A DNA stretch of 64,000 bases, taken from contig CAIRBK010000008.1 in NCBI GenBank assembly GCA_903876795.1, forward strand, positions 1 to 64,000, written 5' to 3'. Below are positions 1 through 64,000 of the stretch, one piece after another. The DNA comes from an uncultured Verrucomicrobiota bacterium (GTDB lineage Bacteria; Verrucomicrobiota; Verrucomicrobiia; Opitutales; Opitutaceae). The position numbers and the translations under genes are program-made. Position 1 is the first letter of the stretch; each line of letters starts with the position of its first letter. The notes under the pieces were generated by a model. That model was not told where the DNA came from. It made no database searches and saw nothing but the letters and a program-made list of their open reading frames with translations.

Positions 1-114
1 TGGGAACAACTCAAAGCCGGCTACACCCGCGTAGCCGAGTGGCTCGCCTCAACTGCGCCGCAGTTGAAAATCTCACCGCCTCTTCCCGTCCCAATCCCCG
101 CCTCCTCAACTTAA
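1..114 (+). CDS. C-terminal end of an unknown protein (partial)
   Basis: Frame 1 is open from the window edge to a TAA at 112-114 and encodes about 37 residues (starting WEQLKAGYTRVAEWL). The first half reads like an amphipathic helix and the end is Pro-rich. I do not recognise the family. The last coding part contains a near-perfect palindrome at 49-67 (TCAACTGCG, one base, CGCAGTTGA), and TTCAACTGCGC recurs just after the stop at 124-134. The gene would converge on galK. The reading frame is plausible but short, so this call is tentative. Confidence 0.4.
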   Translation, partial: WEQLKAGYTRVAEWLASTAPQLKISPPLPVPIPASST

Positions 115-142
115 AACCTTCCTTCAACTGCGCATTTTAGGT

Positions 143-1282
143 TCAAAGTACCTGCGCGCCTTCTCCGGTGAGCATGTGCAGGATGTCGGGCCGCGCGCCG
201 TATTTGGCCTCGTAGGCGGCCGCGACCGTCTTGGCCTGGTCTTCGCCGAACGACTCGTCGGTGAGAGCCATGACCGCGCCGCCAAATCCGCCGCCGGTCA
301 GACGCGCGCCATAAACGCGGGGCGTGGTCGTGAGCTTATCCACGAGGAAATCGAGTTCCTCGGTGCTGTTGCCGAAATAATTCTGCGAACTGCGGTGCGA
401 GGCGGTCAGCAGTCCGCCGACCGTAGCCAGGTCGCCGTTTTCCAGCGACTTTACGGCAAGACCCACCCGGGCGATCTCGTCGACCACATGCTTGGCACGG
501 CTGTAGGCGTCGGCGGAGATCTTGCCTTGGGCGGCCTCGACCTGCGCGGGCCGGGCCTCGACGAGCTGGGACACCCCGAGGGCTTTGGCCGCCTCCATGC
601 ACTCGCGATGGCGCGTTGCGTAGAGTCCGTCCACCAGCGCGTGCTTGGTGTGCGTGTTAAAGATCCAAAAATGCGCGCCGGCCGGCATCGGCACCGTGTC
701 GAAACGGGGACCGCGACAGTCGATGAAAACAAGGTGGTTGGCCTTGCCGAAGCCCGACACGCCCTGGTCGAGAATGCCGCAGGGCACGCCGACAAAGTTG
801 TTTTCCGCATGCTTGCCGATTTTCACCAGGGTTTCACGGTCGGCCTGCCTGCCGGTCAGCCCCAAAAACGCCAGCCCCGAAGCCAACTCGATGGCGGCGC
901 TGCTGGAAAGCCCGGCGCCCGTCGGCAGGTCTGATGTGGCCACGTAGTCAAAACCCTCCGGGGCCGAAAGCCCGAAAGCCGGCATCGCCGCGATCACGCC
1001 AAGCGGGTAGTTGACCCAGCTCGCCTCGCCGTGCTGCTTCAGGGTCTCGGCGGCGGCGAGCGTCACCGTTTTGCCGGTGAAAAGGCTGTGGAAGTTGCGC
1101 TTGCCGTCGGTGCGAGGCGCGACCGCGACGGTGACCCCGCGATCAATCGAGGCACCCAGGACGGTGCCACCGTTGTAATCGGTGTGGTTGCCGATGAATT
1201 CGATGCGGCCCGGTGCCCGCGTGACCACGGACGGCGCGCGGCCGTGAATTTGCCGAAAGAGGTCGGAGATGATCTGCTTCAT
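143..1282 (-). CDS. galK: Galactokinase (GHMP kinase family)
   Basis: Predicted to phosphorylate galactose at C1 with ATP, the entry step of the Leloir pathway, in the cytoplasm. The 379-residue product starts MKQIISDLF. It has the sugar-binding signature APGRIEFIGNHTDYNGG (about 23-39), the GHMP ATP loop PTGAGLSSSAAIELA (about 120-134) and the C-terminal TGGGFGG motif. An open frame continues upstream to 1390, but that extension is Arg-rich and unlike the family, so I chose the ATG at 1282. Most galactokinases have GEHTDY; here Glu is Asn. It is the last gene of a minus-strand run with ygfZ and a small ORF, about 50 nt downstream of the latter. No galT, galE or galM lies nearby. Confidence 0.9.
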   Translation of the reverse strand: MKQIISDLFRQIHGRAPSVVTRAPGRIEFIGNHTDYNGGTVLGASIDRGVTVAVAPRTDGKRNFHSLFTGKTVTLAAAETLKQHGEASWVNYPLGVIAAMPAFGLSAPEGFDYVATSDLPTGAGLSSSAAIELASGLAFLGLTGRQADRETLVKIGKHAENNFVGVPCGILDQGVSGFGKANHLVFIDCRGPRFDTVPMPAGAHFWIFNTHTKHALVDGLYATRHRECMEAAKALGVSQLVEARPAQVEAAQGKISADAYSRAKHVVDEIARVGLAVKSLENGDLATVGGLLTASHRSSQNYFGNSTEELDFLVDKLTTTPRVYGARLTGGGFGGAVMALTDESFGEDQAKTVAAAYEAKYGARPDILHMLTGEGAQVL

Positions 1283-1331
1283 GGGGAGCTTGCCGGAATG
1301 CCCTGTCAGCCCCCGGGGCGTCAACGGTGTT

Positions 1332-1571
1332 TCAAGACGCCCCGCCCTGCGGCTTCTTCGCCACACCCTCGAAACCGGGCGGAGCCTCACCCTGCGCGCC
1401 CATCGTCACGAGCCGCAACAGGTAAGCCATCGCCTCCACCCGTGTGATGCCGCGTTGGGCGACCAATTGATCGCAGCGCCTGGCCAGCTGGTCGGCCATG
1501 GTAGCGGCCGCGACCGGCGTGGGCGCGCCCAGCCGGGTGCAGAGCCGTATCAGTTGTTCACGTTCGCTCAT
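1332..1571 (-). CDS. Small hypothetical protein between ygfZ and galK
   Basis: A 79-residue soluble protein. The body is predicted to be helical (SEREQLIRLCTRLGAP, then MADQLARRCDQLVAQRG and VEAMAYLLRLV), with a short Gly/Pro-rich tail. Its ATG overlaps the ygfZ stop as ATGA at 1568-1571, which suggests translational coupling and supports it being real. I do not recognise a family. The helical pattern with regularly spaced Leu and two Cys could be a small protein-interaction module, but that is only inference. Confidence 0.6.
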   Translation of the reverse strand: MSEREQLIRLCTRLGAPTPVAAATMADQLARRCDQLVAQRGITRVEAMAYLLRLVTMGAQGEAPPGFEGVAKKPQGGAS

Positions 1572-2506
1572 GGTTGCTCAAGGAGTTCGATGAAGCCCGC
1601 GCCACCCGGCTCTGCGGCGAGCAACGCCTGCGGCTCAAGACCGAGCTTGGCGACCATCGCGAGCCCGATAAAACCGCCGGCCCCGTCGGCCACCGCCGAA
1701 CGCAGTTCGCCCACCCGTCTCTCGCCTTGCAGCAGAGCGCAGGGCACAGACGGAGACATACACGCGGTCGCCCGCACCCTCACCAGCCGGCGTCGCACCG
1801 TGCCCATGGCCTTGAGCCGCGCCATCACCTCCTGGCCCAGATAGCAGCCCTTCGTGAAGGAAACACCGATAACATCCAACCCGCCTTCGTTAGGCAGATC
1901 CCCGGGCCCGATGTCCTGCGGTACCTGCGGAAAGCCCGCCGCGATCCGCATCCGCTCCAACTCCTGCAGGGTCATCGGCGCCCCCCCCAAACCCGCCGTC
2001 TTTGCAGAAGAAGGCGCGATCCATTCATAACTCACCCCGTCGCCCCTCCGTCCTCGAAATACAAATCCCCCACCCTCCGTCCGCAAAAACTCCCCCTCTT
2101 TCGGCACCCCGCCCGCCTCGTGCGCCAGCCACGCAGCCGCCTCGGGGCCACCCATCGCACAACCCATCCAATCCGCCGTTACGTCCTCGATGACTACGTC
2201 ATCCGCGATCACGTAGGCCTCCAACCGCTCCCGGATCACCGCAGCACCGCTCGAAAAACTAATAATCCAAAGATTATCAACGGCTTCGCGTAACACAAAA
2301 CCATCGGCCAAGACCTTTCCCTTTTGATTCAGCCATAAACCATAGGCCAGCGGACACGTCGCCGAAGACCGCAGTTCTTGCGTAAACTGCCCCTGCAAAA
2401 ATGTTAACGCATCCTCCCCGGTGACATGCAGGCAGGCGGTCGGCCGGTATTGGATCCACCAGCCCTTTTCCGAGGGGTAAATTTCACCAATCTTATCCTG
2501 ATACAT
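1568..2506 (-). CDS. ygfZ: YgfZ/GcvT-like folate-binding protein
   Basis: 312 residues. The family is a tetrahydrofolate-binding relative of the aminomethyltransferase GcvT and helps maintain iron-sulfur enzymes such as MiaB. The diagnostic motif KGCYLGQE, with its conserved Cys, sits near residue 220, followed by the basic stretch typical of the family. The N-terminal part (TGEDALTFLQGQFTQEL) also matches YgfZ. It heads a minus-strand operon and ends in an ATGA overlap with the next gene. miaB, a plausible client enzyme, is in this window at 13658-15049. The upstream DNA is AT-richer and holds a TATACT-like -10 on the minus strand near 2519-2524. Confidence 0.88.
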   Translation of the reverse strand: MYQDKIGEIYPSEKGWWIQYRPTACLHVTGEDALTFLQGQFTQELRSSATCPLAYGLWLNQKGKVLADGFVLREAVDNLWIISFSSGAAVIRERLEAYVIADDVVIEDVTADWMGCAMGGPEAAAWLAHEAGGVPKEGEFLRTEGGGFVFRGRRGDGVSYEWIAPSSAKTAGLGGAPMTLQELERMRIAAGFPQVPQDIGPGDLPNEGGLDVIGVSFTKGCYLGQEVMARLKAMGTVRRRLVRVRATACMSPSVPCALLQGERRVGELRSAVADGAGGFIGLAMVAKLGLEPQALLAAEPGGAGFIELLEQP

Positions 2507-2603
2507 GGCAGTTATTTGAGTATAATTCTGGCAGATTCTGGGAAGTTTTTATTGACCAAGATCGGACTTCCACTACCTCTGGCAACGTTAGATTTAAACA
2601 CTT

Positions 2604-2624
2604 CTCCTGCCTAGCAGGAGTTTT
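2604..2624 (+). terminator. Hairpin with short T run
   Basis: CTCCTGC and GCAGGAG pair around the loop CTA and are followed at once by TTTT. It is a compact terminator-like hairpin. The preceding AAACACTT partly complements the TTTTGGGG after it, so it may act in both directions. Confidence 0.45.
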
Positions 2625-2644
2625 GGGGTAACTAAGAAAGCAAA

Positions 2645-2676
2645 TGGCCGGTCGCTTAGGGGTAGGCGACCGGCCA
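2645..2676. other. Perfect 11-bp inverted repeat
   Basis: TGGCCGGTCGC and GCGACCGGCCA pair perfectly around a 10-nt loop (2656-2665). No T run follows directly, so this looks like a structural element of the aroF leader region rather than a simple terminator. Confidence 0.5.
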
Positions 2677-2719
2677 ACTTATTTTAAGATTCGAACATCC
2701 CTTACCTCGCAACCTCAGC

Positions 2720-2747
2720 ACCGCTTCCGCATCGAAGCGGTTTTTTT
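2720..2747 (+). terminator. Rho-independent terminator before aroF
   Basis: ACCGCTTC and GAAGCGGT form an 8-bp stem around a 6-nt loop, followed by a run of seven T (2741-2747). It is the clearest intrinsic terminator in the window. It lies about 160 bp before the aroF start and must either end a short upstream RNA or act as an attenuator. Confidence 0.75.
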
Positions 2748-2807
2748 GCGTCCACACCTCAACCTGTCCACTAACCCCTGCATGGAACGCGCCTCTACCC
2801 CTGGGAT

Positions 2808-2828
2808 AACTAACACAATGGGTTAGTT
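2808..2828. repeat. Palindromic repeat family 1, copy 1
   Basis: AACTAAC and GTTAGTT flank the 7-nt centre ACAATGG. It is the same 21-bp unit as the copies at 7291, 29452, 31131 and 31514; the second and fourth are in this orientation. In this copy the outer flanks pair poorly. It lies between the terminator and the aroF start. Confidence 0.8.
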
Positions 2829-2908
2829 GTTACTTTCTCAATGGCTCAACCTTGGGGGCGAGCTGGATGCTTGCGCTTGACCCTGGATTTAGGTCACGTT
2901 GCCCCTTC

Positions 2909-3964
2909 ATGCACAAGACGTCCGACATCAATGTCGTGGAGACACGCCCTCTGCCCTCGCCGGCCACCCTGCTCGCCGAGCTGCCCAAGACGGAGGCCCA
3001 GGCAGATTTCATCACGCGCTCACGCGACGAGATTAACCGCCTCATCTTCACCAACGACCGCCGCTTCCTCCTCATCATCGGCCCCTGCTCGATCCACGAC
3101 CCGGAAGCCGGCCGCGACTACGCCCGCCGCCTCGCCAAACTCGCCTCCGAGGTCTCCGACCGCGTGATGGTCGTCATGCGCGTCTATTTTGAGAAACCCC
3201 GCACCACCGTGGGATGGAAGGGCCTCATCATGGACCCGCATCTCGACGGTTCGCACGACATTGCCGCAGGCCTGCGTCTCGGCCGCTCCTTCCTGCGCGA
3301 GGTTCTCGACCTCGGCCTGCCCACCGCGACCGAGTTCCTCGATCCGATCACGCCCCAATACATCGCAGACCTGGTCTGTTGGGGTGCCATCGGCGCCCGC
3401 ACCACCGAATCCCAGACCCACCGCCAGCTGGCCTCGGGTCTCTCGATGGCCATCGGATTCAAAAACGGTACCGACGGCGGCCTCCAGGTCGCGGTCAACG
3501 CCATCAAGGCCGCCTCCCAGCCGCAGACATTTCTGGGCGTCAACATGGACGGTGCCGCCTCCGCCATCGTCACCCGAGGCAATCGCAACTGCCACATCGT
3601 CCTGCGCGGCGGCGCCTCCGGCCCCAACTACTCCGCCGAACACATCCTCAAGACCGAACAAGCCCTCTCAAAGGCGGGCCTGCCTCTCTCCATCCTGGTG
3701 GACGCCTCCCACGACAACTCCGCCAAGAAGCCCGAGCTGCAGCCCGATGTCGTCCGCGCCATGCTGGCGCAAATCACCGCCGGCAACACCTCCATCATGG
3801 GCGCTATGGTCGAGAGCAACATCGAGGCCGGCAACCAGCCGTTCCCCCAGCCAAAGGAAAACCTCCGCTACGGCGTGAGCATCACCGATGGCTGCATCGG
3901 CTGGGAAACGACCGAGAATATGGTGCGCGAGATCCACGCCTCCCTCGCCCCCCACTTCGCCTAG
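2909..3964 (+). CDS. aroF: 3-deoxy-7-phosphoheptulonate synthase (type I DAHP synthase)
   Basis: Condenses phosphoenolpyruvate with erythrose 4-phosphate, the first step of the shikimate pathway to aromatic amino acids. The 351-residue product matches the length of the AroF/AroG/AroH enzymes. It carries GPCSIHDP (metal and substrate region), KPRTTVGWKG and the late GAMVESNIEAGNQ segment of the type I family. I chose the ATG giving MHKTSDINVVET; an open frame continues upstream to 2852 without family similarity. Which aromatic amino acid inhibits it cannot be read with confidence, so the symbol stands for the family. A 160-bp dispersed repeat begins 4 nt after the stop. Confidence 0.9.
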   Translation: MHKTSDINVVETRPLPSPATLLAELPKTEAQADFITRSRDEINRLIFTNDRRFLLIIGPCSIHDPEAGRDYARRLAKLASEVSDRVMVVMRVYFEKPRTTVGWKGLIMDPHLDGSHDIAAGLRLGRSFLREVLDLGLPTATEFLDPITPQYIADLVCWGAIGARTTESQTHRQLASGLSMAIGFKNGTDGGLQVAVNAIKAASQPQTFLGVNMDGAASAIVTRGNRNCHIVLRGGASGPNYSAEHILKTEQALSKAGLPLSILVDASHDNSAKKPELQPDVVRAMLAQITAGNTSIMGAMVESNIEAGNQPFPQPKENLRYGVSITDGCIGWETTENMVREIHASLAPHFA

Positions 3965-3967
3965 CTT

Positions 3968-4127
3968 GTTTCGGATATAAATGAGGCCGGCGTGAGAGAA
4001 GCAGCGGGCTCGGCCAAGGCGGCCGAGACGGAGGCGACCCGGCGGGTCGTGCCGTCGAGGGCAACGCCGGCCCAGCCTGTTTACCCTCTCAATCGTAGAG
4101 TTCGACGACCTGAGTTATTTCAGAAAC
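3968..4127. repeat. 160-bp MITE-like element, copy A
   Basis: This 160-bp stretch aligns end to end, without length change, with 60010-60169. Long shared runs include GCGGGCTCGGCCAAGGCG and GCAACGCCGGCCCAGCC. The right end TTATTTCAGAAAC is intact. The left end GTTTCGGATATAA has decayed from the GTTTCTGAAATAA seen in copy B. The element starts right after the aroF stop and encodes no transposase. No target-site duplication is visible. Confidence 0.75.
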
Positions 4128-4157
4128 ACACCCTGGACCGGCGGCATCCCTGCGCCG

Positions 4158-4187
4158 GCCGGCGGGCGGATAAATCCGCGAGCCGGC
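4158..4187 (-). terminator. Hairpin downstream of the 607-residue protein gene
   Basis: GCGGAT and ATCCGC pair around an AA loop (4166-4179), extended by GCCGGC on both sides (4158-4163 and 4182-4187). It lies 14 nt past the stop of the minus-strand gene at 4202. There is no T run, so termination is plausible but not certain. Confidence 0.4.
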
Positions 4188-4201
4188 TTCTCTCATGGCG
4201 A

Positions 4202-6025
4202 TTAGTCTGCCTTGGGGACCTTTTTCGACTTCGGCTTGGCCACCGCGCCAGCGGAGGCTTTTTTGGCGGACGCCTTCGACGCCTTGGCATTGAGCCACAC
4301 CGAGCCGTCCTTCGGATTCTTGTTCAGCCAGAAGATTTCGTCTCCGTGCTCAACGAACGTCGGCTTGTGCTCCTCGGTCAGGGGCAACGCCAGACCCAGA
4401 TCGGAAATCGTCGTGAGGAACGACTGCAACTCCCGCCCGAGCGTGTGCGCAAGATAGTCGAGCTCGGCCGACACGCCGGACCCGCGCTTGTTGGGCTTCA
4501 ATAAGAGGCGCATGGCCGTGAGGGCCGCGTCTTTCGACACGGACGCCGCCGGAGCCGTGACCGGCTGCTCGACCGGCGCGGACACCGGGACGGGGGCCGA
4601 CGGGGGAACCGCCGATGCGGACTCGGCGGCAGGCGAAACTGCCGGTGATTCCGGAGCGACTGCGACGTCCTCCGGCTGGCCGGTGATCGCGGGTGCCTCC
4701 GCCTTGGGCGCACGCACCTCGTCGCCGTTGATCCAGATGCCTCCACGGCTGTCTTTGTTTAACCAATACACAAAGGCCCCGATCGTCGTTTTAACGGGCT
4801 TGTCGGCGGCGTTCTCGGGAACGAAGAGGCCGAGGGCGGCCAGCGCCGCCACCAAGTCGGCCTCGGAGTGCTTGAACGCGCGAGCCAGATAACCGGTGCT
4901 GCCCGAGTAACCGGGACCGCGGCGGTTGCGGCGCATCTGCGCACGGATCGCCGTGAGCAACTCCTCGCCATGCGGCAGCGGCCCGGAGGGGATTTCCGGA
5001 CGGGGCGCATGGCCGTTCTCGGATGCGGGGACCGGATCGCCGGCACCTGCGGTAGCCGGAGCGGGAGCGGATTCGCCGGACGCGGCCTTCGCCGCGGCGG
5101 CGGCCTGGGCCGTCTCGCGAGCTGCTTGGGCCGCCGCCTGCGCGGCCGCGCGTCGCGCCTCTTGCTCGGCACGGCGGGCGGCGTGTTCGGCCTCGCGCGC
5201 CAGACGCTCGGCTTCGCGCCTGGCTTTTTCCGCCTGCTCGGCGGCGGCTTCCTCCGCGAGAAGCGCGACGGCGGGATCGCCCGGATCAAGCGGCTTCGCC
5301 TGCGCGACACGGAACACCGGACGCGGTTTTTCCCGGGTGTTGAGGAACAGTTCGTGGCGGTTGTTGAGATTAAGCCAATAGAGTTCGCCCTCGAACTCCA
5401 AGTGTACCGGCGGGTCGTCTTCGCGCTCGGGAATGGCAAAGCCACACTCCTTGAGCGCGCCGATCATGTCAGCCTCGGACTGCTCCCAGCGCTTGGCGAG
5501 AAAGGTGATGCCGACCGATTGGCCGGGGCCGCGTTGGTTTTTTCGCAGGTGCGGCTTGATGGCCTCGAAAAAGGTCGGGAGGTCGTCGTCGAGATTCTCC
5601 CAGTTGTCCCAGTCCTCGCCCTCTTCGGCGGCGTCGGGATCACTGTCGCGCTCGGTGTCGCGCAGCTTGCGGAAGCCATCCTCGGGCGCGGCGGTGTCGG
5701 TGACGAGCGAGGCGGGTTTCTCGGCCGGGGAGTCTGCGGCCGCGCCGGCCGTGGACGTGGCGCCGGCGAATTTCGCGGCAAACTCGGCGCGAAGCTTGTC
5801 GGCCTCCACCTTCGCGGCGGCGGCGGCCGCGCTTTCGAGCGTCCAGTCACGCAGCGTGGTGCGCCGGGCGACGCCGTTGAAGGCGAGCGGATTGTTAGGA
5901 AGCGTCTGGTAGCTGATGATCTCCCACTCGTCCTTGCCGAGTTGGTTGAGATAGGACTCCAGGAGCGCGGGCGTCGCAAAACCATGCGGGCCGCTGGTGA
6001 TATGCTTGTATTCCCAAAGTGACAT
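4202..6025 (-). CDS. Multi-repeat protein with DUF4177-like N-terminus, function unknown
   Basis: 607 residues with no signal peptide. Residues 1-60 (MSLWEYKHIT...GKDEWEIISYQ) resemble the small DUF4177 fold. Three diverged copies of an 80-residue module follow at about 150-232, 355-436 and 499-581. Each has a basic (K/R)xNxRGxG start, an LxxLGLxxP-like middle and an (Y/F)WLN end. Between modules 1 and 2 is a charged Ala/Arg/Glu coiled coil (about 258-313). Ala/Pro-rich linkers join the parts and the tail is Lys/Ala-rich (KASKASAKKASAG). The basic tail and RG motifs could bind nucleic acid; that is inference. It is a single gene flanked by convergent aroF and, upstream, the esterase gene. Confidence 0.75.
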   Translation of the reverse strand: MSLWEYKHITSGPHGFATPALLESYLNQLGKDEWEIISYQTLPNNPLAFNGVARRTTLRDWTLESAAAAAAKVEADKLRAEFAAKFAGATSTAGAAADSPAEKPASLVTDTAAPEDGFRKLRDTERDSDPDAAEEGEDWDNWENLDDDLPTFFEAIKPHLRKNQRGPGQSVGITFLAKRWEQSEADMIGALKECGFAIPEREDDPPVHLEFEGELYWLNLNNRHELFLNTREKPRPVFRVAQAKPLDPGDPAVALLAEEAAAEQAEKARREAERLAREAEHAARRAEQEARRAAAQAAAQAARETAQAAAAAKAASGESAPAPATAGAGDPVPASENGHAPRPEIPSGPLPHGEELLTAIRAQMRRNRRGPGYSGSTGYLARAFKHSEADLVAALAALGLFVPENAADKPVKTTIGAFVYWLNKDSRGGIWINGDEVRAPKAEAPAITGQPEDVAVAPESPAVSPAAESASAVPPSAPVPVSAPVEQPVTAPAASVSKDAALTAMRLLLKPNKRGSGVSAELDYLAHTLGRELQSFLTTISDLGLALPLTEEHKPTFVEHGDEIFWLNKNPKDGSVWLNAKASKASAKKASAGAVAKPKSKKVPKAD

Positions 6026-6104
6026 AAAAAGTGGTGCGCGGGGTGGCGCGCTTCAACGCATCCCAAATGCCCACCGCGTTGCCGAGCCTATAATCGACCG
6101 AAGG

Positions 6105-7229
6105 CTACTTCGTCACCGCCGCCAGAAACCACTCCAGCGCAAACCACGTCAACTGTCCCGAGGGTCCCCGCGGATTGAAGTCGCAGGCGTGCGTCGCCCA
6201 CGGGAGCGACACGAAGGCGTTGGCCACGCCGAGTGCGCCTAGCTTCGCGTGCAACCGCTCGCTCTGCCGGTGCCACACCAATGAATCCTGCAACCCGTGC
6301 ACGAGCAGCGTAGGCACCGCGTTGTCCTTCGTCGCGATCAGGTAGGCCGACGACGCGCGATACGCCTCCGCAGCCGCCTCGGGCGGACCGCCAAGGTATT
6401 GGCGCAGAAGTTTGACCGCGTTGAGCACGTCGTCCTCGCGGGAAAAACCCCATGCGAACACCTGGTCGTGCGGACCATAAAACGACACCGCCCCGCGCAC
6501 CGCCGTATCGGGCCGGCCGTAGGCGACCGCCGTGGCCAGCTGTCCGCCCGCCGAGCGCCCCATCAGAACCAGACGCGACGGATCAACACCCAGCTCGTAC
6601 GCATGGGTTTTCAGGTAGGCGATGGCCGCCGCGATGTCGTCCGCCTGCCCCGGCCAGACCGTCCCCGGTGCCAGTCGATAACTGACCGCCGCCACCGCAT
6701 AACCTCGCCGGGCGAGGTGGTGGTTGACCTCGGGGAGTTGCGTGCGGTCGCCGTTGTCCCAGCCGCCACCGTGAATCATCACAACACACTGCGCCGGCGT
6801 GGTTCGCCCGACCGCCCGATAAAAATCCATCGGCAACCCCGCCGCCACCTCCCGCGTCTCGACGGGCACCGGCGCGGTCGTTCGCGCCATCAGCCCGCCC
6901 AGGGAAAACGGCGCGCGTTCCGACTTCACCCGGCCAAACGCCGCTTCGAGTTTCGCGGGCAACGCGCGCGCAATCCACGCCGCCTGCACGACCGGCCTCA
7001 GCAATCCCAGCGCCGCCACCATGCACACCGCGATGATCCCGATGCGCCAATCCCCGCCCCGACACCAGGCCAGCGCGGCGATCAGCACCGGCAGCACCAC
7101 CAGCCAGTGCCCAAATTCACCGATAAGAATGGATGTCTTCCACAGCCACAACGTCGGCGCGCGCCACCAGGTCAACGAAGCCGCGCCCACACATGCCAGA
7201 GCCCCCGGCAACAACATCGATCTCAACAT
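6105..7229 (-). CDS. Membrane-anchored alpha/beta hydrolase (acetyl-esterase/lipase type)
   Basis: The N-terminal 100 residues contain three or four hydrophobic segments. The rest is an esterase of the hormone-sensitive-lipase/BD-FAE type. The oxyanion motif HGGGW, the nucleophile elbow GRSAGG (Ser) and a C-terminal Asp (LQDSLVWH) and His (WATHACDF) form a complete catalytic set. It probably cleaves small acyl esters at or outside the inner membrane. I use the ATG at 7229; an in-frame GTG at 7256 would add nine residues. The substrate is unknown. A copy of palindromic repeat family 1 lies between it and the divergent pseudouridine synthase gene. Confidence 0.82.
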   Translation of the reverse strand: MLRSMLLPGALACVGAASLTWWRAPTLWLWKTSILIGEFGHWLVVLPVLIAALAWCRGGDWRIGIIAVCMVAALGLLRPVVQAAWIARALPAKLEAAFGRVKSERAPFSLGGLMARTTAPVPVETREVAAGLPMDFYRAVGRTTPAQCVVMIHGGGWDNGDRTQLPEVNHHLARRGYAVAAVSYRLAPGTVWPGQADDIAAAIAYLKTHAYELGVDPSRLVLMGRSAGGQLATAVAYGRPDTAVRGAVSFYGPHDQVFAWGFSREDDVLNAVKLLRQYLGGPPEAAAEAYRASSAYLIATKDNAVPTLLVHGLQDSLVWHRQSERLHAKLGALGVANAFVSLPWATHACDFNPRGPSGQLTWFALEWFLAAVTK

Positions 7230-7281
7230 ACCCACCACTACGCGCCACCCCGGCACCCGGGCGCAAAATCTTTCCGCACCG

Positions 7282-7320
7282 CCAGGGAATAACTAACACA
7301 ATGGGTTAGTTGCTCCCTGG
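7282..7320. repeat. Palindromic repeat family 1, copy 2
   Basis: The core is at 7291-7311 (AACTAAC, ACAATGG, GTTAGTT). Outside it CCAGGGA (7282-7288) and TCCCTGG (7314-7320) are exact reverse complements, so the stem extends beyond the conserved core with sequence of its own. It lies in the divergent promoter region between the esterase and pseudouridine synthase genes. Confidence 0.85.
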
Positions 7321-7408
7321 ACCTGCGAGGGATTTTGGATTTTTCCCGGTTGTACGACCCGGCGGACGCAAGCTCGCCATCGGGCAGCTGCGACCCTTGC
7401 TTCTTCCC

Positions 7409-8101
7409 ATGCGCCGTCTCGACCTGCTTCTCGCCAATCTCGGCTACTGCTCCCGCCGGGAGGCACGCGATTTTTTAAAACGTCACGCCATCACCGTGAA
7501 AGGCATCACCGCGCGCAATCCGGCCGACAAAGCCCGCGCCGAAGATGTCCGCATCGACGGCGAGCCGCTCGACCACCCCGACGGCCTGCTGCTCGTGCTT
7601 AACAAACCCACCGGTCTCGTCTGCTCCCACGACGAACGCGAAGGCCCGCGCGTTTACGATCTCCTTCCCGAACGCTGGCGCGCCCGCAACCCGCAGGTCA
7701 CCTCCATCGGCCGCCTCGACAAGGACACCTCAGGCCTGATCCTGCTCACCGATCAAACCGAGCTCGTCCACAAATACACTTCGCCGAAACACAAAGTCCC
7801 CAAGCTCTACGGCGCCACCGTGGACCGCGAGCTCTCGCCCGACCTCGTCCCGCTCTTCGCCGCCGGCACCCTCCTCCTGGACGGCGAAGACACGCCGTGC
7901 GCCCCCGCCTCGCTTCGTATCCTCGACGACCGCCGCACCGCCGAACTCGTGCTCACCGAAGGAAAATACCACCAGGTCCGCCGCATGTTCGCCGCCGTCG
8001 GTGCGACCGTGCTCACGCTGCACCGCGTGCAGTTTGGCAAACTCGCCCTCGGCGATCTCGTCCCCGGCGCATTCCGCCCTGTCGGCGAATCCGAAATCTG
8101 A
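7409..8101 (+). CDS. rRNA pseudouridine synthase (RsuA/RluB/E/F family)
   Basis: 230 residues. An N-terminal S4 RNA-binding domain (RLDLLLANLGYCSRREARDF) is followed by the catalytic domain with GRLDKDTSGLILLTD, whose first Asp is the catalytic residue, and the KYHQVRRMFAAVG motif. It isomerises a uridine in 16S or 23S rRNA to pseudouridine; the exact site cannot be read. The best family match is RsuA. The start is the ATG giving MRRLDLLLANLG; the frame upstream to 7310 is non-homologous and crosses a repeat. The DUF2071 gene follows after 28 nt. Confidence 0.88.
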   Translation: MRRLDLLLANLGYCSRREARDFLKRHAITVKGITARNPADKARAEDVRIDGEPLDHPDGLLLVLNKPTGLVCSHDEREGPRVYDLLPERWRARNPQVTSIGRLDKDTSGLILLTDQTELVHKYTSPKHKVPKLYGATVDRELSPDLVPLFAAGTLLLDGEDTPCAPASLRILDDRRTAELVLTEGKYHQVRRMFAAVGATVLTLHRVQFGKLALGDLVPGAFRPVGESEI

Positions 8102-8129
8102 CAGCCCTTCGACCTTCGTCATTCTTTCC

Positions 8130-8894
8130 ATGCCCGCACACCCCACCGCAGAACAACGCGCCGCCACCCGTGTACGTCCCGCCCGCTCGCCGGTGATGTT
8201 TCAATCGTGGCACCACTTGCTGTTCCTCCACTGGGCGTGGGACCCAGCCGCGATCCAGGCCACGCTGCCCGAAGGCCTTCATGTGGATACGCACAACGAC
8301 CGGGCCTACCTTGGCGTCGTTCCCTTTTGGATGGACGCGGTGCGCCCCCGCTTCTGCCCGCCGGTGCCCGGCCTCTCGTGGTTTTTGGAGCTGAATCTCC
8401 GCACCTACGTCCACACCGCCGACGGCACACCCGGCGTGTGGTTCTACTCGCTCGACTGCAACCAACCCGTCGCCGTCCAGATCGCCCGCACGCTCTTTTC
8501 CCTCCCCTACGTCCACGCCCGCCAAACCGGCGTGCGTCCCGATGCCCACCCCGAGGGCCTCGCCAACTTCACTTCGCAACGCCAGTCGGATTCTTCGCGC
8601 AACCACTTCACTTACTCGGGCTCCACGCCGCCGGCCCTCGCCGAGCCAGGCACACTCGAATTCTTCCTCGCCGAACGCTACCTGCTCTTCAGCCGCTCGC
8701 GCCGCACCGGCTGCCTTTACGAAGGCCGCGTCTGGCACACGCCTTACCGGCTCTCGCCGGCTCGCGTGACCCGCGCCGAAACCTCGCTTTTCGTCGACAA
8801 CGGCTTCCCCTCGCCCGACCGCCCCGCCGACCACGCCATCGTTTCACCCGGCGTGGATGTCTCCATCTACGGCCTGCAACGCCTCCACGCATGA
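8130..8894 (+). CDS. DUF2071 family protein (YqjF-like)
   Basis: 254 residues. The core (MFQSWHHLLFLHW, then LPEGLHVDTHNDRAYLGVVPFWM, ELNLRTYV and GVWFYSLDC) is typical of DUF2071, a soluble family related to acetoacetate decarboxylase-like folds and of unknown biochemical role. The start MPAHPTAEQRAATRV leaves a 22-residue lead before the conserved core; a later ATG at the MFQSWHH segment is a possible alternative. Its stop overlaps the TonB receptor start as ATGA at 8891-8894, so the two are probably translated together, an unusual partnership. Confidence 0.82.
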   Translation: MPAHPTAEQRAATRVRPARSPVMFQSWHHLLFLHWAWDPAAIQATLPEGLHVDTHNDRAYLGVVPFWMDAVRPRFCPPVPGLSWFLELNLRTYVHTADGTPGVWFYSLDCNQPVAVQIARTLFSLPYVHARQTGVRPDAHPEGLANFTSQRQSDSSRNHFTYSGSTPPALAEPGTLEFFLAERYLLFSRSRRTGCLYEGRVWHTPYRLSPARVTRAETSLFVDNGFPSPDRPADHAIVSPGVDVSIYGLQRLHA

Positions 8895-10912
8895 CCCGCA
8901 CCGTCCTCGGCAGCCTGCTTGTCTTGACCGCAGTCCTGCACGCGGACGAACCACCCGTCACCCTCGCCCCGGTCGTCGTCACCGCCACCCGCAGTGCGCA
9001 ACCCGCCGACCAGTTGCCCGTCGCCATCACGGTATTCACCGCTGAAGACCTTCGCGCCTCGCCTTCGCTCGCCATCGACGACGCCCTGCGCTCCGAGCCC
9101 GCCTTCAGCCTGTTCCGCCGCACCGGCAGTCTCACCGCCAACCCCACCGCCCAGGGCGTCTCCCTGCGCGGACTCGGCCCGAGCGGCGCCAGTCGGTCAC
9201 TCGTCCTACTCGACGGTGTTCCGCTCAACGATCCCTTCGGCGGCTGGGTCGCCTGGACCAAGCTTCCCAAACTCTCGCTCGCAGGCGCCGAGATCGTCCG
9301 CGGCGGCGGCTCCGGCGCGTGGGGCAACGCCGCTCTTGGCGGCACCGTGCAGCTATTCTCCGGTCCGCCGTCCGGCAACCGCGCGACCGCCGAGGCGCTC
9401 GTCGGTGATTTTAAAACCCGCAGCGGCGAAGTTTCCGTCGCGCGCTCGACCGACGACGACCGCCTTAGCCTCACCGTGAACGCAGCCGCCTTCGCCACCG
9501 ACGGCGTTTACCTCATCCGCAATCCCGGCGCCATAGACCGCCGCGCCGCTCTCGATTACCAACGCGCCCAGGCTTCCGTTCGTACCGCCCTCAACCCCTC
9601 GCTCGATCTCATCGTCACCACCCGTCTCTACACCGAAGATCGCGGCAACGGCACCCCGCTTCAGCGCAACGCCTCCGACGAACGCTTCGTCTCCGCCGCG
9701 CTGAACGGCTCCCAAACCGACGGCTTCACCTGGTCCGCCATCATCTACGCACAGGATCAATCTTTCGCATCCTTCTTCTCCACGGTAAACGCCGCCCGCA
9801 CCGCCGAGACACCCGCCAACGACCAATACGAAGTCCCCGCCAACGCCGCCGGCGCCGCCTTTACCGCGACTTGGGGCGCACCCACCGACGACGCCATCAC
9901 CACCCTCGGCCTCGACGCCCGTCGAGTCGAAGGCGAGACCCGCGAGAAATTCAACTTCACCGCCGGCCCTTTCGACCGACGCGCCGGCGGGGAGCAGGCG
10001 TTCACCGGACTCTTCGCGCGCCACGACCGCCTCGTCCTTGCCGGCCTGCGCCTCTCCGGCGGCGCGCGCATCGACACCTGGCAAAACGACGGCGGCTTCC
10101 GTCGCGAAACCGGCCCCGTGCCGCTCGACCAGCATTTCGCCGATCGTGACGGCATCGAGTTCAGCCCCAGCCTCGGCCTCGTCTGGACTGCGGCGCCCGC
10201 CGTCCGCGCCCGCGCCGCCGCCTACCAGGCGTTTCGCGTGCCCACGCTCAACGAATACCACCGTCCCTTCCGGGTCGGCTCCGTCACCACCAACGCCAAC
10301 CCTGACCTCGCACCCGAAACGCTCACCGGCTTCGAGACCGGCCTCGACTTCGGCCGCAAGGGCTCTCCCCTCGGTGCATCGTTGACCGCCTTTGCCAACG
10401 ATCTCCACGACGCCGTGACCAACGTCACCGTTGCGGCCAACACCCGCGAACGCCGCAACCTCGACCGCGTGCGCGTGCAAGGCCTCGAAGCCTCCGCTCA
10501 CGCCCGCCCTCACCGCACGCTCACACTCGAGGCCGCCTACCTCTTCACCGACGCCCGCGTGACCGAGCCGGGCCCCGCCGCTCCCGCCTCGCTCGACGGC
10601 AACCGCATCGCCCAAGTACCCCGGCATACGCTTGCGGCCTCCGCCACCTGGGAAGCCCCCGCCGCATTCCGTGTCACCGCGCGCGCCCGCTGGTTTTCCC
10701 TGCAATACGAGGACGACGAAAACACCCTCCGGCTCGCGCCCGACGCGACCGTGGACCTCGGCGTCTCGCGCCGCCTCGCCCGCCATTGGGAGGTGTTTTT
10801 CGCCGTGGAAAACGCCTTCGACGCCGAAGTGGAAACCGGCCGCACGACCGCCGGCGTGGTCAGCGCAGCCCCGCCCCGCTGGTCCCGCGCGGGCCTCCGC
10901 TACGATTGGTAG
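8891..10912 (+). CDS. TonB-dependent outer-membrane receptor
   Basis: 673 residues. A signal peptide (MTRTVLGSLLVLTAVLHA) is followed by a TonB-box-like VVVTATR, the plug domain (SLRGLGPSGASRSLVLLDGV) and a 22-strand-type barrel rich in aromatic residues. The protein ends in Tyr-Asp-Trp (LRYDW), as expected for barrel insertion by BAM. It imports a metal chelate, corrinoid or carbohydrate using TonB energy; its size and plug resemble BtuB/CirA types but the ligand cannot be told. I chose the ATG that overlaps the DUF2071 stop. The same frame is open back to 8207, over the neighbouring gene, which is spurious. Confidence 0.88.
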   Translation: MTRTVLGSLLVLTAVLHADEPPVTLAPVVVTATRSAQPADQLPVAITVFTAEDLRASPSLAIDDALRSEPAFSLFRRTGSLTANPTAQGVSLRGLGPSGASRSLVLLDGVPLNDPFGGWVAWTKLPKLSLAGAEIVRGGGSGAWGNAALGGTVQLFSGPPSGNRATAEALVGDFKTRSGEVSVARSTDDDRLSLTVNAAAFATDGVYLIRNPGAIDRRAALDYQRAQASVRTALNPSLDLIVTTRLYTEDRGNGTPLQRNASDERFVSAALNGSQTDGFTWSAIIYAQDQSFASFFSTVNAARTAETPANDQYEVPANAAGAAFTATWGAPTDDAITTLGLDARRVEGETREKFNFTAGPFDRRAGGEQAFTGLFARHDRLVLAGLRLSGGARIDTWQNDGGFRRETGPVPLDQHFADRDGIEFSPSLGLVWTAAPAVRARAAAYQAFRVPTLNEYHRPFRVGSVTTNANPDLAPETLTGFETGLDFGRKGSPLGASLTAFANDLHDAVTNVTVAANTRERRNLDRVRVQGLEASAHARPHRTLTLEAAYLFTDARVTEPGPAAPASLDGNRIAQVPRHTLAASATWEAPAAFRVTARARWFSLQYEDDENTLRLAPDATVDLGVSRRLARHWEVFFAVENAFDAEVETGRTTAGVVSAAPPRWSRAGLRYDW

Positions 10913-10972
10913 GCGTGCCGCTTCGGACGTTTCCCTTTGCCAGTGCGGCGCGCGTGGCTTTGCGTGACTCCC

Positions 10973-11281
10973 ATGTATGAATTCCCCCTCACCGGCGCGC
11001 AGAAAAAATTTCTCCGCGGCGTCGGCCAGACCCTCGATGCCTCCGTCAACGTCGGCAAAAGCGGCCTCACACCCGAGTTCTACAAGGAACTCCAAAAACA
11101 CCTCAACGCCCGCGAACTGATCAAACTCCGCTTCGTCGCCGCAGACCGCGACGAGCGCGCCTCACTCGCCGAACAAATCGCCGACGAGGGCCGTTGCGTC
11201 TTTGTGAGCTCCGTCGGCGCGACCGCCTTGTTCTACCGCCAAAACCCCGACCCCGCGCGCCGCGTCATCGAACTGACCTGA
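10973..11281 (+). CDS. yhbY: YhbY family CRM-domain RNA-binding protein
   Basis: 102 residues, almost entirely one CRM (CRS1-YhbY) domain. It has LTGAQKKFLRGVGQTL, the GxxG-like loop region NVGKSGLTPEF, ELIKLRFV and the final VGATALFYR. YhbY associates with pre-50S ribosomal particles. The start MYEFPLTG matches family members; the extra upstream frame from 10937 is not conserved. The ribosome-assembly GTPase RsgA follows on the same strand, so the two may form a ribosome-maturation pair. Confidence 0.9.
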   Translation: MYEFPLTGAQKKFLRGVGQTLDASVNVGKSGLTPEFYKELQKHLNARELIKLRFVAADRDERASLAEQIADEGRCVFVSSVGATALFYRQNPDPARRVIELT

Positions 11282-11322
11282 TCCGCAGCCGCGCACGTCG
11301 TCTTCCTTGAGACATCTGGGCC

Positions 11323-11344
11323 CGTTCGTATCATCCGTGGTTAA
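11323..11344. repeat. Short intergenic phrase, family 3, copy i
   Basis: GTTCGTATCATCCGTGGTTA resembles segments at 46810-46838 and 60449-60472 that end in (G)CGGTTA(A)C. All three lie just before a gene start. It could be a degenerate dispersed repeat; similarity is limited to about 20 nt. Confidence 0.3.
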
Positions 11345-11362
11345 CCCCGTCCGCCCGCTCCG

Positions 11363-12466
11363 ATGAACATCGTCCTCCACTCCTTTGGTTGGGACGACGC
11401 CTGGGCTGCGGCTTTCGCCCCGCACGCCGCCGTCGGCCACGAGCCGGCGCGTGTGGTCGTCGAATTGCGTCGTCATTTTTACGCGGTGCAGACCGCGTCA
11501 GGCGAGGTGCTGGGCGAGCTCACCGGCAAGTTCCACCATGCCGCCGCCCGCGATGCCCAGTCCTATCCTGCCGTCGGCGACTGGGTCGCCGTGCAGGTTT
11601 CCGCCGATCGCGCCCGCGCGCAGATCCATGCCTTGCTCCCGCGCCGCTCGCGCTTCTCCCGCCAGGCCGCCGGTGAACGCCAGGTAGAGCAGATCGTGGC
11701 CGCCAACATCGACACCGTCTTCCTCGTCAGCGGTCTCGACGCCAATTACAACGCCAAGCGCATCCAGCGCTTCTTCGTGGCCGCCCGCGACAGCGGCGCG
11801 CAACCCGTCATCATCCTCAACAAAAGCGACCTCTGCGCAGACCCCGAGGCGGTGCGCGCCGAGATCGAGCAGATCGTGCCCGGCATCCCCGTCGCCATCA
11901 CCAGCACCCACACCCGCAAAGGCCTGAAAAATCTCGTCGAGACCTACGCGTTGCCGGGCCGCACGCTGGCCTTCGTAGGCTCCTCCGGCGCCGGCAAGTC
12001 CACCCTCATCAACCGCCTGCTCAAAGACGCCGAAGCCATGCCCACCGGCGAGGTGCGCGAAAAAGACAGCAAGGGCCGCCACACCACCACCCGCCGCGAG
12101 CTCACCCAGACGCCCGCCGGCGCGCTGGTGATCGACACGCCTGGCATGAGGGAATTCCAGCTCTGGGATGCAAAGGAAGCCGTTGAGGACGCCTATCCCG
12201 ACATCCTGGAAATCGCCGCGCGCTGCCGTTTCAGCCGTTGCACGCACCTCACCGAACCGGGTTGCGCCATCCGGGCCGCGCTCGATACGGGCGCCATCGC
12301 CGGCGAGCGCCTCGACAGTTATTTCAAACTCAAGGCCGAGCAGGCCGCAAAATCGCCTACCCTGCGCAAACCCTCGGCCGTCGCCAGCAAGCCGGGCTGG
12401 CGCAAAAAGGCCGACGAAGCCAACACCCGCCCGTTCCGCCACCGCCATCATCGCGAGGACGAGTGA
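11363..12466 (+). CDS. rsgA: Small-subunit ribosome maturation GTPase RsgA
   Basis: 367 residues. An OB-like N-terminal domain precedes a circularly permuted GTPase domain: NKSDL (G4) comes before the P-loop GSSGAGKS (206-213) and DTPGMRE (G3). The C-terminal zinc finger uses Cys/His in CRFSRCTHLTEPGCAI. RsgA releases or checks factors on the maturing 30S decoding centre. The tail (RKPSAVASKPGWRKKADE and a His-rich end) is basic, as in many homologues. It lies 81 nt after yhbY and converges on gmk. Confidence 0.95.
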   Translation: MNIVLHSFGWDDAWAAAFAPHAAVGHEPARVVVELRRHFYAVQTASGEVLGELTGKFHHAAARDAQSYPAVGDWVAVQVSADRARAQIHALLPRRSRFSRQAAGERQVEQIVAANIDTVFLVSGLDANYNAKRIQRFFVAARDSGAQPVIILNKSDLCADPEAVRAEIEQIVPGIPVAITSTHTRKGLKNLVETYALPGRTLAFVGSSGAGKSTLINRLLKDAEAMPTGEVREKDSKGRHTTTRRELTQTPAGALVIDTPGMREFQLWDAKEAVEDAYPDILEIAARCRFSRCTHLTEPGCAIRAALDTGAIAGERLDSYFKLKAEQAAKSPTLRKPSAVASKPGWRKKADEANTRPFRHRHHREDE

Positions 12467-12493
12467 ACGGCGCGAGACTCCCGGCGTTTCCCA

Positions 12494-13084
12494 TCAGCCG
12501 GCCGCCCGCGCCTGCACTTCTCGCCAGATGCCAAGGAGCGCCTGGAAATCGGCCTCGCGATCGGTGCTGCTGACCACAAAGTCGAACTTGCCGATCTCCA
12601 GCAGCTCTCGCTCGGCCGTCTCCATGCGATGCGCGATCTCCGCGTCGCTCTCGCCGCGCCCCGTCAGCCGCGCGCGCAACTCCGGGATCGGCACGTTGAT
12701 GAACACCGTGCCCATGCGTTTCGCCAGCAGCGGATTCGTCTGCGCGGCCTTGCGGAAATTCTGCACGCCTTGCACGTCCACGTTGATGATCAGGCTGCGG
12801 CCGGCGGCCAGCGGATCGAGCACCGACGAGGCCAGCGTGCCGTAGCGGTTGCCGGTCTTATGGACCCAGGCCCACTCGAGAAACGCGCCGGATTCTACCT
12901 TGGCGTCGAACTCTTCCCGGGAGAAAAAGTGGTAGTGTACGCCGTTGACCTCGCCGGGGCGCGGCGCTCGCGTGGTGGTGGTGACGATGCGCGCAAAGCC
13001 CGGCACTTCGGCGACCATGCGTTCGCACAGGGTCGTTTTTCCAGAGCCGGCCGGACCGGCGAGAACAAGCAGCACGGGCGTCAT
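12494..13084 (-). CDS. gmk: Guanylate kinase
   Basis: Phosphorylates GMP to GDP with ATP in nucleotide synthesis. The 196-residue protein has the P-loop GPAGSGKTTL near the N-terminus, the GMP-binding segment TRAPRPGEVNGVHYHF and ESGAFLEWAWVHKTGNRYGT, all standard for Gmk. The length is normal. It is the last gene of a minus-strand run after miaB and a membrane protein, with 15 nt to the gene upstream. The end of rsgA is 27 nt beyond its stop, in convergent orientation. Confidence 0.95.
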   Translation of the reverse strand: MTPVLLVLAGPAGSGKTTLCERMVAEVPGFARIVTTTTRAPRPGEVNGVHYHFFSREEFDAKVESGAFLEWAWVHKTGNRYGTLASSVLDPLAAGRSLIINVDVQGVQNFRKAAQTNPLLAKRMGTVFINVPIPELRARLTGRGESDAEIAHRMETAERELLEIGKFDFVVSSTDREADFQALLGIWREVQARAAG

Positions 13085-13099
13085 GTCGCGTAAAAAAGG

Positions 13100-13645
13100 T
13101 TAGTAAGTGAAGGAAACGCCGGCCAGCAGCAGACCGTACGCGGCCAACACGCCGCCCAACACCCGCGAGCGGCCCGGCGTGCGGTAGAGCCATTCGAAAA
13201 AATCGCGCAACCGGAACGGCGACGCCGCCAGATAAATCGCCGCCGCGATCGCGACGTAGAGCACCGAGACGAGAAACAGGCGCTGCGGGAGTTCATACCG
13301 ACCGTAGGCCGTCATCAGCAGCGGCCAGGAACCCACGAGGATGACCACGCTCAATCCGCGCACCGCAAGAAACTCGGGCAGATAAAAAAACGACGCGACC
13401 GCCAGCGCGCCGAAGATGAACAGAAACGGCTGCGGCGTGGAGAACCCGATGACATCCGCCGCCGACATGCCGGCAACCTGATAGAGGAACCAGGCCGCGC
13501 CGCCGCCAAAGAAAATCACGGTCGCCGCCCGCGAGCGCGGGAACGCCTTGATCATCGAGGTGATGGCGGAGTTGCCCGCGAGAAACAGCGAACCAAGCGC
13601 GAGCAGGATCAGGCCGGTGATGAGAGTGGCTGCAAAAAGGGTCAT
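13100..13645 (-). CDS. Hypothetical polytopic membrane protein
   Basis: 181 residues, mostly hydrophobic, with about five or six membrane segments (for example LFAATLITGLILLALGSLFL and FLVSVLYVAIAAAIYLA). I see no catalytic motif and do not recognise a family. It sits 12 nt after miaB and 15 nt before gmk on the same strand, so it is likely co-transcribed with them. The regular codon use and tight spacing make it a real gene of unknown role. Confidence 0.75.
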   Translation of the reverse strand: MTLFAATLITGLILLALGSLFLAGNSAITSMIKAFPRSRAATVIFFGGGAAWFLYQVAGMSAADVIGFSTPQPFLFIFGALAVASFFYLPEFLAVRGLSVVILVGSWPLLMTAYGRYELPQRLFLVSVLYVAIAAAIYLAASPFRLRDFFEWLYRTPGRSRVLGGVLAAYGLLLAGVSFTY

Positions 13646-13657
13646 GAGGAAAAAGGT

Positions 13658-15049
13658 TTAGACTCCGGCCAACTGGAGCTCTCCGTAGAGCGTGCTCACG
13701 CTGGCCCGCTCGATCTTGAGCGGCACGAGCTGGCCGATGAGGCGTGGATTGGCGTCGAAGATGCACACGCGGTTGCCACGCGTGCGACCGGTGAAGCGCT
13801 TGCCGGTCTTGTCGGGACCCTCGACCAGCACCTCCTCGGCCGTGCCGATCAACTGCGCTGTGCGGCGTTCCGAGTTCTTTCGCAGGATGTCCAGCAACAC
13901 GGCGTTGCGGTGCTCCTTCACCTCGTCGGGGATCTGGTCGCCCATGTCGGCCGCCGGCGTGCCCGTGCGGATGGAATACTTGAAGACGTAGGCCATGTCG
14001 TAATTGCAGGCCTCGAACAGCTCGCGCGTCTGCTCAAACTCTTCCTCGGTCTCGCCGGGGAAACCCACGATGATGTCGGTCGAGAAATACATGTCGGGCC
14101 GCACCGCGCGGAGCGCATCGACGATCTCCTTGTAGCGTTCGCGCGAGTAGGGGCGGTTCATCGCCTTGAGGATGCGGTTGCTGCCGCTCTGCATCGGCAG
14201 GTGCACGTATTCGCAGAGCTTCGGCAGACGTCCGTAAGCCTGCACGAGGTCGTCCTTGAAGCCGCGCGGATGCGGCGAGGTGAAGCGGATGCGCTCGATG
14301 CCGTCGATCTCATGGACGCGCTCGAGCAACTGCACGAAGGGCGATACTCCGTTGGTATGCGTGTAATCACGCCGGCCGTAGCTGGTCACGATCTGGCCGA
14401 GGAGCGTGATTTCCCTCACGCCACGCGCGGCGAGGCCGCGGCACTCGGCCACGATGTCGTCCATGGGACGCGAACGCTCGTCACCGCGGGTTTTGGGGAC
14501 GATGCAGAAGGCGCAATCCATGTTGCAGCCCTGCTGGATCGACACGAAGGCGTTGATCTGGGGAACGAGATCGGCCGCGCCGCCGGCGCCCTCAACGGAC
14601 TCGGGCGCGAGGTGGTCCTTGATGGTGTTCTGCGAACCGGCCTCCTCGGCGATATCGACGATGGTCTCGCCGATGGGCACGCCGGCCTCGCGCGCGGCGC
14701 GGAGGTTGTCCAGATAGTCGGGGACCTGGTGAAATTTCTGCGTGCCGACAATCAGGTCCACGTCGGGCAACTGGTCGAGGAGCGCGGCGCCGCGGTTCTG
14801 CGCCATGCAGCCGAGAATGCCCAGCACGAAGTCGGGGTTCTTTTTCTTTTTGTGGGAAATGTAGCCGGCCTTGCCGATGGCCTTCTGCTCGGCGGCGTCG
14901 CGCACGGAGCAGGTGTTGAGCAGCATGACGTCGCACTCGTCCTCGGAGCCCACGATGCGATAGCCCCGGGCGCGCAACATCGCCGCGACCGCCTCGCTGT
15001 CGCGCTCGTTCATCTGGCACCCGTAGGTTTTGATGTGCACCCGGTTCAT
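13658..15049 (-). CDS. miaB: tRNA-2-methylthio-N6-dimethylallyladenosine synthase
   Basis: Adds a methylthio group to i6A37 of tRNAs reading UNN codons. The 463-residue protein has the N-terminal cluster domain (KTYGCQMNERDSEAV and NTCSVRDAAEQKAIG), the radical SAM motif CNMDCAFC, and a C-terminal TRAM domain (EVLVEGPDKTGKRFTGRTRG). All six cluster Cys are visible. Length and order are normal. The related MtaB and RimO families are less likely given QMNERDSE and the VRDAAEQK segment. First gene of the minus-strand run with the membrane protein and gmk. Confidence 0.93.
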   Translation of the reverse strand: MNRVHIKTYGCQMNERDSEAVAAMLRARGYRIVGSEDECDVMLLNTCSVRDAAEQKAIGKAGYISHKKKKNPDFVLGILGCMAQNRGAALLDQLPDVDLIVGTQKFHQVPDYLDNLRAAREAGVPIGETIVDIAEEAGSQNTIKDHLAPESVEGAGGAADLVPQINAFVSIQQGCNMDCAFCIVPKTRGDERSRPMDDIVAECRGLAARGVREITLLGQIVTSYGRRDYTHTNGVSPFVQLLERVHEIDGIERIRFTSPHPRGFKDDLVQAYGRLPKLCEYVHLPMQSGSNRILKAMNRPYSRERYKEIVDALRAVRPDMYFSTDIIVGFPGETEEEFEQTRELFEACNYDMAYVFKYSIRTGTPAADMGDQIPDEVKEHRNAVLLDILRKNSERRTAQLIGTAEEVLVEGPDKTGKRFTGRTRGNRVCIFDANPRLIGQLVPLKIERASVSTLYGELQLAGV

Positions 15050-15203
15050 TTCGCCGAAAGGTGAGTAGGTAATCGCATCGGCAGGAGGGTCAAACGGTAA
15101 AGCACCCCCGACGGGTTGGCGGAGACAACCATTCGTCCGGTCAAAAAACCGTTCGTTGTGATCCGGGGGCGCGACTCGTCCGACTCAGGCAAAGTGACGG
15201 CGC

Positions 15204-16115
15204 ATGAAAACAACCGTTCACACCACAGCCTTCGCGGCCTTGTTCACCGTCAGCCTGCTCACGACCGCCCGCGCCGCCGACGCGCAGCCGGATCCGTTTA
15301 AACTCAACCTGCCCGGCTTTTCCACGCACGCCGGATTCTCAACCACGGGTAAATCCAACCTGAAGGCAGGCGGCAGCGTAAGCTCCACCACTTACGACTT
15401 TGGCGTGTCGCAGGCGATTCCGTTCGGGGAAAAGGCCTCGTTCGATCTCGGCCTGAACTACGGCGAGACTTCGCTCGACCAGTCCAAGCCCAATGCCCGC
15501 ACACCGCTCCCGAAGGAGCTGCGCAGCATTTCCCTGGATTTGGGTTATTCGCAGGAGATCGACGACACTTGGTCTCTCGCCGCCGGCATCGGCACTGGCG
15601 TGCACTCCGCCGGTCGCAGTTTTTCCAGCAAGGGCTTCGGCGTGGATGGCTACGCGTTGGCTACGTATAACTACTCCCCCAATCTCTCGTTTTCCGGAGG
15701 CCTGGGTTTCAGCTCACTCGACAAAAACCTGATAGGGCCTGCCTTCGGCGTGAACTGGACGATCAACGAACAATGGAGCGCATCCGTCGGCTACCCAACG
15801 ACTGCGATCACTTACACGTTGTCCGAAACCTGGCAGTTCTCCCTCGTGGCCGATGGCGTGGGCGGCAGCTACTACGTCGAAAAAGATCCTCAGCCGGGTG
15901 CGACCGGCCGGCCTTCGCTGAAAGGCTCCAAGCTCGACTATAGCGAAACGCGCCTCGGTCTCTCGGTGAACTATCAAGTATCGCCATCTGTCGGCGTGAC
16001 TCTCGCCTCCGGCTTGGTCGTCGATCAGCAGTTCGAATATCATGACCCCAAATACAAGGTGAAGTCCGACGCCGGAACCGGCTATGTCTCGCTTGCCGTC
16101 AACGTCGCGTTTTAA
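15204..16115 (+). CDS. Secreted beta-barrel protein, probably outer membrane
   Basis: 303 residues beginning with a signal peptide (MKTTVHTTAFAALFTVSLLT, cleavage after ARAADA or nearby). The mature part alternates polar and hydrophobic residues in about a dozen strands separated by short turns (FDLGLNYGETS, SLAAGIGTGVHSAG, GYVSLAVNVAF) and ends in Phe, the usual signal for outer-membrane insertion. I do not recognise a named family. It stands just ahead of the ABC exporter operon and may share its function, but a 36-bp gap and a different fold leave this open. Confidence 0.7.
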   Translation: MKTTVHTTAFAALFTVSLLTTARAADAQPDPFKLNLPGFSTHAGFSTTGKSNLKAGGSVSSTTYDFGVSQAIPFGEKASFDLGLNYGETSLDQSKPNARTPLPKELRSISLDLGYSQEIDDTWSLAAGIGTGVHSAGRSFSSKGFGVDGYALATYNYSPNLSFSGGLGFSSLDKNLIGPAFGVNWTINEQWSASVGYPTTAITYTLSETWQFSLVADGVGGSYYVEKDPQPGATGRPSLKGSKLDYSETRLGLSVNYQVSPSVGVTLASGLVVDQQFEYHDPKYKVKSDAGTGYVSLAVNVAF

Positions 16116-16151
16116 AGACGCGTCGCGCTCCCCAGGCCCGTCCCCCACCCG

Positions 16152-17279
16152 ATGATCTCGCTCGCCCGAATCACCTTGCGCCGCGAATGGAGGCGCTTCG
16201 TTCCAGCGGTGTTCGCCGTCGGCTTCGCCGGACTGTTGATGATCATGCAGCTCGCACTCGCGCTCGGCATTTTCCAGACGGTCTCGGTGACGATCGATCA
16301 CTCCGCCGCCGATATCTGGGTGGGTTACCCCGATACGCCCAGCGTGGATATTGCCCGGCCCATGGCGGCCAAGAACGAGGTTTTCATTCGCGGCCATCCC
16401 GACGTGACAGCAGTCGAGCCGTTCCAGTGGCGCGGCGGCGATGTGCGCCGGGCCGACGGTTCGGCGGCCACCGGTGTGATCATCGGCCTCAACACCCGCG
16501 ATGACGGCATGATGCTGGCGCGAGCCCTCACCGGGGAACAGCGGCGTCTGCTGGACGAGCCCGACACGGTGCTCATCGACGATAGTAATGCTGATAATCT
16601 CGGTGCCAAACTAGGCGGGTGGCTGGAGATTAACGGTAAGCGCGCCAAGGTCGTAGGATTCACCAGTGGCCTGGGCTCGATCGGCGGCCCGAACATCGTG
16701 TGCTCACTCGAAACCGCCCGCATGTTCGATCTGTCCGGCAACGACGAAGAGGTTTCCTTTTACCTCGTTAAACTGCGCGATCCCTCCCGCTCCGAACAGG
16801 TCCGGGCCGAACTCTCGCCCACCGGCCCGACGCGCCATTACCAAGCCTGGACGGCGCACGAATTGTCGCTCCGTTCGCAACTCTACTGGATGCTGGAGAC
16901 GGGCTTGGGCCTGGGGTTGATTTTCTCCGGATTGCTCGGGCTGATCATCGGGGTGGTCATCACCAGCCAGACCCTCAAAGCCGTGATCAATTCCTCCATC
17001 CGGGAATACGCCACGCTGCGCGCCCTCGGGGTGTCGCTCCGCTCGCTGCGCAGCGTCGTCGTGGAGCAGGCCGGCTGGGTCGGCCTGACCGGCGCGGCCA
17101 TCACCCTGGCCGTGGGCGCGGCTCTCGTGCAGATCGGGCGTTCCAACCATGTGCTCATCGTCGCTCCGTGGTGGGCACACGCCGGCACCGCGTTGTTCGT
17201 CATCGTGATCGCCCTGTTATCCGGGCTGCTCGCGTTGCGGGTGCTCACCAAGGCGGAACCGGCCTCCCTCCTTCGTTAA
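16152..17279 (+). CDS. ABC transporter permease, FtsX/DevC-like
   Basis: 375 residues. One N-terminal membrane helix (VPAVFAVGFAGLLMIMQLAL), a large periplasmic domain, then three C-terminal helices with the FtsX pattern (GLIFSGLLGLIIGVVITSQ, REYATLRALG, ALFVIVIALLSGLLALRVL). This is the MacB-like type VII topology that couples ATP hydrolysis in the cytoplasm to movement in the periplasm. DevC of heterocyst glycolipid export is the nearest named type. It is followed 7 nt later by its ATPase and then by an adaptor and an outer-membrane channel, so a full envelope-spanning exporter is encoded. Confidence 0.87.
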   Translation: MISLARITLRREWRRFVPAVFAVGFAGLLMIMQLALALGIFQTVSVTIDHSAADIWVGYPDTPSVDIARPMAAKNEVFIRGHPDVTAVEPFQWRGGDVRRADGSAATGVIIGLNTRDDGMMLARALTGEQRRLLDEPDTVLIDDSNADNLGAKLGGWLEINGKRAKVVGFTSGLGSIGGPNIVCSLETARMFDLSGNDEEVSFYLVKLRDPSRSEQVRAELSPTGPTRHYQAWTAHELSLRSQLYWMLETGLGLGLIFSGLLGLIIGVVITSQTLKAVINSSIREYATLRALGVSLRSLRSVVVEQAGWVGLTGAAITLAVGAALVQIGRSNHVLIVAPWWAHAGTALFVIVIALLSGLLALRVLTKAEPASLLR

Positions 17280-17286
17280 TCCTCCC

Positions 17287-18000
17287 ATGTCCACCATCAC
17301 CATCGAAGCCGAAGACATCAGCAAAAGCTACGGTCCGGCCAACAACCGCATCCGTGTGCTCAAGGACCTTTCCCTGTCGGTGCACCCGGGTGAACTCACG
17401 CTGTGCGTGGGTCCCTCCGGTTCGGGCAAGAGCACTCTTGTCTCCGCGCTAAGCGGCCTTCTCAACCCCGACACCGGCCGCGTCAAACTGCTCGGCGAGG
17501 ATCTCTGGGCCATGAATGAAAACGAACGCAACGATTTCCGTCTGCGCCACTGCGGCTTTGTGTTCCAGGGCTTTAACCTCTTCGGCGCCCTCACCGCGTT
17601 GGAAAACGTGCTGCTGCCGCTGTCGTTCATGGGCATCCCCGCAATTGAAGCCCGCGAACGCGCCCAGGTCGCGCTCGCAGAAGTCGGTCTTGCCGCCCGC
17701 AGCCACCTGCTCCCGGCGGAGCTTTCCGGCGGCGAGAAACAACGCACCGCCATCGCCCGCGCCATCGCCAAGAATCCCAGCCTGATTTTCGCCGACGAGC
17801 CGACCAGCGCTCTGGACAAAGAAAACGGCCAGCGCGTGGTGGACATCCTGCACCGCTTCGCACGCACCCGCGGTGCGACGATTCTCGGCGTCACCCACGA
17901 TCCGCGTCTGCTCAGCCACGCCGACCGCGTGATCCATCTCGAAGACGGCCTCATCCTGCGCGACACGCGCAACACCGAAACCGCATTTTCCCACCCATGA
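17287..18000 (+). CDS. ABC transporter ATP-binding protein, DevA/LolD/MacB type
   Basis: 237 residues with Walker A GPSGSGKST, the Q-loop in VFQGFNLFGALTALENVLLPL, signature LSGGEKQRTAIARA, Walker B LIFADEP and an H-loop in GVTHDPRLLSHADR. The architecture matches ATPases that drive FtsX-type permeases. Its stop overlaps the start of the adaptor gene as ATGA (17997-18000). It energises the permease encoded just upstream. The substrate is unknown. Confidence 0.93.
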   Translation: MSTITIEAEDISKSYGPANNRIRVLKDLSLSVHPGELTLCVGPSGSGKSTLVSALSGLLNPDTGRVKLLGEDLWAMNENERNDFRLRHCGFVFQGFNLFGALTALENVLLPLSFMGIPAIEARERAQVALAEVGLAARSHLLPAELSGGEKQRTAIARAIAKNPSLIFADEPTSALDKENGQRVVDILHRFARTRGATILGVTHDPRLLSHADRVIHLEDGLILRDTRNTETAFSHP

Positions 18001-18908
18001 ACAAGACCACATTTTACCGGCTTCCGGCCGTTCTTTGCTCCGGACTCCTCTTGATTGGAGCGATCGGATTCCTGTCCGGCTTCTCCGATACCGCACAGGC
18101 CGAGCCCGCCTCGGCGGAAAAAGCCCGCCTCGCTTATGCCCGGGGACGGGTGGACATCGAAGGCGGGCTGATCCGCCTCGCCAGCAGCAACGACGGTCTC
18201 ATCCGGTCCGTGCATGTCGAGGAAGGCGATCGCGTGCGCGCCGGCCAGGTGCTTGCCGTGATCGATGATCGCCAGGCCCGGCTCGCCCTCGCCGTCAACA
18301 CCGCCTCGCTCGCCGAGGCCCGCGCCGCCGTGCAAACCCTGCAAGTGCGCCTCGCCGCCGCCACCCGCGAAGCCGACCGGGTCCGTCCGCTGGCCGCCGC
18401 CGAGGCGACTCCGCGCCGCGAAGCCGATCAGGCCGGGGATCTCGTCGCCCAGTTGCAGGCCGAGCTGAACGCCGCGCTAGCCGCCGTGGTCACGGCCGAA
18501 GCCCGCGTGCAGGCCGACGAATACCAGGTAGACCAGCGTTCCATTCGCGCCCCGCTCGACGGCCGCATCGTCAGACGCACCGCCCGTCCCGGCGACGGCG
18601 TGAGCACGCTCAACGTCACCCCTCTCTTCGTTTTTGCGCCCGACACGCCGCGCATCGTGCGCGCAGATTTGGACGAACGTTTTGTCGATCAGGTCAAGGT
18701 CGGCCAGGCCGCCGAAGTGGTCATCGAAAACGACGGCGCGCGCACCTTGCCCGCGCGGGTTTTGCGCATTGGCGAGGTCTTCGGCATCAAGACCCCGACC
18801 GGCGAGCCCGGCGAGCGTGTGGACCTGCGCGTGGTCGAGTGCGTGCTGTCCATCGAAGACCAAACCGTGCGCCTCGGTCAGCGTGTCATCGTAAGGATTC
18901 AACCATGA
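17997..18908 (+). CDS. Periplasmic adaptor (membrane fusion protein), HlyD/DevB-like
   Basis: 303 residues. An N-terminal signal anchor (AVLCSGLLLIGAIGFLSGF) is followed by a lipoyl half-motif (GLIRSVHVEEGDRVRAGQVLAVID), a long Ala-rich coiled-coil hairpin (about 100-175), the second lipoyl half (SIRAPLDGRIVRRTARPGDGV) and a beta-barrel domain. It bridges the inner-membrane permease and the outer-membrane channel. It is coupled by ATGA overlaps to the ATPase before it and the channel gene after it (18905-18908), which strongly suggests one operon and balanced expression. Confidence 0.88.
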   Translation: MNKTTFYRLPAVLCSGLLLIGAIGFLSGFSDTAQAEPASAEKARLAYARGRVDIEGGLIRLASSNDGLIRSVHVEEGDRVRAGQVLAVIDDRQARLALAVNTASLAEARAAVQTLQVRLAAATREADRVRPLAAAEATPRREADQAGDLVAQLQAELNAALAAVVTAEARVQADEYQVDQRSIRAPLDGRIVRRTARPGDGVSTLNVTPLFVFAPDTPRIVRADLDERFVDQVKVGQAAEVVIENDGARTLPARVLRIGEVFGIKTPTGEPGERVDLRVVECVLSIEDQTVRLGQRVIVRIQP

Positions 18909-20314
18909 GCCGCATCGTCCTCCTCCTCTCCCTTTGCCTTCCTTGGGTCGCCCTCGCCCAACCGGCACCAGCTGAATGGCGGCTGCTGGACGACCCGCAG
19001 CTCGACGGGCTCATCGCCGAGGCGCTCGCCGCCAATCCCGACGTGCGCACCGCCGCCGCCCGTCTCGCCCTCGCCGAGGCCGAATTCGAATCGACGCGCG
19101 CCGCCCGCCGTCCCGAGCTCGGACTTAACGCCGGCGGCGAACGCCGCACCAATTCGCGCAACGCGCGCCGCGATGATCCTTCGCTTAAAAGCCATTCGGC
19201 CAATCTCACCCTGGGCGCGGCCGCGAGCTACGAAGTCGATCTCTGGGGCCGCCTCGCGCAAGCCGCCGAAGCGGGCCGCGCCGAGACGCTGGCCTCCGCC
19301 GCCGACCTCGACGCCGCCCGCCTGAGCATCGCCGCCGAGGTCGCCACCGCTTGGTTTTCTCTCCGTAGCGAACTCTTCGAGACCGACCTGCTCGCCCGCC
19401 ACCAAGCCGCCGCCCGGCAGCAGCTCACCTTGCTTCAGCAACGCCAAAACGCCGGCCTGATCGGAGCCGATGAAATCGCCGCGCAACATTCCTTGCTCGC
19501 CCAACTCGAAGCCGATCAATCCGAGCGCACCCGCCTCCTTGCCGCCTGGCGGCATCGCCTCGCAGCCCTGCTCGGTCAATCAACCGCCACCGAACCACCA
19601 AACGTGGCGACCACCTCTTGGCCGGAATTCTCCACTCCGGACACGCTCACGACAGACTTGATCGCTCGACGTCCCGATGTGCGCGCCGCCTATGCCCGGG
19701 TTACCGCGCGCCAGGCCGGCGTGGGCGCGGCCAAGGCCGCCACCCTGCCGTCGTTGAATCTCACGGCCAACGGATTATTTTCGGGCGACTCGTTACGCGA
19801 TCTGTTGAACAGAGGTTCTCTCGCCGGCTGGCTCGCCGGACAGATCAACCTGCCCTTGTTCGACGGCGGCCGCCGCAAAGCCCGCGTGCGCAGCGCCGAG
19901 GCCGAACTCTCGCTGGTCACGGCCGACTACACTGCGACCACCGTGCGCGCGTTTCAAGAAACCGCCGACGCATTGACGACCGTCGAGACCGCGCGCGACC
20001 GTCTGCACGCCGCGCAGGCCGATCTTGCCGCTCGCAGCCGGCGCCTGTCAGTGACCCAAGCCCGTCTCGAGGCGGGCCTGTCCGACCGGTTCGATTTGCT
20101 CGGCGCGCAAATCAACCGGATCGAGGCCGAACGCGAGGAGGCTCGCGCCCGGCTTAATCAGACTCTCGCCGGCATCGCCCTGGCTCGTTCACTCGCTGCG
20201 GGTTTCGGCTTCGCCGTCACCTCTCCTTCCTCCACCCAACATGAAAAAACACCTGTTCCTCCTGATCGCCTGGCTCATAGCACCGCTAACCGTGTCTTCG
20301 GCGTTGGCCGCTGA
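18905..20314 (+). CDS. Outer-membrane efflux channel, TolC/NodT family
   Basis: 469 residues with a signal peptide (MSRIVLLLSLCLPWVALA) and two repeats of the OEP domain: LIAEALAANPDVRTAAARL, a long coiled-coil, then a second RRPDVRAAYARVTARQAG copy and helices ending near GFGFAV. It forms the trimeric exit duct for the ABC exporter, and could also serve the RND pump at 39177-42350, which has no channel gene of its own. The last 24 codons overlap the start of the next gene in another frame by 74 nt, which is unusual; a late frameshift that lengthens the tail is possible. No lipobox is present. Confidence 0.87.
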   Translation: MSRIVLLLSLCLPWVALAQPAPAEWRLLDDPQLDGLIAEALAANPDVRTAAARLALAEAEFESTRAARRPELGLNAGGERRTNSRNARRDDPSLKSHSANLTLGAAASYEVDLWGRLAQAAEAGRAETLASAADLDAARLSIAAEVATAWFSLRSELFETDLLARHQAAARQQLTLLQQRQNAGLIGADEIAAQHSLLAQLEADQSERTRLLAAWRHRLAALLGQSTATEPPNVATTSWPEFSTPDTLTTDLIARRPDVRAAYARVTARQAGVGAAKAATLPSLNLTANGLFSGDSLRDLLNRGSLAGWLAGQINLPLFDGGRRKARVRSAEAELSLVTADYTATTVRAFQETADALTTVETARDRLHAAQADLAARSRRLSVTQARLEAGLSDRFDLLGAQINRIEAEREEARARLNQTLAGIALARSLAAGFGFAVTSPSSTQHEKTPVPPDRLAHSTANRVFGVGR

Positions 20315-20645
20315 AGGCGGGGAGCCGTTTGCCGAGGTTATTTCGTTTAAGACCAAGCCCAAAGTCTCCGTTGCCAAGTTCACCGAAGCCGTGAAACGCG
20401 CCGACGTCTATCTGGCGAAGCAGCCGGGTTTGCTCTCCAGCCAGTTTCTCGTCGATGAAAACGGCGAGGGACTTTGGATTTTTGTCTGGCGCTCGAAAGC
20501 CGATCAAGAGCGCAGCGACGACCGGGAGCCCGTCGGCGAAGAAGCCGCCGCCAGCGACGCCTTGACCGCACTGCTCATTGAAAAATCTGTCTCCGTAAAA
20601 TCCTACCGCGCCCCGCTCGCCGTCTCGGCGGAGCGCGCCAAATGA
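20241..20645 (+). CDS. Small secreted protein, possibly dimeric alpha/beta-barrel (ABM-like)
   Basis: 134 residues with a clear signal peptide (MKKHLFLLIAWLIAPLTVSS, cleavage near ALA-AEG). The mature part (EVISFKTKPKVSVAKFTEAV, then FLVDENGEGLWIFVWRSKAD) has the strand-helix order of antibiotic-monooxygenase-like ferredoxin folds, though similarity is weak. Members of that fold bind or modify small molecules, but no catalytic residue can be named. It overlaps the channel gene and precedes the histidine kinase gene, so it may sense or handle the exported compound. That link is inference. Confidence 0.65.
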   Translation: MKKHLFLLIAWLIAPLTVSSALAAEGGEPFAEVISFKTKPKVSVAKFTEAVKRADVYLAKQPGLLSSQFLVDENGEGLWIFVWRSKADQERSDDREPVGEEAAASDALTALLIEKSVSVKSYRAPLAVSAERAK

Positions 20646-20699
20646 GGCTCGCGGCGCAAGCTCCGACTCCGGCAATCTGATCCGCACCAGTCGTCCATA

Positions 20700-21821
20700 A
20701 TGGCCTCCGTCATTCATCTGCCGTCCACGTCCGCCACCCATCCGCTGCGTCGTCGCTGGCTGGGCACCCGCGCTTATTGGTTGTGCCAGCTGGCCGGCTG
20801 GGGGGGGCTCTTGGTGATTTTTTTCGCCCCGCTGCCTTTTCGCGTTCATAACACGGGAACGGAGTTTTGGTATTACGGATTTCTTTGCGCGACCGGACTG
20901 GCCCTGTCCCATCTTCTGCGCGTTCTCGTTCTCTGCCAACTTGAGCGAGCCCGCTCATGGGTGAACCTCACTTTGCGTCTGGTGCCTTGGGTGCTCGTTG
21001 TCTCGTCCGCCCACCTTGGCCCAATTTTGTGGCTGATGTTTTGCCTCATGTCGCCGAATGCGCCAGGCTCCGACTCGGAGGCCGAATCGTTTGCCGCCAT
21101 CTACCTGGATAACCTCAACCTCTCGTTCCCCCTGTTTGTTATCTGGACCGGCTTCTATCTCGGTCTGCGTTATTACCGCCAATACCAGCTTGCCGTGGTC
21201 GAGCGACTTCAGCTCGACGCCGCGGTCAAGGACGCCGACCTGCGCGCCCTGAAGGCCCAGCTAAATCCCCACTTTCTTTTCAACAGTCTTAATTCCCTGC
21301 GCGCCCTCATCCCCCGCGACCTGGAGCGGCCGCGCGAAGCCATCACGCTGCTTTCCGACTTGTTGCGCGCGTCGCTCACGCTGGGCCAGGACGAGATTGT
21401 GCCGCTCTCCCGCGAACTGGACGCGGTGGACAATTACCTCGCGCTCGAGAGCCTGCGTTTCGAGGACCGTCTCCGCGTGCGCCGGGCCATTCAAACGGCC
21501 GCGCTCGCTCATCCCGTGCCGCCGTTTCTCGTGCAGACCCTCGTGGAGAACGCGCTTAAACACGGGCTCGCCCCACGCGAGTCGGGCGGTGAAATCACCC
21601 TCGAAGCCTTCGTGCGCGCGGGCATGCTGCACATCCGCGTGTCCAACCCCGGCACGCTTGGCCGCCAGACCGCAGGCACGGGTCTTGGTCTTAAAAACAG
21701 TCGTGCGCGGCTCGCGTTGTTGTTCGGGCCGGACGCGTTCCTCGGCTTGCGCCAAGTCGCCGACGACATCATTGAAGCCGAGGCGATCATACCTGCACTG
21801 CCCCGCCCTGCCACCTCATGA
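20700..21821 (+). CDS. Sensor histidine kinase, LytS/YehU type
   Basis: 373 residues. Four hydrophobic segments fill the first 160 residues, followed by the His_kinase domain with LNPHFLFNSLNSLRALI (His191 is the phosphorylation site) and an ATPase domain with VENALKHGL and GTGLGLKNSRARL. These membrane kinases pair with LytTR response regulators, and exactly such a gene follows with an ATGA overlap at 21818-21821. The large N-terminal membrane region is the likely sensor. Position downstream of the exporter operon suggests it senses the exported compound or envelope stress. Confidence 0.9.
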   Translation: MASVIHLPSTSATHPLRRRWLGTRAYWLCQLAGWGGLLVIFFAPLPFRVHNTGTEFWYYGFLCATGLALSHLLRVLVLCQLERARSWVNLTLRLVPWVLVVSSAHLGPILWLMFCLMSPNAPGSDSEAESFAAIYLDNLNLSFPLFVIWTGFYLGLRYYRQYQLAVVERLQLDAAVKDADLRALKAQLNPHFLFNSLNSLRALIPRDLERPREAITLLSDLLRASLTLGQDEIVPLSRELDAVDNYLALESLRFEDRLRVRRAIQTAALAHPVPPFLVQTLVENALKHGLAPRESGGEITLEAFVRAGMLHIRVSNPGTLGRQTAGTGLGLKNSRARLALLFGPDAFLGLRQVADDIIEAEAIIPALPRPATS

Positions 21822-22555
21822 AAGCTTTGATTATCGATGACGAGCGCCTCGCGCGCGCCGAGCTTCGTGTTTTGCTCGCCGCGTTTCCCGAGGTCGAGAT
21901 CGCGGGCGAGGCCGCGAACGCCAGCGAGGCGCTCAAGCTCATACCCAAACTCGCGCCCGACCTGGTCTTTCTCGACATTGAGATGCCCGGTCGCAGCGGC
22001 TTCGACCTGCTTGACGCCTTGCCCGCGCCGCACCCGCGCATCGTCTTTGTGACCGCTTACAACGAATTCGCCATGCGCGCCTTCGAGGTCAACGCGCTCG
22101 ATTATCTCATGAAACCGGTCCATCCCGCGCGACTTGCCACCGCTCTGGAGCGGATGAGCTCCCGTGTTGCCGCCCCGTCCGCGACGACGGAAGCCGCCGC
22201 CGAGCCGGTGGGCGCACCGCTGCGGGAGGACGACCAGGTGTTCGTGCGCGACGGCGATCGCTGCTGGTTCATCCCCGTGCGCGAACTCCGCCTGCTCGAA
22301 TCCGAGGGCAACCACACGCGTCTCCACTTCCGCGACCAGCGCGCCCTTCTTTACCGCACGCTCGGCTCGATGGAGGCCCGCCTGCCCGCGTCGCTTTTCG
22401 TGCGCGCCAATCGCGCGCAGCTCGTCAACCGCACGTTTGTGGAAGCCATCGAACCATGGTTCAGCGGCGGCCTGAAAGCCACGCTGCGGGGTGGCGGTGA
22501 AGTGGAGTTCTCCCGCCGCCAGGCGCAGGTTTTCCGGGATCGACTTGGCCTATAG
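21818..22555 (+). CDS. Response regulator with LytTR DNA-binding domain
   Basis: 245 residues. The receiver domain has the acidic pair after MKALIIDDER, the phospho-acceptor Asp53 in LVFLDIEMPG, a Thr in FVTAYNEF and Lys in YLMKPVHPARL. The C-terminal LytTR domain contains LLESEGNHTRLHF, RTLGSMEARLP and FVRANRAQLVNR. It binds DNA as a dimer at imperfect repeats, usually near its own operon. It is translationally coupled to the kinase gene. I could not pick out a credible pair of direct repeats upstream of the exporter. Confidence 0.92.
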   Translation: MKALIIDDERLARAELRVLLAAFPEVEIAGEAANASEALKLIPKLAPDLVFLDIEMPGRSGFDLLDALPAPHPRIVFVTAYNEFAMRAFEVNALDYLMKPVHPARLATALERMSSRVAAPSATTEAAAEPVGAPLREDDQVFVRDGDRCWFIPVRELRLLESEGNHTRLHFRDQRALLYRTLGSMEARLPASLFVRANRAQLVNRTFVEAIEPWFSGGLKATLRGGGEVEFSRRQAQVFRDRLGL

Positions 22556-22575
22556 CCGGGATTGCCGCGCCTTGG

Positions 22576-23316
22576 TCAACGACGCAGCAGCAGGCCGTAG
22601 GGCAACCACACGTCCACTTCGTCATCGTTGACCGCCCAGGCGCGCAACGATGATTCCAAGCCGGAAATCTCCAGGCCGCCTGTCGCCGCTAAATCCGATC
22701 TCAGACGCTCGGCTTCGTCGGCAATGGCTCCCAGCAGGGCTTTGCGCACCTCCGCCGTGCCCTCGACCGCCAAAAGCGGTGCGCCCAGCACATACTCTGC
22801 CTTGCCCGGCGGCTTTACGGCAGCGAGGCGCACCTGCATGTCTTGATAAGCCTCGATCAGCGGGCGGTTCGCCGTTTTCGACTCGTAGATACCCATGTAC
22901 GCCGTGGTGAAAAATGCTTCCGGCCCGCCGCCCTCGCTTCGCTCGAATACCCCGTCGGCTCCCGCCATGCCTGCACCGATCTCCACGGTTTTGCCAAATA
23001 TCCCCTGCTTGTTCGCAATCGCCACTGCGGCCAATCGACCGCTCTCCAATCGTGTGCCGGCCACGCGCGAGAAACTATCCTGCAACACTCGGCGCGCCCG
23101 AACCAACTCGTCCGACGCGGCGCGGGGCTCTTTTTGCCGTGTAATGATGCGCACCGGGAAAAACAGATGATCGGCCCGCACGCGCCGCATAACCAGCACC
23201 TCGGGCTGCTGATCGCCTGCAACCAGCCCGCTGGCCGGCCACGCAGTCCCCTCCTGTGCGGCAACCGTAGCGATTAAAAAACATCCCCACGTCCAAAACA
23301 TTAAAAGTGATTTCAT
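22576..23316 (-). CDS. Hypothetical secreted protein
   Basis: 246 residues with a signal peptide (MKSLLMFWTWGCFLIATVAA). The mature part alternates basic and hydrophobic segments (VLVMRRVRADHLFFPVRI, RLAAVAIANKQGIFGKTVEI) and includes a stretch EGTAEVRKALLGAIADEAE. The pattern is faintly like SIMPL/DUF541 proteins but is not convincing, so I leave it unnamed. It is convergent with the LytTR gene and divergent from the lytic transglycosylase gene, so it is a single-gene unit. Confidence 0.65.
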   Translation of the reverse strand: MKSLLMFWTWGCFLIATVAAQEGTAWPASGLVAGDQQPEVLVMRRVRADHLFFPVRIITRQKEPRAASDELVRARRVLQDSFSRVAGTRLESGRLAAVAIANKQGIFGKTVEIGAGMAGADGVFERSEGGGPEAFFTTAYMGIYESKTANRPLIEAYQDMQVRLAAVKPPGKAEYVLGAPLLAVEGTAEVRKALLGAIADEAERLRSDLAATGGLEISGLESSLRAWAVNDDEVDVWLPYGLLLRR

Positions 23317-23454
23317 GAAGCCGAGTCTGATCCTGAAACGTCCGGCTTCGATGCGAACTCCACAGGCGGAATTTTTACCGAACGAACGGTTGTTTCAACC
23401 GATCAAACGGGCTTTCCACGGGACGTGAAGGGCGGCGAGCAAGGGAGCCCCACC

Positions 23455-23482
23455 GTAACCAAGTGGCGCCCCGACTGTCTAA
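23455..23482 (+). promoter_or_regulatory. Putative ECF-type promoter of the lytic transglycosylase gene
   Basis: GTAACC (23455-23460) and GTCTAA (23477-23482) are separated by 16 nt and lie just before the ATG at 23489. The -35 element equals that of the putative sigma promoter at 50173-50199. The hexamers are short, so chance matches in 64 kb are expected; treat as a candidate. Confidence 0.3.
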
Positions 23483-23488
23483 TGCGCC

Positions 23489-24457
23489 ATGCACCCGCGC
23501 GTCCTGCTCGTTCCCGTCTTCGCCCTGCCCGCCGCCATCGCGCTGGGGACTGCGATCGCCCAGTTGCCCCTGCCCGAGGAGGCTCACCCTCCGGAAGCCG
23601 GGGACAACGACGCGTTTGGATTCACGCGGTCCACCGTCGAAATCTACCACCTGTCTGGATATGAGGCATCCTTCACCCCGTTCGTGGGAGAATTCCCTGA
23701 CTTCGAGATTTTTACGGCATCCCTGTCGCTTGACGAAACCGCGACAGCCCAAGGCATCCCCGCGTTAAACACACGAGGCCACACCCTTGCGGCCACCGCA
23801 CTGGACAACGACGACGAAGCTCGATGGGTGCGGCTCTACGAACGCTTCGACCAGCCCCCCATCCCGGTGACGAGCCTGGTCGTGTATCCCCGGAAATTCT
23901 TCCGCATTGAGGCACGGATACCGCAGTCGGCGCACATACCCCTCTATCACTTTTGGGTTGAGCTCCTGCGCAACAGTCCGCCCCCGAGGCGCGCCCGCGC
24001 CTATCTGCCGACGCTCAAAAAGATCTTCGCCGACGAGGGTGTGCCGGAGGCGTTCGTCTGGCTGGCCGAGGCTGAGTCGATGTTTGATCCGGGCGCCCGC
24101 AGTGCGGCCGGGGCCCTCGGCTTGTTTCAACTCATGCCCGCCACCGCCCGCGAACACGGACTGCGGGTGCGGCCACACGACGAGCGCATAAACCCCCGGA
24201 AAAACGCCCGAGCCGCAGCCATCCACCTGCGGGAGCTGCACGAGGAGTTCGCCTCATGGCCTCTGGCCCTGGCCGCCTACAACGCCGGCAAGAGCTGCGT
24301 GCGCCGCAGCCTCCAGACCGGCGACGCCCGCACCTTTGCCGAGATCGCCGACGAACTGCCGATGGAGACACGCCTTTATGTTCCCCGGGTGCTGGCCACC
24401 CTGGCTGTCCGCGAAGGGATCGATCCGGTGCGGCTGGCGGCGCTTTCACACCGTTGA
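23489..24457 (+). CDS. Lytic transglycosylase (SLT domain)
   Basis: 322 residues, exported (MHPRVLLVPVFALPAAIALG). The N-terminal 190 residues are unlike known enzymes. The C-terminal SLT domain has the catalytic Glu in FVWLAEAESMFDPGARSAAGALGLFQLMP, followed by LALAAYNAGKSCVRR. It cleaves peptidoglycan glycan strands with formation of 1,6-anhydro-MurNAc, in the periplasm, as MltD and Slt do. No LysM domain is present. A candidate ECF-sigma promoter lies just upstream. Confidence 0.88.
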   Translation: MHPRVLLVPVFALPAAIALGTAIAQLPLPEEAHPPEAGDNDAFGFTRSTVEIYHLSGYEASFTPFVGEFPDFEIFTASLSLDETATAQGIPALNTRGHTLAATALDNDDEARWVRLYERFDQPPIPVTSLVVYPRKFFRIEARIPQSAHIPLYHFWVELLRNSPPPRRARAYLPTLKKIFADEGVPEAFVWLAEAESMFDPGARSAAGALGLFQLMPATAREHGLRVRPHDERINPRKNARAAAIHLRELHEEFASWPLALAAYNAGKSCVRRSLQTGDARTFAEIADELPMETRLYVPRVLATLAVREGIDPVRLAALSHR

Positions 24458-24548
24458 CGGATTGATAAAAAAGTAAATCTCCACCGAAGCCGCCCGGCGC
24501 GTTGAAAAAGACCTCGCGCCGGCATCGCAGGTGCTTTCGCTCGGTTGC

Positions 24549-25508
24549 ATGGGTTTTCTCGGTCGCCTGTTCGGTCAACGCATAGAAACCGCCCCGTCCG
24601 GCGTGTTCCCCGTCCTGCCGTCGGGCGCGCTGCCTTCGGGACCGCACGCCGCCGGAGCACCCGCGACCGGGGAGATCTCGCTGGTGAGCGTCTCAAAGCC
24701 CGCGTGGAGCTACGGTCTGGAATCCCTTCCCGGGCTGCTGCCCCCCAAAAACGGAGCGGCCCGGCGCATCGCCTTCGCGCAACTGGCCACGCCCGGGCTG
24801 GCCGATCTGCGCGAACGCCTCGCGGGCCCCGAGGACGACCTGGGACGCTTCGCGCGCGGGTTTCCCGCCTGGCTGGCCGAGACCTTGTATTTTTCAGATC
24901 GCTACGCTCCCATCTCGGTGGCCGCCGTGCTCGACTCTTCCCGCCACGTGCTGCTGCCGGAACCATGGTCACCGGCCAACATCCGCCAATTGGTCGACAC
25001 CTCGCAGGACGGCTTGGACTACGTCGTCACCGGCACCCTGGCCGAGACCTCCGGCGGCGGACGCACGCTCGTCCTGAGCCTTTGGGACATCGCCCGCTTC
25101 GAGGAACGCAAGGCATGGTCGCTGCGTTGGCGGCCGGAGACTGCCGACGACGAGCTGGCGTCGTTCCATCAGCACTTCCGCCTTTTTATGGAGTGGAGCC
25201 CGTGTCCGGCCGGCGCGGGAATCGAATACGTTCCCACCCGCCATCCGTCGGCCTGGGTGCGGACGCTGGGAACCTGCACATCGCTGCTCCTCGCCGAAAA
25301 AGGCACACTCTCCCGCGAATCAATCGAGTTCAAGGCCGACATGCTCAACCTGGTCGCCGAACTGGCCGTGACCGGAGAAACCGCATCGCTCGCTTGGCTC
25401 ACCCTGAGCGCACGCGCCCGAAGCCTGGGCCTGGTTTCCGAACTGGCTCCCGTGCAATTGTTGCCGACCGCGATCGTCAAAGCCGCCTCGGCCTTGAGCC
25501 GGAACTAG
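24549..25508 (+). CDS. Hypothetical protein
   Basis: 319 residues, start at MGFLGRLFGQRI; a GTG at 24531 would add six residues. No signal peptide or membrane segment. The centre has long hydrophobic-polar segments (LDYVVTGTLAETSGGGRTLVLSLWDI, and FEERKAWSLRWRPETADDELA). The pattern recalls a two-domain soluble protein that binds a partner, but I do not recognise it. It is convergent with rlmN, sharing four bases at the stop codons, and stands 91 nt after the lytic transglycosylase gene on the same strand. Confidence 0.7.
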   Translation: MGFLGRLFGQRIETAPSGVFPVLPSGALPSGPHAAGAPATGEISLVSVSKPAWSYGLESLPGLLPPKNGAARRIAFAQLATPGLADLRERLAGPEDDLGRFARGFPAWLAETLYFSDRYAPISVAAVLDSSRHVLLPEPWSPANIRQLVDTSQDGLDYVVTGTLAETSGGGRTLVLSLWDIARFEERKAWSLRWRPETADDELASFHQHFRLFMEWSPCPAGAGIEYVPTRHPSAWVRTLGTCTSLLLAEKGTLSRESIEFKADMLNLVAELAVTGETASLAWLTLSARARSLGLVSELAPVQLLPTAIVKAASALSRN

Positions 25509-26605
25509 CCGGCCTCGGCCACCGCCAGTTGCCCGCAACCGGCGCCGATATCGATGCCGCGTCGCTGGCGCACAGTGCTCGGAATGGAGTACCCGGCAAG
25601 GATGTCTTGGAATCGCCGGGCGGCCGCCTGATGGCTGGGCGCGCCGCCATAACCGGCGGTGGGATTTAGCGGGATCAGGTTTACCTGCGCCGGCACACCC
25701 TTCAGCAGCGAACCGACTGCATGGGCCTGCTCGGGGCCGTCGTTTTTGCCCTCGATCAACGTCCACTCGAAAAAGATCCGCCGCTCCATCTTATCCGTGT
25801 AGTAACGGCACGCCTCCATCAGCATCTCCAACGGCCACGCGCGCGCGGCCGGCACCAGCGTGGCCCGCTCGGCCTGGGTCGCGCCGTGCAGCGAGACGGC
25901 AAGGTAGATCGGCCGGCGTTCGTCGGCCAGGCGAATGATGCCCGGCACGACTCCGACGGTGGACAACGTGATTTTTTTCGCGCCCAGCCCCAGACCCGCA
26001 CCGTCGCAAAGGATGTCCACGGCCTTCATCACCGAATCGTAGTTGTGCAACGGTTCGCCCATGCCCATCAGCACGATGTTCCGCAGGCGCTCATGGCGAT
26101 GATGCGGCGAACTATGGTCGCCTTCCGCCAGCGCGGGCGCCTCGTCGGCCGTGTGCCGGAGCACTCGGTCCACATGGATCGCCTGGGCCACGATCTCGGC
26201 CGGCGTGAGGTGGCGAGTGTAGCCCATCTGGCCCGTCGCGCAAAACACGCAGCCCATCGCACACCCCACCTGCGAACTGATGCACGCGGTCGTGCGGCCC
26301 TTGTAGCGCATCAACACCGTCTCGATGCGGTGCGCGTCGGCGAGCCCGAGCAAGTATTTGCGTGTGAACCCGTCGCCGGAATGCGTTTCCCTGGCGACCG
26401 CGAGACGTCCGAACGTGGTCCCGGCCTCGAGACGCGCACGCAATCGCGCCGGCAGTTCGGTCATTTCGGCCAACGTATCCGCCCCGTCGAGATAGAGGTA
26501 GCGCCACAGCCGCGCGGCGTGCACCGGGCTGATCTCCCAGCCGGACACCAGCGAGCCCAGCTCCGCACGGGTGAGTCCATAGAGATTTAGGAGATTGGAT
26601 GACAT
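25505..26605 (-). CDS. rlmN: Dual-specificity RNA methyltransferase RlmN
   Basis: Methylates C2 of A2503 in 23S rRNA, and A37 of some tRNAs, using radical SAM chemistry. The 366-residue product starts MSSNLLNLYGLTRAELG. It has CAMGCVFC (cluster Cys), the NIVLMGMGEPLHNYD segment and the C-terminal GCGQLA with the methyl-carrying Cys. An insertion of about 20 residues between the cluster and the MGMGEP motif (TADEAPALAEGDHSSPHHRH) is longer than in E. coli. A larger open frame reaching 27187 runs over the next gene, so I placed the start at the ATG at 26605. Confidence 0.93.
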   Translation of the reverse strand: MSSNLLNLYGLTRAELGSLVSGWEISPVHAARLWRYLYLDGADTLAEMTELPARLRARLEAGTTFGRLAVARETHSGDGFTRKYLLGLADAHRIETVLMRYKGRTTACISSQVGCAMGCVFCATGQMGYTRHLTPAEIVAQAIHVDRVLRHTADEAPALAEGDHSSPHHRHERLRNIVLMGMGEPLHNYDSVMKAVDILCDGAGLGLGAKKITLSTVGVVPGIIRLADERRPIYLAVSLHGATQAERATLVPAARAWPLEMLMEACRYYTDKMERRIFFEWTLIEGKNDGPEQAHAVGSLLKGVPAQVNLIPLNPTAGYGGAPSHQAAARRFQDILAGYSIPSTVRQRRGIDIGAGCGQLAVAEAG

Positions 26606-26652
26606 GAACTGAAGGTGACGGATCGTTGACGAAAAACCGGGATCGCGGCTGA

Positions 26653-27471
26653 TCAGCGCAACGATTCCAGGGCGGCAGTGATCGGGATGGTCTGGCGTTT
26701 GCGATCCAGAAAAAAGCTGACGTCGGCATAACCTGCGGCCTGCAACAGACCCAGCGCCGACACATAGCCGTCGGCCACCCGGCCGGGCATGTGCGCGTCG
26801 GCCCCCAGCACCACGGGGATGCCGCGCTCCCGCATCAACACGAGTTGCGCGGGCGACGGGTTCATCTCCGGCAGCGCCTTGAGCACCCCGCTGGTGTTGA
26901 GTTCCATCGCCACGCCCGTCGCGGCGATGCGGTCCAGCGCGCGCTCGACATGCGGTCGCACCGCCCCGAAGTTCCAGCGGGCGGGCGCCTCGTTTTTGAT
27001 CAGGTCCGGGTGCGCCAGCGTGTCGAACAACCCGCTCTCGGCCGAAAGCGCGAGATGCTCGTAATAAAGCTCCTGATACGCAGCCAGATCGCCGCGATAA
27101 AACCGGGCCCGATAGTCGCGCATCTGGTAGTGTACCGAACCCAGCACATGATGCAGCGGCACGCGGGCGTGCAACTTTTCCAGCCACGGCTCGACCCCCG
27201 GATAAAAATCGCTCTCCAGCCCCAGCCGCACATCGACCCGCCCGGCAAACGCCGCCCGAGCCCGCGCCACCATCGCCACATAATCGTCAAACTGCTCCGG
27301 TGCCATGCGCACCCCGGCTGCAAACCCATCCGGCAGCGGACAATGGCAGGTGATGATGATACCCTTTAACCCGCGTGCTTCCGCTACCGCGGCATAGTCC
27401 TCGGGCTCGCCCACGGCGTGGCCGCACAGCGGCGTGTGCGAATGGGATTCATAGAGGATGGGCGCGGACAT
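26653..27471 (-). CDS. PHP-domain histidinol-phosphatase-like protein
   Basis: 272 residues. The PHP fold is shown by ESHSHTPLCGHA (metal-binding His), ITCHCPLPDG, the LGLESDFYPG Glu, LGSVHYQ, DTLAHPDLIK and GADAHMP. These are the three-metal ligands of HisJ/HisK histidinol phosphatases, which act in the next-to-last step of histidine synthesis. Related PHP phosphoesterases with other substrates cannot be excluded, and no other his gene is nearby. The start at MSAPILYESHSH fits the family; the upstream frame to 27804 overlaps the LysR gene antiparallel frames and is spurious. Confidence 0.85.
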   Translation of the reverse strand: MSAPILYESHSHTPLCGHAVGEPEDYAAVAEARGLKGIIITCHCPLPDGFAAGVRMAPEQFDDYVAMVARARAAFAGRVDVRLGLESDFYPGVEPWLEKLHARVPLHHVLGSVHYQMRDYRARFYRGDLAAYQELYYEHLALSAESGLFDTLAHPDLIKNEAPARWNFGAVRPHVERALDRIAATGVAMELNTSGVLKALPEMNPSPAQLVLMRERGIPVVLGADAHMPGRVADGYVSALGLLQAAGYADVSFFLDRKRQTIPITAALESLR

Positions 27472-27536
27472 CTCATCAACGTGAACGATTCCCCGCCGCC
27501 TGCGCAGCAAAAAGTTTTCCCCGCATCCGTCCGACT

Positions 27537-28451
27537 TCACTTGGCCGCCGACAACGCCGCCAGCAACGTCTTCAGAGGAGAGGAGGTTTTCCCGCGTTGC
27601 CACGCCACCAGGAGCGCCCATTTCACGTCTGCATCCAGCAGCGCCCTGAAGACCACGCCGGGCACCGTCTGGCGCTTCATATAATCTGGCAGCAACAACA
27701 CCGCGCCTTCCGTAACCACCATCGACAAGGCATGCGTGAGGCTGTCGGCGTCCTCCACGAAGCGGGCACGAAACCCCGCGCGCTTGCAGAGCCGCATTAT
27801 CCACGGGTTGTTTCCCGGCAGATCGTGATCGTGCGCGCCCACGAAGACCTCCTTGCGCAAATCACCCAGCTTCACGGCCGCGGACGCCGCCAGCGGATGA
27901 TCCTCCGCCAACGCCACCAACACGGGCAGCACGGCAATTTTCCGCACATAAAATTCTTTTTCCCAAAGCACTCCTTCCGGCCCGAACAAGCCCACGTCGA
28001 TCTCGCCCCTGCGCAACGCGGTGATCTGCTCGCCCGGCGACAGGTCCGCCATTTTCACCCTAACCTCCGGATGCGCTTTGCGCAGGACGGCCAGCGCGGG
28101 ATTCAAATACTCCGACGCCGCCGACATGAGATAGCCGATGCGCAGCCCCGCGCTCTGTCCGCGCGCCCGCTGCCGCACGTCACCCAAAACGGCGTCGAAC
28201 TTCGCCATCACCGGTCGCATCCCATCAAGAAACGCGTGGCCCGCCGTCGTGAGCGACACCCCGCCCGAACTGCGATCAAGCAGCGGCCCGCCCACCTCGT
28301 GCTCCAGCGCCTGCATCTGCCGCGTGAGCGTCGATTGCGACACGCGCAACCGCTCCGCCGCCTTGTTCAGGCTGCCTTGCTCAACGACGGCGAAAAAAGA
28401 GCGGACGATGTCCAGGTTCACGTTGGCACCCAAGCTATGCGCGACACGCAT
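27537..28451 (-). CDS. LysR-type transcriptional regulator
   Basis: 304 residues. The N-terminal helix-turn-helix (LDIVRSFFAVVEQGSLNKAA and ERLRVSQSTLTRQMQALE) is followed by the effector-binding domain (LRIGYLMSAASEYLNPALAVL). I use the ATG at 28451; a GTG at 28421 starting directly at NLDIVRSFF is an equally likely start. It is divergent from the small membrane protein gene, with 57 bp between starts, the arrangement in which LysR proteins usually control the neighbour. The likely targets are therefore the small membrane protein and YceI. The effector is unknown. Confidence 0.88.
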   Translation of the reverse strand: MRVAHSLGANVNLDIVRSFFAVVEQGSLNKAAERLRVSQSTLTRQMQALEHEVGGPLLDRSSGGVSLTTAGHAFLDGMRPVMAKFDAVLGDVRQRARGQSAGLRIGYLMSAASEYLNPALAVLRKAHPEVRVKMADLSPGEQITALRRGEIDVGLFGPEGVLWEKEFYVRKIAVLPVLVALAEDHPLAASAAVKLGDLRKEVFVGAHDHDLPGNNPWIMRLCKRAGFRARFVEDADSLTHALSMVVTEGAVLLLPDYMKRQTVPGVVFRALLDADVKWALLVAWQRGKTSSPLKTLLAALSAAK

Positions 28452-28508
28452 GACGGCAAGCCGTTCCGCGCAGTAGGCCGCGCCGCGATTCCTGGTATCG
28501 TGAGGCCC

Positions 28509-28775
28509 ATGAAAACCACCGTCCGCATCGCCGCCCTCGTCACCTTGATCGCCGTTCTCTCCCTCTGGATTTCCACGGGGGCCCATCGCGGATGGACCCA
28601 AACCAGCAAAGTCGTTGTCCAGCGCGACGAGATCACCGGCATCGATTTCCCCGTCCGCCAAAAAACCTTCGTCGCCGGCGTCGAGATCCTTCTCGCCGGA
28701 GCCGGCGTGTCAGCCGCTTTGTTCGGCACCGGTTTCCTCGTCAACCGCCGCACCGCCGCTCCCGTCCGCGCCTGA
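28509..28775 (+). CDS. Small two-helix membrane protein
   Basis: 88 residues with an N-terminal helix (TTVRIAALVTLIAVLSLWIS) and a second one near the C-terminus (VEILLAGAGVSAALFGTGFLV), separated by a polar loop. No known family. Its coordinates are hidden inside a longer frame that starts in the LysR gene, but the ATG here gives a sensible start. It is divergent from a LysR regulator and 41 nt ahead of yceI, so an operon with yceI controlled by the LysR protein is likely. Confidence 0.6.
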   Translation: MKTTVRIAALVTLIAVLSLWISTGAHRGWTQTSKVVVQRDEITGIDFPVRQKTFVAGVEILLAGAGVSAALFGTGFLVNRRTAAPVRA

Positions 28776-28816
28776 ACTTTCCCTTGTCAGCATTAACCAA
28801 ATCCAAACCAAACATC

Positions 28817-29419
28817 ATGAACTCCTCCCTCCTCCGCTCCGTTCTCGCCAGCTCCTTCATTGCCCTTGCCGCGCAAGCCGCTCCGCAGTCGTTCGACTTC
28901 AAAGACCCAAAGGGCGTTAACAACATCCAGTTCAAGCTCGACGCTCCCCTCGAAAGCATCAGCGGCACCGTCTCCTTCGCCCCCGCCGCACCCGCCGCCA
29001 CCACCGGCACCATCACCCTCGAAACCAAATCCCTCACCGTCGGCAATCCGCTCCAAGCCGAGCACCTCCACAGCGCCAACTGGCTTGATGTCGCCCAATA
29101 CCCGACCATCACCTTCGAGGCCGTGAAGTTCTCCAGCCTGCGCACGCAGGGCTCACAAACACTCGCCGACGTCACCGGCAACCTCACCATCAAGGGCATC
29201 ACAAAGGAAATCACCGCGCCCATCACCCTCACCTACCTGGCCGACAAACTCGGCGCCCGCCTCGGCGACGACACAATCAAAGGCGACCTCCTCGTACTCC
29301 GCGCCACCTTCGAAATCAACCGCAACGACTTCAACATCATGCCCGGCAAACTCACCGACAAGGTCTCCGAAACCATCCAGCTGTCGCTCGCCCTCGCCGG
29401 CGCCGCACCCCGCAAATAA
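28817..29419 (+). CDS. YceI family periplasmic lipid-binding protein
   Basis: 200 residues. A signal peptide (MNSSLLRSVLASSFIALAAQ) precedes a lipocalin-like YceI barrel with FDFKDPKGVNNIQFKLDAPL, the typical HLHSANWLDVAQYPTITFEA segment, VTGNLTIKGITKEITAPI and a final NIMPGKLTDKVSETIQLSL. YceI proteins bind polyisoprenoid chains and are induced by base, osmotic or other stress. It belongs to the likely LysR-controlled unit beginning with the 88-residue membrane protein. Confidence 0.9.
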   Translation: MNSSLLRSVLASSFIALAAQAAPQSFDFKDPKGVNNIQFKLDAPLESISGTVSFAPAAPAATTGTITLETKSLTVGNPLQAEHLHSANWLDVAQYPTITFEAVKFSSLRTQGSQTLADVTGNLTIKGITKEITAPITLTYLADKLGARLGDDTIKGDLLVLRATFEINRNDFNIMPGKLTDKVSETIQLSLALAGAAPRK

Positions 29420-29444
29420 CTCCACCACCCAGGCCTCGCATCCA

Positions 29445-29480
29445 CCGGAATAACTAACCCATTGTGTTAGTTGTTACCGG
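29445..29480. repeat. Palindromic repeat family 1, copy 3
   Basis: The core at 29452-29472 reads AACTAAC, CCATTGT, GTTAGTT, the reverse complement of copies 1, 2 and 4. Outer CCGG tetramers at 29445-29448 and 29477-29480 are also complementary. It lies between yceI and the dioxygenase gene. Confidence 0.85.
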
Positions 29481-29520
29481 GGCGGACCTACGCTAATCGA
29501 CCCTTTTTCCGTGTTTCACC

Positions 29521-30483
29521 ATGAGCACCACGACCACGCCCACCGGCATCCATCACCTTACCGCCATCGCCAGCGACCCGCAGGTCAACGTTGATTTCTA
29601 CTCCGGCCTGCTCGGGCTGCGTCCGGTGAAGAAGACGGTGAACTTCGACGACCCTTCCGCCTACCACCTCTATTACGGCGACGAAACCGGCACACCCGGC
29701 AGCATCGTCACCTTCTTCTACTGGCCCGGCCACGAATCGCGCGGACGCGTCGGCTCCGGACAATCCACCGCCATCGTATTCTCCGCCTCGCCCGCCTCGC
29801 TCGATTACTGGCAGCAACGCCTCCAAACCCACGGTGTCGCCGCCACCCGCCGCAATCGCTTCGGCGAGGATGCGGTCGCCTTCGCCGATCCCGACGGGAT
29901 TCCCGTCGAGATCGTCGCCGTCACCGACGACGCCCGCACCGGCTGGCAGGCTCACGCAGACATCCCCGCCGCCCACGCACTGCGCGGGATGCACACCGCC
30001 GAGCTCACCGTGCGCGCCGCCGCCCCCACCGAGACGCTGCTCACCGCCACCATGGGCTACCGCCTCGTCCGCCGCGATGGCAACCGCGCCCGCTTCACCT
30101 CCGCGACCTCCGACCGCTCCGGCAACTACATCGACGTGATCGCCGACGCCTCCGCACCCGCCGGCCTGGGCGGCGCCGGAACCGTCCATCACATCGCCTG
30201 GAGCGTGCCCGACGACGCCTCCGAGCTCGCGATGCAGAACCGCCTCCACGCCGCCGGCTACAACGTCTCCGACGTGCGCGACCGCAATTATTTCAACTCG
30301 ATCTACTACCGCGAACGCGGCGGCATCCTCTTCGAGATCGCCACCGCCACGCCCGGCTTCGCGGTGGATGAACCGGTCGCCACCCTCGGCTCCGCTCTCA
30401 AGCTCCCCGCGCAGTTCGAACGCGCCCGCACGCAGATCGAGCAGCTCCTGCCACCGCTCCAACCCGCCCGCCGCTTCGCTTGA
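29521..30483 (+). CDS. Ring-cleaving dioxygenase / glyoxalase family protein, MhqO-like
   Basis: 320 residues with two tandem VOC (glyoxalase/bleomycin) domain pairs. Metal-ligand positions are suggested by GIHHLTAIASD near the N-terminus, the His in TVHHIAWSVPD and Glu in GILFEIATATP, with VAFADPDGIPVEIVAV between. This matches the MhqO/YkcA family of hydroquinone- and quinone-responsive dioxygenases. A MhqD-like esterase gene follows at once, as in the Bacillus mhq operons. Substrate is therefore probably a hydroquinone or catechol; I cannot see the expected MhqR regulator nearby. Confidence 0.85.
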   Translation: MSTTTTPTGIHHLTAIASDPQVNVDFYSGLLGLRPVKKTVNFDDPSAYHLYYGDETGTPGSIVTFFYWPGHESRGRVGSGQSTAIVFSASPASLDYWQQRLQTHGVAATRRNRFGEDAVAFADPDGIPVEIVAVTDDARTGWQAHADIPAAHALRGMHTAELTVRAAAPTETLLTATMGYRLVRRDGNRARFTSATSDRSGNYIDVIADASAPAGLGGAGTVHHIAWSVPDDASELAMQNRLHAAGYNVSDVRDRNYFNSIYYRERGGILFEIATATPGFAVDEPVATLGSALKLPAQFERARTQIEQLLPPLQPARRFA

Positions 30484-30488
30484 CCACC

Positions 30489-31136
30489 ATGCAACTCCAC
30501 GACGCCACCCACACCCTGCGCCTCGGCGCCACGCTCGCGAAAGCCCGCGGCGCTGTCATCCTCATCCACGGACGCGGCTCGTCCGCCGACGACATCATCA
30601 GCCTCGCCAAGGCCTTCAACTCCTCCCCCGACCTCGCCTATCTCGCGCCCGACGCGACCAACGGCACCTGGTATCCAAATCGTTTTCTCGTCCCGCCCGC
30701 GCACAACGAACCCTGGCTCTCCAGTGCGCTCGCCGTCATCGACACCCTCGTTGCCGAAGCGCTCGCCGCCGGCATTCCCTCCGAACGCATCGGCATCGTC
30801 GGCTTCTCCCAAGGCGCGTGCCTGGCCCTTGAATACGCCGCCCGCCACCCGCGCCGCTACGCCTTCGTCGCCGGATTAAGCGGCGCGTTGATCGGACCGA
30901 CCGACAACCTGCGGGAAACTGCGAATCTGTGCCGCACCCCGCTACTGATCGCCTGCGCAGACCGCGACGCCCACATCCCGCTGGAACACGTCGAACACAG
31001 CGCCGCCGCCCTGGCCGCCTTCAACGCCGACGTGACCAAACAGATTTTCCCCGGCTCCACCCACGGCGTCTTCTCCGAGGAAGTCGAGTGGCTCCGACGC
31101 CACGCCTCCACCTTCGCCACCCCGGCCATCAACTAA
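30489..31136 (+). CDS. Alpha/beta hydrolase, MhqD-like carboxylesterase/phospholipase
   Basis: 215 residues. The oxyanion segment ILIHGRGSSADD, the nucleophile elbow GFSQGA (Ser), CADRDAHIPLEHV (Asp) and GSTHGVFSEE (His) make up the catalytic triad of the phospholipase/carboxylesterase family. MhqD-type enzymes are co-induced with MhqO in quinone stress. The ATG at 30489 lies 5 nt after the dioxygenase stop; a TTG at 30480 could be used instead. Its TAA stop lies inside copy 4 of palindromic repeat family 1. Confidence 0.87.
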   Translation: MQLHDATHTLRLGATLAKARGAVILIHGRGSSADDIISLAKAFNSSPDLAYLAPDATNGTWYPNRFLVPPAHNEPWLSSALAVIDTLVAEALAAGIPSERIGIVGFSQGACLALEYAARHPRRYAFVAGLSGALIGPTDNLRETANLCRTPLLIACADRDAHIPLEHVEHSAAALAAFNADVTKQIFPGSTHGVFSEEVEWLRRHASTFATPAIN

Positions 31137-31151
31137 CACAATGGGTTAGTT
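31131..31151. repeat. Palindromic repeat family 1, copy 4
   Basis: Core AACTAAC, ACAATGG, GTTAGTT. The TAA stop of the esterase gene (31134-31136) is part of the left arm, so the repeat overlaps coding sequence. One extra C-G pair extends the stem. It is in the orientation opposite to copies 3 and 5, which lie on its two sides. Confidence 0.85.
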
Positions 31152-31504
31152 GTTCCCTAAGGATTCTCTCAACCTTGAGCCAGACTGGGCTATCGCGAGT
31201 GATCCAAGTTTGATGGTCCGATCAGGCTGCTGCGCTCCAAGTCGTAAACGTGGTTTTTGGTCACGGAACCGTTTTGGCTCACCACCGAATCCATGCTTCC
31301 AGAAACATTCGGCGAAAGGATTCCCCTGCCGATCGTAATCGGGCGGGGCACCGCTGCGGGCATCGTGTTTTGTCAGCACGGTCGGTTCACGGACTTAAAT
31401 GACGTCTTTGCGCGGAATGTGCCTGGGCGAGTAGTTGGGCTTTGCTTGGGAAAAATTCGCCAATCTTGCGCATCCGCCTCCGGCAAAACGTGGCACACCA
31501 TGCT
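31152..31504. other. Gene-free stretch between repeat copies 4 and 5
   Basis: About 350 bp of AT-richer sequence. Three short open frames (62, 77 and 84 codons) occur, none with a recognisable family, ribosome binding site or codon use like the neighbours. The plus-strand frame ending at 31511 stops just inside the flank of copy 5. I see no hairpin with a T run. It could be the remnant of a gene or of a mobile cassette. Confidence 0.5.
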
Positions 31505-31543
31505 CCACTGAACAACTAACCCATTGTGTTAGTTGTTCAGTGG
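31505..31543. repeat. Palindromic repeat family 1, copy 5 (longest stem)
   Basis: Core at 31514-31534 (AACTAAC, CCATTGT, GTTAGTT). The whole stem is perfect over 16 bp: CCACTGAACAACTAAC pairs with GTTAGTTGTTCAGTGG around a 7-nt loop (31521-31527). The outer nine base pairs differ from those of the other copies yet still match each other. It lies about 95 bp before the helicase gene. Confidence 0.9.
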
Positions 31544-31638
31544 GGCGGTGGTACCTTGCAGCCGGCGGAATAACTCTGGAACGGCAGGTTGCAGATCACG
31601 TTTGAAATCCCCGCCCGCGCCCCGTTTGTTGGTCCGCT

Positions 31639-34600
31639 ATGTCTCTTGGTTTTGTCGGACAACGCTGCCTCAGTGAACGCGAACCCGAGCTCGGGCTCGG
31701 CGCCGTCTCGGAGCTCGACCGCACCCGCATCACGGTCGAATTCCCCGCCACCCGCGAAAAACGCATCTACGCCCGCGGCACGCCGGTCTTGAAACGCGTG
31801 CGGTTCGCCGTCGGCGAGACGCTCTCCACCCGCGCCGGCGAGACGTTTGCCATCGAGTCCGTCGAAGAGGAAAACGGCCTGCTCGTCTACGTCGGCGGCG
31901 GTCGTCGCGTGCGCGAAGACGCCGTCTCCGACATCGCCGGCGCCAGTTCGCCCGCCGAGCGTCTCATGGCCGGCCAGGCCGATCCTTCCGAAGTGTTCGA
32001 CCTGCGCCTGCGCGCCTTGCAGGCCCGGAATCGTTTCCGGCAGTCCGAAGTGCGCGGCTTCCTCGGCGGTCGCATCGACCTGATCCCCCATCAATTCTAC
32101 ATCCTCAACGAGGTCTCCAGCCGCCAGATTCCCCGCGTCCTCCTCGCCGACGAGGTCGGCCTGGGCAAGACCATCGAGGCCTGCCTTATCCTTCAACGCC
32201 TGCTCGCCACCGGCCGCGCCAAACGCGCCCTCATCCTGGTCCCGGAGTCCCTCGTCCACCAATGGTTCGTCGAACTGCTGCGCCGTTTTAATCTTTGGTT
32301 CACTCTCTTCGACGAACCCCGCTGCCTCGCCGTCGAGGCCAGCGAACCGGGCAAAAATCCGTTTCTCTCCAGCCAACTCGGCCTGGCCAGCATCGCCTAC
32401 CTCGCAGGCCCCGACGCCGCCAACCGCCGCACGCAAGTCATCGAGTCCGGCTGGGATCTCGTCATCGTGGACGAAGCCCACCACCTCGGCTGGTCGCCTG
32501 AAGCCGTCAGCAACGACTACGCATTCGTCGAACAGCTCGCCCGCAAAGCCCCGGGCCTCCTCCTCCTCACCGCCACGCCCACCCAACTCGGCCTCGCCGG
32601 GCACTTCGCGCGTCTCCGCCTGCTCGACCCGCACCGCTACGACGATTACGAGACGTTCCTCGATGAGACCGCCGACTTCGGCAAAGTCGCCGCGATCGCC
32701 GAGAAAATCGTCGAAAACAAGGTCCTTTCCGCCGCCGACCAGAAGACCCTCGGCCAGATTTTTGACCGCGCCCCTGAGACCCTCGCCACCCACCTCGCCG
32801 CGCTCGACGCCGGCAAGCCCGGCGCCCGCGAAGCCCTCCTGCGCACCTTGCTCGACCAACACGGCACCGGCCGCGTCGTCTTCCGCAATACCCGCGCCGC
32901 GATGACGGGTTTCCCCAATCGCCAATATTGTCCCGTCGCCTTCCCTGACGCCCCGCCTGCGCTGCTCGCCCGCGTGGCCCGCGAACTCCAGGCCGAGGAA
33001 GCTGCCGCCGACGCCTCCGCCCACACCGCCAGCCGCACCCAAGGCGCCGCCGCACCCATCGACAACGCCCCCATTTCGATCGACTTCTCCGCGGAAGCCG
33101 AAGCCGCCCTCGCCGCCGCGTCCCCTGAAGACTCCGCCGACGTCGATTCCGAAAATTCCGACGCAGCCATGAGCATGGGCGAGTGGTCCGAAGAACCCGA
33201 CGACGACTCCCTCGACGAACCGGTGGACAAACCCGCGCGCAAACCCAAGGCCTCCAAAAAACCCAAAGCCAAATCCTCCCCGCTCACCGCGATTCCCGGC
33301 GCCAAGTCGAAATCCGCCAAGTCCGCCCCCGTGGCGGCGAGCGTGAGCGAGCCGTCCCTCACCTTCGGCCCGTCCACTCCCGCCCTCCGCTACACCTTCA
33401 AAGACGACCCGCGCCTCGACTGGCTCGTCGCCTTCCTTAAAAAAATCGCGCCCGCCAAAGTCCTCCTCATCTGCCGCTCCGGGCGCAAGGTGCTCGCCCT
33501 CGAAACGGCCATAAAGGAGAAGCTCAATCTCAACATCGGCCTCTTCCACGAAGGCCTGCCGCTCATCCAGCGCGACCGCCAGGCCGCCTGGTTTGCCGAG
33601 CCAGACGGCGCGCAACTCCTCCTCTGTTCCGAGATCGGCAGCGAAGGCCGCAACTTCCAGTTCGCCCACCACCTGGTCCTCTTCGACCTGCCGCTCAACC
33701 CCAGCCTGGTCGAACAACGCATCGGCCGCCTTGATCGTATCGGCCAGACGGAGACCATCAAAATCCACGTCCCCTACCTCGCCGGCGGGGCCGACGCCGC
33801 CGTCGCCGAGTGGTATCATTTCGGCCTCAACGCCTTCGAAGCCCCGCTGCACGGCGGCAACGACTACGCCACCGCCTTCCGCACCCGCCTCCTCGAGCTC
33901 GCCGTGGCCTACGGCGAAGGCCGTCTCAAAAAAGACGCCCGCAAGACCCTCGACGCCTTCATCGCCGAGACGGAAAAATTCCGCGAGGACCTCCGGCTCA
34001 AGATGAAGCAAGGCCGCGACCGCCTCCTTGAGTTGAACTCCTTCAACCGCGACGTCGCCCGCCAGGTCATCGACCGCGTGCGCGCGGCCGACGCCGATCC
34101 GCTCCTCAAAAAAATCCTCACCGATCTCCTCGACCACTTCGGCGTGCGCCTGGCCGAGCACGAAGACGGCGACATCAACCTCGACGCCGCCCACGCCTAC
34201 GTCGAGGGCTTCCCTTCGATCCCCCGCGAAGGCCTGCTGGCCACCTACGACCGCAAACGCGCCATCGCCCGCGAAGACATCGCCTTCCTCTCCGCCGACC
34301 ACCCGCTGGTGCTCGATAGCATCGACCTGCTGGTTGACTCGCCCGCCGGCACCACCGCGTTCTGCGTGCTCGAAGCCGACAAACCCAACCTGCTCCTCGA
34401 AGCCGTCTTTGTCCTTGAAACGGTCGCCGACGCGAAGTGGCACGTTGACCAGTTTCTCTCGCCCACTCCGGTGCGCGTGCTGGTGGACATCCACGGCCAC
34501 GACCTCACCGACAACGTCCTCTACTCGCGGCTAGCCGCCGACCTGGAAGACGCGCCGTTGCCGCGCTTCCTCCAAAAACCCGGCTTCAACGGCACGTTGT

Positions 34601-34863
34601 TAAAAAACCTGGTCGAGGCCGCCACCGAGCGCGCGAAGGCCCACACGCTCGCGCTGAAAAAAACCGCCCGCGAACGCGCCGCCGCCGTGCTCACCGCCGA
34701 CCTGCAACGCTTGGTCGATCTGTCGAAGCTCAACGACAACGTTCGCCCGGAGGAAATCGAGTTGGCCAAAAAACAGGTCCTGCAAGTCCGCACCGCCATC
34801 GAAGCCGCCCGCCTCCGCCTCGACAGCCTCCGCCTGATCGTCGAAGGCGTGGAGGTTGATTGA
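31639..34863 (+). CDS. SNF2/RapA-like helicase
   Basis: 1074 residues. An N-terminal Tudor/SH3-like region (GLGAVSELDRTRITVEFPATR) precedes SNF2 ATPase motifs: Walker A in LADEVGLGKT (about 169-178), DEAHHLG (about 278) and LLLTATPTQLGL. The second RecA domain carries EIGSEGRNFQFA and QRIGRLDRIGQ (about 693-703). RapA recycles RNA polymerase after termination; the architecture here is of that class, and I assign it tentatively. Between the two ATPase lobes is an acidic and Lys/Pro-rich, low-complexity insert (about 440-575) absent from E. coli RapA. The C-terminal part also matches RapA-like proteins. Confidence 0.88.
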   Translation: MSLGFVGQRCLSEREPELGLGAVSELDRTRITVEFPATREKRIYARGTPVLKRVRFAVGETLSTRAGETFAIESVEEENGLLVYVGGGRRVREDAVSDIAGASSPAERLMAGQADPSEVFDLRLRALQARNRFRQSEVRGFLGGRIDLIPHQFYILNEVSSRQIPRVLLADEVGLGKTIEACLILQRLLATGRAKRALILVPESLVHQWFVELLRRFNLWFTLFDEPRCLAVEASEPGKNPFLSSQLGLASIAYLAGPDAANRRTQVIESGWDLVIVDEAHHLGWSPEAVSNDYAFVEQLARKAPGLLLLTATPTQLGLAGHFARLRLLDPHRYDDYETFLDETADFGKVAAIAEKIVENKVLSAADQKTLGQIFDRAPETLATHLAALDAGKPGAREALLRTLLDQHGTGRVVFRNTRAAMTGFPNRQYCPVAFPDAPPALLARVARELQAEEAAADASAHTASRTQGAAAPIDNAPISIDFSAEAEAALAAASPEDSADVDSENSDAAMSMGEWSEEPDDDSLDEPVDKPARKPKASKKPKAKSSPLTAIPGAKSKSAKSAPVAASVSEPSLTFGPSTPALRYTFKDDPRLDWLVAFLKKIAPAKVLLICRSGRKVLALETAIKEKLNLNIGLFHEGLPLIQRDRQAAWFAEPDGAQLLLCSEIGSEGRNFQFAHHLVLFDLPLNPSLVEQRIGRLDRIGQTETIKIHVPYLAGGADAAVAEWYHFGLNAFEAPLHGGNDYATAFRTRLLELAVAYGEGRLKKDARKTLDAFIAETEKFREDLRLKMKQGRDRLLELNSFNRDVARQVIDRVRAADADPLLKKILTDLLDHFGVRLAEHEDGDINLDAAHAYVEGFPSIPREGLLATYDRKRAIAREDIAFLSADHPLVLDSIDLLVDSPAGTTAFCVLEADKPNLLLEAVFVLETVADAKWHVDQFLSPTPVRVLVDIHGHDLTDNVLYSRLAADLEDAPLPRFLQKPGFNGTLLKNLVEAATERAKAHTLALKKTARERAAAVLTADLQRLVDLSKLNDNVRPEEIELAKKQVLQVRTAIEAARLRLDSLRLIVEGVEVD

Positions 34864-35012
34864 CTGGTGTTCTTCTCCGGGCGCGCTCCCTCGGCCCAAA
34901 CGCCCGGAGACTTGCACCGCCGAAAGCCAAGCCGCGCCGCCGAAGGCAACCCCGCATGTTTCAGATATTGGGTCCAGGCCCATACCGCGGGCTGCTAGCG
35001 CTGCTGCGGATT

Positions 35013-36098
35013 TCAGCCCCTCCCCCCGCTCACGACTCGGATGAAGCGAGGGCAAAAGCGGATCGCGCAGGCATGGATGCCGACCAGCAGGCCGATGACC
35101 AGTACCGGCACCGCAAAATAGACCGCCAGAACGGCGTCCGCCCCGCCGGGCAGGCTGCGTGCGCGGGCCACCTTCATCAACGCGGCCAGGAGTGGTTCGT
35201 GGGCGGCGTAGACAAAGAAGCTGGCCGCTCCCAGGGCGCCCAACAGTTGCCGGGCGCCCGACCAGGCAGCGGCATAACGGGTGAGAAACAAACAAGCGGC
35301 CATCCCCAAGAGAACCTCCAGCTTGTGCAGCTGCACATGGACTCCCTCAAAGCCCGCGTCGCTATCCAGCCAGACCATCATGACGAACGCCGCCGTGATG
35401 ACGACGCCATGCCGGTCCAGGCAAAACAGGGACCGGTTTTGGGCGCCGAAAAGGCAGCCGACCGAGAAAAAGAAAGCCGCCTCGGGAGCCGGCGCGGGAA
35501 GGTCGGCAAGGTTGAAAAACCAGATGCAGAAAAGCGCGCCCAGGAAGATCACCGGCAGGCTTTTGTTCAGGCGGTGGATCAACGGCGTGAGCAACACCAG
35601 CACCATGAGATCGCGGATGAACCAGAATTGGTAGGAAATCGGCCAGCGGCCGATGCCGAAAATGGCCGCCATCCATTCCAAGGGGCCAAGTTCGCCCACC
35701 GCCGCGTTTTTGCCGGAAAAAAAACCGCGTGTCACCGCCCACGACTGCGCCAGCCACACCGCGGCCAGCGTCGCGATGTTCCAAAAAAGGAAGGGGACCA
35801 GCAACGTGCGCGCACGGGCTTTCAACTTGGCCCGATACCCTTCGGGCGACCACTCCGCCACCCCGTAAAAGAACAAGTAGCCGGACATGAGGAAAAACAG
35901 GGGCACCGCCGGCCGAGCGAGTCCCTGGGAGATGAACGCCTGCACGCGATCGGCGACCGTGCCGGCCCCTCCCGCCGCGTCTCCCGCAGGGCCGGACTCC
36001 GCAGTTGATCGGTATGCATGGATAAACACCACGCCCACGATCAGCGGAAACCGCAGAAGACCCAGCCGAACCGACTCTTCGCCATCCAAGGTGCGCAT
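35013..36098 (-). CDS. Acyltransferase 3 family membrane protein
   Basis: 361 residues with about ten hydrophobic segments. Family features are the early LRFPLIVGVVFIHAYRS (with the catalytic-type His), SQGLARPAVPLFFLMSGYLFF, the FWFIRDLMVLVLLTPLI segment and FFVYAAHEPLL near the end. Such proteins add acyl groups to glycans, peptidoglycan or lipids on the periplasmic side. The acceptor is unknown. It ends 149 bp from the helicase gene (convergent). Confidence 0.85.
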   Translation of the reverse strand: MRTLDGEESVRLGLLRFPLIVGVVFIHAYRSTAESGPAGDAAGGAGTVADRVQAFISQGLARPAVPLFFLMSGYLFFYGVAEWSPEGYRAKLKARARTLLVPFLFWNIATLAAVWLAQSWAVTRGFFSGKNAAVGELGPLEWMAAIFGIGRWPISYQFWFIRDLMVLVLLTPLIHRLNKSLPVIFLGALFCIWFFNLADLPAPAPEAAFFFSVGCLFGAQNRSLFCLDRHGVVITAAFVMMVWLDSDAGFEGVHVQLHKLEVLLGMAACLFLTRYAAAWSGARQLLGALGAASFFVYAAHEPLLAALMKVARARSLPGGADAVLAVYFAVPVLVIGLLVGIHACAIRFCPRFIRVVSGGRG

Positions 36099-36451
36099 AA
36101 GGAAGCGGCCCGCCTCAGCCAGGGGCCACAGCCTACAGTGCCGGGGGACGCGCCGGTGTTCCCCCCTGCGGACGCTGAAATCCGCTCGCGCCGCCTACCG
36201 CGTGATCGCCCCGATCTTGTCGGTCGGTGGTAGAGTGGAATATCTCGTCAGGCCGGAACTCGCGGGCCTCGGCCAGGGTGTGACCGGACGGACGTTCATG
36301 GCAGGCGAGCAGGCAAGCGGGGCGTTTTCATGCGGAAAACGGCATCACCTCAATCGACACAACCGCCCGACGCTTAACCCTGGCAAGGCTTGCGGACACG
36401 GGATGCAAGCGGCCCGGGGCTCCCTCCCCGGGCCAGCCGCCCGCGCCTGAA
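36099..36451. other. Gene-free stretch with a strong hairpin
   Basis: 353 bp between the acyltransferase start and the FKBP stop. I see no credible gene. A 9-bp perfect stem (GGCCCGGGG at 36411-36419, CCCCGGGCC at 36426-36434) lies just past the FKBP stop and may end its transcript, although no T run follows on the minus strand. The remainder should contain the acyltransferase promoter, which I cannot locate. Confidence 0.5.
36411..36434 (-). terminator. GC-rich hairpin downstream of the FKBP gene
   Basis: GGCCCGGGG and CCCCGGGCC pair around the loop CTCCCT. It starts 17 nt after the FKBP stop in minus orientation. Without a T tract it is a possible transcript-end or protective structure rather than a textbook terminator. 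Confidence 0.4.
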
Positions 36452-37075
36452 CTACTTGATCCCGATCAGCTCCACCTCAAACACCAGCACCGAGCCGGCG
36501 GGAATGGCGCCTTGCGCGCGGTTGCCGTAACCGAGCTCGGCCGGGATGAAGAGTTTCCACTTCGAGCCGACCGACATGAGCTGGAGCGCCTCGACCCAGC
36601 CCGGGATCACGCCCGTCACCGGAAACGAGATCGTCTCGCCGCGCTTCACCGAGCTGTCGAACACCGTGCCGTCGATCAACGTGCCGTGATAATGCACCTC
36701 TACGCTTTGGTCCTTGGTCGGCTTGGCTCCCCGGCCCTCGACAAGCACCTCGTATTGGAGGCCCGACGCGGTCGTGACGACTCCCTTGCGCGCCTGGTTT
36801 TCGGACAAAAATTTGTCGCCCGCTTCCGCCTGCTTGGCGGCCCCGGCGGCGGCGACCGCCTCGGCGCGCTCCTGCGCGGTCTCGAACGCCGCACGCAGCT
36901 CCCGCTCGGACACTCGCGGCCGCGCGCCGCTCAGGCCGTCCTGCAGGCCGACGACGAAGGCTGCCAGGTCGATTTCAACGCCGCCCTGCTGGGCGATATT
37001 GCGGCCGACGTTCATGGCGATGCCGTAGCTTACGCGCTGATCGACGGTTTCGAGGGAGTTTTCAGATGAGGACAT
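36452..37075 (-). CDS. FKBP-type peptidyl-prolyl cis-trans isomerase
   Basis: 207 residues from MSSSENSLETVDQRVSYGIA. An N-terminal dimerisation helix region (ISYGIA-like through FVVGLQDGLSG) precedes the FKBP domain: VEVHYHGTLIDGTVFDSS, ISFPVTGVIPGWVEALQLM, KLFIPAELGYGNR and VLVFEVELIGI. The architecture is that of FklB/FkpA. No signal peptide is visible with this start, which suggests a cytoplasmic, FklB-like enzyme. An ATG at 37087 four codons earlier is possible. A hairpin at 36411-36434 lies past the stop. Confidence 0.9.
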   Translation of the reverse strand: MSSSENSLETVDQRVSYGIAMNVGRNIAQQGGVEIDLAAFVVGLQDGLSGARPRVSERELRAAFETAQERAEAVAAAGAAKQAEAGDKFLSENQARKGVVTTASGLQYEVLVEGRGAKPTKDQSVEVHYHGTLIDGTVFDSSVKRGETISFPVTGVIPGWVEALQLMSVGSKWKLFIPAELGYGNRAQGAIPAGSVLVFEVELIGIK

Positions 37076-37148
37076 GGGAAGGGCCAATGATGAGAGGTTT
37101 TAAAACGCAGCCGCCACCCCAAGGCCCCCGCCCTCAAAGCGCAATCCC

Positions 37149-38057
37149 TCACTGCGCCACTCCCCGCGCCGTCCGGGCCGGGAGACGCAGGTGCGGCAAC
37201 GCGATGCCCGACAAGACCAGGCCGACGCCGACCACCTGGCCCGCGCCCAGCGAATCGCCCAGCAGGATAACCGAGGCGATCACCGCCACCGGCAGCTCGG
37301 TGGACGTGAGGATCGTGCCGAGCGCGCTGCCGGTGCGCGGAGCGAAACGCACCAGCAGGAAAATCGGGATCACCTGGCCCAGCACGCCTAGCCCCAACAA
37401 CCACCCCGCCGCCACCGCCGGCTCCGGCCCGGTCGGTATCAACCGCCAGCCCACGACCGCCGACAGCACCAGCATGAGCGCGCACGAAACCGCGCAGCAT
37501 ACCAGTGAACGTAGCGCCGGCGTGGCCGCATGGCCGAGGTGCGACGTGAGCACGAAGAAACCTGCGAAACACAACGCGGCGACCACCGCCTGCGGCGCTC
37601 CGCGCAGGTCGTCCGCGCCGGCGTGTCCGAAAAAATCCGCCGCCAGCACCGCCCCCGCCACCACCAGCACCGCCGAGGCGATTTCACGCGGCGCGGGCGG
37701 ACGCCGGGTGATCGCGAAATTGAGCAGCTGCGTGAACGGCACATAGAGGAACAGCAGCGTCGCCCCAACCGGCACCGAGCCGACCTGGTAGGCCCAGAAC
37801 AGGAAGATCGGCACGCCGCAGCCGACCACCGCGGCAAGCAGCAGCCGGCCCCAGAAAACGCCGTCCGCCGACCACGGCGCGCGCTGCACCGCCACCACCA
37901 GCGAGAACACCAGCGCGCCCACCATGTATTCGCCGAAAACGAGCTGCGGAAAGGTGAAGCCCTCGGCGACGGCGAACTTGATGGCGGGGCCGTGGAAGCC
38001 CCACAGCGCGCCCACCAGGGCCATCATGAGGCAACTCAACGCGTCGGGTTTTTTCAT
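37149..38057 (-). CDS. EamA/DMT superfamily transporter
   Basis: 302 residues with ten membrane segments in two EamA repeats (MMALVGALWGFHGPAIKFAV, and VLVVAGAVLAADFF; then the second repeat starting at VVAALCFAGFFVL). A C-terminal segment reads ELPVAVIASVILLGDSLGAGQVVGVGLVL. DMT proteins move metabolites, often amino acids or nucleotide precursors, across the inner membrane. The substrate cannot be deduced. It lies 51 nt downstream of the RND adaptor gene on the same strand. Confidence 0.9.
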   Translation of the reverse strand: MKKPDALSCLMMALVGALWGFHGPAIKFAVAEGFTFPQLVFGEYMVGALVFSLVVAVQRAPWSADGVFWGRLLLAAVVGCGVPIFLFWAYQVGSVPVGATLLFLYVPFTQLLNFAITRRPPAPREIASAVLVVAGAVLAADFFGHAGADDLRGAPQAVVAALCFAGFFVLTSHLGHAATPALRSLVCCAVSCALMLVLSAVVGWRLIPTGPEPAVAAGWLLGLGVLGQVIPIFLLVRFAPRTGSALGTILTSTELPVAVIASVILLGDSLGAGQVVGVGLVLSGIALPHLRLPARTARGVAQ

Positions 38058-38108
38058 CGGTCGGCGCGGTGTTGCTGGTTTCGTGCCTGTCTGGCGGGGA
38101 CTGATCCC

Positions 38109-39164
38109 TCAGGGCACGGCCTGGCCGTCCTGCAGAAGGGCGTTGGGATTGACGATGAAAGACGCGTCGGCGGAGAGGCCGTCGAGGATCTCGATGCGCG
38201 TGCCAAAATTGCGTCCGGTGACGACGGCCGTGAAAGCGACGCGGCCGTCGCGCACCTGCGCCACCATCGGGCGGCCGTTGCGCACCACGATCGCGTTGAC
38301 GGGCACCCGCAGGCGGGCGACCGCGCCTGGCGTCGAGAAGAGAACGACGCCGTTGAGACCGGCCGGGATGGCGAAGTCGGGATTGGGCAGCAAGAGCTCG
38401 ACGCGCATCGTGCCGGCGGCGGGGTCGATGATGCCGGCCGTGCGCGCGACCGTGGCGGCGAATTTCTTGCCCGGCAGCTCGGTGAACTCCACCGAGGCAG
38501 CCTGGCCGGGCCGCAGGTTGAGGGCGGCGGCGGGCGAAGCATCGACCAGCACTCGCAGCTCGTTCACGCGCACGACCTGGAACAGCCAGCGGGCGTTGGC
38601 GGCGGAGTCGCCCTGGATGAGTTCGCCGCGATCAAACTGGCGGTTGGCCACGATGCCGTCGAAGGGCGCGGTGATTCGCTGGAAGGACTGGAGTTGCTCC
38701 AGGCGGCGCAGCTCGGCCTCGGCGGCGAGGAGCTCGGCCCCGGCGGTTTTCGCGTTGGCTTCGCCGACGTCGGTCTCCTCGCCCGAAATCACGCCCTTGG
38801 CGGTGAGCGCGCGGGTGCGCCGGAGAGTGGCCCGGGCCAGGTCCGCCCGGGCCTCGGCCTCCGCCAGGGCGGCGCGGGCTTTGTCGACCGCGCGGTCGGC
38901 CTCGGGCGCGGCGACAACGGCCAGCAGTTCACCGGCCTTCACACGGTCGCCGATGTCCGCACGCCGCTCGGCGAGGACACCGGTGGCGCGCGAATAGACA
39001 TAGGCCTGCTCGGCGGGCGCGGTGCGGGCCGGCAATCGGAGCGACTCGGAGGCGGGCGCGGGCTCGGGCCGCATGAGACGGGGTTTGCCGTCGGCGGCGG
39101 GCTCGGCGGAAAAAACCGGCGCGGCGACGGTCAAGGCAAGCAGGGCGAGGGCAAAGCGTGGCAT
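38109..39164 (-). CDS. RND efflux periplasmic adaptor
   Basis: 351 residues. A signal peptide (MPRFALALLALTVAAPVFSA) precedes a lipoyl half (ATGVLAERRADIGDRVKAGE), a coiled-coil hairpin (VDKARAALAEAEARADLARA to ELRRLEQLQSF), the second lipoyl half (ITAPFDGIVANRQFDRGEL) and a membrane-proximal beta domain. It links the RND pump to an outer-membrane channel. The pump gene lies 12 nt upstream. No lipobox Cys is seen, so it is probably held by the N-terminus or soluble. Confidence 0.88.
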   Translation of the reverse strand: MPRFALALLALTVAAPVFSAEPAADGKPRLMRPEPAPASESLRLPARTAPAEQAYVYSRATGVLAERRADIGDRVKAGELLAVVAAPEADRAVDKARAALAEAEARADLARATLRRTRALTAKGVISGEETDVGEANAKTAGAELLAAEAELRRLEQLQSFQRITAPFDGIVANRQFDRGELIQGDSAANARWLFQVVRVNELRVLVDASPAAALNLRPGQAASVEFTELPGKKFAATVARTAGIIDPAAGTMRVELLLPNPDFAIPAGLNGVVLFSTPGAVARLRVPVNAIVVRNGRPMVAQVRDGRVAFTAVVTGRNFGTRIEILDGLSADASFIVNPNALLQDGQAVP

Positions 39165-39176
39165 GGGGAAAGAGGT

Positions 39177-42100
39177 TCAGGTGACTGCGATGTGAGTCTG
39201 GTCCTCGCGGGGAGCCGGCGGGCGGCGGCGCAGGACCGAGAAGACAAACGGCACGACAAAGAGCGAGGCGACCGTGCCGAAGAGAAGCCCGCCGATGACG
39301 GCGCGGCCGAGCGGGGCGTTTTGTTCGCCGCCCTCGCCCAGGCCCAGCGCCATGGGCAGGACGCCGAGGATCATGGCGAGCGCAGTCATGCACACCGGAC
39401 GCAGCCGGGTGGCGGCGGCGGTGGCCGCGGCCTCGGCGCCGGCGCGCCCCTGCTCCCAGAGATCGCGGGCGAAACTGGTCACCAGCACGCTGTTGGCGGT
39501 GGAGACGCCCACCACCATGATGAGGCCCATGAGCGCGGGCACGCTCAGCGGGGTGCCGGTCACGCGCAGGGCGACAAACGCGCCCGACACGGCGAGGGGC
39601 AATCCGCTGATCGCGGCGAAGGGCAGCGCCCAGGACTGGAAATTGACCACCATGACCAGGAAGATGAGCACGGCCGCAAGCGCGAGTCCGCCGAAGAGCT
39701 CGCCGTAGGCGGAGTTCATCAACGCGGCCTGGCCGCCGATCTCGATGCGGTTGCCCGGTTTTTGCTGCTTGCGGAGCTCGACCAGGAGCGGGTCGAGACG
39801 GCCGAGGATGGAGCCGATGTCGGTGCCCTGGGCGTTGGCGAGGACGGTCAGCGTCGGCAGCAAGGTCGTGCGCGAGATGCTGGCGGTGGTCTTGCGCTCG
39901 GAGAGCCTGGCAAAAGCGCCGAGGAGCACGGGGGCGCCGCCACCGGCGGCCCGGACCGGCAGGTCGAGGAGCTGCTCGGCGCGAAGCAGGCGCGACGGCG
40001 GCACCTGCACCTGCACCTCGTAGGACGCGCCGGCGTTGGGATCGGCCCAGAAGCTGGGCGCGACGGAGCCGCCGGAGCCGAGCGCCGTCAGCAGGGCGTT
40101 GACGGCATCCTGCTGGGTAAGGCCGAAGCGCGCGGCCCGCACGCGGTCGATTTCGAGGTAATACTCGGGCACGCCGAGCAGCTCGCGCAAAGTCACGTCA
40201 ACCGCGCCGGGGATCTCGCGCAGACGTTCGCGGAGCTGGTTGGCGAGGACGAGATTTCCGGGCACGTCGCGGCCGATGAAGCGCACCTCGAAGGCGGTCG
40301 GCGCGCCGCCGGAGAGCGTCTGGCTGGTGGCGTCGGCCGGCCGGAAAAACGCCTGCACGTCGGGAAACTTTTGAGCGAGGACGGCGCGAATTTTCGCGGC
40401 GTAGCCGGCGGTGGGGGCGTGCCCGGGGGCCAGTTGGATGAAGACCTCGCCGTCGTAGGGGCCGACGGCGGTGCTCTCGACCCAGGCGAGGTTGATGGGT
40501 GAAGGCGCGCCGATGTTTTCGACGACGAATCGCAGCTCGTCCGCCGGGATGACCTCGCGCACGGCGCGTTGCAGGTCGGCGAACCGGCGGGCGGTTTCAT
40601 CGAGGCGGGTGGCGGGTGGCAGGCGGACGAAGAGGCGCATCAAGCCGGCGTCGGTGGCGGGGAAAAACTCGCGCCCCAAGGTGCGCCACGAGATCAGGCC
40701 CAGACCGGCGATCCCCAGGATAACGGCGGGCACCAGCCAGCGGCGCGCCATGAGCCGGTCCAGCAGGGCCCGCTGGCGCAGCGCGAGGGCGTCGAGACCG
40801 TGTTCGATGGCGTGGTTGACGCGGGCCGGACCGCGCGGCGGCCGGCCGGCCGCCTCCGCCTCGGCGCGATGCTCGGCGGGGAGCATGAGCGAGGCCAGCG
40901 TGGGCACGAGCGTGCGCGACAGGAGGTAGCTGGCGATCATCGCGAAGATCACCGCGAGCGCCAGCGGCTTGAAGACGAAGGCCGCGGTGCCGGTGAGCAG
41001 AAAGATCGGCAGGAAGACGATGCAGATGCCCGTGGTCGAAACGAATTCAGGAAAGGCGACCTGTTGCGCGCCGGCGAGGATGGACTCGCGGACGCCGCGA
41101 CCGGAGGCGATCTGGCGCTTGATGTTCTCGATCTCGACGAGGGCGTTGTCCACGAGGATGCCGATGGCCAGCGAGAGGCCGCCGAGCGACATGAGGTTGA
41201 ACGTCGCGCCGGCCAGGTTGATGCCGATGACGGAGCAGAGCAACGCCAGCGGAATCGACGTGAGCACGATCACGGTCGAGCGCCACGAGCCGAGGAAGAG
41301 CAGCACGACGAAGGCGACCAGGGCGCCGACCAGCACGATCTCCTTGAGCACGCTGTTGATGGAGGCGCGCACAAAGACCGATTGGTCGAAAATGGGCTCG
41401 ATTTTCATGCCGGCGGGCGCGCCGGCGCGGATCGCCGGCAGGCGCGCAAACAAGGCATCGATGATGTCGAGGGTGGAGGCGCCGCCGAGCTTCAGGACGG
41501 TGACCATGACGGCGTTCTGGCCGTTGAGCCGGGCGATGTTGGTGGAAACGGCCTCGCCGTCGCGGACGTTGGCCACATCGCGCAACAGCACGAGACGACC
41601 GTCCGCCGAGCGGATCGGCAGGTCGAGGAAATCGGGTATGGCCGCGGGACTCGCGTTGACGGCGATGCCCAGATCACGCCCGCCCTCGCGGACGGAGCCG
41701 GAGGGCAGCGTGAGATTTTGCGAGGCGATCGCCCGGCTCACCTCGACGGGGGAAAGCCCGTGGGCGTTCAACGCGGCAGGATCGAGATCCACCATGATCT
41801 GGCGCGAGGCGCCGCCGTAGGGCAGCGAGAGTCGTACTCCGGGGATGTCCTGCACCTGGCCTCGCAAGGCCAGCCGGGCCCAGTCGAAGAGGGCGCCGTC
41901 CGTCAGCGTGTCGGAGGAAATGACGAGCTGGAGAATCGGCACGCTCGACGGGCTGGTCTGCACGATCAGGGGCGGCGTGACGCCGGCGGGCATGCGGCGC
42001 AGGACCGTCTGAGAAACACCTACGACCTGGGCCAGGGCGCGCTCGATGTTGACGTAGGGCTGGAAGCGCAGCTTCACGATGGCGGCCCCGGTCAGCGTCT

Positions 42101-42350
42101 CGGAGCGTACGTCGAGCAGATCGTCCACGTTGTTCAGAATGGAGATTTCGGAGAACGACGTGATCTTGGCCGCCATTTCCGAGGGGTTGAGCCCGCCGTA
42201 GGTCCAGACCAGCTGGATGTCGGGGCTTTCGACCCGGGGCATGATGTCGGTGGACATCTGGCGAATCGACAACGCGCCGCCCAACGCGATGAGAATCGCG
42301 AGCACCGCTATGGTGTATTTGTAGCGCAGGGCGAAGAGTACGATCCACAT
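39177..42350 (-). CDS. RND efflux pump, inner-membrane component
   Basis: 1057 residues. The twelve-helix RND layout is clear: MWIVLFALRYKYTIAVLAIL at the N-terminus, then the porter domain with SPSSVPILQLVIS and QDIPGVRL, the proton-relay helix LAIGILVDNALVEIENIKR, and a second half from RWLVPAVILGIAGLG. In AcrB the relay has two adjacent Asp; here the second is Asn, as in many RND proteins. It exports drugs, lipophiles or metals by proton antiport. The adaptor gene follows; no channel gene is beside it, so the NodT-type channel at 18905-20314 is a candidate partner. Confidence 0.9.
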   Translation of the reverse strand: MWIVLFALRYKYTIAVLAILIALGGALSIRQMSTDIMPRVESPDIQLVWTYGGLNPSEMAAKITSFSEISILNNVDDLLDVRSETLTGAAIVKLRFQPYVNIERALAQVVGVSQTVLRRMPAGVTPPLIVQTSPSSVPILQLVISSDTLTDGALFDWARLALRGQVQDIPGVRLSLPYGGASRQIMVDLDPAALNAHGLSPVEVSRAIASQNLTLPSGSVREGGRDLGIAVNASPAAIPDFLDLPIRSADGRLVLLRDVANVRDGEAVSTNIARLNGQNAVMVTVLKLGGASTLDIIDALFARLPAIRAGAPAGMKIEPIFDQSVFVRASINSVLKEIVLVGALVAFVVLLFLGSWRSTVIVLTSIPLALLCSVIGINLAGATFNLMSLGGLSLAIGILVDNALVEIENIKRQIASGRGVRESILAGAQQVAFPEFVSTTGICIVFLPIFLLTGTAAFVFKPLALAVIFAMIASYLLSRTLVPTLASLMLPAEHRAEAEAAGRPPRGPARVNHAIEHGLDALALRQRALLDRLMARRWLVPAVILGIAGLGLISWRTLGREFFPATDAGLMRLFVRLPPATRLDETARRFADLQRAVREVIPADELRFVVENIGAPSPINLAWVESTAVGPYDGEVFIQLAPGHAPTAGYAAKIRAVLAQKFPDVQAFFRPADATSQTLSGGAPTAFEVRFIGRDVPGNLVLANQLRERLREIPGAVDVTLRELLGVPEYYLEIDRVRAARFGLTQQDAVNALLTALGSGGSVAPSFWADPNAGASYEVQVQVPPSRLLRAEQLLDLPVRAAGGGAPVLLGAFARLSERKTTASISRTTLLPTLTVLANAQGTDIGSILGRLDPLLVELRKQQKPGNRIEIGGQAALMNSAYGELFGGLALAAVLIFLVMVVNFQSWALPFAAISGLPLAVSGAFVALRVTGTPLSVPALMGLIMVVGVSTANSVLVTSFARDLWEQGRAGAEAAATAAATRLRPVCMTALAMILGVLPMALGLGEGGEQNAPLGRAVIGGLLFGTVASLFVVPFVFSVLRRRPPAPREDQTHIAVT

Positions 42351-42500
42351 GGCGGGAGGCTGGAAACAAGCGCTTTGGCCCGTCGCCGCAACCGATCGTT
42401 GTGAAATACACGCGCCCGCAATGATGGTTTCACCGGAAACCGCGCCTTGACACCGGGGGGCGGGTGCGACACTTCAGTCGCCTCTTAACCACTTACAAGT

Positions 42501-42638
42501 ATGCAACCCACCTTCCGCCCGCATCGCAAAAAGCGCGCCCGCCAGATCGGTTTCCGTGCCCGTAAAGCCACCGTCGGCGGCCGCAAGGTCCTCGCCAACC
42601 GCCGCCGCAAAGGCCGCAAACGGCTGACCGTCGTCTAA
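42501..42638 (+). CDS. rpmH: Large ribosomal subunit protein bL34
   Basis: 45 residues starting [18 protein letters not shown] and ending KGRKRLTVV. The typical pattern GFRxRxAT(V)GGRKVLxxRRxKGRxxL identifies L34, the smallest 50S protein. It begins the conserved block rpmH-rnpA-yidD-yidC found near the origin in many bacteria. A TTGACA at 42447-42452 is a possible -35 element upstream. It is short and easily missed by gene finders. Confidence 0.95.
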
Positions 42639-42677
42639 ACCTGCGGCCTGCGCAGCCGCCGCATTCCCTCGCCTGAC

Positions 42678-43082
42678 ATGCGCTTCCGCGCCGAGCAACA
42701 CCTGCGGCGCCAGTTGGATTTCCAGCATGTCCGCACCCACGGGCGCCGCCACGACTGCGGCGCCTTTATGCTTTGGTATGCCCGCCAGGCTCTTCCCGCC
42801 GCACCGCAACCGGCCGAGAGCGCGTCCCCAAAAGAATCCTTCGCGCCGCTCCCCGCCCGGCTCGGAGTGGTCGCCTCCCGCTCCGCCGTGGGCAACGCGG
42901 TTCAACGGGCCCGCGCCAAACGCCGCCTTCGCGAGGCGTTTCGCGCCCGGCAGTCGCTCGTCCCGGCCGGTTACGATTTGCTGCTGGTCGCCCGCAACTC
43001 GCTCAATCGGCTTGAGTATCGCGAGCTGGAACGAAGATTCACGGACGCCTGTCGCAAAATTTTCCCGTCCGCCCAAGCCTGA
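42678..43082 (+). CDS. rnpA: Ribonuclease P protein component
   Basis: 134 residues. The RNase P protein binds the catalytic RNA and the pre-tRNA leader to support 5' maturation. The signature [21 protein letters not shown] matches the RNR motif, with RLGVVASR before it and DLLLVARNS after it. A short Ala/Pro-rich insert ([15 protein letters not shown]) lies in the central cleft region. Its TGA overlaps the yidD ATG (TGATG at 43080-43084). Confidence 0.93.
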
Positions 43083-43396
43083 TGCCTTCCGCCTTTTCCC
43101 GCTCGCTCGACATTCTCCCGCGCCTCCCCGCGAGGGCGCTGCTTGCGCTGGTCTGGCTGTATCAGCGCACGCTGTCGCCGGTCCTGCCGATTGTTTTGGG
43201 ACCGGCCTGCGGCTGCCGCTTTCACCCGACGTGCTCGCATTACGCCGCCGAGGCGGTGCGCACGCACGGCGCCTTGCGCGGCACATGGTTGGCCGCCCGC
43301 CGCCTGCTGCGCTGCACGCCGCTCCATCCCGGCGGGATCGATTACGTGCCCGCTCCCGGACGAGGCACCGCCCGGCCCGTATGCCGGCGCACCTGA
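43082..43396 (+). CDS. yidD: Membrane protein insertion efficiency factor YidD
   Basis: 104 residues. The family motif set is clear: [35 protein letters not shown] with the three conserved Cys, then [17 protein letters not shown]. YidD sits on the inner face of the membrane, near YidC, and supports membrane-protein insertion. The N-terminus [18 protein letters not shown] is slightly longer than usual. Overlaps rnpA and precedes yidC by 30 nt. Confidence 0.95.
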
Positions 43397-43426
43397 TTTT
43401 CCCGCACCTACTTTCACCCAACTTCA

Positions 43427-45229
43427 ATGGATAAAAAGAACACGACCATCGGCGTCCTTCTGCTCCTCGTAGCCTTTGGCAGCCTCTTCCTCACCAGCCG
43501 GCACGCGCCCCAACCCGCTCCGGCGGCTCCGGTCGCCCCGGATTCTCCTGCGGCCTCCGGCCCGCAGCCGGTCACTCCCGCCGGTCCCGTGCTCAACGCG
43601 CCGGTCGCGCCCGCCTCCTCCGCCACCTTCGCCGCCCTCGCCAATGACAAGGCCGGCGAAACCGTCACCGCCCTCGGCAACGACTTCATCGAACTGCGCC
43701 TGACCGACTTCGGCGGCGCCATCCGCGACGTCGCCTTCAAAAAATACGGCGCCGAGCTCAACGCCTCCGACCCGTTCGTCTTCAACGCCGTCCACGCCGC
43801 CCCGATCCTCGCCTTCCAGTTTCCGGGCCTCGACCAAAACACCCGGTTCCAGCTCGTCAGCGCCTCGGCCACCGAGGTCGTTTACCGCGCGCTCTTTGAA
43901 AATCGCATCGAGGTCACGCGCCGCTACATCCTGCGAGCCCCCGGCGACACGGGAGGCGACCCCTATCGCATCCGCCACGAGACCACTTTCCGCAACCTCA
44001 CCGACCAGAGCGCCCCGTTGCCCAACCTGGTAAGCCTCGGCACCTCCGCGCTCGTCGGCCCGAGCGACACCGGACTCTACCTCAACGTCGCCTCCTACGA
44101 TGGCGACAAGGCCAACGTCACCGACCGCTCCAACCTCGAAGGCGGCGGCTTTTCCAGCTGGATCGGCCTGAGCGACGGCGCCCCCAAGGCCAGCGTCGAG
44201 CGCACCGAACCCGTCCTCTGGGCGGCCGTGAAGAACCAGTTCTTCGCCAGCCTCTTCACCCCCGAAAAACCCGGCACCGGCGTCGTCGTGCGCCGCGTCG
44301 AACTGCCGCCGCTCCCCGGCAGCTCGCACACCAACATCGGCCTGACCGGCGATCTCCGCCTCGACCTGCCCGTGCTCCCCGCCAACGGCATCGCCGCCTT
44401 CGCCGGCGACCTCTACGTCGGCCCCAAGGAATACACCCGCCTGGCCACGTTCTCCAAAAACGAGGACAAGGTCATGCAATACGACCGCTACTTCTTCAAC
44501 CGGATCTTCCTCTCCGGCTACGTCGCGCCGTTCATGAACTGGCTCATGAACCGCACCCACGACATCGTCGGCAACTGGGGCGTCGCCATCGTCCTCATGA
44601 CGATCCTCCTCAAGGTCGTCTCGCTGCCCTTCACGCTGGCCGCCTCCAAGTCGGCCAAGAAGATGCAGAAACTCCACCCGCTCATGCAGGCCGTGCGCGA
44701 GAAGTACAAGGACAACCCCCAGAAGATGAACCAGGCCACCATGGAGCTCTTCAAGGAGCACCGTGTGAACCCGATGGGCGGCTGCATCCCGATCCTCATC
44801 ACCATCCCGCTCTTCATTGCGTTCTTCGCGATGTTGCAAGGCACCGCCGAGCTGCGCTTCCAGTCCTTCCTCTGGGCGCACGATCTCTCCGCGCCCGACA
44901 CGGTGCTGCGGATCTTCGGCCTGCCGCTCAACATCATGCCGATCCTCATGGGCGCGACCATGATCTACCAGATGAAGCTGACCCCCTCGCCCACGATGGA
45001 CAGCACCCAGGCCAAGATCATGCAGATCATGCCGATCTTCTTCACCCTGATCTGCTATAACTTCTCCTGCGCGCTCGCCCTCTATTCGACCGTCAACGGC
45101 CTGTTCACCATCGGCCAGCAGCTCGTCGTCAACAAGCTCACCAAGGACGAGACCCCCACCCCGCTCGGCGTCCCCAGCGGCACCGGCAAGGGTGGCAAAA
45201 AGATCAAAAACGTCACCCCGAAGAAGTGA
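43427..45229 (+). CDS. yidC: Membrane protein insertase YidC
   Basis: 600 residues. It has the Gram-negative layout: an N-terminal helix (TTIGVLLLLVAFGSLFL), a large periplasmic beta domain (about 60-345) and the conserved insertase core from YVAPFMNWLMNRTHDIVGNWG with ILLKVVSLPFTLAASKSAKKM, GGCIPILITIPLFIAFF and a final basic tail (KGGKKIKNVTPKK). It inserts small and multi-spanning proteins into the inner membrane, alone or with SecYEG. Its position after rpmH, rnpA and yidD is the standard gene order. Confidence 0.96.
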   Translation: MDKKNTTIGVLLLLVAFGSLFLTSRHAPQPAPAAPVAPDSPAASGPQPVTPAGPVLNAPVAPASSATFAALANDKAGETVTALGNDFIELRLTDFGGAIRDVAFKKYGAELNASDPFVFNAVHAAPILAFQFPGLDQNTRFQLVSASATEVVYRALFENRIEVTRRYILRAPGDTGGDPYRIRHETTFRNLTDQSAPLPNLVSLGTSALVGPSDTGLYLNVASYDGDKANVTDRSNLEGGGFSSWIGLSDGAPKASVERTEPVLWAAVKNQFFASLFTPEKPGTGVVVRRVELPPLPGSSHTNIGLTGDLRLDLPVLPANGIAAFAGDLYVGPKEYTRLATFSKNEDKVMQYDRYFFNRIFLSGYVAPFMNWLMNRTHDIVGNWGVAIVLMTILLKVVSLPFTLAASKSAKKMQKLHPLMQAVREKYKDNPQKMNQATMELFKEHRVNPMGGCIPILITIPLFIAFFAMLQGTAELRFQSFLWAHDLSAPDTVLRIFGLPLNIMPILMGATMIYQMKLTPSPTMDSTQAKIMQIMPIFFTLICYNFSCALALYSTVNGLFTIGQQLVVNKLTKDETPTPLGVPSGTGKGGKKIKNVTPKK

Positions 45230-45350
45230 TGCCGGGTAAACGCGGCGAGTAGTCAGCGGCGGCTGGCGGGCATGAGTAACCGGCTCATCCCCGACGCCAC
45301 CGTCCGACCACCCGCCACTCGCTCCCCGCCTCCCGCCGCTACTCCGCCCC

Positions 45351-46076
45351 ATGGCCGGCCATAACAAGTGGTCCAAAGTCAAACGCCAGAAGGCCGTCAC
45401 CGACAGCCGCAAGGGCAAGGTCTTCTCCCGCCTCTCCCGTGAAATCACCGTCGCCGCCAAAACCGGCGGCGGCGACCCCGAGGCCAACGCCCGTCTCCGC
45501 ACCCTGCTCGCCAAGGCCCGCGAGGCCAACATGCCGGTCGATAACGTTGACCGCGCCATCAAGAAGGGCACCGGCGAGCTCCCCGGCGTCACTTACGAGG
45601 ACGTCACCTACGAGGCCTACGGCCCCGGCGGCGTGGCCTTCGTCGTCAAGGTCACCACCGACAACAAAAACCGCGCCGCCGCCGACCTCCGCAGCCTGTT
45701 CACCAAGAGCGGCGGCAACCTAGCCGGCTCCGGCGCCGTGATGTTCCAGTTCCTCCACGCCGGCCAGTTCCTCGTCGCCAAGGACACGACGACCGAGGAA
45801 CGCCTGCTGGAGGTGGCCCTGGAAGCGGGGGCCGACGACGTCATCACGACCGACGACGGCCACGAGGTGCGTTGCGATGTCCATGCCTTCGACGCCGTGC
45901 AACACGCGCTGGAGTCCGCCGGCATCCGCTCGGAAAGCGCCGAGATCGCCTACATCCCCGTGACCACCGTGCCGGCGGACGCCCGTACGGCCGAAACCCT
46001 GGCCGAACTCCACGACCAACTCGACGCCCACGACGACGTGCAACAGGTGTTCTCCAACGAGGAGCCGGCCGGCTGA
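45351..46076 (+). CDS. yebC: YebC/PmpR family protein
   Basis: 241 residues starting MAGHNKWSKVKRQKAVTDSRKG, the hallmark N-terminus. It continues with GGGDPEANARLRTLLAKAREANMP, NVDRAIKKGTGELPG, YEAYGPGGVAFVV and SGGNLAGSGAVMFQF. The family has long been annotated as transcription factors; recent work links members to translation of difficult proline-rich stretches. Which role applies here cannot be read from sequence. It is a single gene on the plus strand 121 bp after yidC. Confidence 0.94.
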   Translation: MAGHNKWSKVKRQKAVTDSRKGKVFSRLSREITVAAKTGGGDPEANARLRTLLAKAREANMPVDNVDRAIKKGTGELPGVTYEDVTYEAYGPGGVAFVVKVTTDNKNRAAADLRSLFTKSGGNLAGSGAVMFQFLHAGQFLVAKDTTTEERLLEVALEAGADDVITTDDGHEVRCDVHAFDAVQHALESAGIRSESAEIAYIPVTTVPADARTAETLAELHDQLDAHDDVQQVFSNEEPAG

Positions 46077-46240
46077 GCCGCGCCGCCGCCCGTGGCGCCC
46101 GGCCACGGTCACGCAAGGCCCGCGATGAACAGCGCTCTTTGCGAAACACGCCCTTAAGCCCGGGGGTGTTTGCGTCGAACAACCATGTAGCGACTATCGC
46201 CACTTCGCAGCCGCGATTTGTTGCGACCGCTCCTTTACCC

Positions 46241-46747
46241 ATGACCGACCGCTCTTCGATCTCCACGGAACTCCTCGACAGCGCAGTCGGCCAGGCGCTG
46301 GCCCATGTTTTCCGGATTCTGGTCAATCAACCCATCCGTCTCGTGGAATCGGCCCAGGCTCTCGATCCTGCCCTGCCGGGCCCCGGCATCCAGATCATGG
46401 GCTGCGTCGGTTTTCTCGGTGATATCGACGGCGTGATCCACCTGCGTTTCACCGAGGCGTTTGCCGAGATCGCCTCCGGTCACATCCTGGGCATGACGCC
46501 CGAGGAGGTGAAAGCCGAGGGCTTCGACCAGCTGAAGGACAGCATCGGCGAACTGTGCAACATGTCGGTCGGCACCTTTAAAAACCGCCTGTGCGACCTC
46601 GGTCTCTCCTGCAAACTGACCCTTCCGACCGTCGTGCGCGGCGAAAACCTCCATGTGCCCTCCGTCAAAGGCACCACGCGGCGCATCTACCACTTTGAAA
46701 CCCTGGGACGCCCCCTCCTCGCCGACCTGCAAATCAAGACCGAGTGA
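46241..46747 (+). CDS. CheX-like chemotaxis phosphatase domain protein
   Basis: 168 residues, a stand-alone CheX/CheC-type fold. Family features are GCVGFLGDIDGVIHLRFTEA, a helix FAEIASGHILGM and the conserved DSIGELCNMSVGTFKNRL, which holds the Glu/Asn pair of the CheX phosphatase site, then KLTLPTVVRGENLHV. CheX dephosphorylates CheY-P. No other chemotaxis gene is in the window, so the partner response regulator is unknown. A frame open upstream to 45872 is spurious; the ATG at 46241 is well placed. Confidence 0.85.
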   Translation: MTDRSSISTELLDSAVGQALAHVFRILVNQPIRLVESAQALDPALPGPGIQIMGCVGFLGDIDGVIHLRFTEAFAEIASGHILGMTPEEVKAEGFDQLKDSIGELCNMSVGTFKNRLCDLGLSCKLTLPTVVRGENLHVPSVKGTTRRIYHFETLGRPLLADLQIKTE

Positions 46748-46809
46748 GGCCGGCGACCGCCACGCTCCAACGCAGGCCGGAGCGCGTCTTTCGGCTTGGA
46801 TGAAATTTT

Positions 46810-46838
46810 AGCGTTCATTCGCGTCCATTAGCGGTTAC
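46810..46838. repeat. Short intergenic phrase, family 3, copy ii
   Basis: The sequence contains GCGTTCATTCGCGTCC and ends ATTAGCGGTTAC. It shares the ending (G)CGGTTA(A)C and the TCATT/CATC spacing with 11323-11344 and 60449-60472. It lies 18 bp before the metX start. Confidence 0.35.
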
Positions 46839-46856
46839 ATCGTCGTCTTCCCAAAG

Positions 46857-48074
46857 ATGAACGACGCCGACGCCGAACCCCCTTTCCCCGCCCGCTCCGA
46901 ACCCGGAGAGGTGGGGTTGGTCGAGCCGCGCGACTTCGTTTCCAACGCGCCGTTCACCTTCGACAACGGCCTTGCCATCCCCGGCTTCACCCTGCGCTAC
47001 GAAACCTACGGGCACCTCAACGCCGCGCGCGACAACGCCGTCCTCATCTGCCACGCCCTCTCCGGCGACCACCACTGCGCCGGCATCCACTCGCTCACCG
47101 ACAAAAAGCCCGGCTGGTGGAATAACCTCATCGGCCCAGGCAAGGCCGTGGACACCAACAAATTCTTCGTCCTCTGCGCCAACGTCCTCGGCGGCTGCCA
47201 GGGCTCCACCGGCCCGTCCTCCCTCGATCCGCGCACCGGCCGGCCCTACGGCATCACGTTCCCCGCCGTCACCATCCGCGACATGGTGCGCTCCCAAAAA
47301 CTCTGGCTCGACTCGCTCGGGATCACGTCGCTCTACGCCGCCATCGGCGGCTCCATGGGCGGCATGCAGGTGCTCCAGTGGGCGATCGAATACCCGTCGT
47401 TCGTCAAGCGCGCCCTGGCCATGGCCACCACCGCCCGCGAGGGCGCCCAGGCCATCGCCTTCAACGAGGTCGGCCGCCAGGCAATCCTTCAGGACCCCGA
47501 GTGGAACCACGGCTACTACCCGAAAGGCGGCGGCCCCCGCGTCGGCCTGGCCATCGCCCGCATGATGGCGCACATCACCTACCTCTCCGACGCGTCCATG
47601 GACCGCAAATTCGGCCGCAAGGCCGTGCGGCCGCGCTCCTCCGCCGCCGACACCCCGGCGGCCGCGCCCGCCGCCATCGACTCGATGGAGGGATTGGATG
47701 CGGTCGCTCCCGCCGCCACCTTCGACGTGCGCTTCGAGGTCGAGAGCTACCTGCGCTACCAGGGCCGCAGCTTCATCAACCGCTTCGACGCCAACTCGTA
47801 TCTCTACATCACCCGCGCCCTCGACCAGTTCGATCTCGCCGCCGCGCACGGTTCGCTCGAACAGGCGTTCTCCGGCGTCCAGGCGGCGACCTTGGTCGTC
47901 GGCTTCACCAGCGACTGGCTCTTCCCGCCGGAGCAAAACCGCGCCATCGCCCTCGCCCTCCTGCGCGCCGGCAAACGCGTGAGCTACGCCGAGCTCGCGA
48001 CCGATCTCGGCCACGACTCCTTCCTGCTCGAATCGCCCCAGCTCTACGAGCTCGTGCGCGGTTTCCTCACCTGA
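46857..48074 (+). CDS. metX: Homoserine O-acyltransferase MetX
   Basis: 405 residues. Alpha/beta hydrolase fold with HALSGDHH, the catalytic elbow IGGSMGGMQVLQWA (Ser), the VGFTSDWLFPPEQN Asp and GHDSFLLE His. It activates homoserine with acetyl-CoA (succinyl-CoA in some relatives) for methionine synthesis. An Ala/Pro-rich insert (RPRSSAADTPAAAPAAIDS) interrupts the lid region. metW follows after 3 nt, as in many bacteria with this pathway. Acetyl rather than succinyl donor is the default guess. Confidence 0.92.
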   Translation: MNDADAEPPFPARSEPGEVGLVEPRDFVSNAPFTFDNGLAIPGFTLRYETYGHLNAARDNAVLICHALSGDHHCAGIHSLTDKKPGWWNNLIGPGKAVDTNKFFVLCANVLGGCQGSTGPSSLDPRTGRPYGITFPAVTIRDMVRSQKLWLDSLGITSLYAAIGGSMGGMQVLQWAIEYPSFVKRALAMATTAREGAQAIAFNEVGRQAILQDPEWNHGYYPKGGGPRVGLAIARMMAHITYLSDASMDRKFGRKAVRPRSSAADTPAAAPAAIDSMEGLDAVAPAATFDVRFEVESYLRYQGRSFINRFDANSYLYITRALDQFDLAAAHGSLEQAFSGVQAATLVVGFTSDWLFPPEQNRAIALALLRAGKRVSYAELATDLGHDSFLLESPQLYELVRGFLT

Positions 48075-48077
48075 ACC

Positions 48078-48731
48078 ATGTCCCGCACGGCCCACACGAC
48101 CGCCTCCAAGCCCACCGCCTCCGCGGCCAAGGCCCACCCCGTCAAACGCACGGTCGACATGCAGATCATCGCCGGCTGGGTCGAGCCGGGCTCGCGCGTC
48201 CTCGACCTCGGCTGCGGCCGCGGCGTGCTCCTGGAATACCTGGCCCAGACCAAGCGCGTGCACGCCGTCGGCGTCGATCTCGACTTCGACAAGATCTCCG
48301 CGTGCGTGCGCCGCGGCCTCACCGCCTACCAGGGCGACATGATGGCCCTCATGCGCGCCCTGCCCGAAAACCACTTCGACCGCGTCATCTGCTCGCGCAC
48401 CCTCGAGGAGCTGCCCGACCCCGGGGCCATCATCGAGCAGGCCCTGCGCATCGGCAAAAACGTCACCGTCGGCTTCGTCAACCACGGCTACTGGAAGAAC
48501 CGCGCCGCCGCCTTCTTCCTCGGCCGCAAACCCCAAAACGCGGTCTACACCACCGCCTGGTTCGAGAGCCGGCCCAGCAACCCCGCCAGCATCGCCGACT
48601 TCGAGGACTTCTGCTCGTTGCGCCAACTGCGGATCGCCCGCAGCGCCCACCTGCTCGGCGACTGGAAAAGCCCCTGCCCGCTGGCCCCCAACCTGCTCGC
48701 CGGCTACGCGCTTTACGACCTCACCCGCTGA
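48078..48731 (+). CDS. metW: Methionine biosynthesis protein MetW
   Basis: 217 residues. A class I SAM-methyltransferase-like fold starts with SRVLDLGCGRGVLLEYL, followed by GVDLDFDKISACVRRGL, QGDMMALMRALPENHFDRVI and the LGRKPQ.AVYTTAWFES segment typical of MetW. MetW associates with MetX and is needed for its activity in several bacteria. The N-terminal 20 residues (TTASKPTASAAKAHP) are a low-complexity extension. It lies 3 nt after metX. Confidence 0.93.
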   Translation: MSRTAHTTASKPTASAAKAHPVKRTVDMQIIAGWVEPGSRVLDLGCGRGVLLEYLAQTKRVHAVGVDLDFDKISACVRRGLTAYQGDMMALMRALPENHFDRVICSRTLEELPDPGAIIEQALRIGKNVTVGFVNHGYWKNRAAAFFLGRKPQNAVYTTAWFESRPSNPASIADFEDFCSLRQLRIARSAHLLGDWKSPCPLAPNLLAGYALYDLTR

Positions 48732-48750
48732 GGAAACTTCCATTTCGCCC

Positions 48751-50160
48751 ATGAATATGCCCCCGCTTGTCCCCTCGTTGCTCCTCGGCGGACTGTTCGG
48801 TCTCGCCCCGTTGTTCGCACAGCCCGCCCCCGAAACCGCCCCCGCAACCACCGAGACCGCGCCCGCCGCCGCCAAACCGGCTCCCTCCAAGGAAAAAGAG
48901 CCGCCCGCCGACCCGCTTTCCGACCTTAAAAACGAAAAGGAACGCCTCGCGCTCGAAAACAGCCTCGCCGAGGAAAAACTCCGCCAGCAACTCGCCGACC
49001 TCACCCAAGAGCGCAGCCGGTTGGCCGCCCAGGTTTCCCTGGCCCAGGAGCGCGCCCGCCTCGCCGCCCTCGAACAACAGGCCGAAATCGACCGGCTCAA
49101 ACAGGCCACCGAACTCATCAACCAGAAACTCGCCGCCGCCCAGGCCGAGCGCACCGCCGCCACCGCCGCCGAAGTCGCCGCCCTCAAGCAGAAGACCCAG
49201 CGCCTCCAGGCCGAAAACGAATTGGCCGCCGCCGAAAGCACCAAACGCACCCAGGCCATCCAGCTCGCCAACCAGGAAAACCAGCTCAAGCAACAACAGC
49301 TCCAGGTTGAATTGCAGTCGCTCCAGGCCGAGCGCGCCAAACTCGACACCGAGGTCGCCCGCCTCAATTCCCAGCTCGACCTGCGCGACAAGCGCGACCG
49401 CCTGCGCAACCTCGTCGGCCGCGAGCCCGTTTACACCAAAACTCCGTTCCAGGACGGCGTGCTCACCATCAGCGACCGCCGCATTCCGCTCAACGGCGTC
49501 ATCACCCAGCGCACCGCCGACTACATCCAGGAGCGCATCGATTACTTCAACAACCAGAACACCGAGTATCCCATCTTCATCGTCATCGACAGCTCGCCGG
49601 GCGGCTCCGTCATGGCCGGCTACAAGATCCTCAAGGCCATGGAGGGCAGCGCCGCCCCCGTTTACACCGTGGTGAAATCCTTCGCCGCCAGCATGGCCGC
49701 CGGCATCACCACCCTCTCCGCGCAGTCCTACGCCTACCCCAACGCCATCCTGCTCCACCACCAGATCCTCACCTTCAGCTTCGGCAACCTCACCGAACAG
49801 CGCGAAAGCGTGAAAGACCTCGAGGAATGGTGGCGCCGCCTGGCCGCGCCCATCGCCCAAAAGATGGGCCTCAGCCTGGAGGAGTTCATCAAGCAGATGT
49901 ATTCCAACCGCAGCACCGGCGACTGGATGGCCTTCGGCGACCGCGCCAAGGACCTCAAGTGGGTGGACCACATCGCGCAAACGATCCGCGAGGAATCCCT
50001 CGACCGCAACCCCGACACCGCCACCGCCTCCCCCGCCACCCGCGCCGAGGCCGAGCAGGTGGACGACACCGGCCGCGCCTACCAGAGCCTGCCGCGCCTC
50101 AACCCGGTGGACCGCTACTACCTCTACAACCCCGACGGCTACTACCGCCTCGCGCGCTGA
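48751..50160 (+). CDS. Exported ClpP-like serine protease with coiled-coil domain
   Basis: 469 residues. A signal peptide (MPPLVPSLLLGGLFGLAPLF, end near AQPAPE) is followed by a Pro/Ala linker, a long coiled coil (about 55-225) and a ClpP/SDH-type protease domain. That domain has SSPGGSVMAGYKI, the nucleophile Ser314 in KSFAASMAAGI, His337 in LLHHQ and Asp391 in STGDWMAF, which align with the Ser-His-Asp triad of ClpP. ClpP normally works in the cytoplasm with ClpX or ClpA; this one should be in the periplasm, where those ATPases are absent. The C-terminus is Tyr-rich (DRYYLYNPDGYYRLAR). Confidence 0.85.
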   Translation: MNMPPLVPSLLLGGLFGLAPLFAQPAPETAPATTETAPAAAKPAPSKEKEPPADPLSDLKNEKERLALENSLAEEKLRQQLADLTQERSRLAAQVSLAQERARLAALEQQAEIDRLKQATELINQKLAAAQAERTAATAAEVAALKQKTQRLQAENELAAAESTKRTQAIQLANQENQLKQQQLQVELQSLQAERAKLDTEVARLNSQLDLRDKRDRLRNLVGREPVYTKTPFQDGVLTISDRRIPLNGVITQRTADYIQERIDYFNNQNTEYPIFIVIDSSPGGSVMAGYKILKAMEGSAAPVYTVVKSFAASMAAGITTLSAQSYAYPNAILLHHQILTFSFGNLTEQRESVKDLEEWWRRLAAPIAQKMGLSLEEFIKQMYSNRSTGDWMAFGDRAKDLKWVDHIAQTIREESLDRNPDTATASPATRAEAEQVDDTGRAYQSLPRLNPVDRYYLYNPDGYYRLAR

Positions 50161-50172
50161 GCGGAGAAAAAA

Positions 50173-50199
50173 TGTAACCTTCCGGCGCCGCCGGCGTAA
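50173..50199 (+). promoter_or_regulatory. Putative autoregulated ECF promoter
   Basis: TGTAACC (50173-50179) and CGTAA (50195-50199) are separated by 15 nt and lie 14 nt before the sigma gene ATG. AAC-containing -35 and CGT-containing -10 elements at this spacing are the usual ECF sigma promoter form, and such sigma genes often drive themselves. The prediction rests on pattern only. Confidence 0.45.
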
Positions 50200-50213
50200 G
50201 CGGAGACAAACCC

Positions 50214-50786
50214 ATGCCGGATGCGTCTCCGCCCTCCCAGTCCACCGAACCCCCGCGATCACGGGATGCCCTCCGTGACCGCTTCGAGGACGTCGTGCAT
50301 GCACACGGTGCGCGCCTGCGACGCTTCCTGGCGCGCTACACCGGCGAACCGCACGCCGCCGAGGACCTCGCGCAGGAGACGTTCATCCGCGCCTACCGTC
50401 ATCTCGACCGTTTCGACGACCGGCGCCCCTTCGGCCCGTGGCTGTTCACGCTGGCCGCAAACCTCGGCCGCGATTTTCTACGAGCCCGCTTCCGCCGCGG
50501 CGAAACGTCCGACGGACTCGACGCCCTCGCGGAACCGGCCGACGGCTCGCCCGACCCCGCCGCCGCCTTGCGCGTACGCGAACGCGCCGAGGCCCTTGAG
50601 CACGCCTTGCTTCGCCTGCCCGCCACGCTCCGCGAGCCCGTGCTGCTTCACTACGAACTCGAATGGCCGGTCGCGGCCATCGCCGCCTACCTGCGCATCG
50701 ACGAAGGCGCGGTCAAAACCCGCCTTCACCGCGCCCGACGTCTCCTCCACGCCTGGCTGAGCACCCCGCCCTCCCGATCACCATGA
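50214..50786 (+). CDS. ECF-type RNA polymerase sigma factor
   Basis: 190 residues. Region 2 (HAAEDLAQETFIRAYRHLDRF then GPWLFTLAANLGRDFLRARF) and region 4 (LPATLREPVLLHYELEW, IAAYLRIDEGAVKTRLHRARRLL) are both complete, without other domains, as in extracytoplasmic-function sigma factors. It is coupled by ATGA at 50783-50786 to a membrane protein gene, the position usually held by the anti-sigma factor. A promoter-like TGTAACC/CGTAA pair precedes it. The inducing signal is probably at the envelope, given the downstream genes. Confidence 0.93.
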   Translation: MPDASPPSQSTEPPRSRDALRDRFEDVVHAHGARLRRFLARYTGEPHAAEDLAQETFIRAYRHLDRFDDRRPFGPWLFTLAANLGRDFLRARFRRGETSDGLDALAEPADGSPDPAAALRVRERAEALEHALLRLPATLREPVLLHYELEWPVAAIAAYLRIDEGAVKTRLHRARRLLHAWLSTPPSRSP

Positions 50787-51199
50787 CACCCGAACCGCTT
50801 TTCCCCGAAGACCAACTCCGCGCCCACCTGCAAACCGCGCCGGACACCGCACCCGACCCCGCCTGGGTGCGCGCCGTATGCGCCGGGGCCCGCCACACCC
50901 CGCAGGCGACTCCGGCCGTGCGACTCGCCGCCGCCGCGGCGGTGATCCTCCTCCTGGCGATCATCGCTGCCATCGGCCTGCGCCTGTTCGCACCCGTGCT
51001 CGCACCGGTGTTCGACGCCGCGATCACTTGCGGTCGCACGCTCTGGGCCTTCTCGCAAGGCGCGCCCGCGCTGCTCGCCGACGGCGCCCGCCATCTCGCC
51101 CTCGCGCCGTTCACACCCTGGCTGCTCCTTTCCCTGCTCGCCGTCGAATTCGGCGCGCTCGCCCTCTTCAACCGCCATTCGCCCTCCCGTCATGCTTAA
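50783..51199 (+). CDS. Small membrane protein, candidate anti-sigma factor
   Basis: 138 residues. A cytoplasmic N-terminal part (TPEPLFPEDQLRAHLQTAPD) is followed by two hydrophobic segments (LAAAAAVILLLAIIAAIGL and FTPWLLLSLLAVEFGALALF). It has no zinc-binding Cys/His motif of classic anti-sigma domains. Its role as anti-sigma factor is inferred from gene order and coupling with the sigma gene alone. It overlaps the next gene start by 8 nt. Confidence 0.7.
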   Translation: MTPEPLFPEDQLRAHLQTAPDTAPDPAWVRAVCAGARHTPQATPAVRLAAAAAVILLLAIIAAIGLRLFAPVLAPVFDAAITCGRTLWAFSQGAPALLADGARHLALAPFTPWLLLSLLAVEFGALALFNRHSPSRHA

Positions 51200-52283
51200 T
51201 CTTTCTTCATTCCGCCCGACCGTCCTCGCTTTGCACGGCGCGACCATGTTGTTGCTGGCCCTGCTGTCCGCCGCGCCGGCAAAGGCCGTGACGACCAGCG
51301 ACCTCGCCCAGACATGGGCGGACGAGGCCGCCGCCGCCACCCAAGACGCCGATGTGATCGAGGCGGGCGCCACCGTCTCAAACCTCAGCAGGATAAATCG
51401 CAACGTGGTCGTGCTCGGCGAGGTCAACGGCCCGGTCAACATCGTCAACGGCGACCTCCACGTGCTCGGCCGCGTCAATGGTCCCGTCTCCGTGGCCGCC
51501 GGTCGCGCCACCATTCTGGGCACGGTGAACGGCCGCGTGTCGGTGGTGGGCGGCGACCTGCGCGCGGCCGGCAAGATCCTCGGCGACACCTCGGTGGTGG
51601 GCGGTCGCATCCTGCGCGCAACCGGCGCCCGCATCGACGGAGCGACCTCGTCCGTGGGGCCGGCCGGCCTGAGCTCCATGACCACGTCCTTCAACTTCGA
51701 TTCGGGGAAGGACGCGATCGACCTGCGTCCGAAAACGCTCTGGGTGTGGTGGAGCGTGGGCGCGGGTTTGTTTCTGCTCGTCTGCTGGCTGGCCACATCC
51801 TCGATGATGACGCTGCTTTTCCCCGAAATGGTGCAACGCGCGTCCGAGATGCTCGCGCATGAAACCCTCAAGGTATTCGCCGCCGGCTTGATGTTCTGGT
51901 TTTTCTTCGGCATCGCCGCGCTGGTCGCGGTGCTCCTGAGCGGCTTCCTGATCGGGGTGCCGCTGCTGGGCGGATTGCTGCTGCTCGCCGTGGCGGTGCG
52001 CTGGATCGGCCTGGCCGCCCTGTTTCTGTGGATCGGCCGCGCCCTGCTGCGCAAGGTCCGCGGCGACGCCGCACCCGGCATCTGGGCCTCGCTGTGCGCC
52101 GGCGCGGTCGCGACGGCGCTCGTCCACATGATCCCGCTGGCCGGCATCGCCCTGTGGTTGCTGCTCTTCATCCCGGTCGCCGGCGCGGTCACGCTGGCCT
52201 TCGCCGAACGCCGGCGCGGTCGCGTGACCGTCATCCCGCCGCCTTCCGCACCCGCCCCGTCGACCGGCTTGCCTCAGGGCTGA
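51192..52283 (+). CDS. Membrane protein with polymer-forming (bactofilin-like) beta-helix repeats
   Basis: 363 residues. A signal peptide (LHGATMLLLALLSAAPAKA) is followed by about seven 20-residue turns of the kind seen in bactofilin or polymer-forming proteins (VVVLGEVNGPVNIVNGDLHV, VLGRVNGPVSVAAGRATI, ILGTVNGRVSVVGGDLR). The C-terminal half has four or five membrane helices (LWVWWSVGAGLFLLVCWLA onward). The repeat part should face the periplasm. It ends the sigma/anti-sigma operon and is a likely target or effector of the envelope response. Function unknown. Confidence 0.78.
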   Translation: MLNLSSFRPTVLALHGATMLLLALLSAAPAKAVTTSDLAQTWADEAAAATQDADVIEAGATVSNLSRINRNVVVLGEVNGPVNIVNGDLHVLGRVNGPVSVAAGRATILGTVNGRVSVVGGDLRAAGKILGDTSVVGGRILRATGARIDGATSSVGPAGLSSMTTSFNFDSGKDAIDLRPKTLWVWWSVGAGLFLLVCWLATSSMMTLLFPEMVQRASEMLAHETLKVFAAGLMFWFFFGIAALVAVLLSGFLIGVPLLGGLLLLAVAVRWIGLAALFLWIGRALLRKVRGDAAPGIWASLCAGAVATALVHMIPLAGIALWLLLFIPVAGAVTLAFAERRRGRVTVIPPPSAPAPSTGLPQG

Positions 52284-52292
52284 AACGCCGGC

Positions 52293-53264
52293 TCAGCCCT
52301 TCCAGGCCCGCAGCCGGTCGGCCTGGATCAGGCACACGCAATTGCTGCCGTCGGCCGTGTGCATCCAATAAAGGTCCAGGCCGGGGAACTCCCGGTCCAT
52401 AGCCGCCTGCAGGCCGCCGACCTCAATGAGCACCACGCCGTGCGGTTGCAGGCGATCGCGGGCCTGGCGCAGGAACTTTCGGATGATGTCCAGGCCGTCT
52501 TCGCCGCCGTCCAAAGCCATGCGCGGCTCGCGGTGAAACTCGGCCGGCAACCGTTCGCAATGCGCGCTCGGCTCGTAGGGCGGGTTGCTCAGGATGACGT
52601 CGTATTTCACCTTCGGAACCGCGTCGAAGACGTCGCTGTGGCGCAGTTTCACGCGGCCCTGGAGCTTGTGGTTCCTGACGTTCATGCGGGCGACATCCAG
52701 CGCATCGGGCGAAAGGTCGATCGCGTCCACCTTGGCCTTGGGGAAATGGTGCGCCAGGAGAATGGCCAGACAGCCAGAGCCGGTGCAGACATCGACCACG
52801 CGTTTGACCTTGGCGGGGTCGGGCAACCATGCGTCGAGCTGCTGCGGGATGATCTCCAAAAAATAGCTGCGGGGGATGATCACCCGCTCGTCCACATAGA
52901 ACCGGTATTCGCCGAGGAACGCCTCCCGCGTGAGATAGGCCGCCGGGATGCGCTCCTCCAGCCGGCGGTGCAGCATATGCTCGACCGCCATGACCTCGGC
53001 CCCGGTAAGCTTGCGCCGGAGCAAGGCGGGCTTGCTGTCGAGCGGCATGGCCAGCGTGCGCAGCAGCAGGTAGAGAGCCTCGTCGTGGGCGTTGGTCGCG
53101 ACCTGGCCGAGGGTGGCTCCGGTCTTGTGATAGCGTTTTATGGCGTGCTTTAGCCAGTCCCCGAGCGTCACGGGCTCGGCAGCCTTTTTCCCGGTTTTTT
53201 TCGGGGCCGGGACCCGGCGCGGGGCGGATTTGGTTTTGGCGGGGGGCACGACTTTTATCGGCAC
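52293..53264 (-). CDS. prmB: Ribosomal protein uL3 glutamine N5-methyltransferase (PrmB-like)
   Basis: 323 residues. Class I methyltransferase of the HemK group: VVDVCTGSGCLAILLAHHFP, then the NPPY motif at about 227-230 and LPAEFHREPRMALDGGEDGLD. The RxPAxY-like start and the sequence after NPPY favour PrmB over PrmC. PrmB methylates a Gln of ribosomal protein L3. The start codon is GTG; a 30-residue basic lead (KVVPPAKTKSAPRRVPAPKK) precedes the conserved part. It is 4 nt after the M50-like gene. Confidence 0.85.
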   Translation of the reverse strand: MPIKVVPPAKTKSAPRRVPAPKKTGKKAAEPVTLGDWLKHAIKRYHKTGATLGQVATNAHDEALYLLLRTLAMPLDSKPALLRRKLTGAEVMAVEHMLHRRLEERIPAAYLTREAFLGEYRFYVDERVIIPRSYFLEIIPQQLDAWLPDPAKVKRVVDVCTGSGCLAILLAHHFPKAKVDAIDLSPDALDVARMNVRNHKLQGRVKLRHSDVFDAVPKVKYDVILSNPPYEPSAHCERLPAEFHREPRMALDGGEDGLDIIRKFLRQARDRLQPHGVVLIEVGGLQAAMDREFPGLDLYWMHTADGSNCVCLIQADRLRAWKG

Positions 53265-53268
53265 GCAA

Positions 53269-53937
53269 TCAGCCCTTCAGCACGTTGAACAGCAAAACAA
53301 ACGGCAAAGCCGCAATCGCCTGTAAAAAACCGAAAAGCGTCTGCACGGCAGGCACCTGGAAGGCGATCAGCATGATCAACCCGCCCCAGCGGCCGACGGA
53401 CAGGTAGGTCTCCTCCCGCATCCAGCCGCGGTTTACCAAAATGAGCGCGCCGGGCAACGGAGGCAGCGGCAGCAGATCCAAAACCACCAGACAGGCGTTG
53501 ATGGAGATGACGCCCATCACGAGCATGACCGTGTTGGGATCCATCCGGTAGGCTCCCGCGCCCAAGAGGGAGGCCACCAGCATGATCAGCACGCTGATCG
53601 CGGTCTGCGCGAGCAGGCAGTAAAGGTAGTGCTTCCGCGGGTTGGCGAAGGCCCCTGGATTCAGCGGCACGGGCTTGGCCCAGGCCAGAAAGAACCAGAT
53701 GCCTTCGAGACGGGGCTGCAGGAAAAAGATGCAGACCAGGGGCAGCACCACCGTGCCCAGCAGATCGACGTGCGGGAGGGGATTGAGCGTGAGCCGGCCC
53801 TCCATCGCCGGCGTGCGGTCGCCCAGCCGGTCCGCCAGCCAGGCCTGCGCGTAGGCGCGCAAACACAGCGAGGCCGCGATGAAGATGAAGGAGAGGAGTC
53901 CGTTGCGGATCTGTTCCGGAGACAAGCCGAGGTCCAT
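53269..53937 (-). CDS. M50 site-2-protease-like protein lacking zinc ligands
   Basis: 222 residues with five or six membrane helices. The layout of small S2P proteases is kept: LAAFA-like AYAQAWLADRLGDRTP near the N-terminus, then RLTLNPLPHVDLLGTVVLPL, and LLPLPPLPGALILV late. However, the HExxH motif is replaced by Arg27-Ala28-Tyr29-Ala30-Gln31, and the third ligand in the PPLDG motif is Pro instead of Asp. The protein is therefore probably not a protease. I start at the ATG (53937) just after the TPR gene stop; a further upstream ATG at 53976 would overlap it. Confidence 0.85.
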   Translation of the reverse strand: MDLGLSPEQIRNGLLSFIFIAASLCLRAYAQAWLADRLGDRTPAMEGRLTLNPLPHVDLLGTVVLPLVCIFFLQPRLEGIWFFLAWAKPVPLNPGAFANPRKHYLYCLLAQTAISVLIMLVASLLGAGAYRMDPNTVMLVMGVISINACLVVLDLLPLPPLPGALILVNRGWMREETYLSVGRWGGLIMLIAFQVPAVQTLFGFLQAIAALPFVLLFNVLKG

Positions 53938-53944
53938 GTGAAGC

Positions 53945-54805
53945 CTACTTTGTGGTTTCCTCAGGAAGTTGCGCAACCAGCTTTTGCTTTTGTCCCTGCA
54001 ACGGGGCCGCCTTTACCGTCGCCAGCACCTCGCGCGCCTCGGCGAACTTGCTCTCATGGATGAGGACGTTGGCCTGATGCAGGCGGACGGTCTCCTTTTC
54101 CAACTCCGAGGACACCTTCCCCTCCAGCGCGCGCCAAAACACCAGTGCCGCCGACCACTCGGGCCGCTCCAGATCGTAGAACGACTCCCCGTAACGGTAC
54201 GCGTAGGCGACGTTGCCGGGCGCGAGCGCCGTGGCCTGCTCAAAGGCGTCCTGCATGCTCTGGTCGAGCGTGGCGCGGGTCCAGGCGCCGCTCTTGAGGA
54301 AATCCGCGCGCGCCTCGGTGAGCAGCGTGCCGATCTGGTAATGATAAAGCGGCTCCTCCGGCGCGAGCTTCACCGCGGCCAGATAGTAGTTGAGCGCGTC
54401 GAGCGGCCGCCCCTCCTCGGCCAGGTAGTTGCCCAGCTGGTTTTTGACCAAGGGCAGGCCGGGGTCGATTTCGTTGGCCTGGAGCAGCATGGCCGCCGCG
54501 AGTTTGCGCTGATCGACCACCGGCTGGTTGAGCAACAATGCATAACTCACATAACCGGCCGCCACGTCGGGGTATTTTTTGAGATAGTCGTCGTAGTTGA
54601 ACATCAGCTCCTGAAACGGCGCGCGCAGGTCCTCCATCTCGGCGCGCGTGTTCTTCTTCGCGGCCTCGGCCAGCAACGCCCGCTGACGTTCGATCAACAC
54701 CTTCAGCTCCTCGGTCGCCGCCGGCGGCACGGGCTTCTCCCCGGCCCTCGCCTGCACGGCGACAAAACACGACACCACCAACGCGAGGATGCGGAAGATT
54801 TTCAT
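53945..54805 (-). CDS. Secreted TPR-repeat protein
   Basis: 286 residues. A signal peptide (MKIFRILALVVSCFVAVQA) precedes at least four TPR-like helical repeats, for example VVDQRKLAAAMLLQANEID, LVKNQLGNYLAEEGRPLDALNYYLAAVKLAPEE and ALAPGNVAYAYRYGESFYD. TPR proteins scaffold complexes; a periplasmic location is expected. It is the first gene of a minus-strand run with the M50-like and prmB genes, 7 nt from the former. An ATG farther upstream (54856) would destroy the signal peptide. Confidence 0.8.
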   Translation of the reverse strand: MKIFRILALVVSCFVAVQARAGEKPVPPAATEELKVLIERQRALLAEAAKKNTRAEMEDLRAPFQELMFNYDDYLKKYPDVAAGYVSYALLLNQPVVDQRKLAAAMLLQANEIDPGLPLVKNQLGNYLAEEGRPLDALNYYLAAVKLAPEEPLYHYQIGTLLTEARADFLKSGAWTRATLDQSMQDAFEQATALAPGNVAYAYRYGESFYDLERPEWSAALVFWRALEGKVSSELEKETVRLHQANVLIHESKFAEAREVLATVKAAPLQGQKQKLVAQLPEETTK

Positions 54806-54906
54806 GGGAATGCGAATCGACACCTTGCCCCGCTCCCGGTGCCGCGTAAATAGCAACCTCCGCTTGCCGCCACGCCGGCGCCCGCGCAGCTTGACCGCAC
54901 CACGCC

Positions 54907-55608
54907 ATGCCCTCCCGCGAATTCGTGATCGCCTTCGACGCCGACGATACCCTCTGGCACAACGAAACCATCTTCGAGCGCACGCACGAGCGCTACCGCG
55001 AGATGCTCTCGCGTTACCACGACGCCGCGACCGTGGACCGCACGCTCTTCGCCACCGAGATGCGCAACCTCGAGCTCTACGGCTACGGCGTGAAGGGCTT
55101 CACCCTCTCCGCCATCGAGACCGCCATCGATCTGACCGCCGGCAAAATCCCCCCCTCCGAAATCCGCCGCCTGCTTGAGCTCGGCCGCGACATGCTCGCC
55201 CACCCGGTCGAGCTCCTCGACGGCGTGGCCGAGACGCTCGCCGCCCTCTCCCCCGCCCACGCCCTGCTCCTCATCACCAAGGGCGACCTGCGCGACCAGG
55301 AGCGGAAGGTCGCCAAGAGCGGCCTCGCCGACCACTTCCGCCACATCGAGATCGTCTCCGAAAAAAACGAGCCGGCCTACGCCGCCATCCTGCGCCGCCA
55401 CGCCATCGCCCCGGCTCGTTTTCTGATGGTGGGCAACTCGCTCAAGTCCGACATCCTCCCCGTCCTCGCCCTCGGCGGCGCCGGCCTGCACATACCCTAT
55501 CACCTCACCTGGGCCCACGAACGCATCGACACGCCGCCCCCTCCCGATGCGCGCTTCTACGAGCGCAAATCCATCCGCGACGTCCCCGCCCTGCTCGCCG
55601 CGCTCTGA
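54907..55608 (+). CDS. HAD-superfamily hydrolase
   Basis: 233 residues. The HAD motif I FDADDTL (Asp11 nucleophile, Asp13), motif II LLLITKG, a Lys in ERKVAKSGL and motif IV MVGNSLKSDI are complete. These are cytoplasmic phosphatases of small metabolites such as sugar phosphates or nucleotides. The helical cap insert (about 20-90) is of the C1 type. The substrate is unknown. It is divergent from the TPR gene and 2 nt before the SRAP gene. Confidence 0.87.
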   Translation: MPSREFVIAFDADDTLWHNETIFERTHERYREMLSRYHDAATVDRTLFATEMRNLELYGYGVKGFTLSAIETAIDLTAGKIPPSEIRRLLELGRDMLAHPVELLDGVAETLAALSPAHALLLITKGDLRDQERKVAKSGLADHFRHIEIVSEKNEPAYAAILRRHAIAPARFLMVGNSLKSDILPVLALGGAGLHIPYHLTWAHERIDTPPPPDARFYERKSIRDVPALLAAL

Positions 55609-55610
55609 TC

Positions 55611-56369
55611 ATGTGCTGCCGCTACGTCCTCTTGCAGGCGCACACCCGGTCCCTGCTCGACCAACTCGGCGTCCTGCTCTCAGCCGACGCCCTCCCGCCC
55701 TCCCGCTACAACCTGCCACCCGGCGCCGGCATCCCCGCCATCCGCACACGCCCGCCCGCCCGTTCCGCCGCCTCCGCCGATCCAAAGTGTCACCCATTAG
55801 GTGACACTTTGCCGGAGCCCGCCCGCGAACTCACCGCGCTGCGCTGGGGCCTGGTGCCGTCATGGGCCCGCGATGACGCCAGCCCTGCGGTCAACGCCCG
55901 GGCCGAGTCCCTCGCCGAAAAACCCGCCTTCCGCGACGCCTTCCGCACCCGCCGCTGCCTCATCCCCGCCAGTGGTTTCTACGAGTGGAAGGCCTCCGGC
56001 CGCGCCCGCGAACCGTGGTTTTTCCGCCTGCGCGACGAACGCCCCTTCGCTTTCGCCGGCCTGTGGGAAACCTGGCGCGCACCCGATGGTCACACCTTGG
56101 AATCCTGCGCCCTCGTGACCACCGCGCCCAACTCTCTCATGGAACCCGTCCACCATCGCATGCCCGTGATCCTTGCCGGGCCCGCCGCTTGGGACGCCTG
56201 GCTCGATCCTCGCCTCGCCTCACCCGAGGCGCTCGCATCGCTGCTGCGCCCGTTTCCCGCCGAGGCCATGACCGCGATCGCCGTCAATCCGCGCGTAAAC
56301 AACATCCGCAACGACGACCCCGCCTGCCTCTCGCCCGCAGAGGAGCAACAGCTTTCGATGGGGTTCTGA
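55611..56369 (+). CDS. yedK: SOS response-associated peptidase family protein (SRAP, YedK/HMCES-like)
   Basis: 252 residues starting MCCRYVLLQ. Cys2 is the residue that forms a thiazolidine crosslink with abasic sites in single-stranded DNA. The catalytic Glu lies in GFYEWK and His in VHHRMPVILA, all conserved in SRAP proteins. Most family members start MCGR; here Cys3 replaces Gly. Between the RPPARS region and LRWGLVPSW is a loop of extra residues. Part of it is encoded by a perfect 12-bp hairpin sequence (55783-55811), which reads in frame. It shields abasic sites at replication forks. Confidence 0.88.
   Translation: MCCRYVLLQAHTRSLLDQLGVLLSADALPPSRYNLPPGAGIPAIRTRPPARSAASADPKCHPLGDTLPEPARELTALRWGLVPSWARDDASPAVNARAESLAEKPAFRDAFRTRRCLIPASGFYEWKASGRAREPWFFRLRDERPFAFAGLWETWRAPDGHTLESCALVTTAPNSLMEPVHHRMPVILAGPAAWDAWLDPRLASPEALASLLRPFPAEAMTAIAVNPRVNNIRNDDPACLSPAEEQQLSMGF
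55783..55811. repeat. Perfect 12-bp inverted repeat inside the SRAP gene
   Basis: CAAAGTGTCACC (55783-55794) and GGTGACACTTTG (55800-55811) pair exactly around CATTA. It is read in frame as DPKCHPLGDTLP without a stop. The stem is AT-richer than the gene. The centre shares ACCCATT with the palindromic repeats copies 3 and 5, so it may be an insertion of a related element. Confidence 0.75.
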
Positions 56370-56394
56370 GCCCGCCATATCCTCTCTTCCCGCC

Positions 56395-57366
56395 ATGCCC
56401 GCGCCTTTTCCCGTTTCCGATCACTGCGACGGACATCGTTTCTTCAACCCGGGCCGCCACGAGAACCGCTCGTGGCTCGACGTGCTCCGCTGGAAACGCA
56501 CCAGCCGCCCGGCCCTCTGGCCGGCCCAGTCCCCGGCGCCTTCCCGCCGGCCCCCGCCGCTGACCGACGCCCATGCTCTCGCCGCCACCTGGATAGGCCA
56601 TTCGACGTTCCTCCTGCAAACCCGCGCGGGCAACGTGCTCACCGATCCCGTTTACAGCGCGTGCGCCGGACCCGGCGGTCTGCTCGGCCCCTGCCGCGCC
56701 CGCCCACCCGGCGTGGCCTTCGCCGATCTGCCCGCCATCGACGTCGTGCTGCTCAGCCACGACCACTACGATCATTGCGACCGGCCCACGTTGCGCCGCC
56801 TTTGGAAACACCACGCCCCCCTCGCCGTCACCCCGCTCGGCAACGGCCCGCTGCTCCGCTCCGCCGGTTTCGCGCCCGACCACATCGTCGAGCTCGACTG
56901 GTGGCAGTCGCATTCCGTCGCCTCCAAGGGCCTCGCCATCACGCTCACGCCCGCCCGCCACTGGAGCAACCGCCTGAGCGGCGCGCGCAACGGCCGCCTA
57001 TGGGGCGGCTTTCATGTCAACACCCGGAAAGCATCCGCGTTGTTCGCCGGAGACACCGCTTACGACGCCGCGATGTTTGCCGATATCCGCGCCCGTCTGG
57101 GAGCCCCCGACCTGGCGATGATCCCCATCGGCGCCTACGAGCCGCGCTGGTTCATGGCACCGCAGCACTGCGACCCCGTCGAGGCCGTGCAAATCCACCG
57201 CGACCTCGGCGCGCGCAGGAGTGTCGCCATGCACTGGGGCACGTTTCAACTCACCGACGAGGCCTTTGACGCCCCCCCGCGCGAACTCTCCCGCGCCCTC
57301 GCGGTCGCCGGCCTGCCCGCCGAGGCCTTCCGCGCCTGCGCACCGGGCGAAACCGCGCACCCCTGA
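56395..57366 (+). CDS. MBL-fold metallo-hydrolase (NAPE-PLD/UlaG-like)
   Basis: 323 residues. The beta-lactamase-fold motif VVLLSHDHYDHCD supplies zinc ligands (about 122-127), with WIGHSTFLLQ and an LTDPVY segment before it, TPARHWSNR and a GDTAYD late. The order matches the group containing N-acyl-phosphatidylethanolamine phospholipase D and L-ascorbate-6-phosphate lactonase. The C-terminal RSVAMHWGTFQLTDEAFD is typical of this subgroup. The substrate is unknown. Located 25 nt after yedK and 59 nt before holA. Confidence 0.87.
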   Translation: MPAPFPVSDHCDGHRFFNPGRHENRSWLDVLRWKRTSRPALWPAQSPAPSRRPPPLTDAHALAATWIGHSTFLLQTRAGNVLTDPVYSACAGPGGLLGPCRARPPGVAFADLPAIDVVLLSHDHYDHCDRPTLRRLWKHHAPLAVTPLGNGPLLRSAGFAPDHIVELDWWQSHSVASKGLAITLTPARHWSNRLSGARNGRLWGGFHVNTRKASALFAGDTAYDAAMFADIRARLGAPDLAMIPIGAYEPRWFMAPQHCDPVEAVQIHRDLGARRSVAMHWGTFQLTDEAFDAPPRELSRALAVAGLPAEAFRACAPGETAHP

Positions 57367-57425
57367 ACCTGCTGCCCGCCTCCGCGCTTGCCACTCCGGC
57401 GCGCCGGTCGCCACATTGACCGCCC

Positions 57426-58538
57426 ATGCCCGACGACCGGCCATTTGTTTTTGTCTGCGGAGCCGACGACTTCCTCGTCAACCGGCTGGGCAAGGCGCGC
57501 TACGACGAGTTGACCCGCGACGTGACCGACGAGTTTGCCCGCGAGGTCATCAGCGGCTTCGCCAACAACGTCGGCGAGGTCGAGTCCGCCCTCAACCGCT
57601 TCCGCGAAAGCGTGCAGACCGTCTCCATGTTCGGCGGCAAACGCGTGGTCTGGTTAAAAGACGTCAACTTTCTGGCAGACACCGTCACCGGCCGCGCCGA
57701 GAGCACGCTCAAGCTCGTCGAAGACCTCCAGGAAATCCTCGCTGCGGTCGATCCCGCGCAGGTCGCCGTCGTCATCACCGCCGCGCCCATCGACCGCCGC
57801 CGCGCCTTCCCCAAGTGGTGCGAAAAAACCGCCGACTTCACACTCGTCGGCGGTGACGGCGACGGCGCCGCCGAGTCGCTCGCCGGCGTGATCCTCGCCG
57901 AGGCCCGCGAGCTGGGCGTGTCGTTTGGCGAAGGCGCCGCGCAACTCCTCCTCGCCAAGGTCGGCGCCAACACCCGCCTGCTCATCGAGGAGACTCGCAA
58001 GCTGGCGACCTTTGCCGGAGGCGCGGACGGCAAGGCCGCCCTCATCGAGGAGGCCCACGTCGCCGAGCTCACCGCCAACACCGCCGAGGGCGATTTCTTC
58101 GAGGCGGCCGAGGCGTTTTTCGCCGGCGACCTGCCATGGACGCTCGCCGCCCTGCACCACCATTTTTTCACCGGCGGCGACGCCCGCCCGATCATCAGCG
58201 CCCTGCAAAACCGCAACCGCATCCTCATCCAGGTGCGTGCATTGGTCGACGCCGGCGAGGTGCGGCTGGGCCCGCGCGGGCTCGACGGACTCGCCAAGGC
58301 CGCGCCGACCTACGGCCGCCACTTCGTGGGCGCGGGCGAGAAAAGCTCGTTCAACCTCTTCAGCCAAAACGCGTGGTATGTCGGCAAGCTCGCCGGCGGC
58401 GCCAAACTCCCGCCGCTGCGCCGCCTGATCGACAACCAGCGCGAATTTATCCGGGCCTTCGAAGAGATCGTGCAGCGCCCCGACGAGCAGGAGGAAGTCC
58501 TCCGCGAGATGGCCGTGCGGTGTTTGTCGGTTGCTTGA
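57426..58538 (+). CDS. holA: DNA polymerase III subunit delta
   Basis: 370 residues. Delta opens the beta clamp during loading. The N-terminal half (FVFVCGADDFLVNRLGKARYD, then VQTVSMFGGKRVVWLKDVNF) and the AAA+-like helical domains, with LGANTRLLIEETRKL and GDFFEAAEAFFAGDL, fit the HolA family. No functional P-loop is expected in delta and none is seen. The C-terminal collar region (LRRLIDNQREFIRAFEEIV) is present. The length is usual. This is the only replication protein in the window. Confidence 0.9.
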   Translation: MPDDRPFVFVCGADDFLVNRLGKARYDELTRDVTDEFAREVISGFANNVGEVESALNRFRESVQTVSMFGGKRVVWLKDVNFLADTVTGRAESTLKLVEDLQEILAAVDPAQVAVVITAAPIDRRRAFPKWCEKTADFTLVGGDGDGAAESLAGVILAEARELGVSFGEGAAQLLLAKVGANTRLLIEETRKLATFAGGADGKAALIEEAHVAELTANTAEGDFFEAAEAFFAGDLPWTLAALHHHFFTGGDARPIISALQNRNRILIQVRALVDAGEVRLGPRGLDGLAKAAPTYGRHFVGAGEKSSFNLFSQNAWYVGKLAGGAKLPPLRRLIDNQREFIRAFEEIVQRPDEQEEVLREMAVRCLSVA

Positions 58539-58614
58539 GCCGTTCCCGACCTCAGGACAAGCCTGCGACGCGCCCACTCCGGCGCACCTCCTGCATCTCA
58601 GGCGTAACCAGACC

Positions 58615-59955
58615 ATGACTTGGACGTCGTATATCCATATGCGTCCATTCCGCGACCACCGGCTCCTTCGAAGCTGTAACCAAGTGGGTGTCTCGACGGT
58701 CCTGTTGTTGATGGGCCTGTTGACTAGTGCATTCGCCCAGCCACCTGCGGGACCAGCGGGAGTGTTTGTGATCGGCGACGTCCATCCGGTGGCCGACGAA
58801 GTCGCCAAGTTCGATTTCGATTTCGTCTCCGGCTACACCCTGAGGATCGTCTGGAGCGACCTGGAAACTTGGGATGCCACCACGCAAGCCCCCCGCTACG
58901 ATTTTAGCCGCATCGACACCACGCTCGAAAACTTACGCAGAAGGGGGAAACGGATGACGCTTGAGCTTTTCGTCACCCAGGCCCCCGCCTACATCTTGGC
59001 GCAGCCGAATGTCGCCACTTGGCTAAATCCCAACCCCAACCAAGGCGGGATACAGGTTGTGCCTTGGGACGCGACGGCTCTACACGCATACCAGGCCCTT
59101 ATCCAGGCACTGGCTAATCACACGGTGGCCGGTACCTCATGGCGATTGGCAGACCACCCCGCACTTGAATCGGTCGACGCGCCGATCATCGGACTCCAGG
59201 GCCTGCGTGAACTTTCGAACACTCTTATCAATCACCCCGGTTATACTCGTGAAGGATTTGTTCAATCAGTGGTGGATTCCGTCGCTACCAGCCGCAACGC
59301 CTTCCCGCTCAAATTTGGCTTCCTTGCGTTCTTCGCCATGTCCGACGCCACCAGCAATCCAGCGCTCGACGATGCCGTTTACACCCGACTGACGAGCGAG
59401 TTCAACCTGCCCGGAAAACCCTCGCTCGGATTTTTTCAAGAAACCCTCAGCGACCTCGGCCCACAACCCTCGACCTTGGGCAAAATCCTCGCCAAGGCCG
59501 CGCCAGAAACCTACGTGATGTTTCAAGCCTTGCGGCCATGGACACTGAAGGCCGGGACCCCTCGCCCGAGAGAAATCGCCAGCGCGACCCCGCTCGCCGG
59601 ACTCGAGCTCGCTTGGGCCAACTACGGGGCCACTTACGTTGAGCTTTACGGAGCGGATATTCTTAATTCTGACAACACCAGCGGGCTGCGCTCATGGAAC
59701 ACCTTTCTCAACGCCGTCGGCGCGGTGCGAGCCTCCACCGCCGCCCCTCAACTCCACAACCTGGGCAGCGACGGATTCAGGCTCATTTGGGATGCATCTC
59801 CCTACCTCAACTATCGTATCCAGCAATCTACCGATCTGATTGGTTGGACTACATTGGGCACCACTGAACCGCTTAACGGCAACGTACCCGTGCCCGTTCC
59901 GAACGCCCCTCCCCGCATTTTTTACCGGGTAGAAATTATAGCCCCAGTACGTTGA
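58615..59955 (+). CDS. Secreted TIM-barrel-like protein of unknown function
   Basis: 446 residues. An N-terminal signal segment (VSTVLLLMGLLTSAFA) precedes a domain with the order of a glycoside hydrolase barrel: VFVIGDVHPVADEVAKFDFD, DFSRIDTTLENLRRRGKRMT, and QALIQALANHTVAG. The last 70 residues (DASPYLNYRIQQSTDLIGW, ending FYRVEIIAPVR) form the short beta module common at the end of exported Verrucomicrobia proteins. No catalytic pair is clear. A later ATG at 58639 is an alternative start. Lower GC than neighbours suggests acquisition. Confidence 0.75.
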   Translation: MTWTSYIHMRPFRDHRLLRSCNQVGVSTVLLLMGLLTSAFAQPPAGPAGVFVIGDVHPVADEVAKFDFDFVSGYTLRIVWSDLETWDATTQAPRYDFSRIDTTLENLRRRGKRMTLELFVTQAPAYILAQPNVATWLNPNPNQGGIQVVPWDATALHAYQALIQALANHTVAGTSWRLADHPALESVDAPIIGLQGLRELSNTLINHPGYTREGFVQSVVDSVATSRNAFPLKFGFLAFFAMSDATSNPALDDAVYTRLTSEFNLPGKPSLGFFQETLSDLGPQPSTLGKILAKAAPETYVMFQALRPWTLKAGTPRPREIASATPLAGLELAWANYGATYVELYGADILNSDNTSGLRSWNTFLNAVGAVRASTAAPQLHNLGSDGFRLIWDASPYLNYRIQQSTDLIGWTTLGTTEPLNGNVPVPVPNAPPRIFYRVEIIAPVR

Positions 59956-60009
59956 TACGTCTCCGCCACTGAGCCCCGTCGGCGAAAAACATCAGGGCGG
60001 TTAGGGCAT

Positions 60010-60169
60010 GTTTCTGAAATAAATCGGGTCGACGTGAGCGGACCAGCGGGCTCGGCCAAGGCGACCGAGAAGGATGCGCCCCGGCGGGATGTGCCGTCGA
60101 GTGCAACGCCGGCCCAGCCGGCTTCTCCCCTCACTCGCAGAGTTCGACGACCTGTGTTATTTCAGAAAC
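60010..60169. repeat. 160-bp MITE-like element, copy B
   Basis: This copy has perfect 13-bp terminal inverted repeats, GTTTCTGAAATAA and TTATTTCAGAAAC, with further pairing of GGTCGACG and CGACGACC inside. It is identical in length to copy A at 3968-4127 and shares most of its interior. It starts 54 bp after the stop of the secreted protein gene. No transposase and no clear target duplication are seen. Confidence 0.8.
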
Positions 60170-60571
60170 AAACCCCAGGCAAAGGGCATGGAAAATCCAG
60201 CCCGTTGCCGGGGCAGTGAGCGTAGCCCCATGGAAAACCATTCATCATTGCGGCTGACTGCGCGAAGCCTGAGGCCACATCTCCGGCTTCGCACTGGCCA
60301 TCTTACTTATCGAGGGCGACGACCTCATGAAAACAGAGGTGCGCTGGGGTGTCTTCGCACTCGTTACCTTGCTCGCCCTCCAGCGAGTGCTCCCTGGCTG
60401 AAATCGATCGCACCTTCGGCAAACCGGCCTGACCGGCGCGCAGCCGCGCCCATCGGCGTAATCGGCGGTTAACACCCCGACTCCGTTTCTGATTTACCGG
60501 GCTCTCCGAAAAAATCCCCGCTGGATTTTCTTTGGCGTTTGGACGTTTGGCGTTTGGAGTTTGCCTCAACT
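60170..60571. other. Gene-free region upstream of purB with hairpins
   Basis: About 400 bp without a recognisable gene. It contains an 8-bp inverted repeat (GCGAAGCC at 60262-60269, GGCTTCGC at 60285-60292) and a 7-bp one (GCACTCG 60357-60363, CGAGTGC 60384-60390). Copy iii of the short phrase repeat (60449-60472) follows. A GGCGTTTGGA direct repeat lies just before purB (about 60533-60563). The purB promoter should be here but cannot be picked out. Confidence 0.5.
60449..60472. repeat. Short intergenic phrase, family 3, copy iii
   Basis: CCCATCGGCGTAATCGGCGG followed by TTAAC. It resembles the segments at 11323-11344 and 46810-46838, with the common end GGTTAAC or CGGTTAC. It lies about 100 bp before purB. 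Confidence 0.35.
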
Positions 60572-61990
60572 ATGTCCGCCATCCCCAACGTCCTCGCCGA
60601 ACGCTACGCCTCGCCGCTCATCAAAGACATCTGGTCGCCCGCCGGCCGCATCACCATCGAGCGCGATTACTGGATCGCCGTCATGAAGGCCCAGCGCGAC
60701 CTCGGCCTGCTCATACCGGCCGCCGCCATCGCCGACTACGAAAAGGTCAAACACCAGATCGACCTCGCCGACATCGACGCCCGCGAACGCGTCACCCTCC
60801 ACGATGTCAAGGCCCGCATCGAGGCCTTCAACGCCCTCGCAGGCCGCGAATCCATCCACCTCGGCCTGACCTCGCGCGACCTCACCGAAAACGTCGAGCA
60901 ACTCCAAATCGCCCGTTCGCTGGAGGTTGTCCGCATGAAAACCGCCGCCGCGCTCCTGAAGCTCGGAAAGCGCGCCAAACAATACCGCACGCTCATGCTC
61001 ACCGGCCGCACGCACAACGTGCCCGCCCAGCCGACCACCCTCGGCAAGCGTTTCGCCATGTTCGGCCAGGAACTGCTCGCCGCGTTCACCGGCCTCGACG
61101 AGATCACCGCGCGTTACCCCGTGCGCGGCCTCAAGGGCGCCGTCGGCACCCAGCTCGACCAGCTCACGCTCTTCAACGACGCCGCGAAGGTCGCCGCGCT
61201 CGAAGCCCGCATCCTCAAACACCTCGGTTTCAAGGCCTCGCTCTTCGCGGTCGGCCAGGTTTACCCGCGCTCGCTCGACTTTGAAGTCGTCTCCGCGCTC
61301 CACCAGGTCGGCGCCGCCGCCGCGAGTTTCGCCACCACGCTCCGCCTCATGGCCGGCCAGGGCCTGCTCACCGAGGGCTTCCAGAAAGGCCAGGTCGGCT
61401 CCTCCGCCATGCCCCACAAGGTCAACGCCCGCAACTGCGAGCGCATCTGCGGGTTTTCGACGATCCTCTCCGGTTACGTGACCATGACCGGCGCGCTCTC
61501 CGGCCATCAATGGAACGAGGGCGACGTCTCCTGTTCGGTCGTGCGCCGCGTGGCGTTGCCCGACGCGTTCTACGCCATCGACGGCCTGCTGGAAACGCTC
61601 CTCGCCGTGCTCAACCAGATGGACGTCTTCGAGGCCGCCATCGGAGCCGAGATCCAGCGCCAGTTGCCCTTCCTCGCGACCACGACGATCCTGATGGAGG
61701 CCGTGAAGGCGGGCGTGGGCCGCGAGACCGCGCACCTCGCGATCAAGGAAAACGCCCTCGCCGCCGCCAAGGCCCTCCGCACCGGCCAGGGCGAGTCCGA
61801 CCTCGTCGTCCTCCTCGCCGCCGACGCCCGCCTGGGCCTGACCGAGAAGGCGCTGCGCGCGATCCTCGGCGACAGCCAACGCTTCGTCGGCGCCGCCCCG
61901 CAGCAGGTGGACGCCTTTGTCGCGTCGGTAAAAGCCGCGACCCGCAAGGTCAAAGGCGCCGCCGCCTACGAGCCGGGCAAACTGCTGTAA
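60572..61990 (+). CDS. purB: Adenylosuccinate lyase
   Basis: 472 residues, start MSAIPNVLAERYASPLI. The fumarase/aspartase superfamily signature SSAMPHKVNARNCERI is complete, with TGRTHNVPAQPTTLGKR carrying the catalytic His and LTSRDLTENVEQ near the substrate site. PurB splits succinyl groups in the purine pathway, at two steps (SAICAR and adenylosuccinate). The length is typical. The frame upstream to 60539 is not conserved. Convergent with the signal-peptidase-like gene, 158 bp away. Confidence 0.94.
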   Translation: MSAIPNVLAERYASPLIKDIWSPAGRITIERDYWIAVMKAQRDLGLLIPAAAIADYEKVKHQIDLADIDARERVTLHDVKARIEAFNALAGRESIHLGLTSRDLTENVEQLQIARSLEVVRMKTAAALLKLGKRAKQYRTLMLTGRTHNVPAQPTTLGKRFAMFGQELLAAFTGLDEITARYPVRGLKGAVGTQLDQLTLFNDAAKVAALEARILKHLGFKASLFAVGQVYPRSLDFEVVSALHQVGAAAASFATTLRLMAGQGLLTEGFQKGQVGSSAMPHKVNARNCERICGFSTILSGYVTMTGALSGHQWNEGDVSCSVVRRVALPDAFYAIDGLLETLLAVLNQMDVFEAAIGAEIQRQLPFLATTTILMEAVKAGVGRETAHLAIKENALAAAKALRTGQGESDLVVLLAADARLGLTEKALRAILGDSQRFVGAAPQQVDAFVASVKAATRKVKGAAAYEPGKLL

Positions 61991-62148
61991 CACCTGTCAT
62001 GCCGCCGGATGCTTTCATCTGCGGACGTCGAGCCGGACGGTGTCGCGGTTGATTTCCGCTGCGGCCTCATTTTACGAGCCGGGCAGGCTGGCCGGATCGG
62101 CAACGACCGGACGCGTCTCGCCACTGCTTGCGGAGCGTACGTCCGCCG

Positions 62149-62691
62149 TTAGTCCGCCATGTCGGAAAGTTTCGCCCGGCTCGTGATCGCGTCGGGCGTC
62201 TGGTTCTGAGTGTTGCGCTCCGTGTAGATGATGCCGTACATGCGGGCGATGTAGTTCTGCGGAGTCACCATCTCGTCGTCCATGCGGCCGTTGTGGTCGC
62301 CCTTGGTCCAGAACCCGCCGCTGCGGCGCTCGAGGATGCGATGCACGATATGGTTGCCGGTGCGCGAATGCAGGAACACCACGATGTCGCCCACGTCGAG
62401 GTCTTTGAACGGCGCCGGCTCGGTCAACAACAGGCAATTTCCGTCGAAGAGCGGCCGCATGCTGCCGGTCGGCTTCACCGCATAAACCAAGGTGCCCGGC
62501 ACCGCGCGCCTGAGTTGCGCCGCCGCCAGCTCCGCCTGACGCGGGGATATCTTCGAGCCGGGGGCCACCCGGGAAGTCCGCCGCGTCTCCTGCACCTCGG
62601 GCGCGCTGGCCACCGCCACGACAGCGGTCTGAGCACTCCCGATAGTGGAGGCCGCCGCGAAAATCAAAAATAAGATGTGTCGTTTGTTCAC
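62149..62691 (-). CDS. Exported S26-type signal peptidase-like protein (SipW/Sec11 type)
   Basis: 180 residues with its own signal peptide (MNKRHILFLIFAAASTIGSA). The catalytic domain has KPTGSMRPLF (Ser77 as nucleophile), then DVGDIVVFLHSRTG, NHIVHRILERR (His117) and WTKGDHNGRMDDE. A His instead of Lys general base marks the S26B group found in SipW, archaea and eukaryotic Sec11. The GTG at 62691 is the start. Gram-negative bacteria normally use a Lys-type LepB, so this would be an additional enzyme with a particular substrate set. No candidate substrate is adjacent. Confidence 0.78.
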   Translation of the reverse strand: MNKRHILFLIFAAASTIGSAQTAVVAVASAPEVQETRRTSRVAPGSKISPRQAELAAAQLRRAVPGTLVYAVKPTGSMRPLFDGNCLLLTEPAPFKDLDVGDIVVFLHSRTGNHIVHRILERRSGGFWTKGDHNGRMDDEMVTPQNYIARMYGIIYTERNTQNQTPDAITSRAKLSDMAD

Positions 62692-62985
62692 GAGATTTTT
62701 ATCGACACCACTGGGGATATTTTAACGCGACGGGCTGCAAAAACCACAGGGTCCATCCCCATGCGAATATCAGAGGAAATCCCCAGATGTACTTTTTATT
62801 GGATACGGAAAAAAGGGGGCCGTTCCGTGAACCAGATCGGCCCGCCTTCGCCGAATGCGAGCCCGAAAACGCCGCCGGCCTTCCACGGCGATCCAGAACT
62901 TTGGGTTTGCCAGCGCAGCCCGGGCGACGACACCCTGACCGTTCACATTCTCCGCTTAAGCCTTTTTCAACAACCCACACACGCC

Positions 62986-64000
62986 ATGTCCGAAGATCTC
63001 GTAGGTAACGTCCTTGTCGGCCAGTCCGGCGGCCCCACCGCCGTCATCAACGCCAGCCTCGCCGGCGTCATCGCCGAAGCCCTCAACCACGTCGAAATCG
63101 AGGAGATTTACGGCACCCTCAACGGCGTGCTCGGCATCCTGCAGGAAGACTTCATCGACCTCGCCGCCGAATCCCAACAGACCATCCGCGGCCTGAAGTT
63201 CACTCCCGGCGCCGCCCTCGGCACCTGCCGCTACAAGCTGAAGAAGCAGGCCGACTTCGAACGCGTCCTCGAGGTGTTCAAGACCCACAACATCCGCTTC
63301 TTCTTCTACGCCGGCGGCAACGACTCCCAAGACACCGCCGACAAGATCTCCAAGCTCGCCCAGCAACAGGGCTACCCGCTTCGCGTGATCGGCATCCCGA
63401 AGACCATCGACAACGACCTGCCCGTCACCGACCACACCCCCGGCTACGGCTCGGTCATCAAATACATCACGACCACCATCCGCGAGATCGCCTGCGACAA
63501 CGAGGCCATGGGCCAGCACGACCTCGTGCAGATCATCGAGGTCATGGGCCGCAACGCCGGCTGGATCGCCGCCGGCGCCGCCCTCGCCAAACGCAAGGAC
63601 CACCCGCACGACGCCCCGCACATCATCCTCCTTCCCGAGGTCGCCTTCGCGCCCGAGAAGTTCATCGCCGACGTCCAGCGCGTCCTCAAACGCGAGAAAT
63701 TCTGCCTCGTCGTCGTCGGCGAGGGCCTGATCGACGCCGACGGCAACTACGTCTCCGCCGCCGAGGCCACCGACGCCTTCGGCCACGCCCAACTGGGCGG
63801 CGCCGCCGACTACCTTCAGGGCCTGGTCGAACAGAATCTCCCCGGCATCAAGGCCCGCACCGTGAAGCTCGGCATGGCCCAGCGCGCCGCCGCACACGCC
63901 GGCTCCAAGGCCGACGCCGACGAGGCCTTCCTCGCCGGTCAGGCCGCCGTCAAGGCCGCCATCGCCGGCGAAACCGACAAAATGGTCACCCTTCTGCGCG
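62986..64000 (+). CDS. pfp: Pyrophosphate-type 6-phosphofructokinase (C-terminally cut by window end)
   Basis: At least 338 residues, start MSEDLVGNVLVGQSGGPTAV. The substrate loop GGNDSQDTADKI has Asp after Asn where ATP-dependent enzymes have Gly, and PKTIDNDLP has Lys where ATP enzymes have Gly. Both changes are hallmarks of the PPi-dependent enzyme, which catalyses a reversible glycolytic/gluconeogenic step with fructose 6-phosphate. The reading frame is open at the window end. The 294 bp upstream contain a TATTTTA-rich region probably holding divergent promoters for it and the S26 gene. Confidence 0.92.
   Translation, partial: MSEDLVGNVLVGQSGGPTAVINASLAGVIAEALNHVEIEEIYGTLNGVLGILQEDFIDLAAESQQTIRGLKFTPGAALGTCRYKLKKQADFERVLEVFKTHNIRFFFYAGGNDSQDTADKISKLAQQQGYPLRVIGIPKTIDNDLPVTDHTPGYGSVIKYITTTIREIACDNEAMGQHDLVQIIEVMGRNAGWIAAGAALAKRKDHPHDAPHIILLPEVAFAPEKFIADVQRVLKREKFCLVVVGEGLIDADGNYVSAAEATDAFGHAQLGGAADYLQGLVEQNLPGIKARTVKLGMAQRAAAHAGSKADADEAFLAGQAAVKAAIAGETDKMVTLLR

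Follow-up and report, generated by a model that had tools for sequence, protein, structure and literature searches.

ClpP is the textbook case of a protease reliant on an ATP-driven unfoldase. The ATP-dependent enzyme is built of two heptameric rings stacked on each other, with the N-termini at the axial pore of the same face that receives the ATPase. How such a protease might operate where no unfoldase is available is the question raised by a gene at positions 48751-50160 (+ strand) of the window, the 64,000-nucleotide stretch of DNA from an uncultured bacterium of the Opitutaceae that was analyzed here. An earlier note on this DNA had read the product from its letters as an apparently exported ClpP-type protease with a 170-residue coiled coil, which may replace the unfoldase as a device for assembly or substrate recruitment. 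We therefore examined the gene, its relatives and its surroundings.

Gene Layout and Relation to ClpP

ORF calling on the window gave a reading frame of 469 aa for the protease. The ATG at 48751 was the earliest start codon available in this frame and lay 20 bases 3' of the metW stop. Two ORFs on the minus strand (48721-50304 and 46815-49409) overlap the gene and were read as high-GC shadows, because the plus-strand protein has homologues in several phyla. The gene was annotated as a putative exported ClpP-type protease with a coiled-coil stalk from the ORF, a Pfam match and a family of 63 collected members, mostly from Verrucomicrobiota. A predicted signal peptide (residues 1-23, 48751-48819) is followed by a linker rich in Pro, Ala and Glu (residues 24-58, 48820-48924), which was predicted to be disordered (pLDDT mostly <50). 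The coiled-coil stalk (residues 59-221, 48925-49413) is joined by a short link to the ClpP (S14) domain (residues 237-412, 49459-49986). Beyond it lies a C-terminal extension (49987-50157) that is absent from ClpP and ends in LPRLNPxDxYYLYNPDGYYR, a tail motif present in most family members.

The Pfam model CLP_protease (PF00574) matched residues 241-386 with an E-value of 5e-17 and 62.8 bits (cut-off 20.2), and all of the 15 family members scanned matched it as well. The AlphaFold model of the domain was superimposed on solved ClpP with a Z of 16.3 over 165 aligned residues (Foldseek E = 1e-12); the structure models are single chains and are weak at residues 339-344, 390-402, and 417-433. The protein resembles ClpP in its predicted fold, in the Ser-His-Asp order, in the PGGS oxyanion motif and in a handle region of similar length. 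The model of the ATP-dependent ClpP equivalog (TIGR00493) gave 41.7 bits, below its cut-off of 308.6. Judged by profiles and predicted structure, the protein belongs to the ClpP (S14) superfamily and falls outside the ATP-dependent ClpP equivalog.

Conservation of the Active Site

The predicted catalytic residues Ser314 (49690-49692) and His337 (49759-49761) aligned with Ser98 and His123 of ClpP in a phmmer alignment to the E. faecium protein (6cfd). Asp391 (49921-49923) was placed on the ClpP Asp because no gap separates it from the 'VD' motif that follows it in the alignment, and this column held the ClpP Asp in five of the six canonical rows that reach it. Across the family the triad stands in the order of ClpP, with Ser and His each conserved in 62 of the 63 members and the third position occupied by Asp in 59 and by Asn in 3. 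Listeria ClpP1 also has Asn at this position. The two glycines of the oxyanion-hole motif PGGSV (Gly284-Gly285, 49600-49605) were kept in 63/63. The family alignment contains conserved triad and oxyanion residues beside a divergent coiled coil. In addition to the conserved tail, a Trp392/Trp404 signature distinguishes the family from ClpP. These results support a C-terminal half with the ClpP fold and an intact active site, as the earlier note had read it, and enzymatic activity is predicted on this basis.

The sole member without a triad, L096-4261 (Gly/Ser/Glu), has a tandem partner in the genome G334. By analogy, this pair would fit an active/inactive arrangement like that of plastid ClpP and ClpR. 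The protease gene is also duplicated in tandem at L093 and L095, which together with L096 belong to G132, G328, and G334, and in G179, G205, G411, and G307.

N-Terminal Signals Across the Family

The window protein begins with MNMPPLVPSLLLGGLFGLAPLFA|QP, in which a signal peptide and a cut (LFA|QP) were proposed from the sequence and from family comparison. Its n-region contains no Lys or Arg, and by itself the signal is only moderately convincing. The family was therefore compared with canonical ClpPs by the most hydrophobic 12-mer found up to 35 residues from any possible Met start, with a Kyte-Doolittle mean of at least 1.6 as the threshold. Such a hydrophobic N-terminal segment was present in 61/63 family members vs 1/24 canonical ClpPs. 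In many members, a stop codon in the same frame shortly 5' of the start forces the start choice, which argues that the signal is no artefact of start-codon choice. Many members also show a short h-region and, after it, an [AGS]-Q/E junction, and lipobox-like motifs occur in some (e.g., FMGC in L104 and LAGC in L096). The protease thus appears to be exported from the cytoplasm, and the family-wide signals lend support to the export that the earlier note had claimed.

The Coiled-Coil Stalk

In the AlphaFold model, residues 59-221 form one continuous helix of 163 residues with a pLDDT mostly of 85-94. A plain heptad coil was rejected, since no significant signal was obtained in the Fourier test over 95-106 degrees, and this failure led to a 25-residue repeat. 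An odd Fourier peak near 158.4 degrees corresponds to the 11th harmonic of 25. In self-comparison, lag 25 gave the strongest average signal (mean z 3.2, the best of lags 1-60). The period scan likewise ranked 25 first, with 0.321 bits per residue over shuffled sequences, followed by 32 (25+7) at 0.224 and 36 (25+11) at 0.156. The repeat is degenerate and built as 7+7+11; each unit carries Leu or Ile at positions 0, 4, 7, 11, 14, and 18 and an Ala-rich opposite face. This spacing is the 3-4 pattern of coiled coils, with 25 residues in 7 turns.

The lengths of gaps between relatives peaked at 4, 7, 14, 18, and 25, with dips beside the peaks. Among all pairs with >62% domain identity, which are not independent of one another, an indel of 25 residues was found in 36 pairs, compared with 6 pairs for 24 and 0 pairs for 26. 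For example, L006, L007, and L008 are 85-89% identical in the domain and differ in length by 25 or 50 residues. The stalk comprises about 163 residues in the window protein (~24 nm if straight) and roughly 100-250 across the family. As the length differences fall on coiled-coil phases, the long coiled coil of the earlier note is real and of free length. Selection appears to act on the phase and to leave sequence and length much more freedom. Because the coil sequence drifts while the phase is kept, a device for assembly, spacing or oligomerization seems to fit better than substrate recruitment or a specific binding surface.

Loss of the H-Site Tyrosine

AAA+ ATPases dock their IGF loops into hydrophobic H sites of ClpP, and Tyr63 of SaClpP lies in that site (PMC9035409, PMC6853987). 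The Y63A mutation of S. aureus ClpP opened the pore and left the enzyme active without a partner ATPase (PMC9035409, PMC6853987). In the window protein, the residue paired with position 63 of the E. faecium ClpP chain (6cfd) in a gap-free alignment is Val278 (49582-49584). This position was occupied by Val in 58, Ile in 4, and Met in 1 of the 63 members and by Tyr in none, whereas the canonical ClpP rows of the same set had Tyr in 25 of 26 and Phe in the remaining one. Furthermore, the stalk and the link stand where ClpP has its N-terminal axial-loop segment. With the tyrosine lost and the axial loops replaced, the family looks unfit for normal docking of a Clp ATPase. The pore may be open by default, although V278 differs from the Y63A change and one H-site position was compared. 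The comparison suggests that independence from Clp ATPases is likely, in line with the point of the earlier note that cytoplasmic AAA+ partners would not be available.

The genome of the window also retains two ordinary ClpPs for use in the cytoplasm. No ClpX match over the cut-off was found in it; a ClpP gene (C61:3-521) sits at the end of its contig, so that clpX was possibly cut off. A fourth, weak ClpP-domain match of 28 bits was observed at G000:C97:48494-48778 (L004) in a frame of 609 aa, possibly an NfeD- or SppA-like protein.

Distribution and Gene Neighborhood

A scoring model built from 15 members separated the family, at 182 bits or more, from ordinary ClpP at 64 bits or less. In the tree, the family lay on one side of a branch with a support of 95/88 that was recovered in 97% of bootstrap trees, and two long-branch groups meet at this branch. 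The scan of one genome per species found 15 full-length relatives. A relative from the cultivable Geminisphaera colitermitum TAV2 (L005) is 73% identical. The protease was present in 33 of the 387 Verrucomicrobiota genomes sampled, in 7/246 genomes of the phylum to which a Planctomycetota MAG belongs, in 2/195 of that of a MAG carrying the label Deltaproteobacteria, and in 1/200 in the order of a Sulfurovum MAG. Among the 37 genomes searched as relatives, it was found only in G000 and three others, so that the distribution is patchy. The Sulfurovum MAG (G414) has two copies on different contigs (L104 and L105), which are sisters within a Verrucomicrobiota group; they either reached Campylobacterota by gene transfer or reflect a contaminated MAG. 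A mobile origin of the protease was rejected, as the plasmids and phage records searched contained no full-length family match.

The nearest genes to the protease in the window are metX, metW, and an ECF sigma factor, and the metX-metW-protease order was absent from the relatives compared (34 loci). Besides the protease, no gene cluster occurred in more than six of these 34 loci. An obligate or universal partner gene was therefore rejected, and the co-occurring periplasmic partner that the earlier note had suggested looking for was not borne out as a general feature. The nearest approach to it is c1, a membrane protein of roughly 280 aa with one or two spans and no Pfam match, which adjoins the protease gene in two Verrucomicrobiota families (e.g., L087:7315-8172 (-) and L092:4440-5219 (+)). 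The c1 gene lies directly upstream of the protease in 10 genomes and one gene off in an eleventh. It is absent from 16 of the 33 protease genomes, including that of the window, and 20 of the 37 c1 genomes have no protease. At most, c1 is a lineage-specific helper of the protease. In Rubritalea, a gene for an HlyD-type adaptor lies 3' of the protease gene, and haem genes adjoin it in some Opitutaceae.

Directly downstream in the window, positions 50214-52283 hold the ECF sigma factor, followed by a reading frame that has membrane spans and by a membrane protein with weak similarity to bactofilins. These genes could be an envelope-stress operon.

Discussion

On balance, we lean toward reading the protein as an exported, ATP-independent serine peptidase of the ClpP type, in which the coiled coil replaces the axial loops; its export, oligomer and activity are deduced from sequence and models. 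A Sec-type signal would carry it across the inner membrane, where most members would be soluble and periplasmic and the few with a lipobox would be lipid-anchored. The C-terminal half is predicted to fold as ClpP and would hydrolyze peptide bonds via Ser314-His337-Asp391. The N-terminal coiled coil would assist or determine assembly into a ClpP-like ring, and the stalk bundle would be expected to rise from the face where the ATPase would dock, because the N-terminus of ClpP sits there. No unfoldase would be needed, the exchange of the H-site Tyr for Val, Ile or Met being a change related to the pore-opening Y63A of S. aureus. The substrates would be periplasmic peptides or unfolded proteins, with the stalk as a spacer, tether or gate. 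More tentatively, the protease may gate itself: the bundle on the axial face, to which each subunit would contribute one stalk, would keep the pore open or filter substrates by length and flexibility, and would set the distance to the membrane in units of 25 residues.

ClpP folds that work outside the cytoplasm without an AAA+ partner are known. SppA is a membrane-bound octamer of this kind, and its K199A mutant is inactive (PMC7568657). Given its predicted location and oligomer, the family would be, like SppA, an oligomeric serine protease that has the ClpP fold, acts beyond the cytoplasm and lacks an AAA+ partner; SppA differs in its catalytic machinery, its membrane domain and the lack of a coiled-coil stalk. 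NfeD1b proteins carry a ClpP-type domain (PMC2636767), and these partners of stomatin operons likewise have it without AAA+ feeding; in contrast to the family, their protease domain comes first and the NfeD domain after it, and they are linked to SPFH genes. The observation of the earlier note is confirmed and its interpretation supported in part, for the apparent export, the active site, the coiled coil and the likely ATPase independence; the role of the coil in assembly or recruitment is a proposal, and the novelty is less than the note had stated. An extracytoplasmic ClpP fold without AAA+ is known from SppA (PMC7568657), and a ClpP-type domain from NfeD1b (PMC2636767). The literature searched held no description of a coiled-coil stalk on an S14 protein. 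Nothing relevant on exported, periplasmic or secreted ClpP was found there either (most subscription journals lie outside this literature).

These relatives also suggest an unlikely alternative, in which the N-terminus stays uncleaved or is lipidated, the stalk spaces the protease from the inner membrane, and membrane or newly secreted proteins are trimmed in an SppA- or NfeD-like manner. The lipobox-like motifs of several members, the action of SppA and NfeD relatives at membranes (PMC7568657, PMC2636767) and a weak profile similarity to both are consistent with such tethering. However, the scores for SppA (S49; 25.3 bits, cut-off 155.45) and NfeD1b_N (17.6 bits, cut-off 40) are far exceeded by that for PF00574, no NfeD domain was found, no adjoining SPFH or stomatin gene was recognized among the genes scanned, and most members have the short h-region and [AGS]-Q/E type junction. 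Slightly less probable still is a narrow processing protease that picks one substrate through pairing of its coiled coil with that of a partner. The patchy spread among Verrucomicrobiota would fit a special role, and so would the position of c1 upstream of the protease; yet each of the two genes often occurs without the other, and the drift of the coil sequence and its length changes by whole units would be odd for a specific binding surface.

Phage head maturation proteases are ATP-independent, have the ClpP fold and are often tied to a coiled-coil scaffold. Capture of such a protease, with the signal gained later, is improbable, even though the PHROG head maturation profile (phrog_94) scored 65.6 bits, on par with the 62.8 bits of Pfam ClpP. 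The NCBIfam head maturation model gave 54.5 bits, below its cut-off of 120, and of the 50,697 phage records none covered 80% of the query, the matches listed covering <40%. The phage enzymes are also cytoplasmic and encoded in capsid gene clusters with the scaffold after the protease, whereas in the family the coiled coil precedes the protease domain. Moreover, capture concerns the origin and says little on present function. It is very improbable that the N-terminal stretch is no export signal, or that the protein serves as a structural coiled coil and its protease is dead: the window signal does lack positive charge and the tandem copy L096-4261 has lost its triad, but N-terminal signals in 61 and the catalytic Ser and His in 62 of the 63 members argue against both.

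Returning to the exported, ATP-independent peptidase, what is new here is the degenerate 25-residue (7+7+11) repeat of the stalk, its phase-keeping lengths and the loss of the H-site Tyr in 63/63 members. The family offers a ready test of the role of this tyrosine. If the reading is true, a conserved branch of S14 outside the cytoplasm, with its docking tyrosine lost and an N-terminal stalk gained, would represent a gated protease re-plumbed to run without energy, and it may add a hitherto unnoticed member to the periplasmic quality-control proteases of Verrucomicrobiota and some Planctomycetota.

Follow-up and report, generated by a model that had tools for sequence, protein, structure and literature searches.

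The window analysed here, a stretch of 64,000 nucleotides from an uncultured member of the Opitutaceae, contains two copies of a short repeat about 56 kb apart. What kind of repeat is this, and does its ability to fold matter to its success? The initial annotation left a choice between a non-autonomous mobile element and a REP-like structured repeat. Comparative sequence analysis leads us to think that it is probably a non-autonomous miniature transposon with IS5-type ends, carrying a selected, strand-specific folded core that would aid the spread of its lineage.

Boundaries and surroundings of the element

The 13-bp inverted repeats that first drew attention are exact complements, as described: GTTTCTGAAATAA lies at 60010-60022 and its reverse complement at 60157-60169. 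The window contains five occurrences of this 13-mer at up to 2 mismatches, where 0.30 would be expected. A second copy of identical size was also correctly recognized. It spans 160 bp at 3968-4127 with 85% identity to the 60-kb copy; its left end, GTTTCGGATATAA, has 2 mismatches, and both 13-mers are intact only in the 60-kb copy. Two details call for revision. The additional inner pair, GGTCGACG/CGACGACC, is complementary at 7 of 8 positions rather than exactly, and the 160-bp repeat, though real, is narrower than the conserved unit, which alignment of copies shows to be 172 bp (60004-60175). The conserved ends are GGGTGTGTTTCTGAAATAA and TTATTTCAGAAACACACCC, the terminal inverted repeats (TIRs) are 19 bp long, and the consensus flanks are YTA before the element and TAR after it. 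At the window copy these flanks are TA (60002-60003) and a decayed CA (60176-60177). Among 37 pattern-matched TIR pairs in the stretches analysed, 26 enclose exactly 172 bp and 6 enclose 171 bp. The two ends of one element match each other at 87% of positions, versus 68% after shuffling, and TIR subfamilies vary between elements. The features are as follows.

2852..3964, plus strand: DAHP synthase gene (PF00793); the second copy adjoins its stop codon; context only
3962..4135, plus strand: second element copy, with degraded left end (147.8 bits)
58531..59955, plus strand: 474-aa open reading frame with no Pfam match, upstream of the 60-kb copy; context only
60002..60177, plus strand: whole element with flanking TA and decayed CA (match to covariance model R1, G000:C8:60002-60177, 166.6 bits)
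60004..60022, plus strand: left TIR, GGGCATGTTTCTGAAATAA, with 2 changes relative to consensus
60022..60157, plus strand: inner folded domain, with strand-specific covariation
60054..60114, plus strand: near-frozen core, GGCCAAGGCGACC..GGAGG..TGCC..GCAACGCCGGCC, hand-mapped from alignment columns 53-113
60134..60142, plus strand: linker hairpin CTC-GCA-GAG (CYC-GNA-GRG in relatives)
60157..60175, minus strand: right TIR, read on that strand as GGGTTTGTTTCTGAAATAA, with 1 change relative to consensus
60539..61990, plus strand: adenylosuccinate lyase (purB-like) gene downstream of the 60-kb copy, whose start codon may be further inside; context only

The 60-kb copy thus sits between the 474-aa frame and purB. 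Among relatives, 47 purB loci (of 80 fetched) were searched and contain no copy of the element. The sequence upstream of purB in these relatives failed to align with the window, so they offer no orthologous empty site for this copy. Separately, a 21-bp palindrome, AACTAACNCANTGNGTTAGTT, recurs in the window at 2808-2828, 7291-7311, 29452-29472, 31131-31151 and 31514-31534 (0 expected in shuffles), and genome-wide in 38 places with at most one mismatch.

Copies, insertion sites and a candidate transposase

A genome-wide search had been proposed, and it found many further copies. With 40 of 112 candidates scored, BLAST detects at least 43 matches in the home genome. The TIR pattern, at up to 3 mismatches, matches 73 times in forward and 61 times in reverse orientation, versus 0 and 0 for the reversed control. 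The covariance model yields 92 matches, some of which are the other strand of one place; among the matches listed there are at least 74 distinct places. Neither a lack of copies nor a lack of length conservation therefore speaks against the earlier claim. Long frames contain fewer insertions than random placement would give: of 48 empty sites, 26 fall in frames of at least 250 aa, versus 86.7% of 3000 random sites.

Target-site duplication is best seen where the element has entered another repeat. Another MITE-like repeat, whose ends read TGATACCAATGG, lacks the element at five or six sites and holds it at about eleven, at one fixed position and in both orientations; it forms an insertion hotspot (G000 C12:13237, C87:15367, C60:13659, C60:38904 and others). 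In the cleanest pair, the empty site on contig C87 reads GATCGTTTAGTCCAAAAGC and the filled site on C12 reads GATCGTTTA, element, TAGTCTAAAAGC, with TA duplicated at this single clean site. Among 52 copies, TA and CA are the most frequent dinucleotides on the left flank, TA and TG on the right. They match in 10 of the 52, barely above chance (8.7), and this statistic fails to show duplication.

The left TIR, GGGTGTGTTTCTGAAATAAC, is also found in a second repeat family, where it is followed by CCGTGTAGC.. and a different body (G000 C60:9173, C60:15763, C13:11193 and C89:13048; L141, L142, L156 and L152). Direct tandem copies of the element occur at G000 C44:2943-3291 and C87:17822-18117, and at L323 (G010) and L346 (G233), some sharing the intervening TA. 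At G000 C72:30942-31236 (L219, L229) a copy adjoins a broken IS5-type transposase fragment.

To find candidate mobilizing partners, the 13 genus genomes were searched for DUF4096 transposases. One of them, G012, carries a 904-bp insertion sequence with ends TAGGGTGTGTCTCGGAAATAAATCGG and TAGGGCGTGTCTCGGAAATAACGC, which encodes a protein of 243 aa that reaches 254 bits against NF033580, the IS5 family. Related ends are found on IS5_3 elements in G001 (TAGGCCGTGTTTGCTAAATAR) and in a MAG labelled Lacunisphaera sp. (L085, TAGGGTGTGTTTGCAAAAT). The exact end pattern is present in 6 of 30 IS5_3 loci (7 matches in 76 kb). Control loci for DDE_3 contain 2 matches in 89 kb, one being the same C76 place and the other resembling an element end; purB control loci contain 2 in 673 kb, one for each end of the L085 element. 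The home assembly yielded remnants but no intact IS5_3 element with matching ends, and NF033580 has no match in 12 of 27 element-bearing genomes. By sequence, the element's TIRs look like the termini of NF033580 (IS5-family) insertion sequences from related genomes.

The element has the anatomy of a MITE. It is short (172 bp), multicopy (at least 74 places) and of constant length, lacks a transposase gene, and has 19-bp TIRs, YTA/TAR flanks and a TA duplication at the C12/C87 site. IS5_3 elements with such ends occur in related genomes, and at home only as remnants. It is best read as a MITE that an IS5-type transposase would move in trans. Of the two identities first proposed, the mobile element is favoured by these traits together with the IS5-like TIRs and the nested insertions in both orientations. 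A REP or REPIN identity is rejected, since length and ends differ from those of a 20-40 bp palindrome with a GTAG or CGTC tag, the ends here being transposon-type TIRs. Membership of a known Rfam family is likewise rejected: the window copy has 0 matches up to E 10, and nothing relevant matches on relatives. In open-access text we found no description of the element.

By BLAST, 9 of 56 genomes are matched, including one non-element, a 36-bp match in G003 (L039), a genome in which model R1 finds none. R1 detects the element in 8 of 13 genus genomes and, with stricter filters, in 28 of 250 family genomes (6 of 49 genera) and 12 of 384 class genomes, the sole class-level match outside the order (G293) being weak. 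In family f22 of the same order (G449, G602), the core lies between a different inverted repeat, TATACCACTTCGAAAAAATTCTGG, within an element of about 270 bp that has a second hairpin. These f22 elements carry TATACCACTTC.. ends, and in G602 there is a third end sequence as well, ATACCGAATTTAGG.. The versions in G032 and G066 are long and have TAGG-type ends. In the longer versions (L378-L397; G032, G066, G225, G602, G449), the second hairpin bears the conserved internal-loop motif in inverted form (GGCGTTG..CGCCTTG). Viral contigs contain no exact match to the core, and plasmids gave none.

Strand-biased covariation in the inner domain

RNA folding of the element had been suggested as a check. 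The whole window copy folds well relative to shuffles (z -5.17), and its inner part on its own only slightly better than shuffles (z -1.78). More can be learned from comparison of elements over this inner domain of about 136 nt. RNAalifold, applied to an alignment of 29 elements, predicts 61 pairs, and double changes occur in 33 of them. With the TIR stem excluded, 45 pairs remain, in which 93.8% of cells are paired (85.3 shuffled) and 139 show double changes (51.8 shuffled); covariation is 0.330, versus 0.173 for shuffled alignments and at most 0.095 for slid structures. Across 103 distinct elements from 25 genomes, the 53 inner pairs contain 758 double-change cells versus 244 shuffled. These 103 are what remains, once duplicates are removed, of 105 rows selected among R1 matches by score, f22 and core-only elements excluded; several alignment columns and sequences are interrelated, and the counts are not independent trials. 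Covariation outside the TIR stem thus exceeds both shuffled and slid controls, by statistics that ignore kinship. The middle pair of the linker hairpin is T-A in 46 and C-G in 39 of 88 rows. The RNAalifold pairs 134-150 to 137-147 were dropped in favour of a local hairpin (G-U 56, A-C 56).

Deviations from Watson-Crick pairing are not symmetric. In the 103 elements, G-U outnumbers A-C by 447 to 122 in the inner domain (638 to 331 shuffled); in the TIR stem the counts are 69 and 67, with no bias. The inner ratio is 318:118 when columns with a Watson-Crick majority are considered. When one element is drawn per genome, the figures are about 83:29 for the inner domain and 16:19 for the TIR stem. 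Among non-Watson-Crick states present in more than 5 sequences, 22 are G-U and 2 are A-C in the inner domain, versus 3 and 3 in the TIR stem; the rarer inner states comprise 33 G-U and 49 A-C.

Resident copies of the home genome behave differently. Of 54 home loci no shorter than 160 bp, 51 enter the alignment (the contig-edge tandem on C87, the tandem on C44, and C96 were dropped). Single changes from a Watson-Crick pair in the inner domain give G-U 79 times and A-C 76 times, and inner double changes number 16 versus 13.4 expected. Divergence of the core from its consensus is 7.1% among home copies and 9.2% across the 103 elements; for the outer arms, the corresponding values are 8.3% and 32%. 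Inner pairs covary across genera, with mismatches on one strand favouring G-U over A-C, and old resident copies decay without such bias. The two patterns together imply that the fold of one strand is selected in the transposing lineage rather than at each insertion. The benefit of the fold would therefore fall to the element's lineage rather than to host genes.

In single-stranded DNA, G-T also beats A-C, so the strand bias does not by itself prove RNA. The plus strand would most likely fold as RNA, or else as single-stranded DNA, and the fold would help the transposing lineage spread.

Competing explanations and known systems

MITEs are usually thought to require their ends only. On that basis the element could be an ordinary MITE in which the TIRs alone matter, the long palindrome being left over from the way it arose and the covariation resulting from correction of one arm by the other (quasipalindrome template switching). 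The element as a whole is indeed near a palindrome, its two ends agree well with each other, and long hairpins with no known function are formed by many bacterial MITEs (PMC2229807, PMC10969869). Yet arm correction predicts no strand bias, against 22 G-U and 2 A-C common inner states, and the home copies, with scarcely more double changes than expected, have arms that appear uncorrected. The core is also far more conserved than the arms. Pure arm correction is thus disfavoured, and we regard the ordinary-MITE explanation as unlikely.

It is also conceivable that the plus strand works not as RNA but as a folded single-stranded DNA substrate in replication, in recombination or in transposition through a single-strand step. 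Mobile elements with folded single strands exist, such as IS200/IS605 and integron attC, and strand bias cannot separate RNA from single-stranded DNA. On the other hand, TIRs, a TA duplication and ends of IS5 type are what double-stranded DDE transposition would leave, and the TIR stem has no strand bias, which makes this explanation distinctly improbable. A structured RNA or terminator maintained by the host at each site, as in a REP-like or regulatory repeat, would account for the stable hairpin and for the depletion of insertions in long reading frames. But the plus strand lacks a terminator-like run of T at the window copy, and resident copies decay without bias (79:76). Such drift among residents, with the fold kept in the lineage, argues against host-maintained copies as well as against arm-to-arm correction; maintenance at each site is accordingly rejected, and we give this explanation very little credence.

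We therefore return to a miniature transposon with a folded core selected in its lineage. Whether this amounts to an undescribed Opitutales class of structured RNA, travelling as cargo in miniature transposons, is in our estimation an even bet. In such a selfish mobile RNA module, a near-frozen core would be combined with exchanged TIRs that ride different transposases, and selection would act on the lineage, not on resident copies. One speculative possibility is that a conserved RNA-binding factor of the host recognizes the core and that copies are better tolerated or mobilized as a result; the same core between unrelated TIR types makes this the most likely role, rather than service to each insertion site. 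A strand-specific, lineage-level constraint inside the element, across genera and two unrelated TIR types, suggests that spread may be decided by more than transposase recognition. Comparing G-U with A-C in shared states and in resident copies is also a simple way, applicable in general, to tell whether selection keeps the fold of a mobile repeat for the element's sake or for the host's; we found no strand test of this kind in the open-access literature.

Like the IS5-family (NF033580) insertion sequences, the element has ends of the form TAGGG.GTGT.. and TA at each end; IS5 encodes a transposase and lacks a folded core, whereas the reverse holds for the element. The IS5-ended MITEs of Porphyromonas gingivalis (BrickBuilt and others, PMC4596501) are similarly short and non-coding, with TIRs like those of resident IS5-family elements and predicted stem-loops. 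Their TIRs are different, and the available portion of that report does not describe cross-genus covariation, a strand test or TIR exchange. BOX and RUP of Streptococcus pneumoniae (PMC3049150) are likewise non-autonomous repeats with folded transcripts and mutually paired TIRs, and the ends of RUP resemble IS630-Spn1. Their sequence is unrelated to that of the element, and terms for covariation or compensation are absent from the text of that source as far as it was accessible. Finally, the GTAG-tagged REPs of Opitutus terrae, as presented in the accessible part of PMC3733652, are also an abundant palindromic repeat in a Verrucomicrobia genome. Those REPs are 20-40 bp with a tetranucleotide tag, whereas the element described here is 172 bp long, with transposon-type TIRs and a TA duplication.
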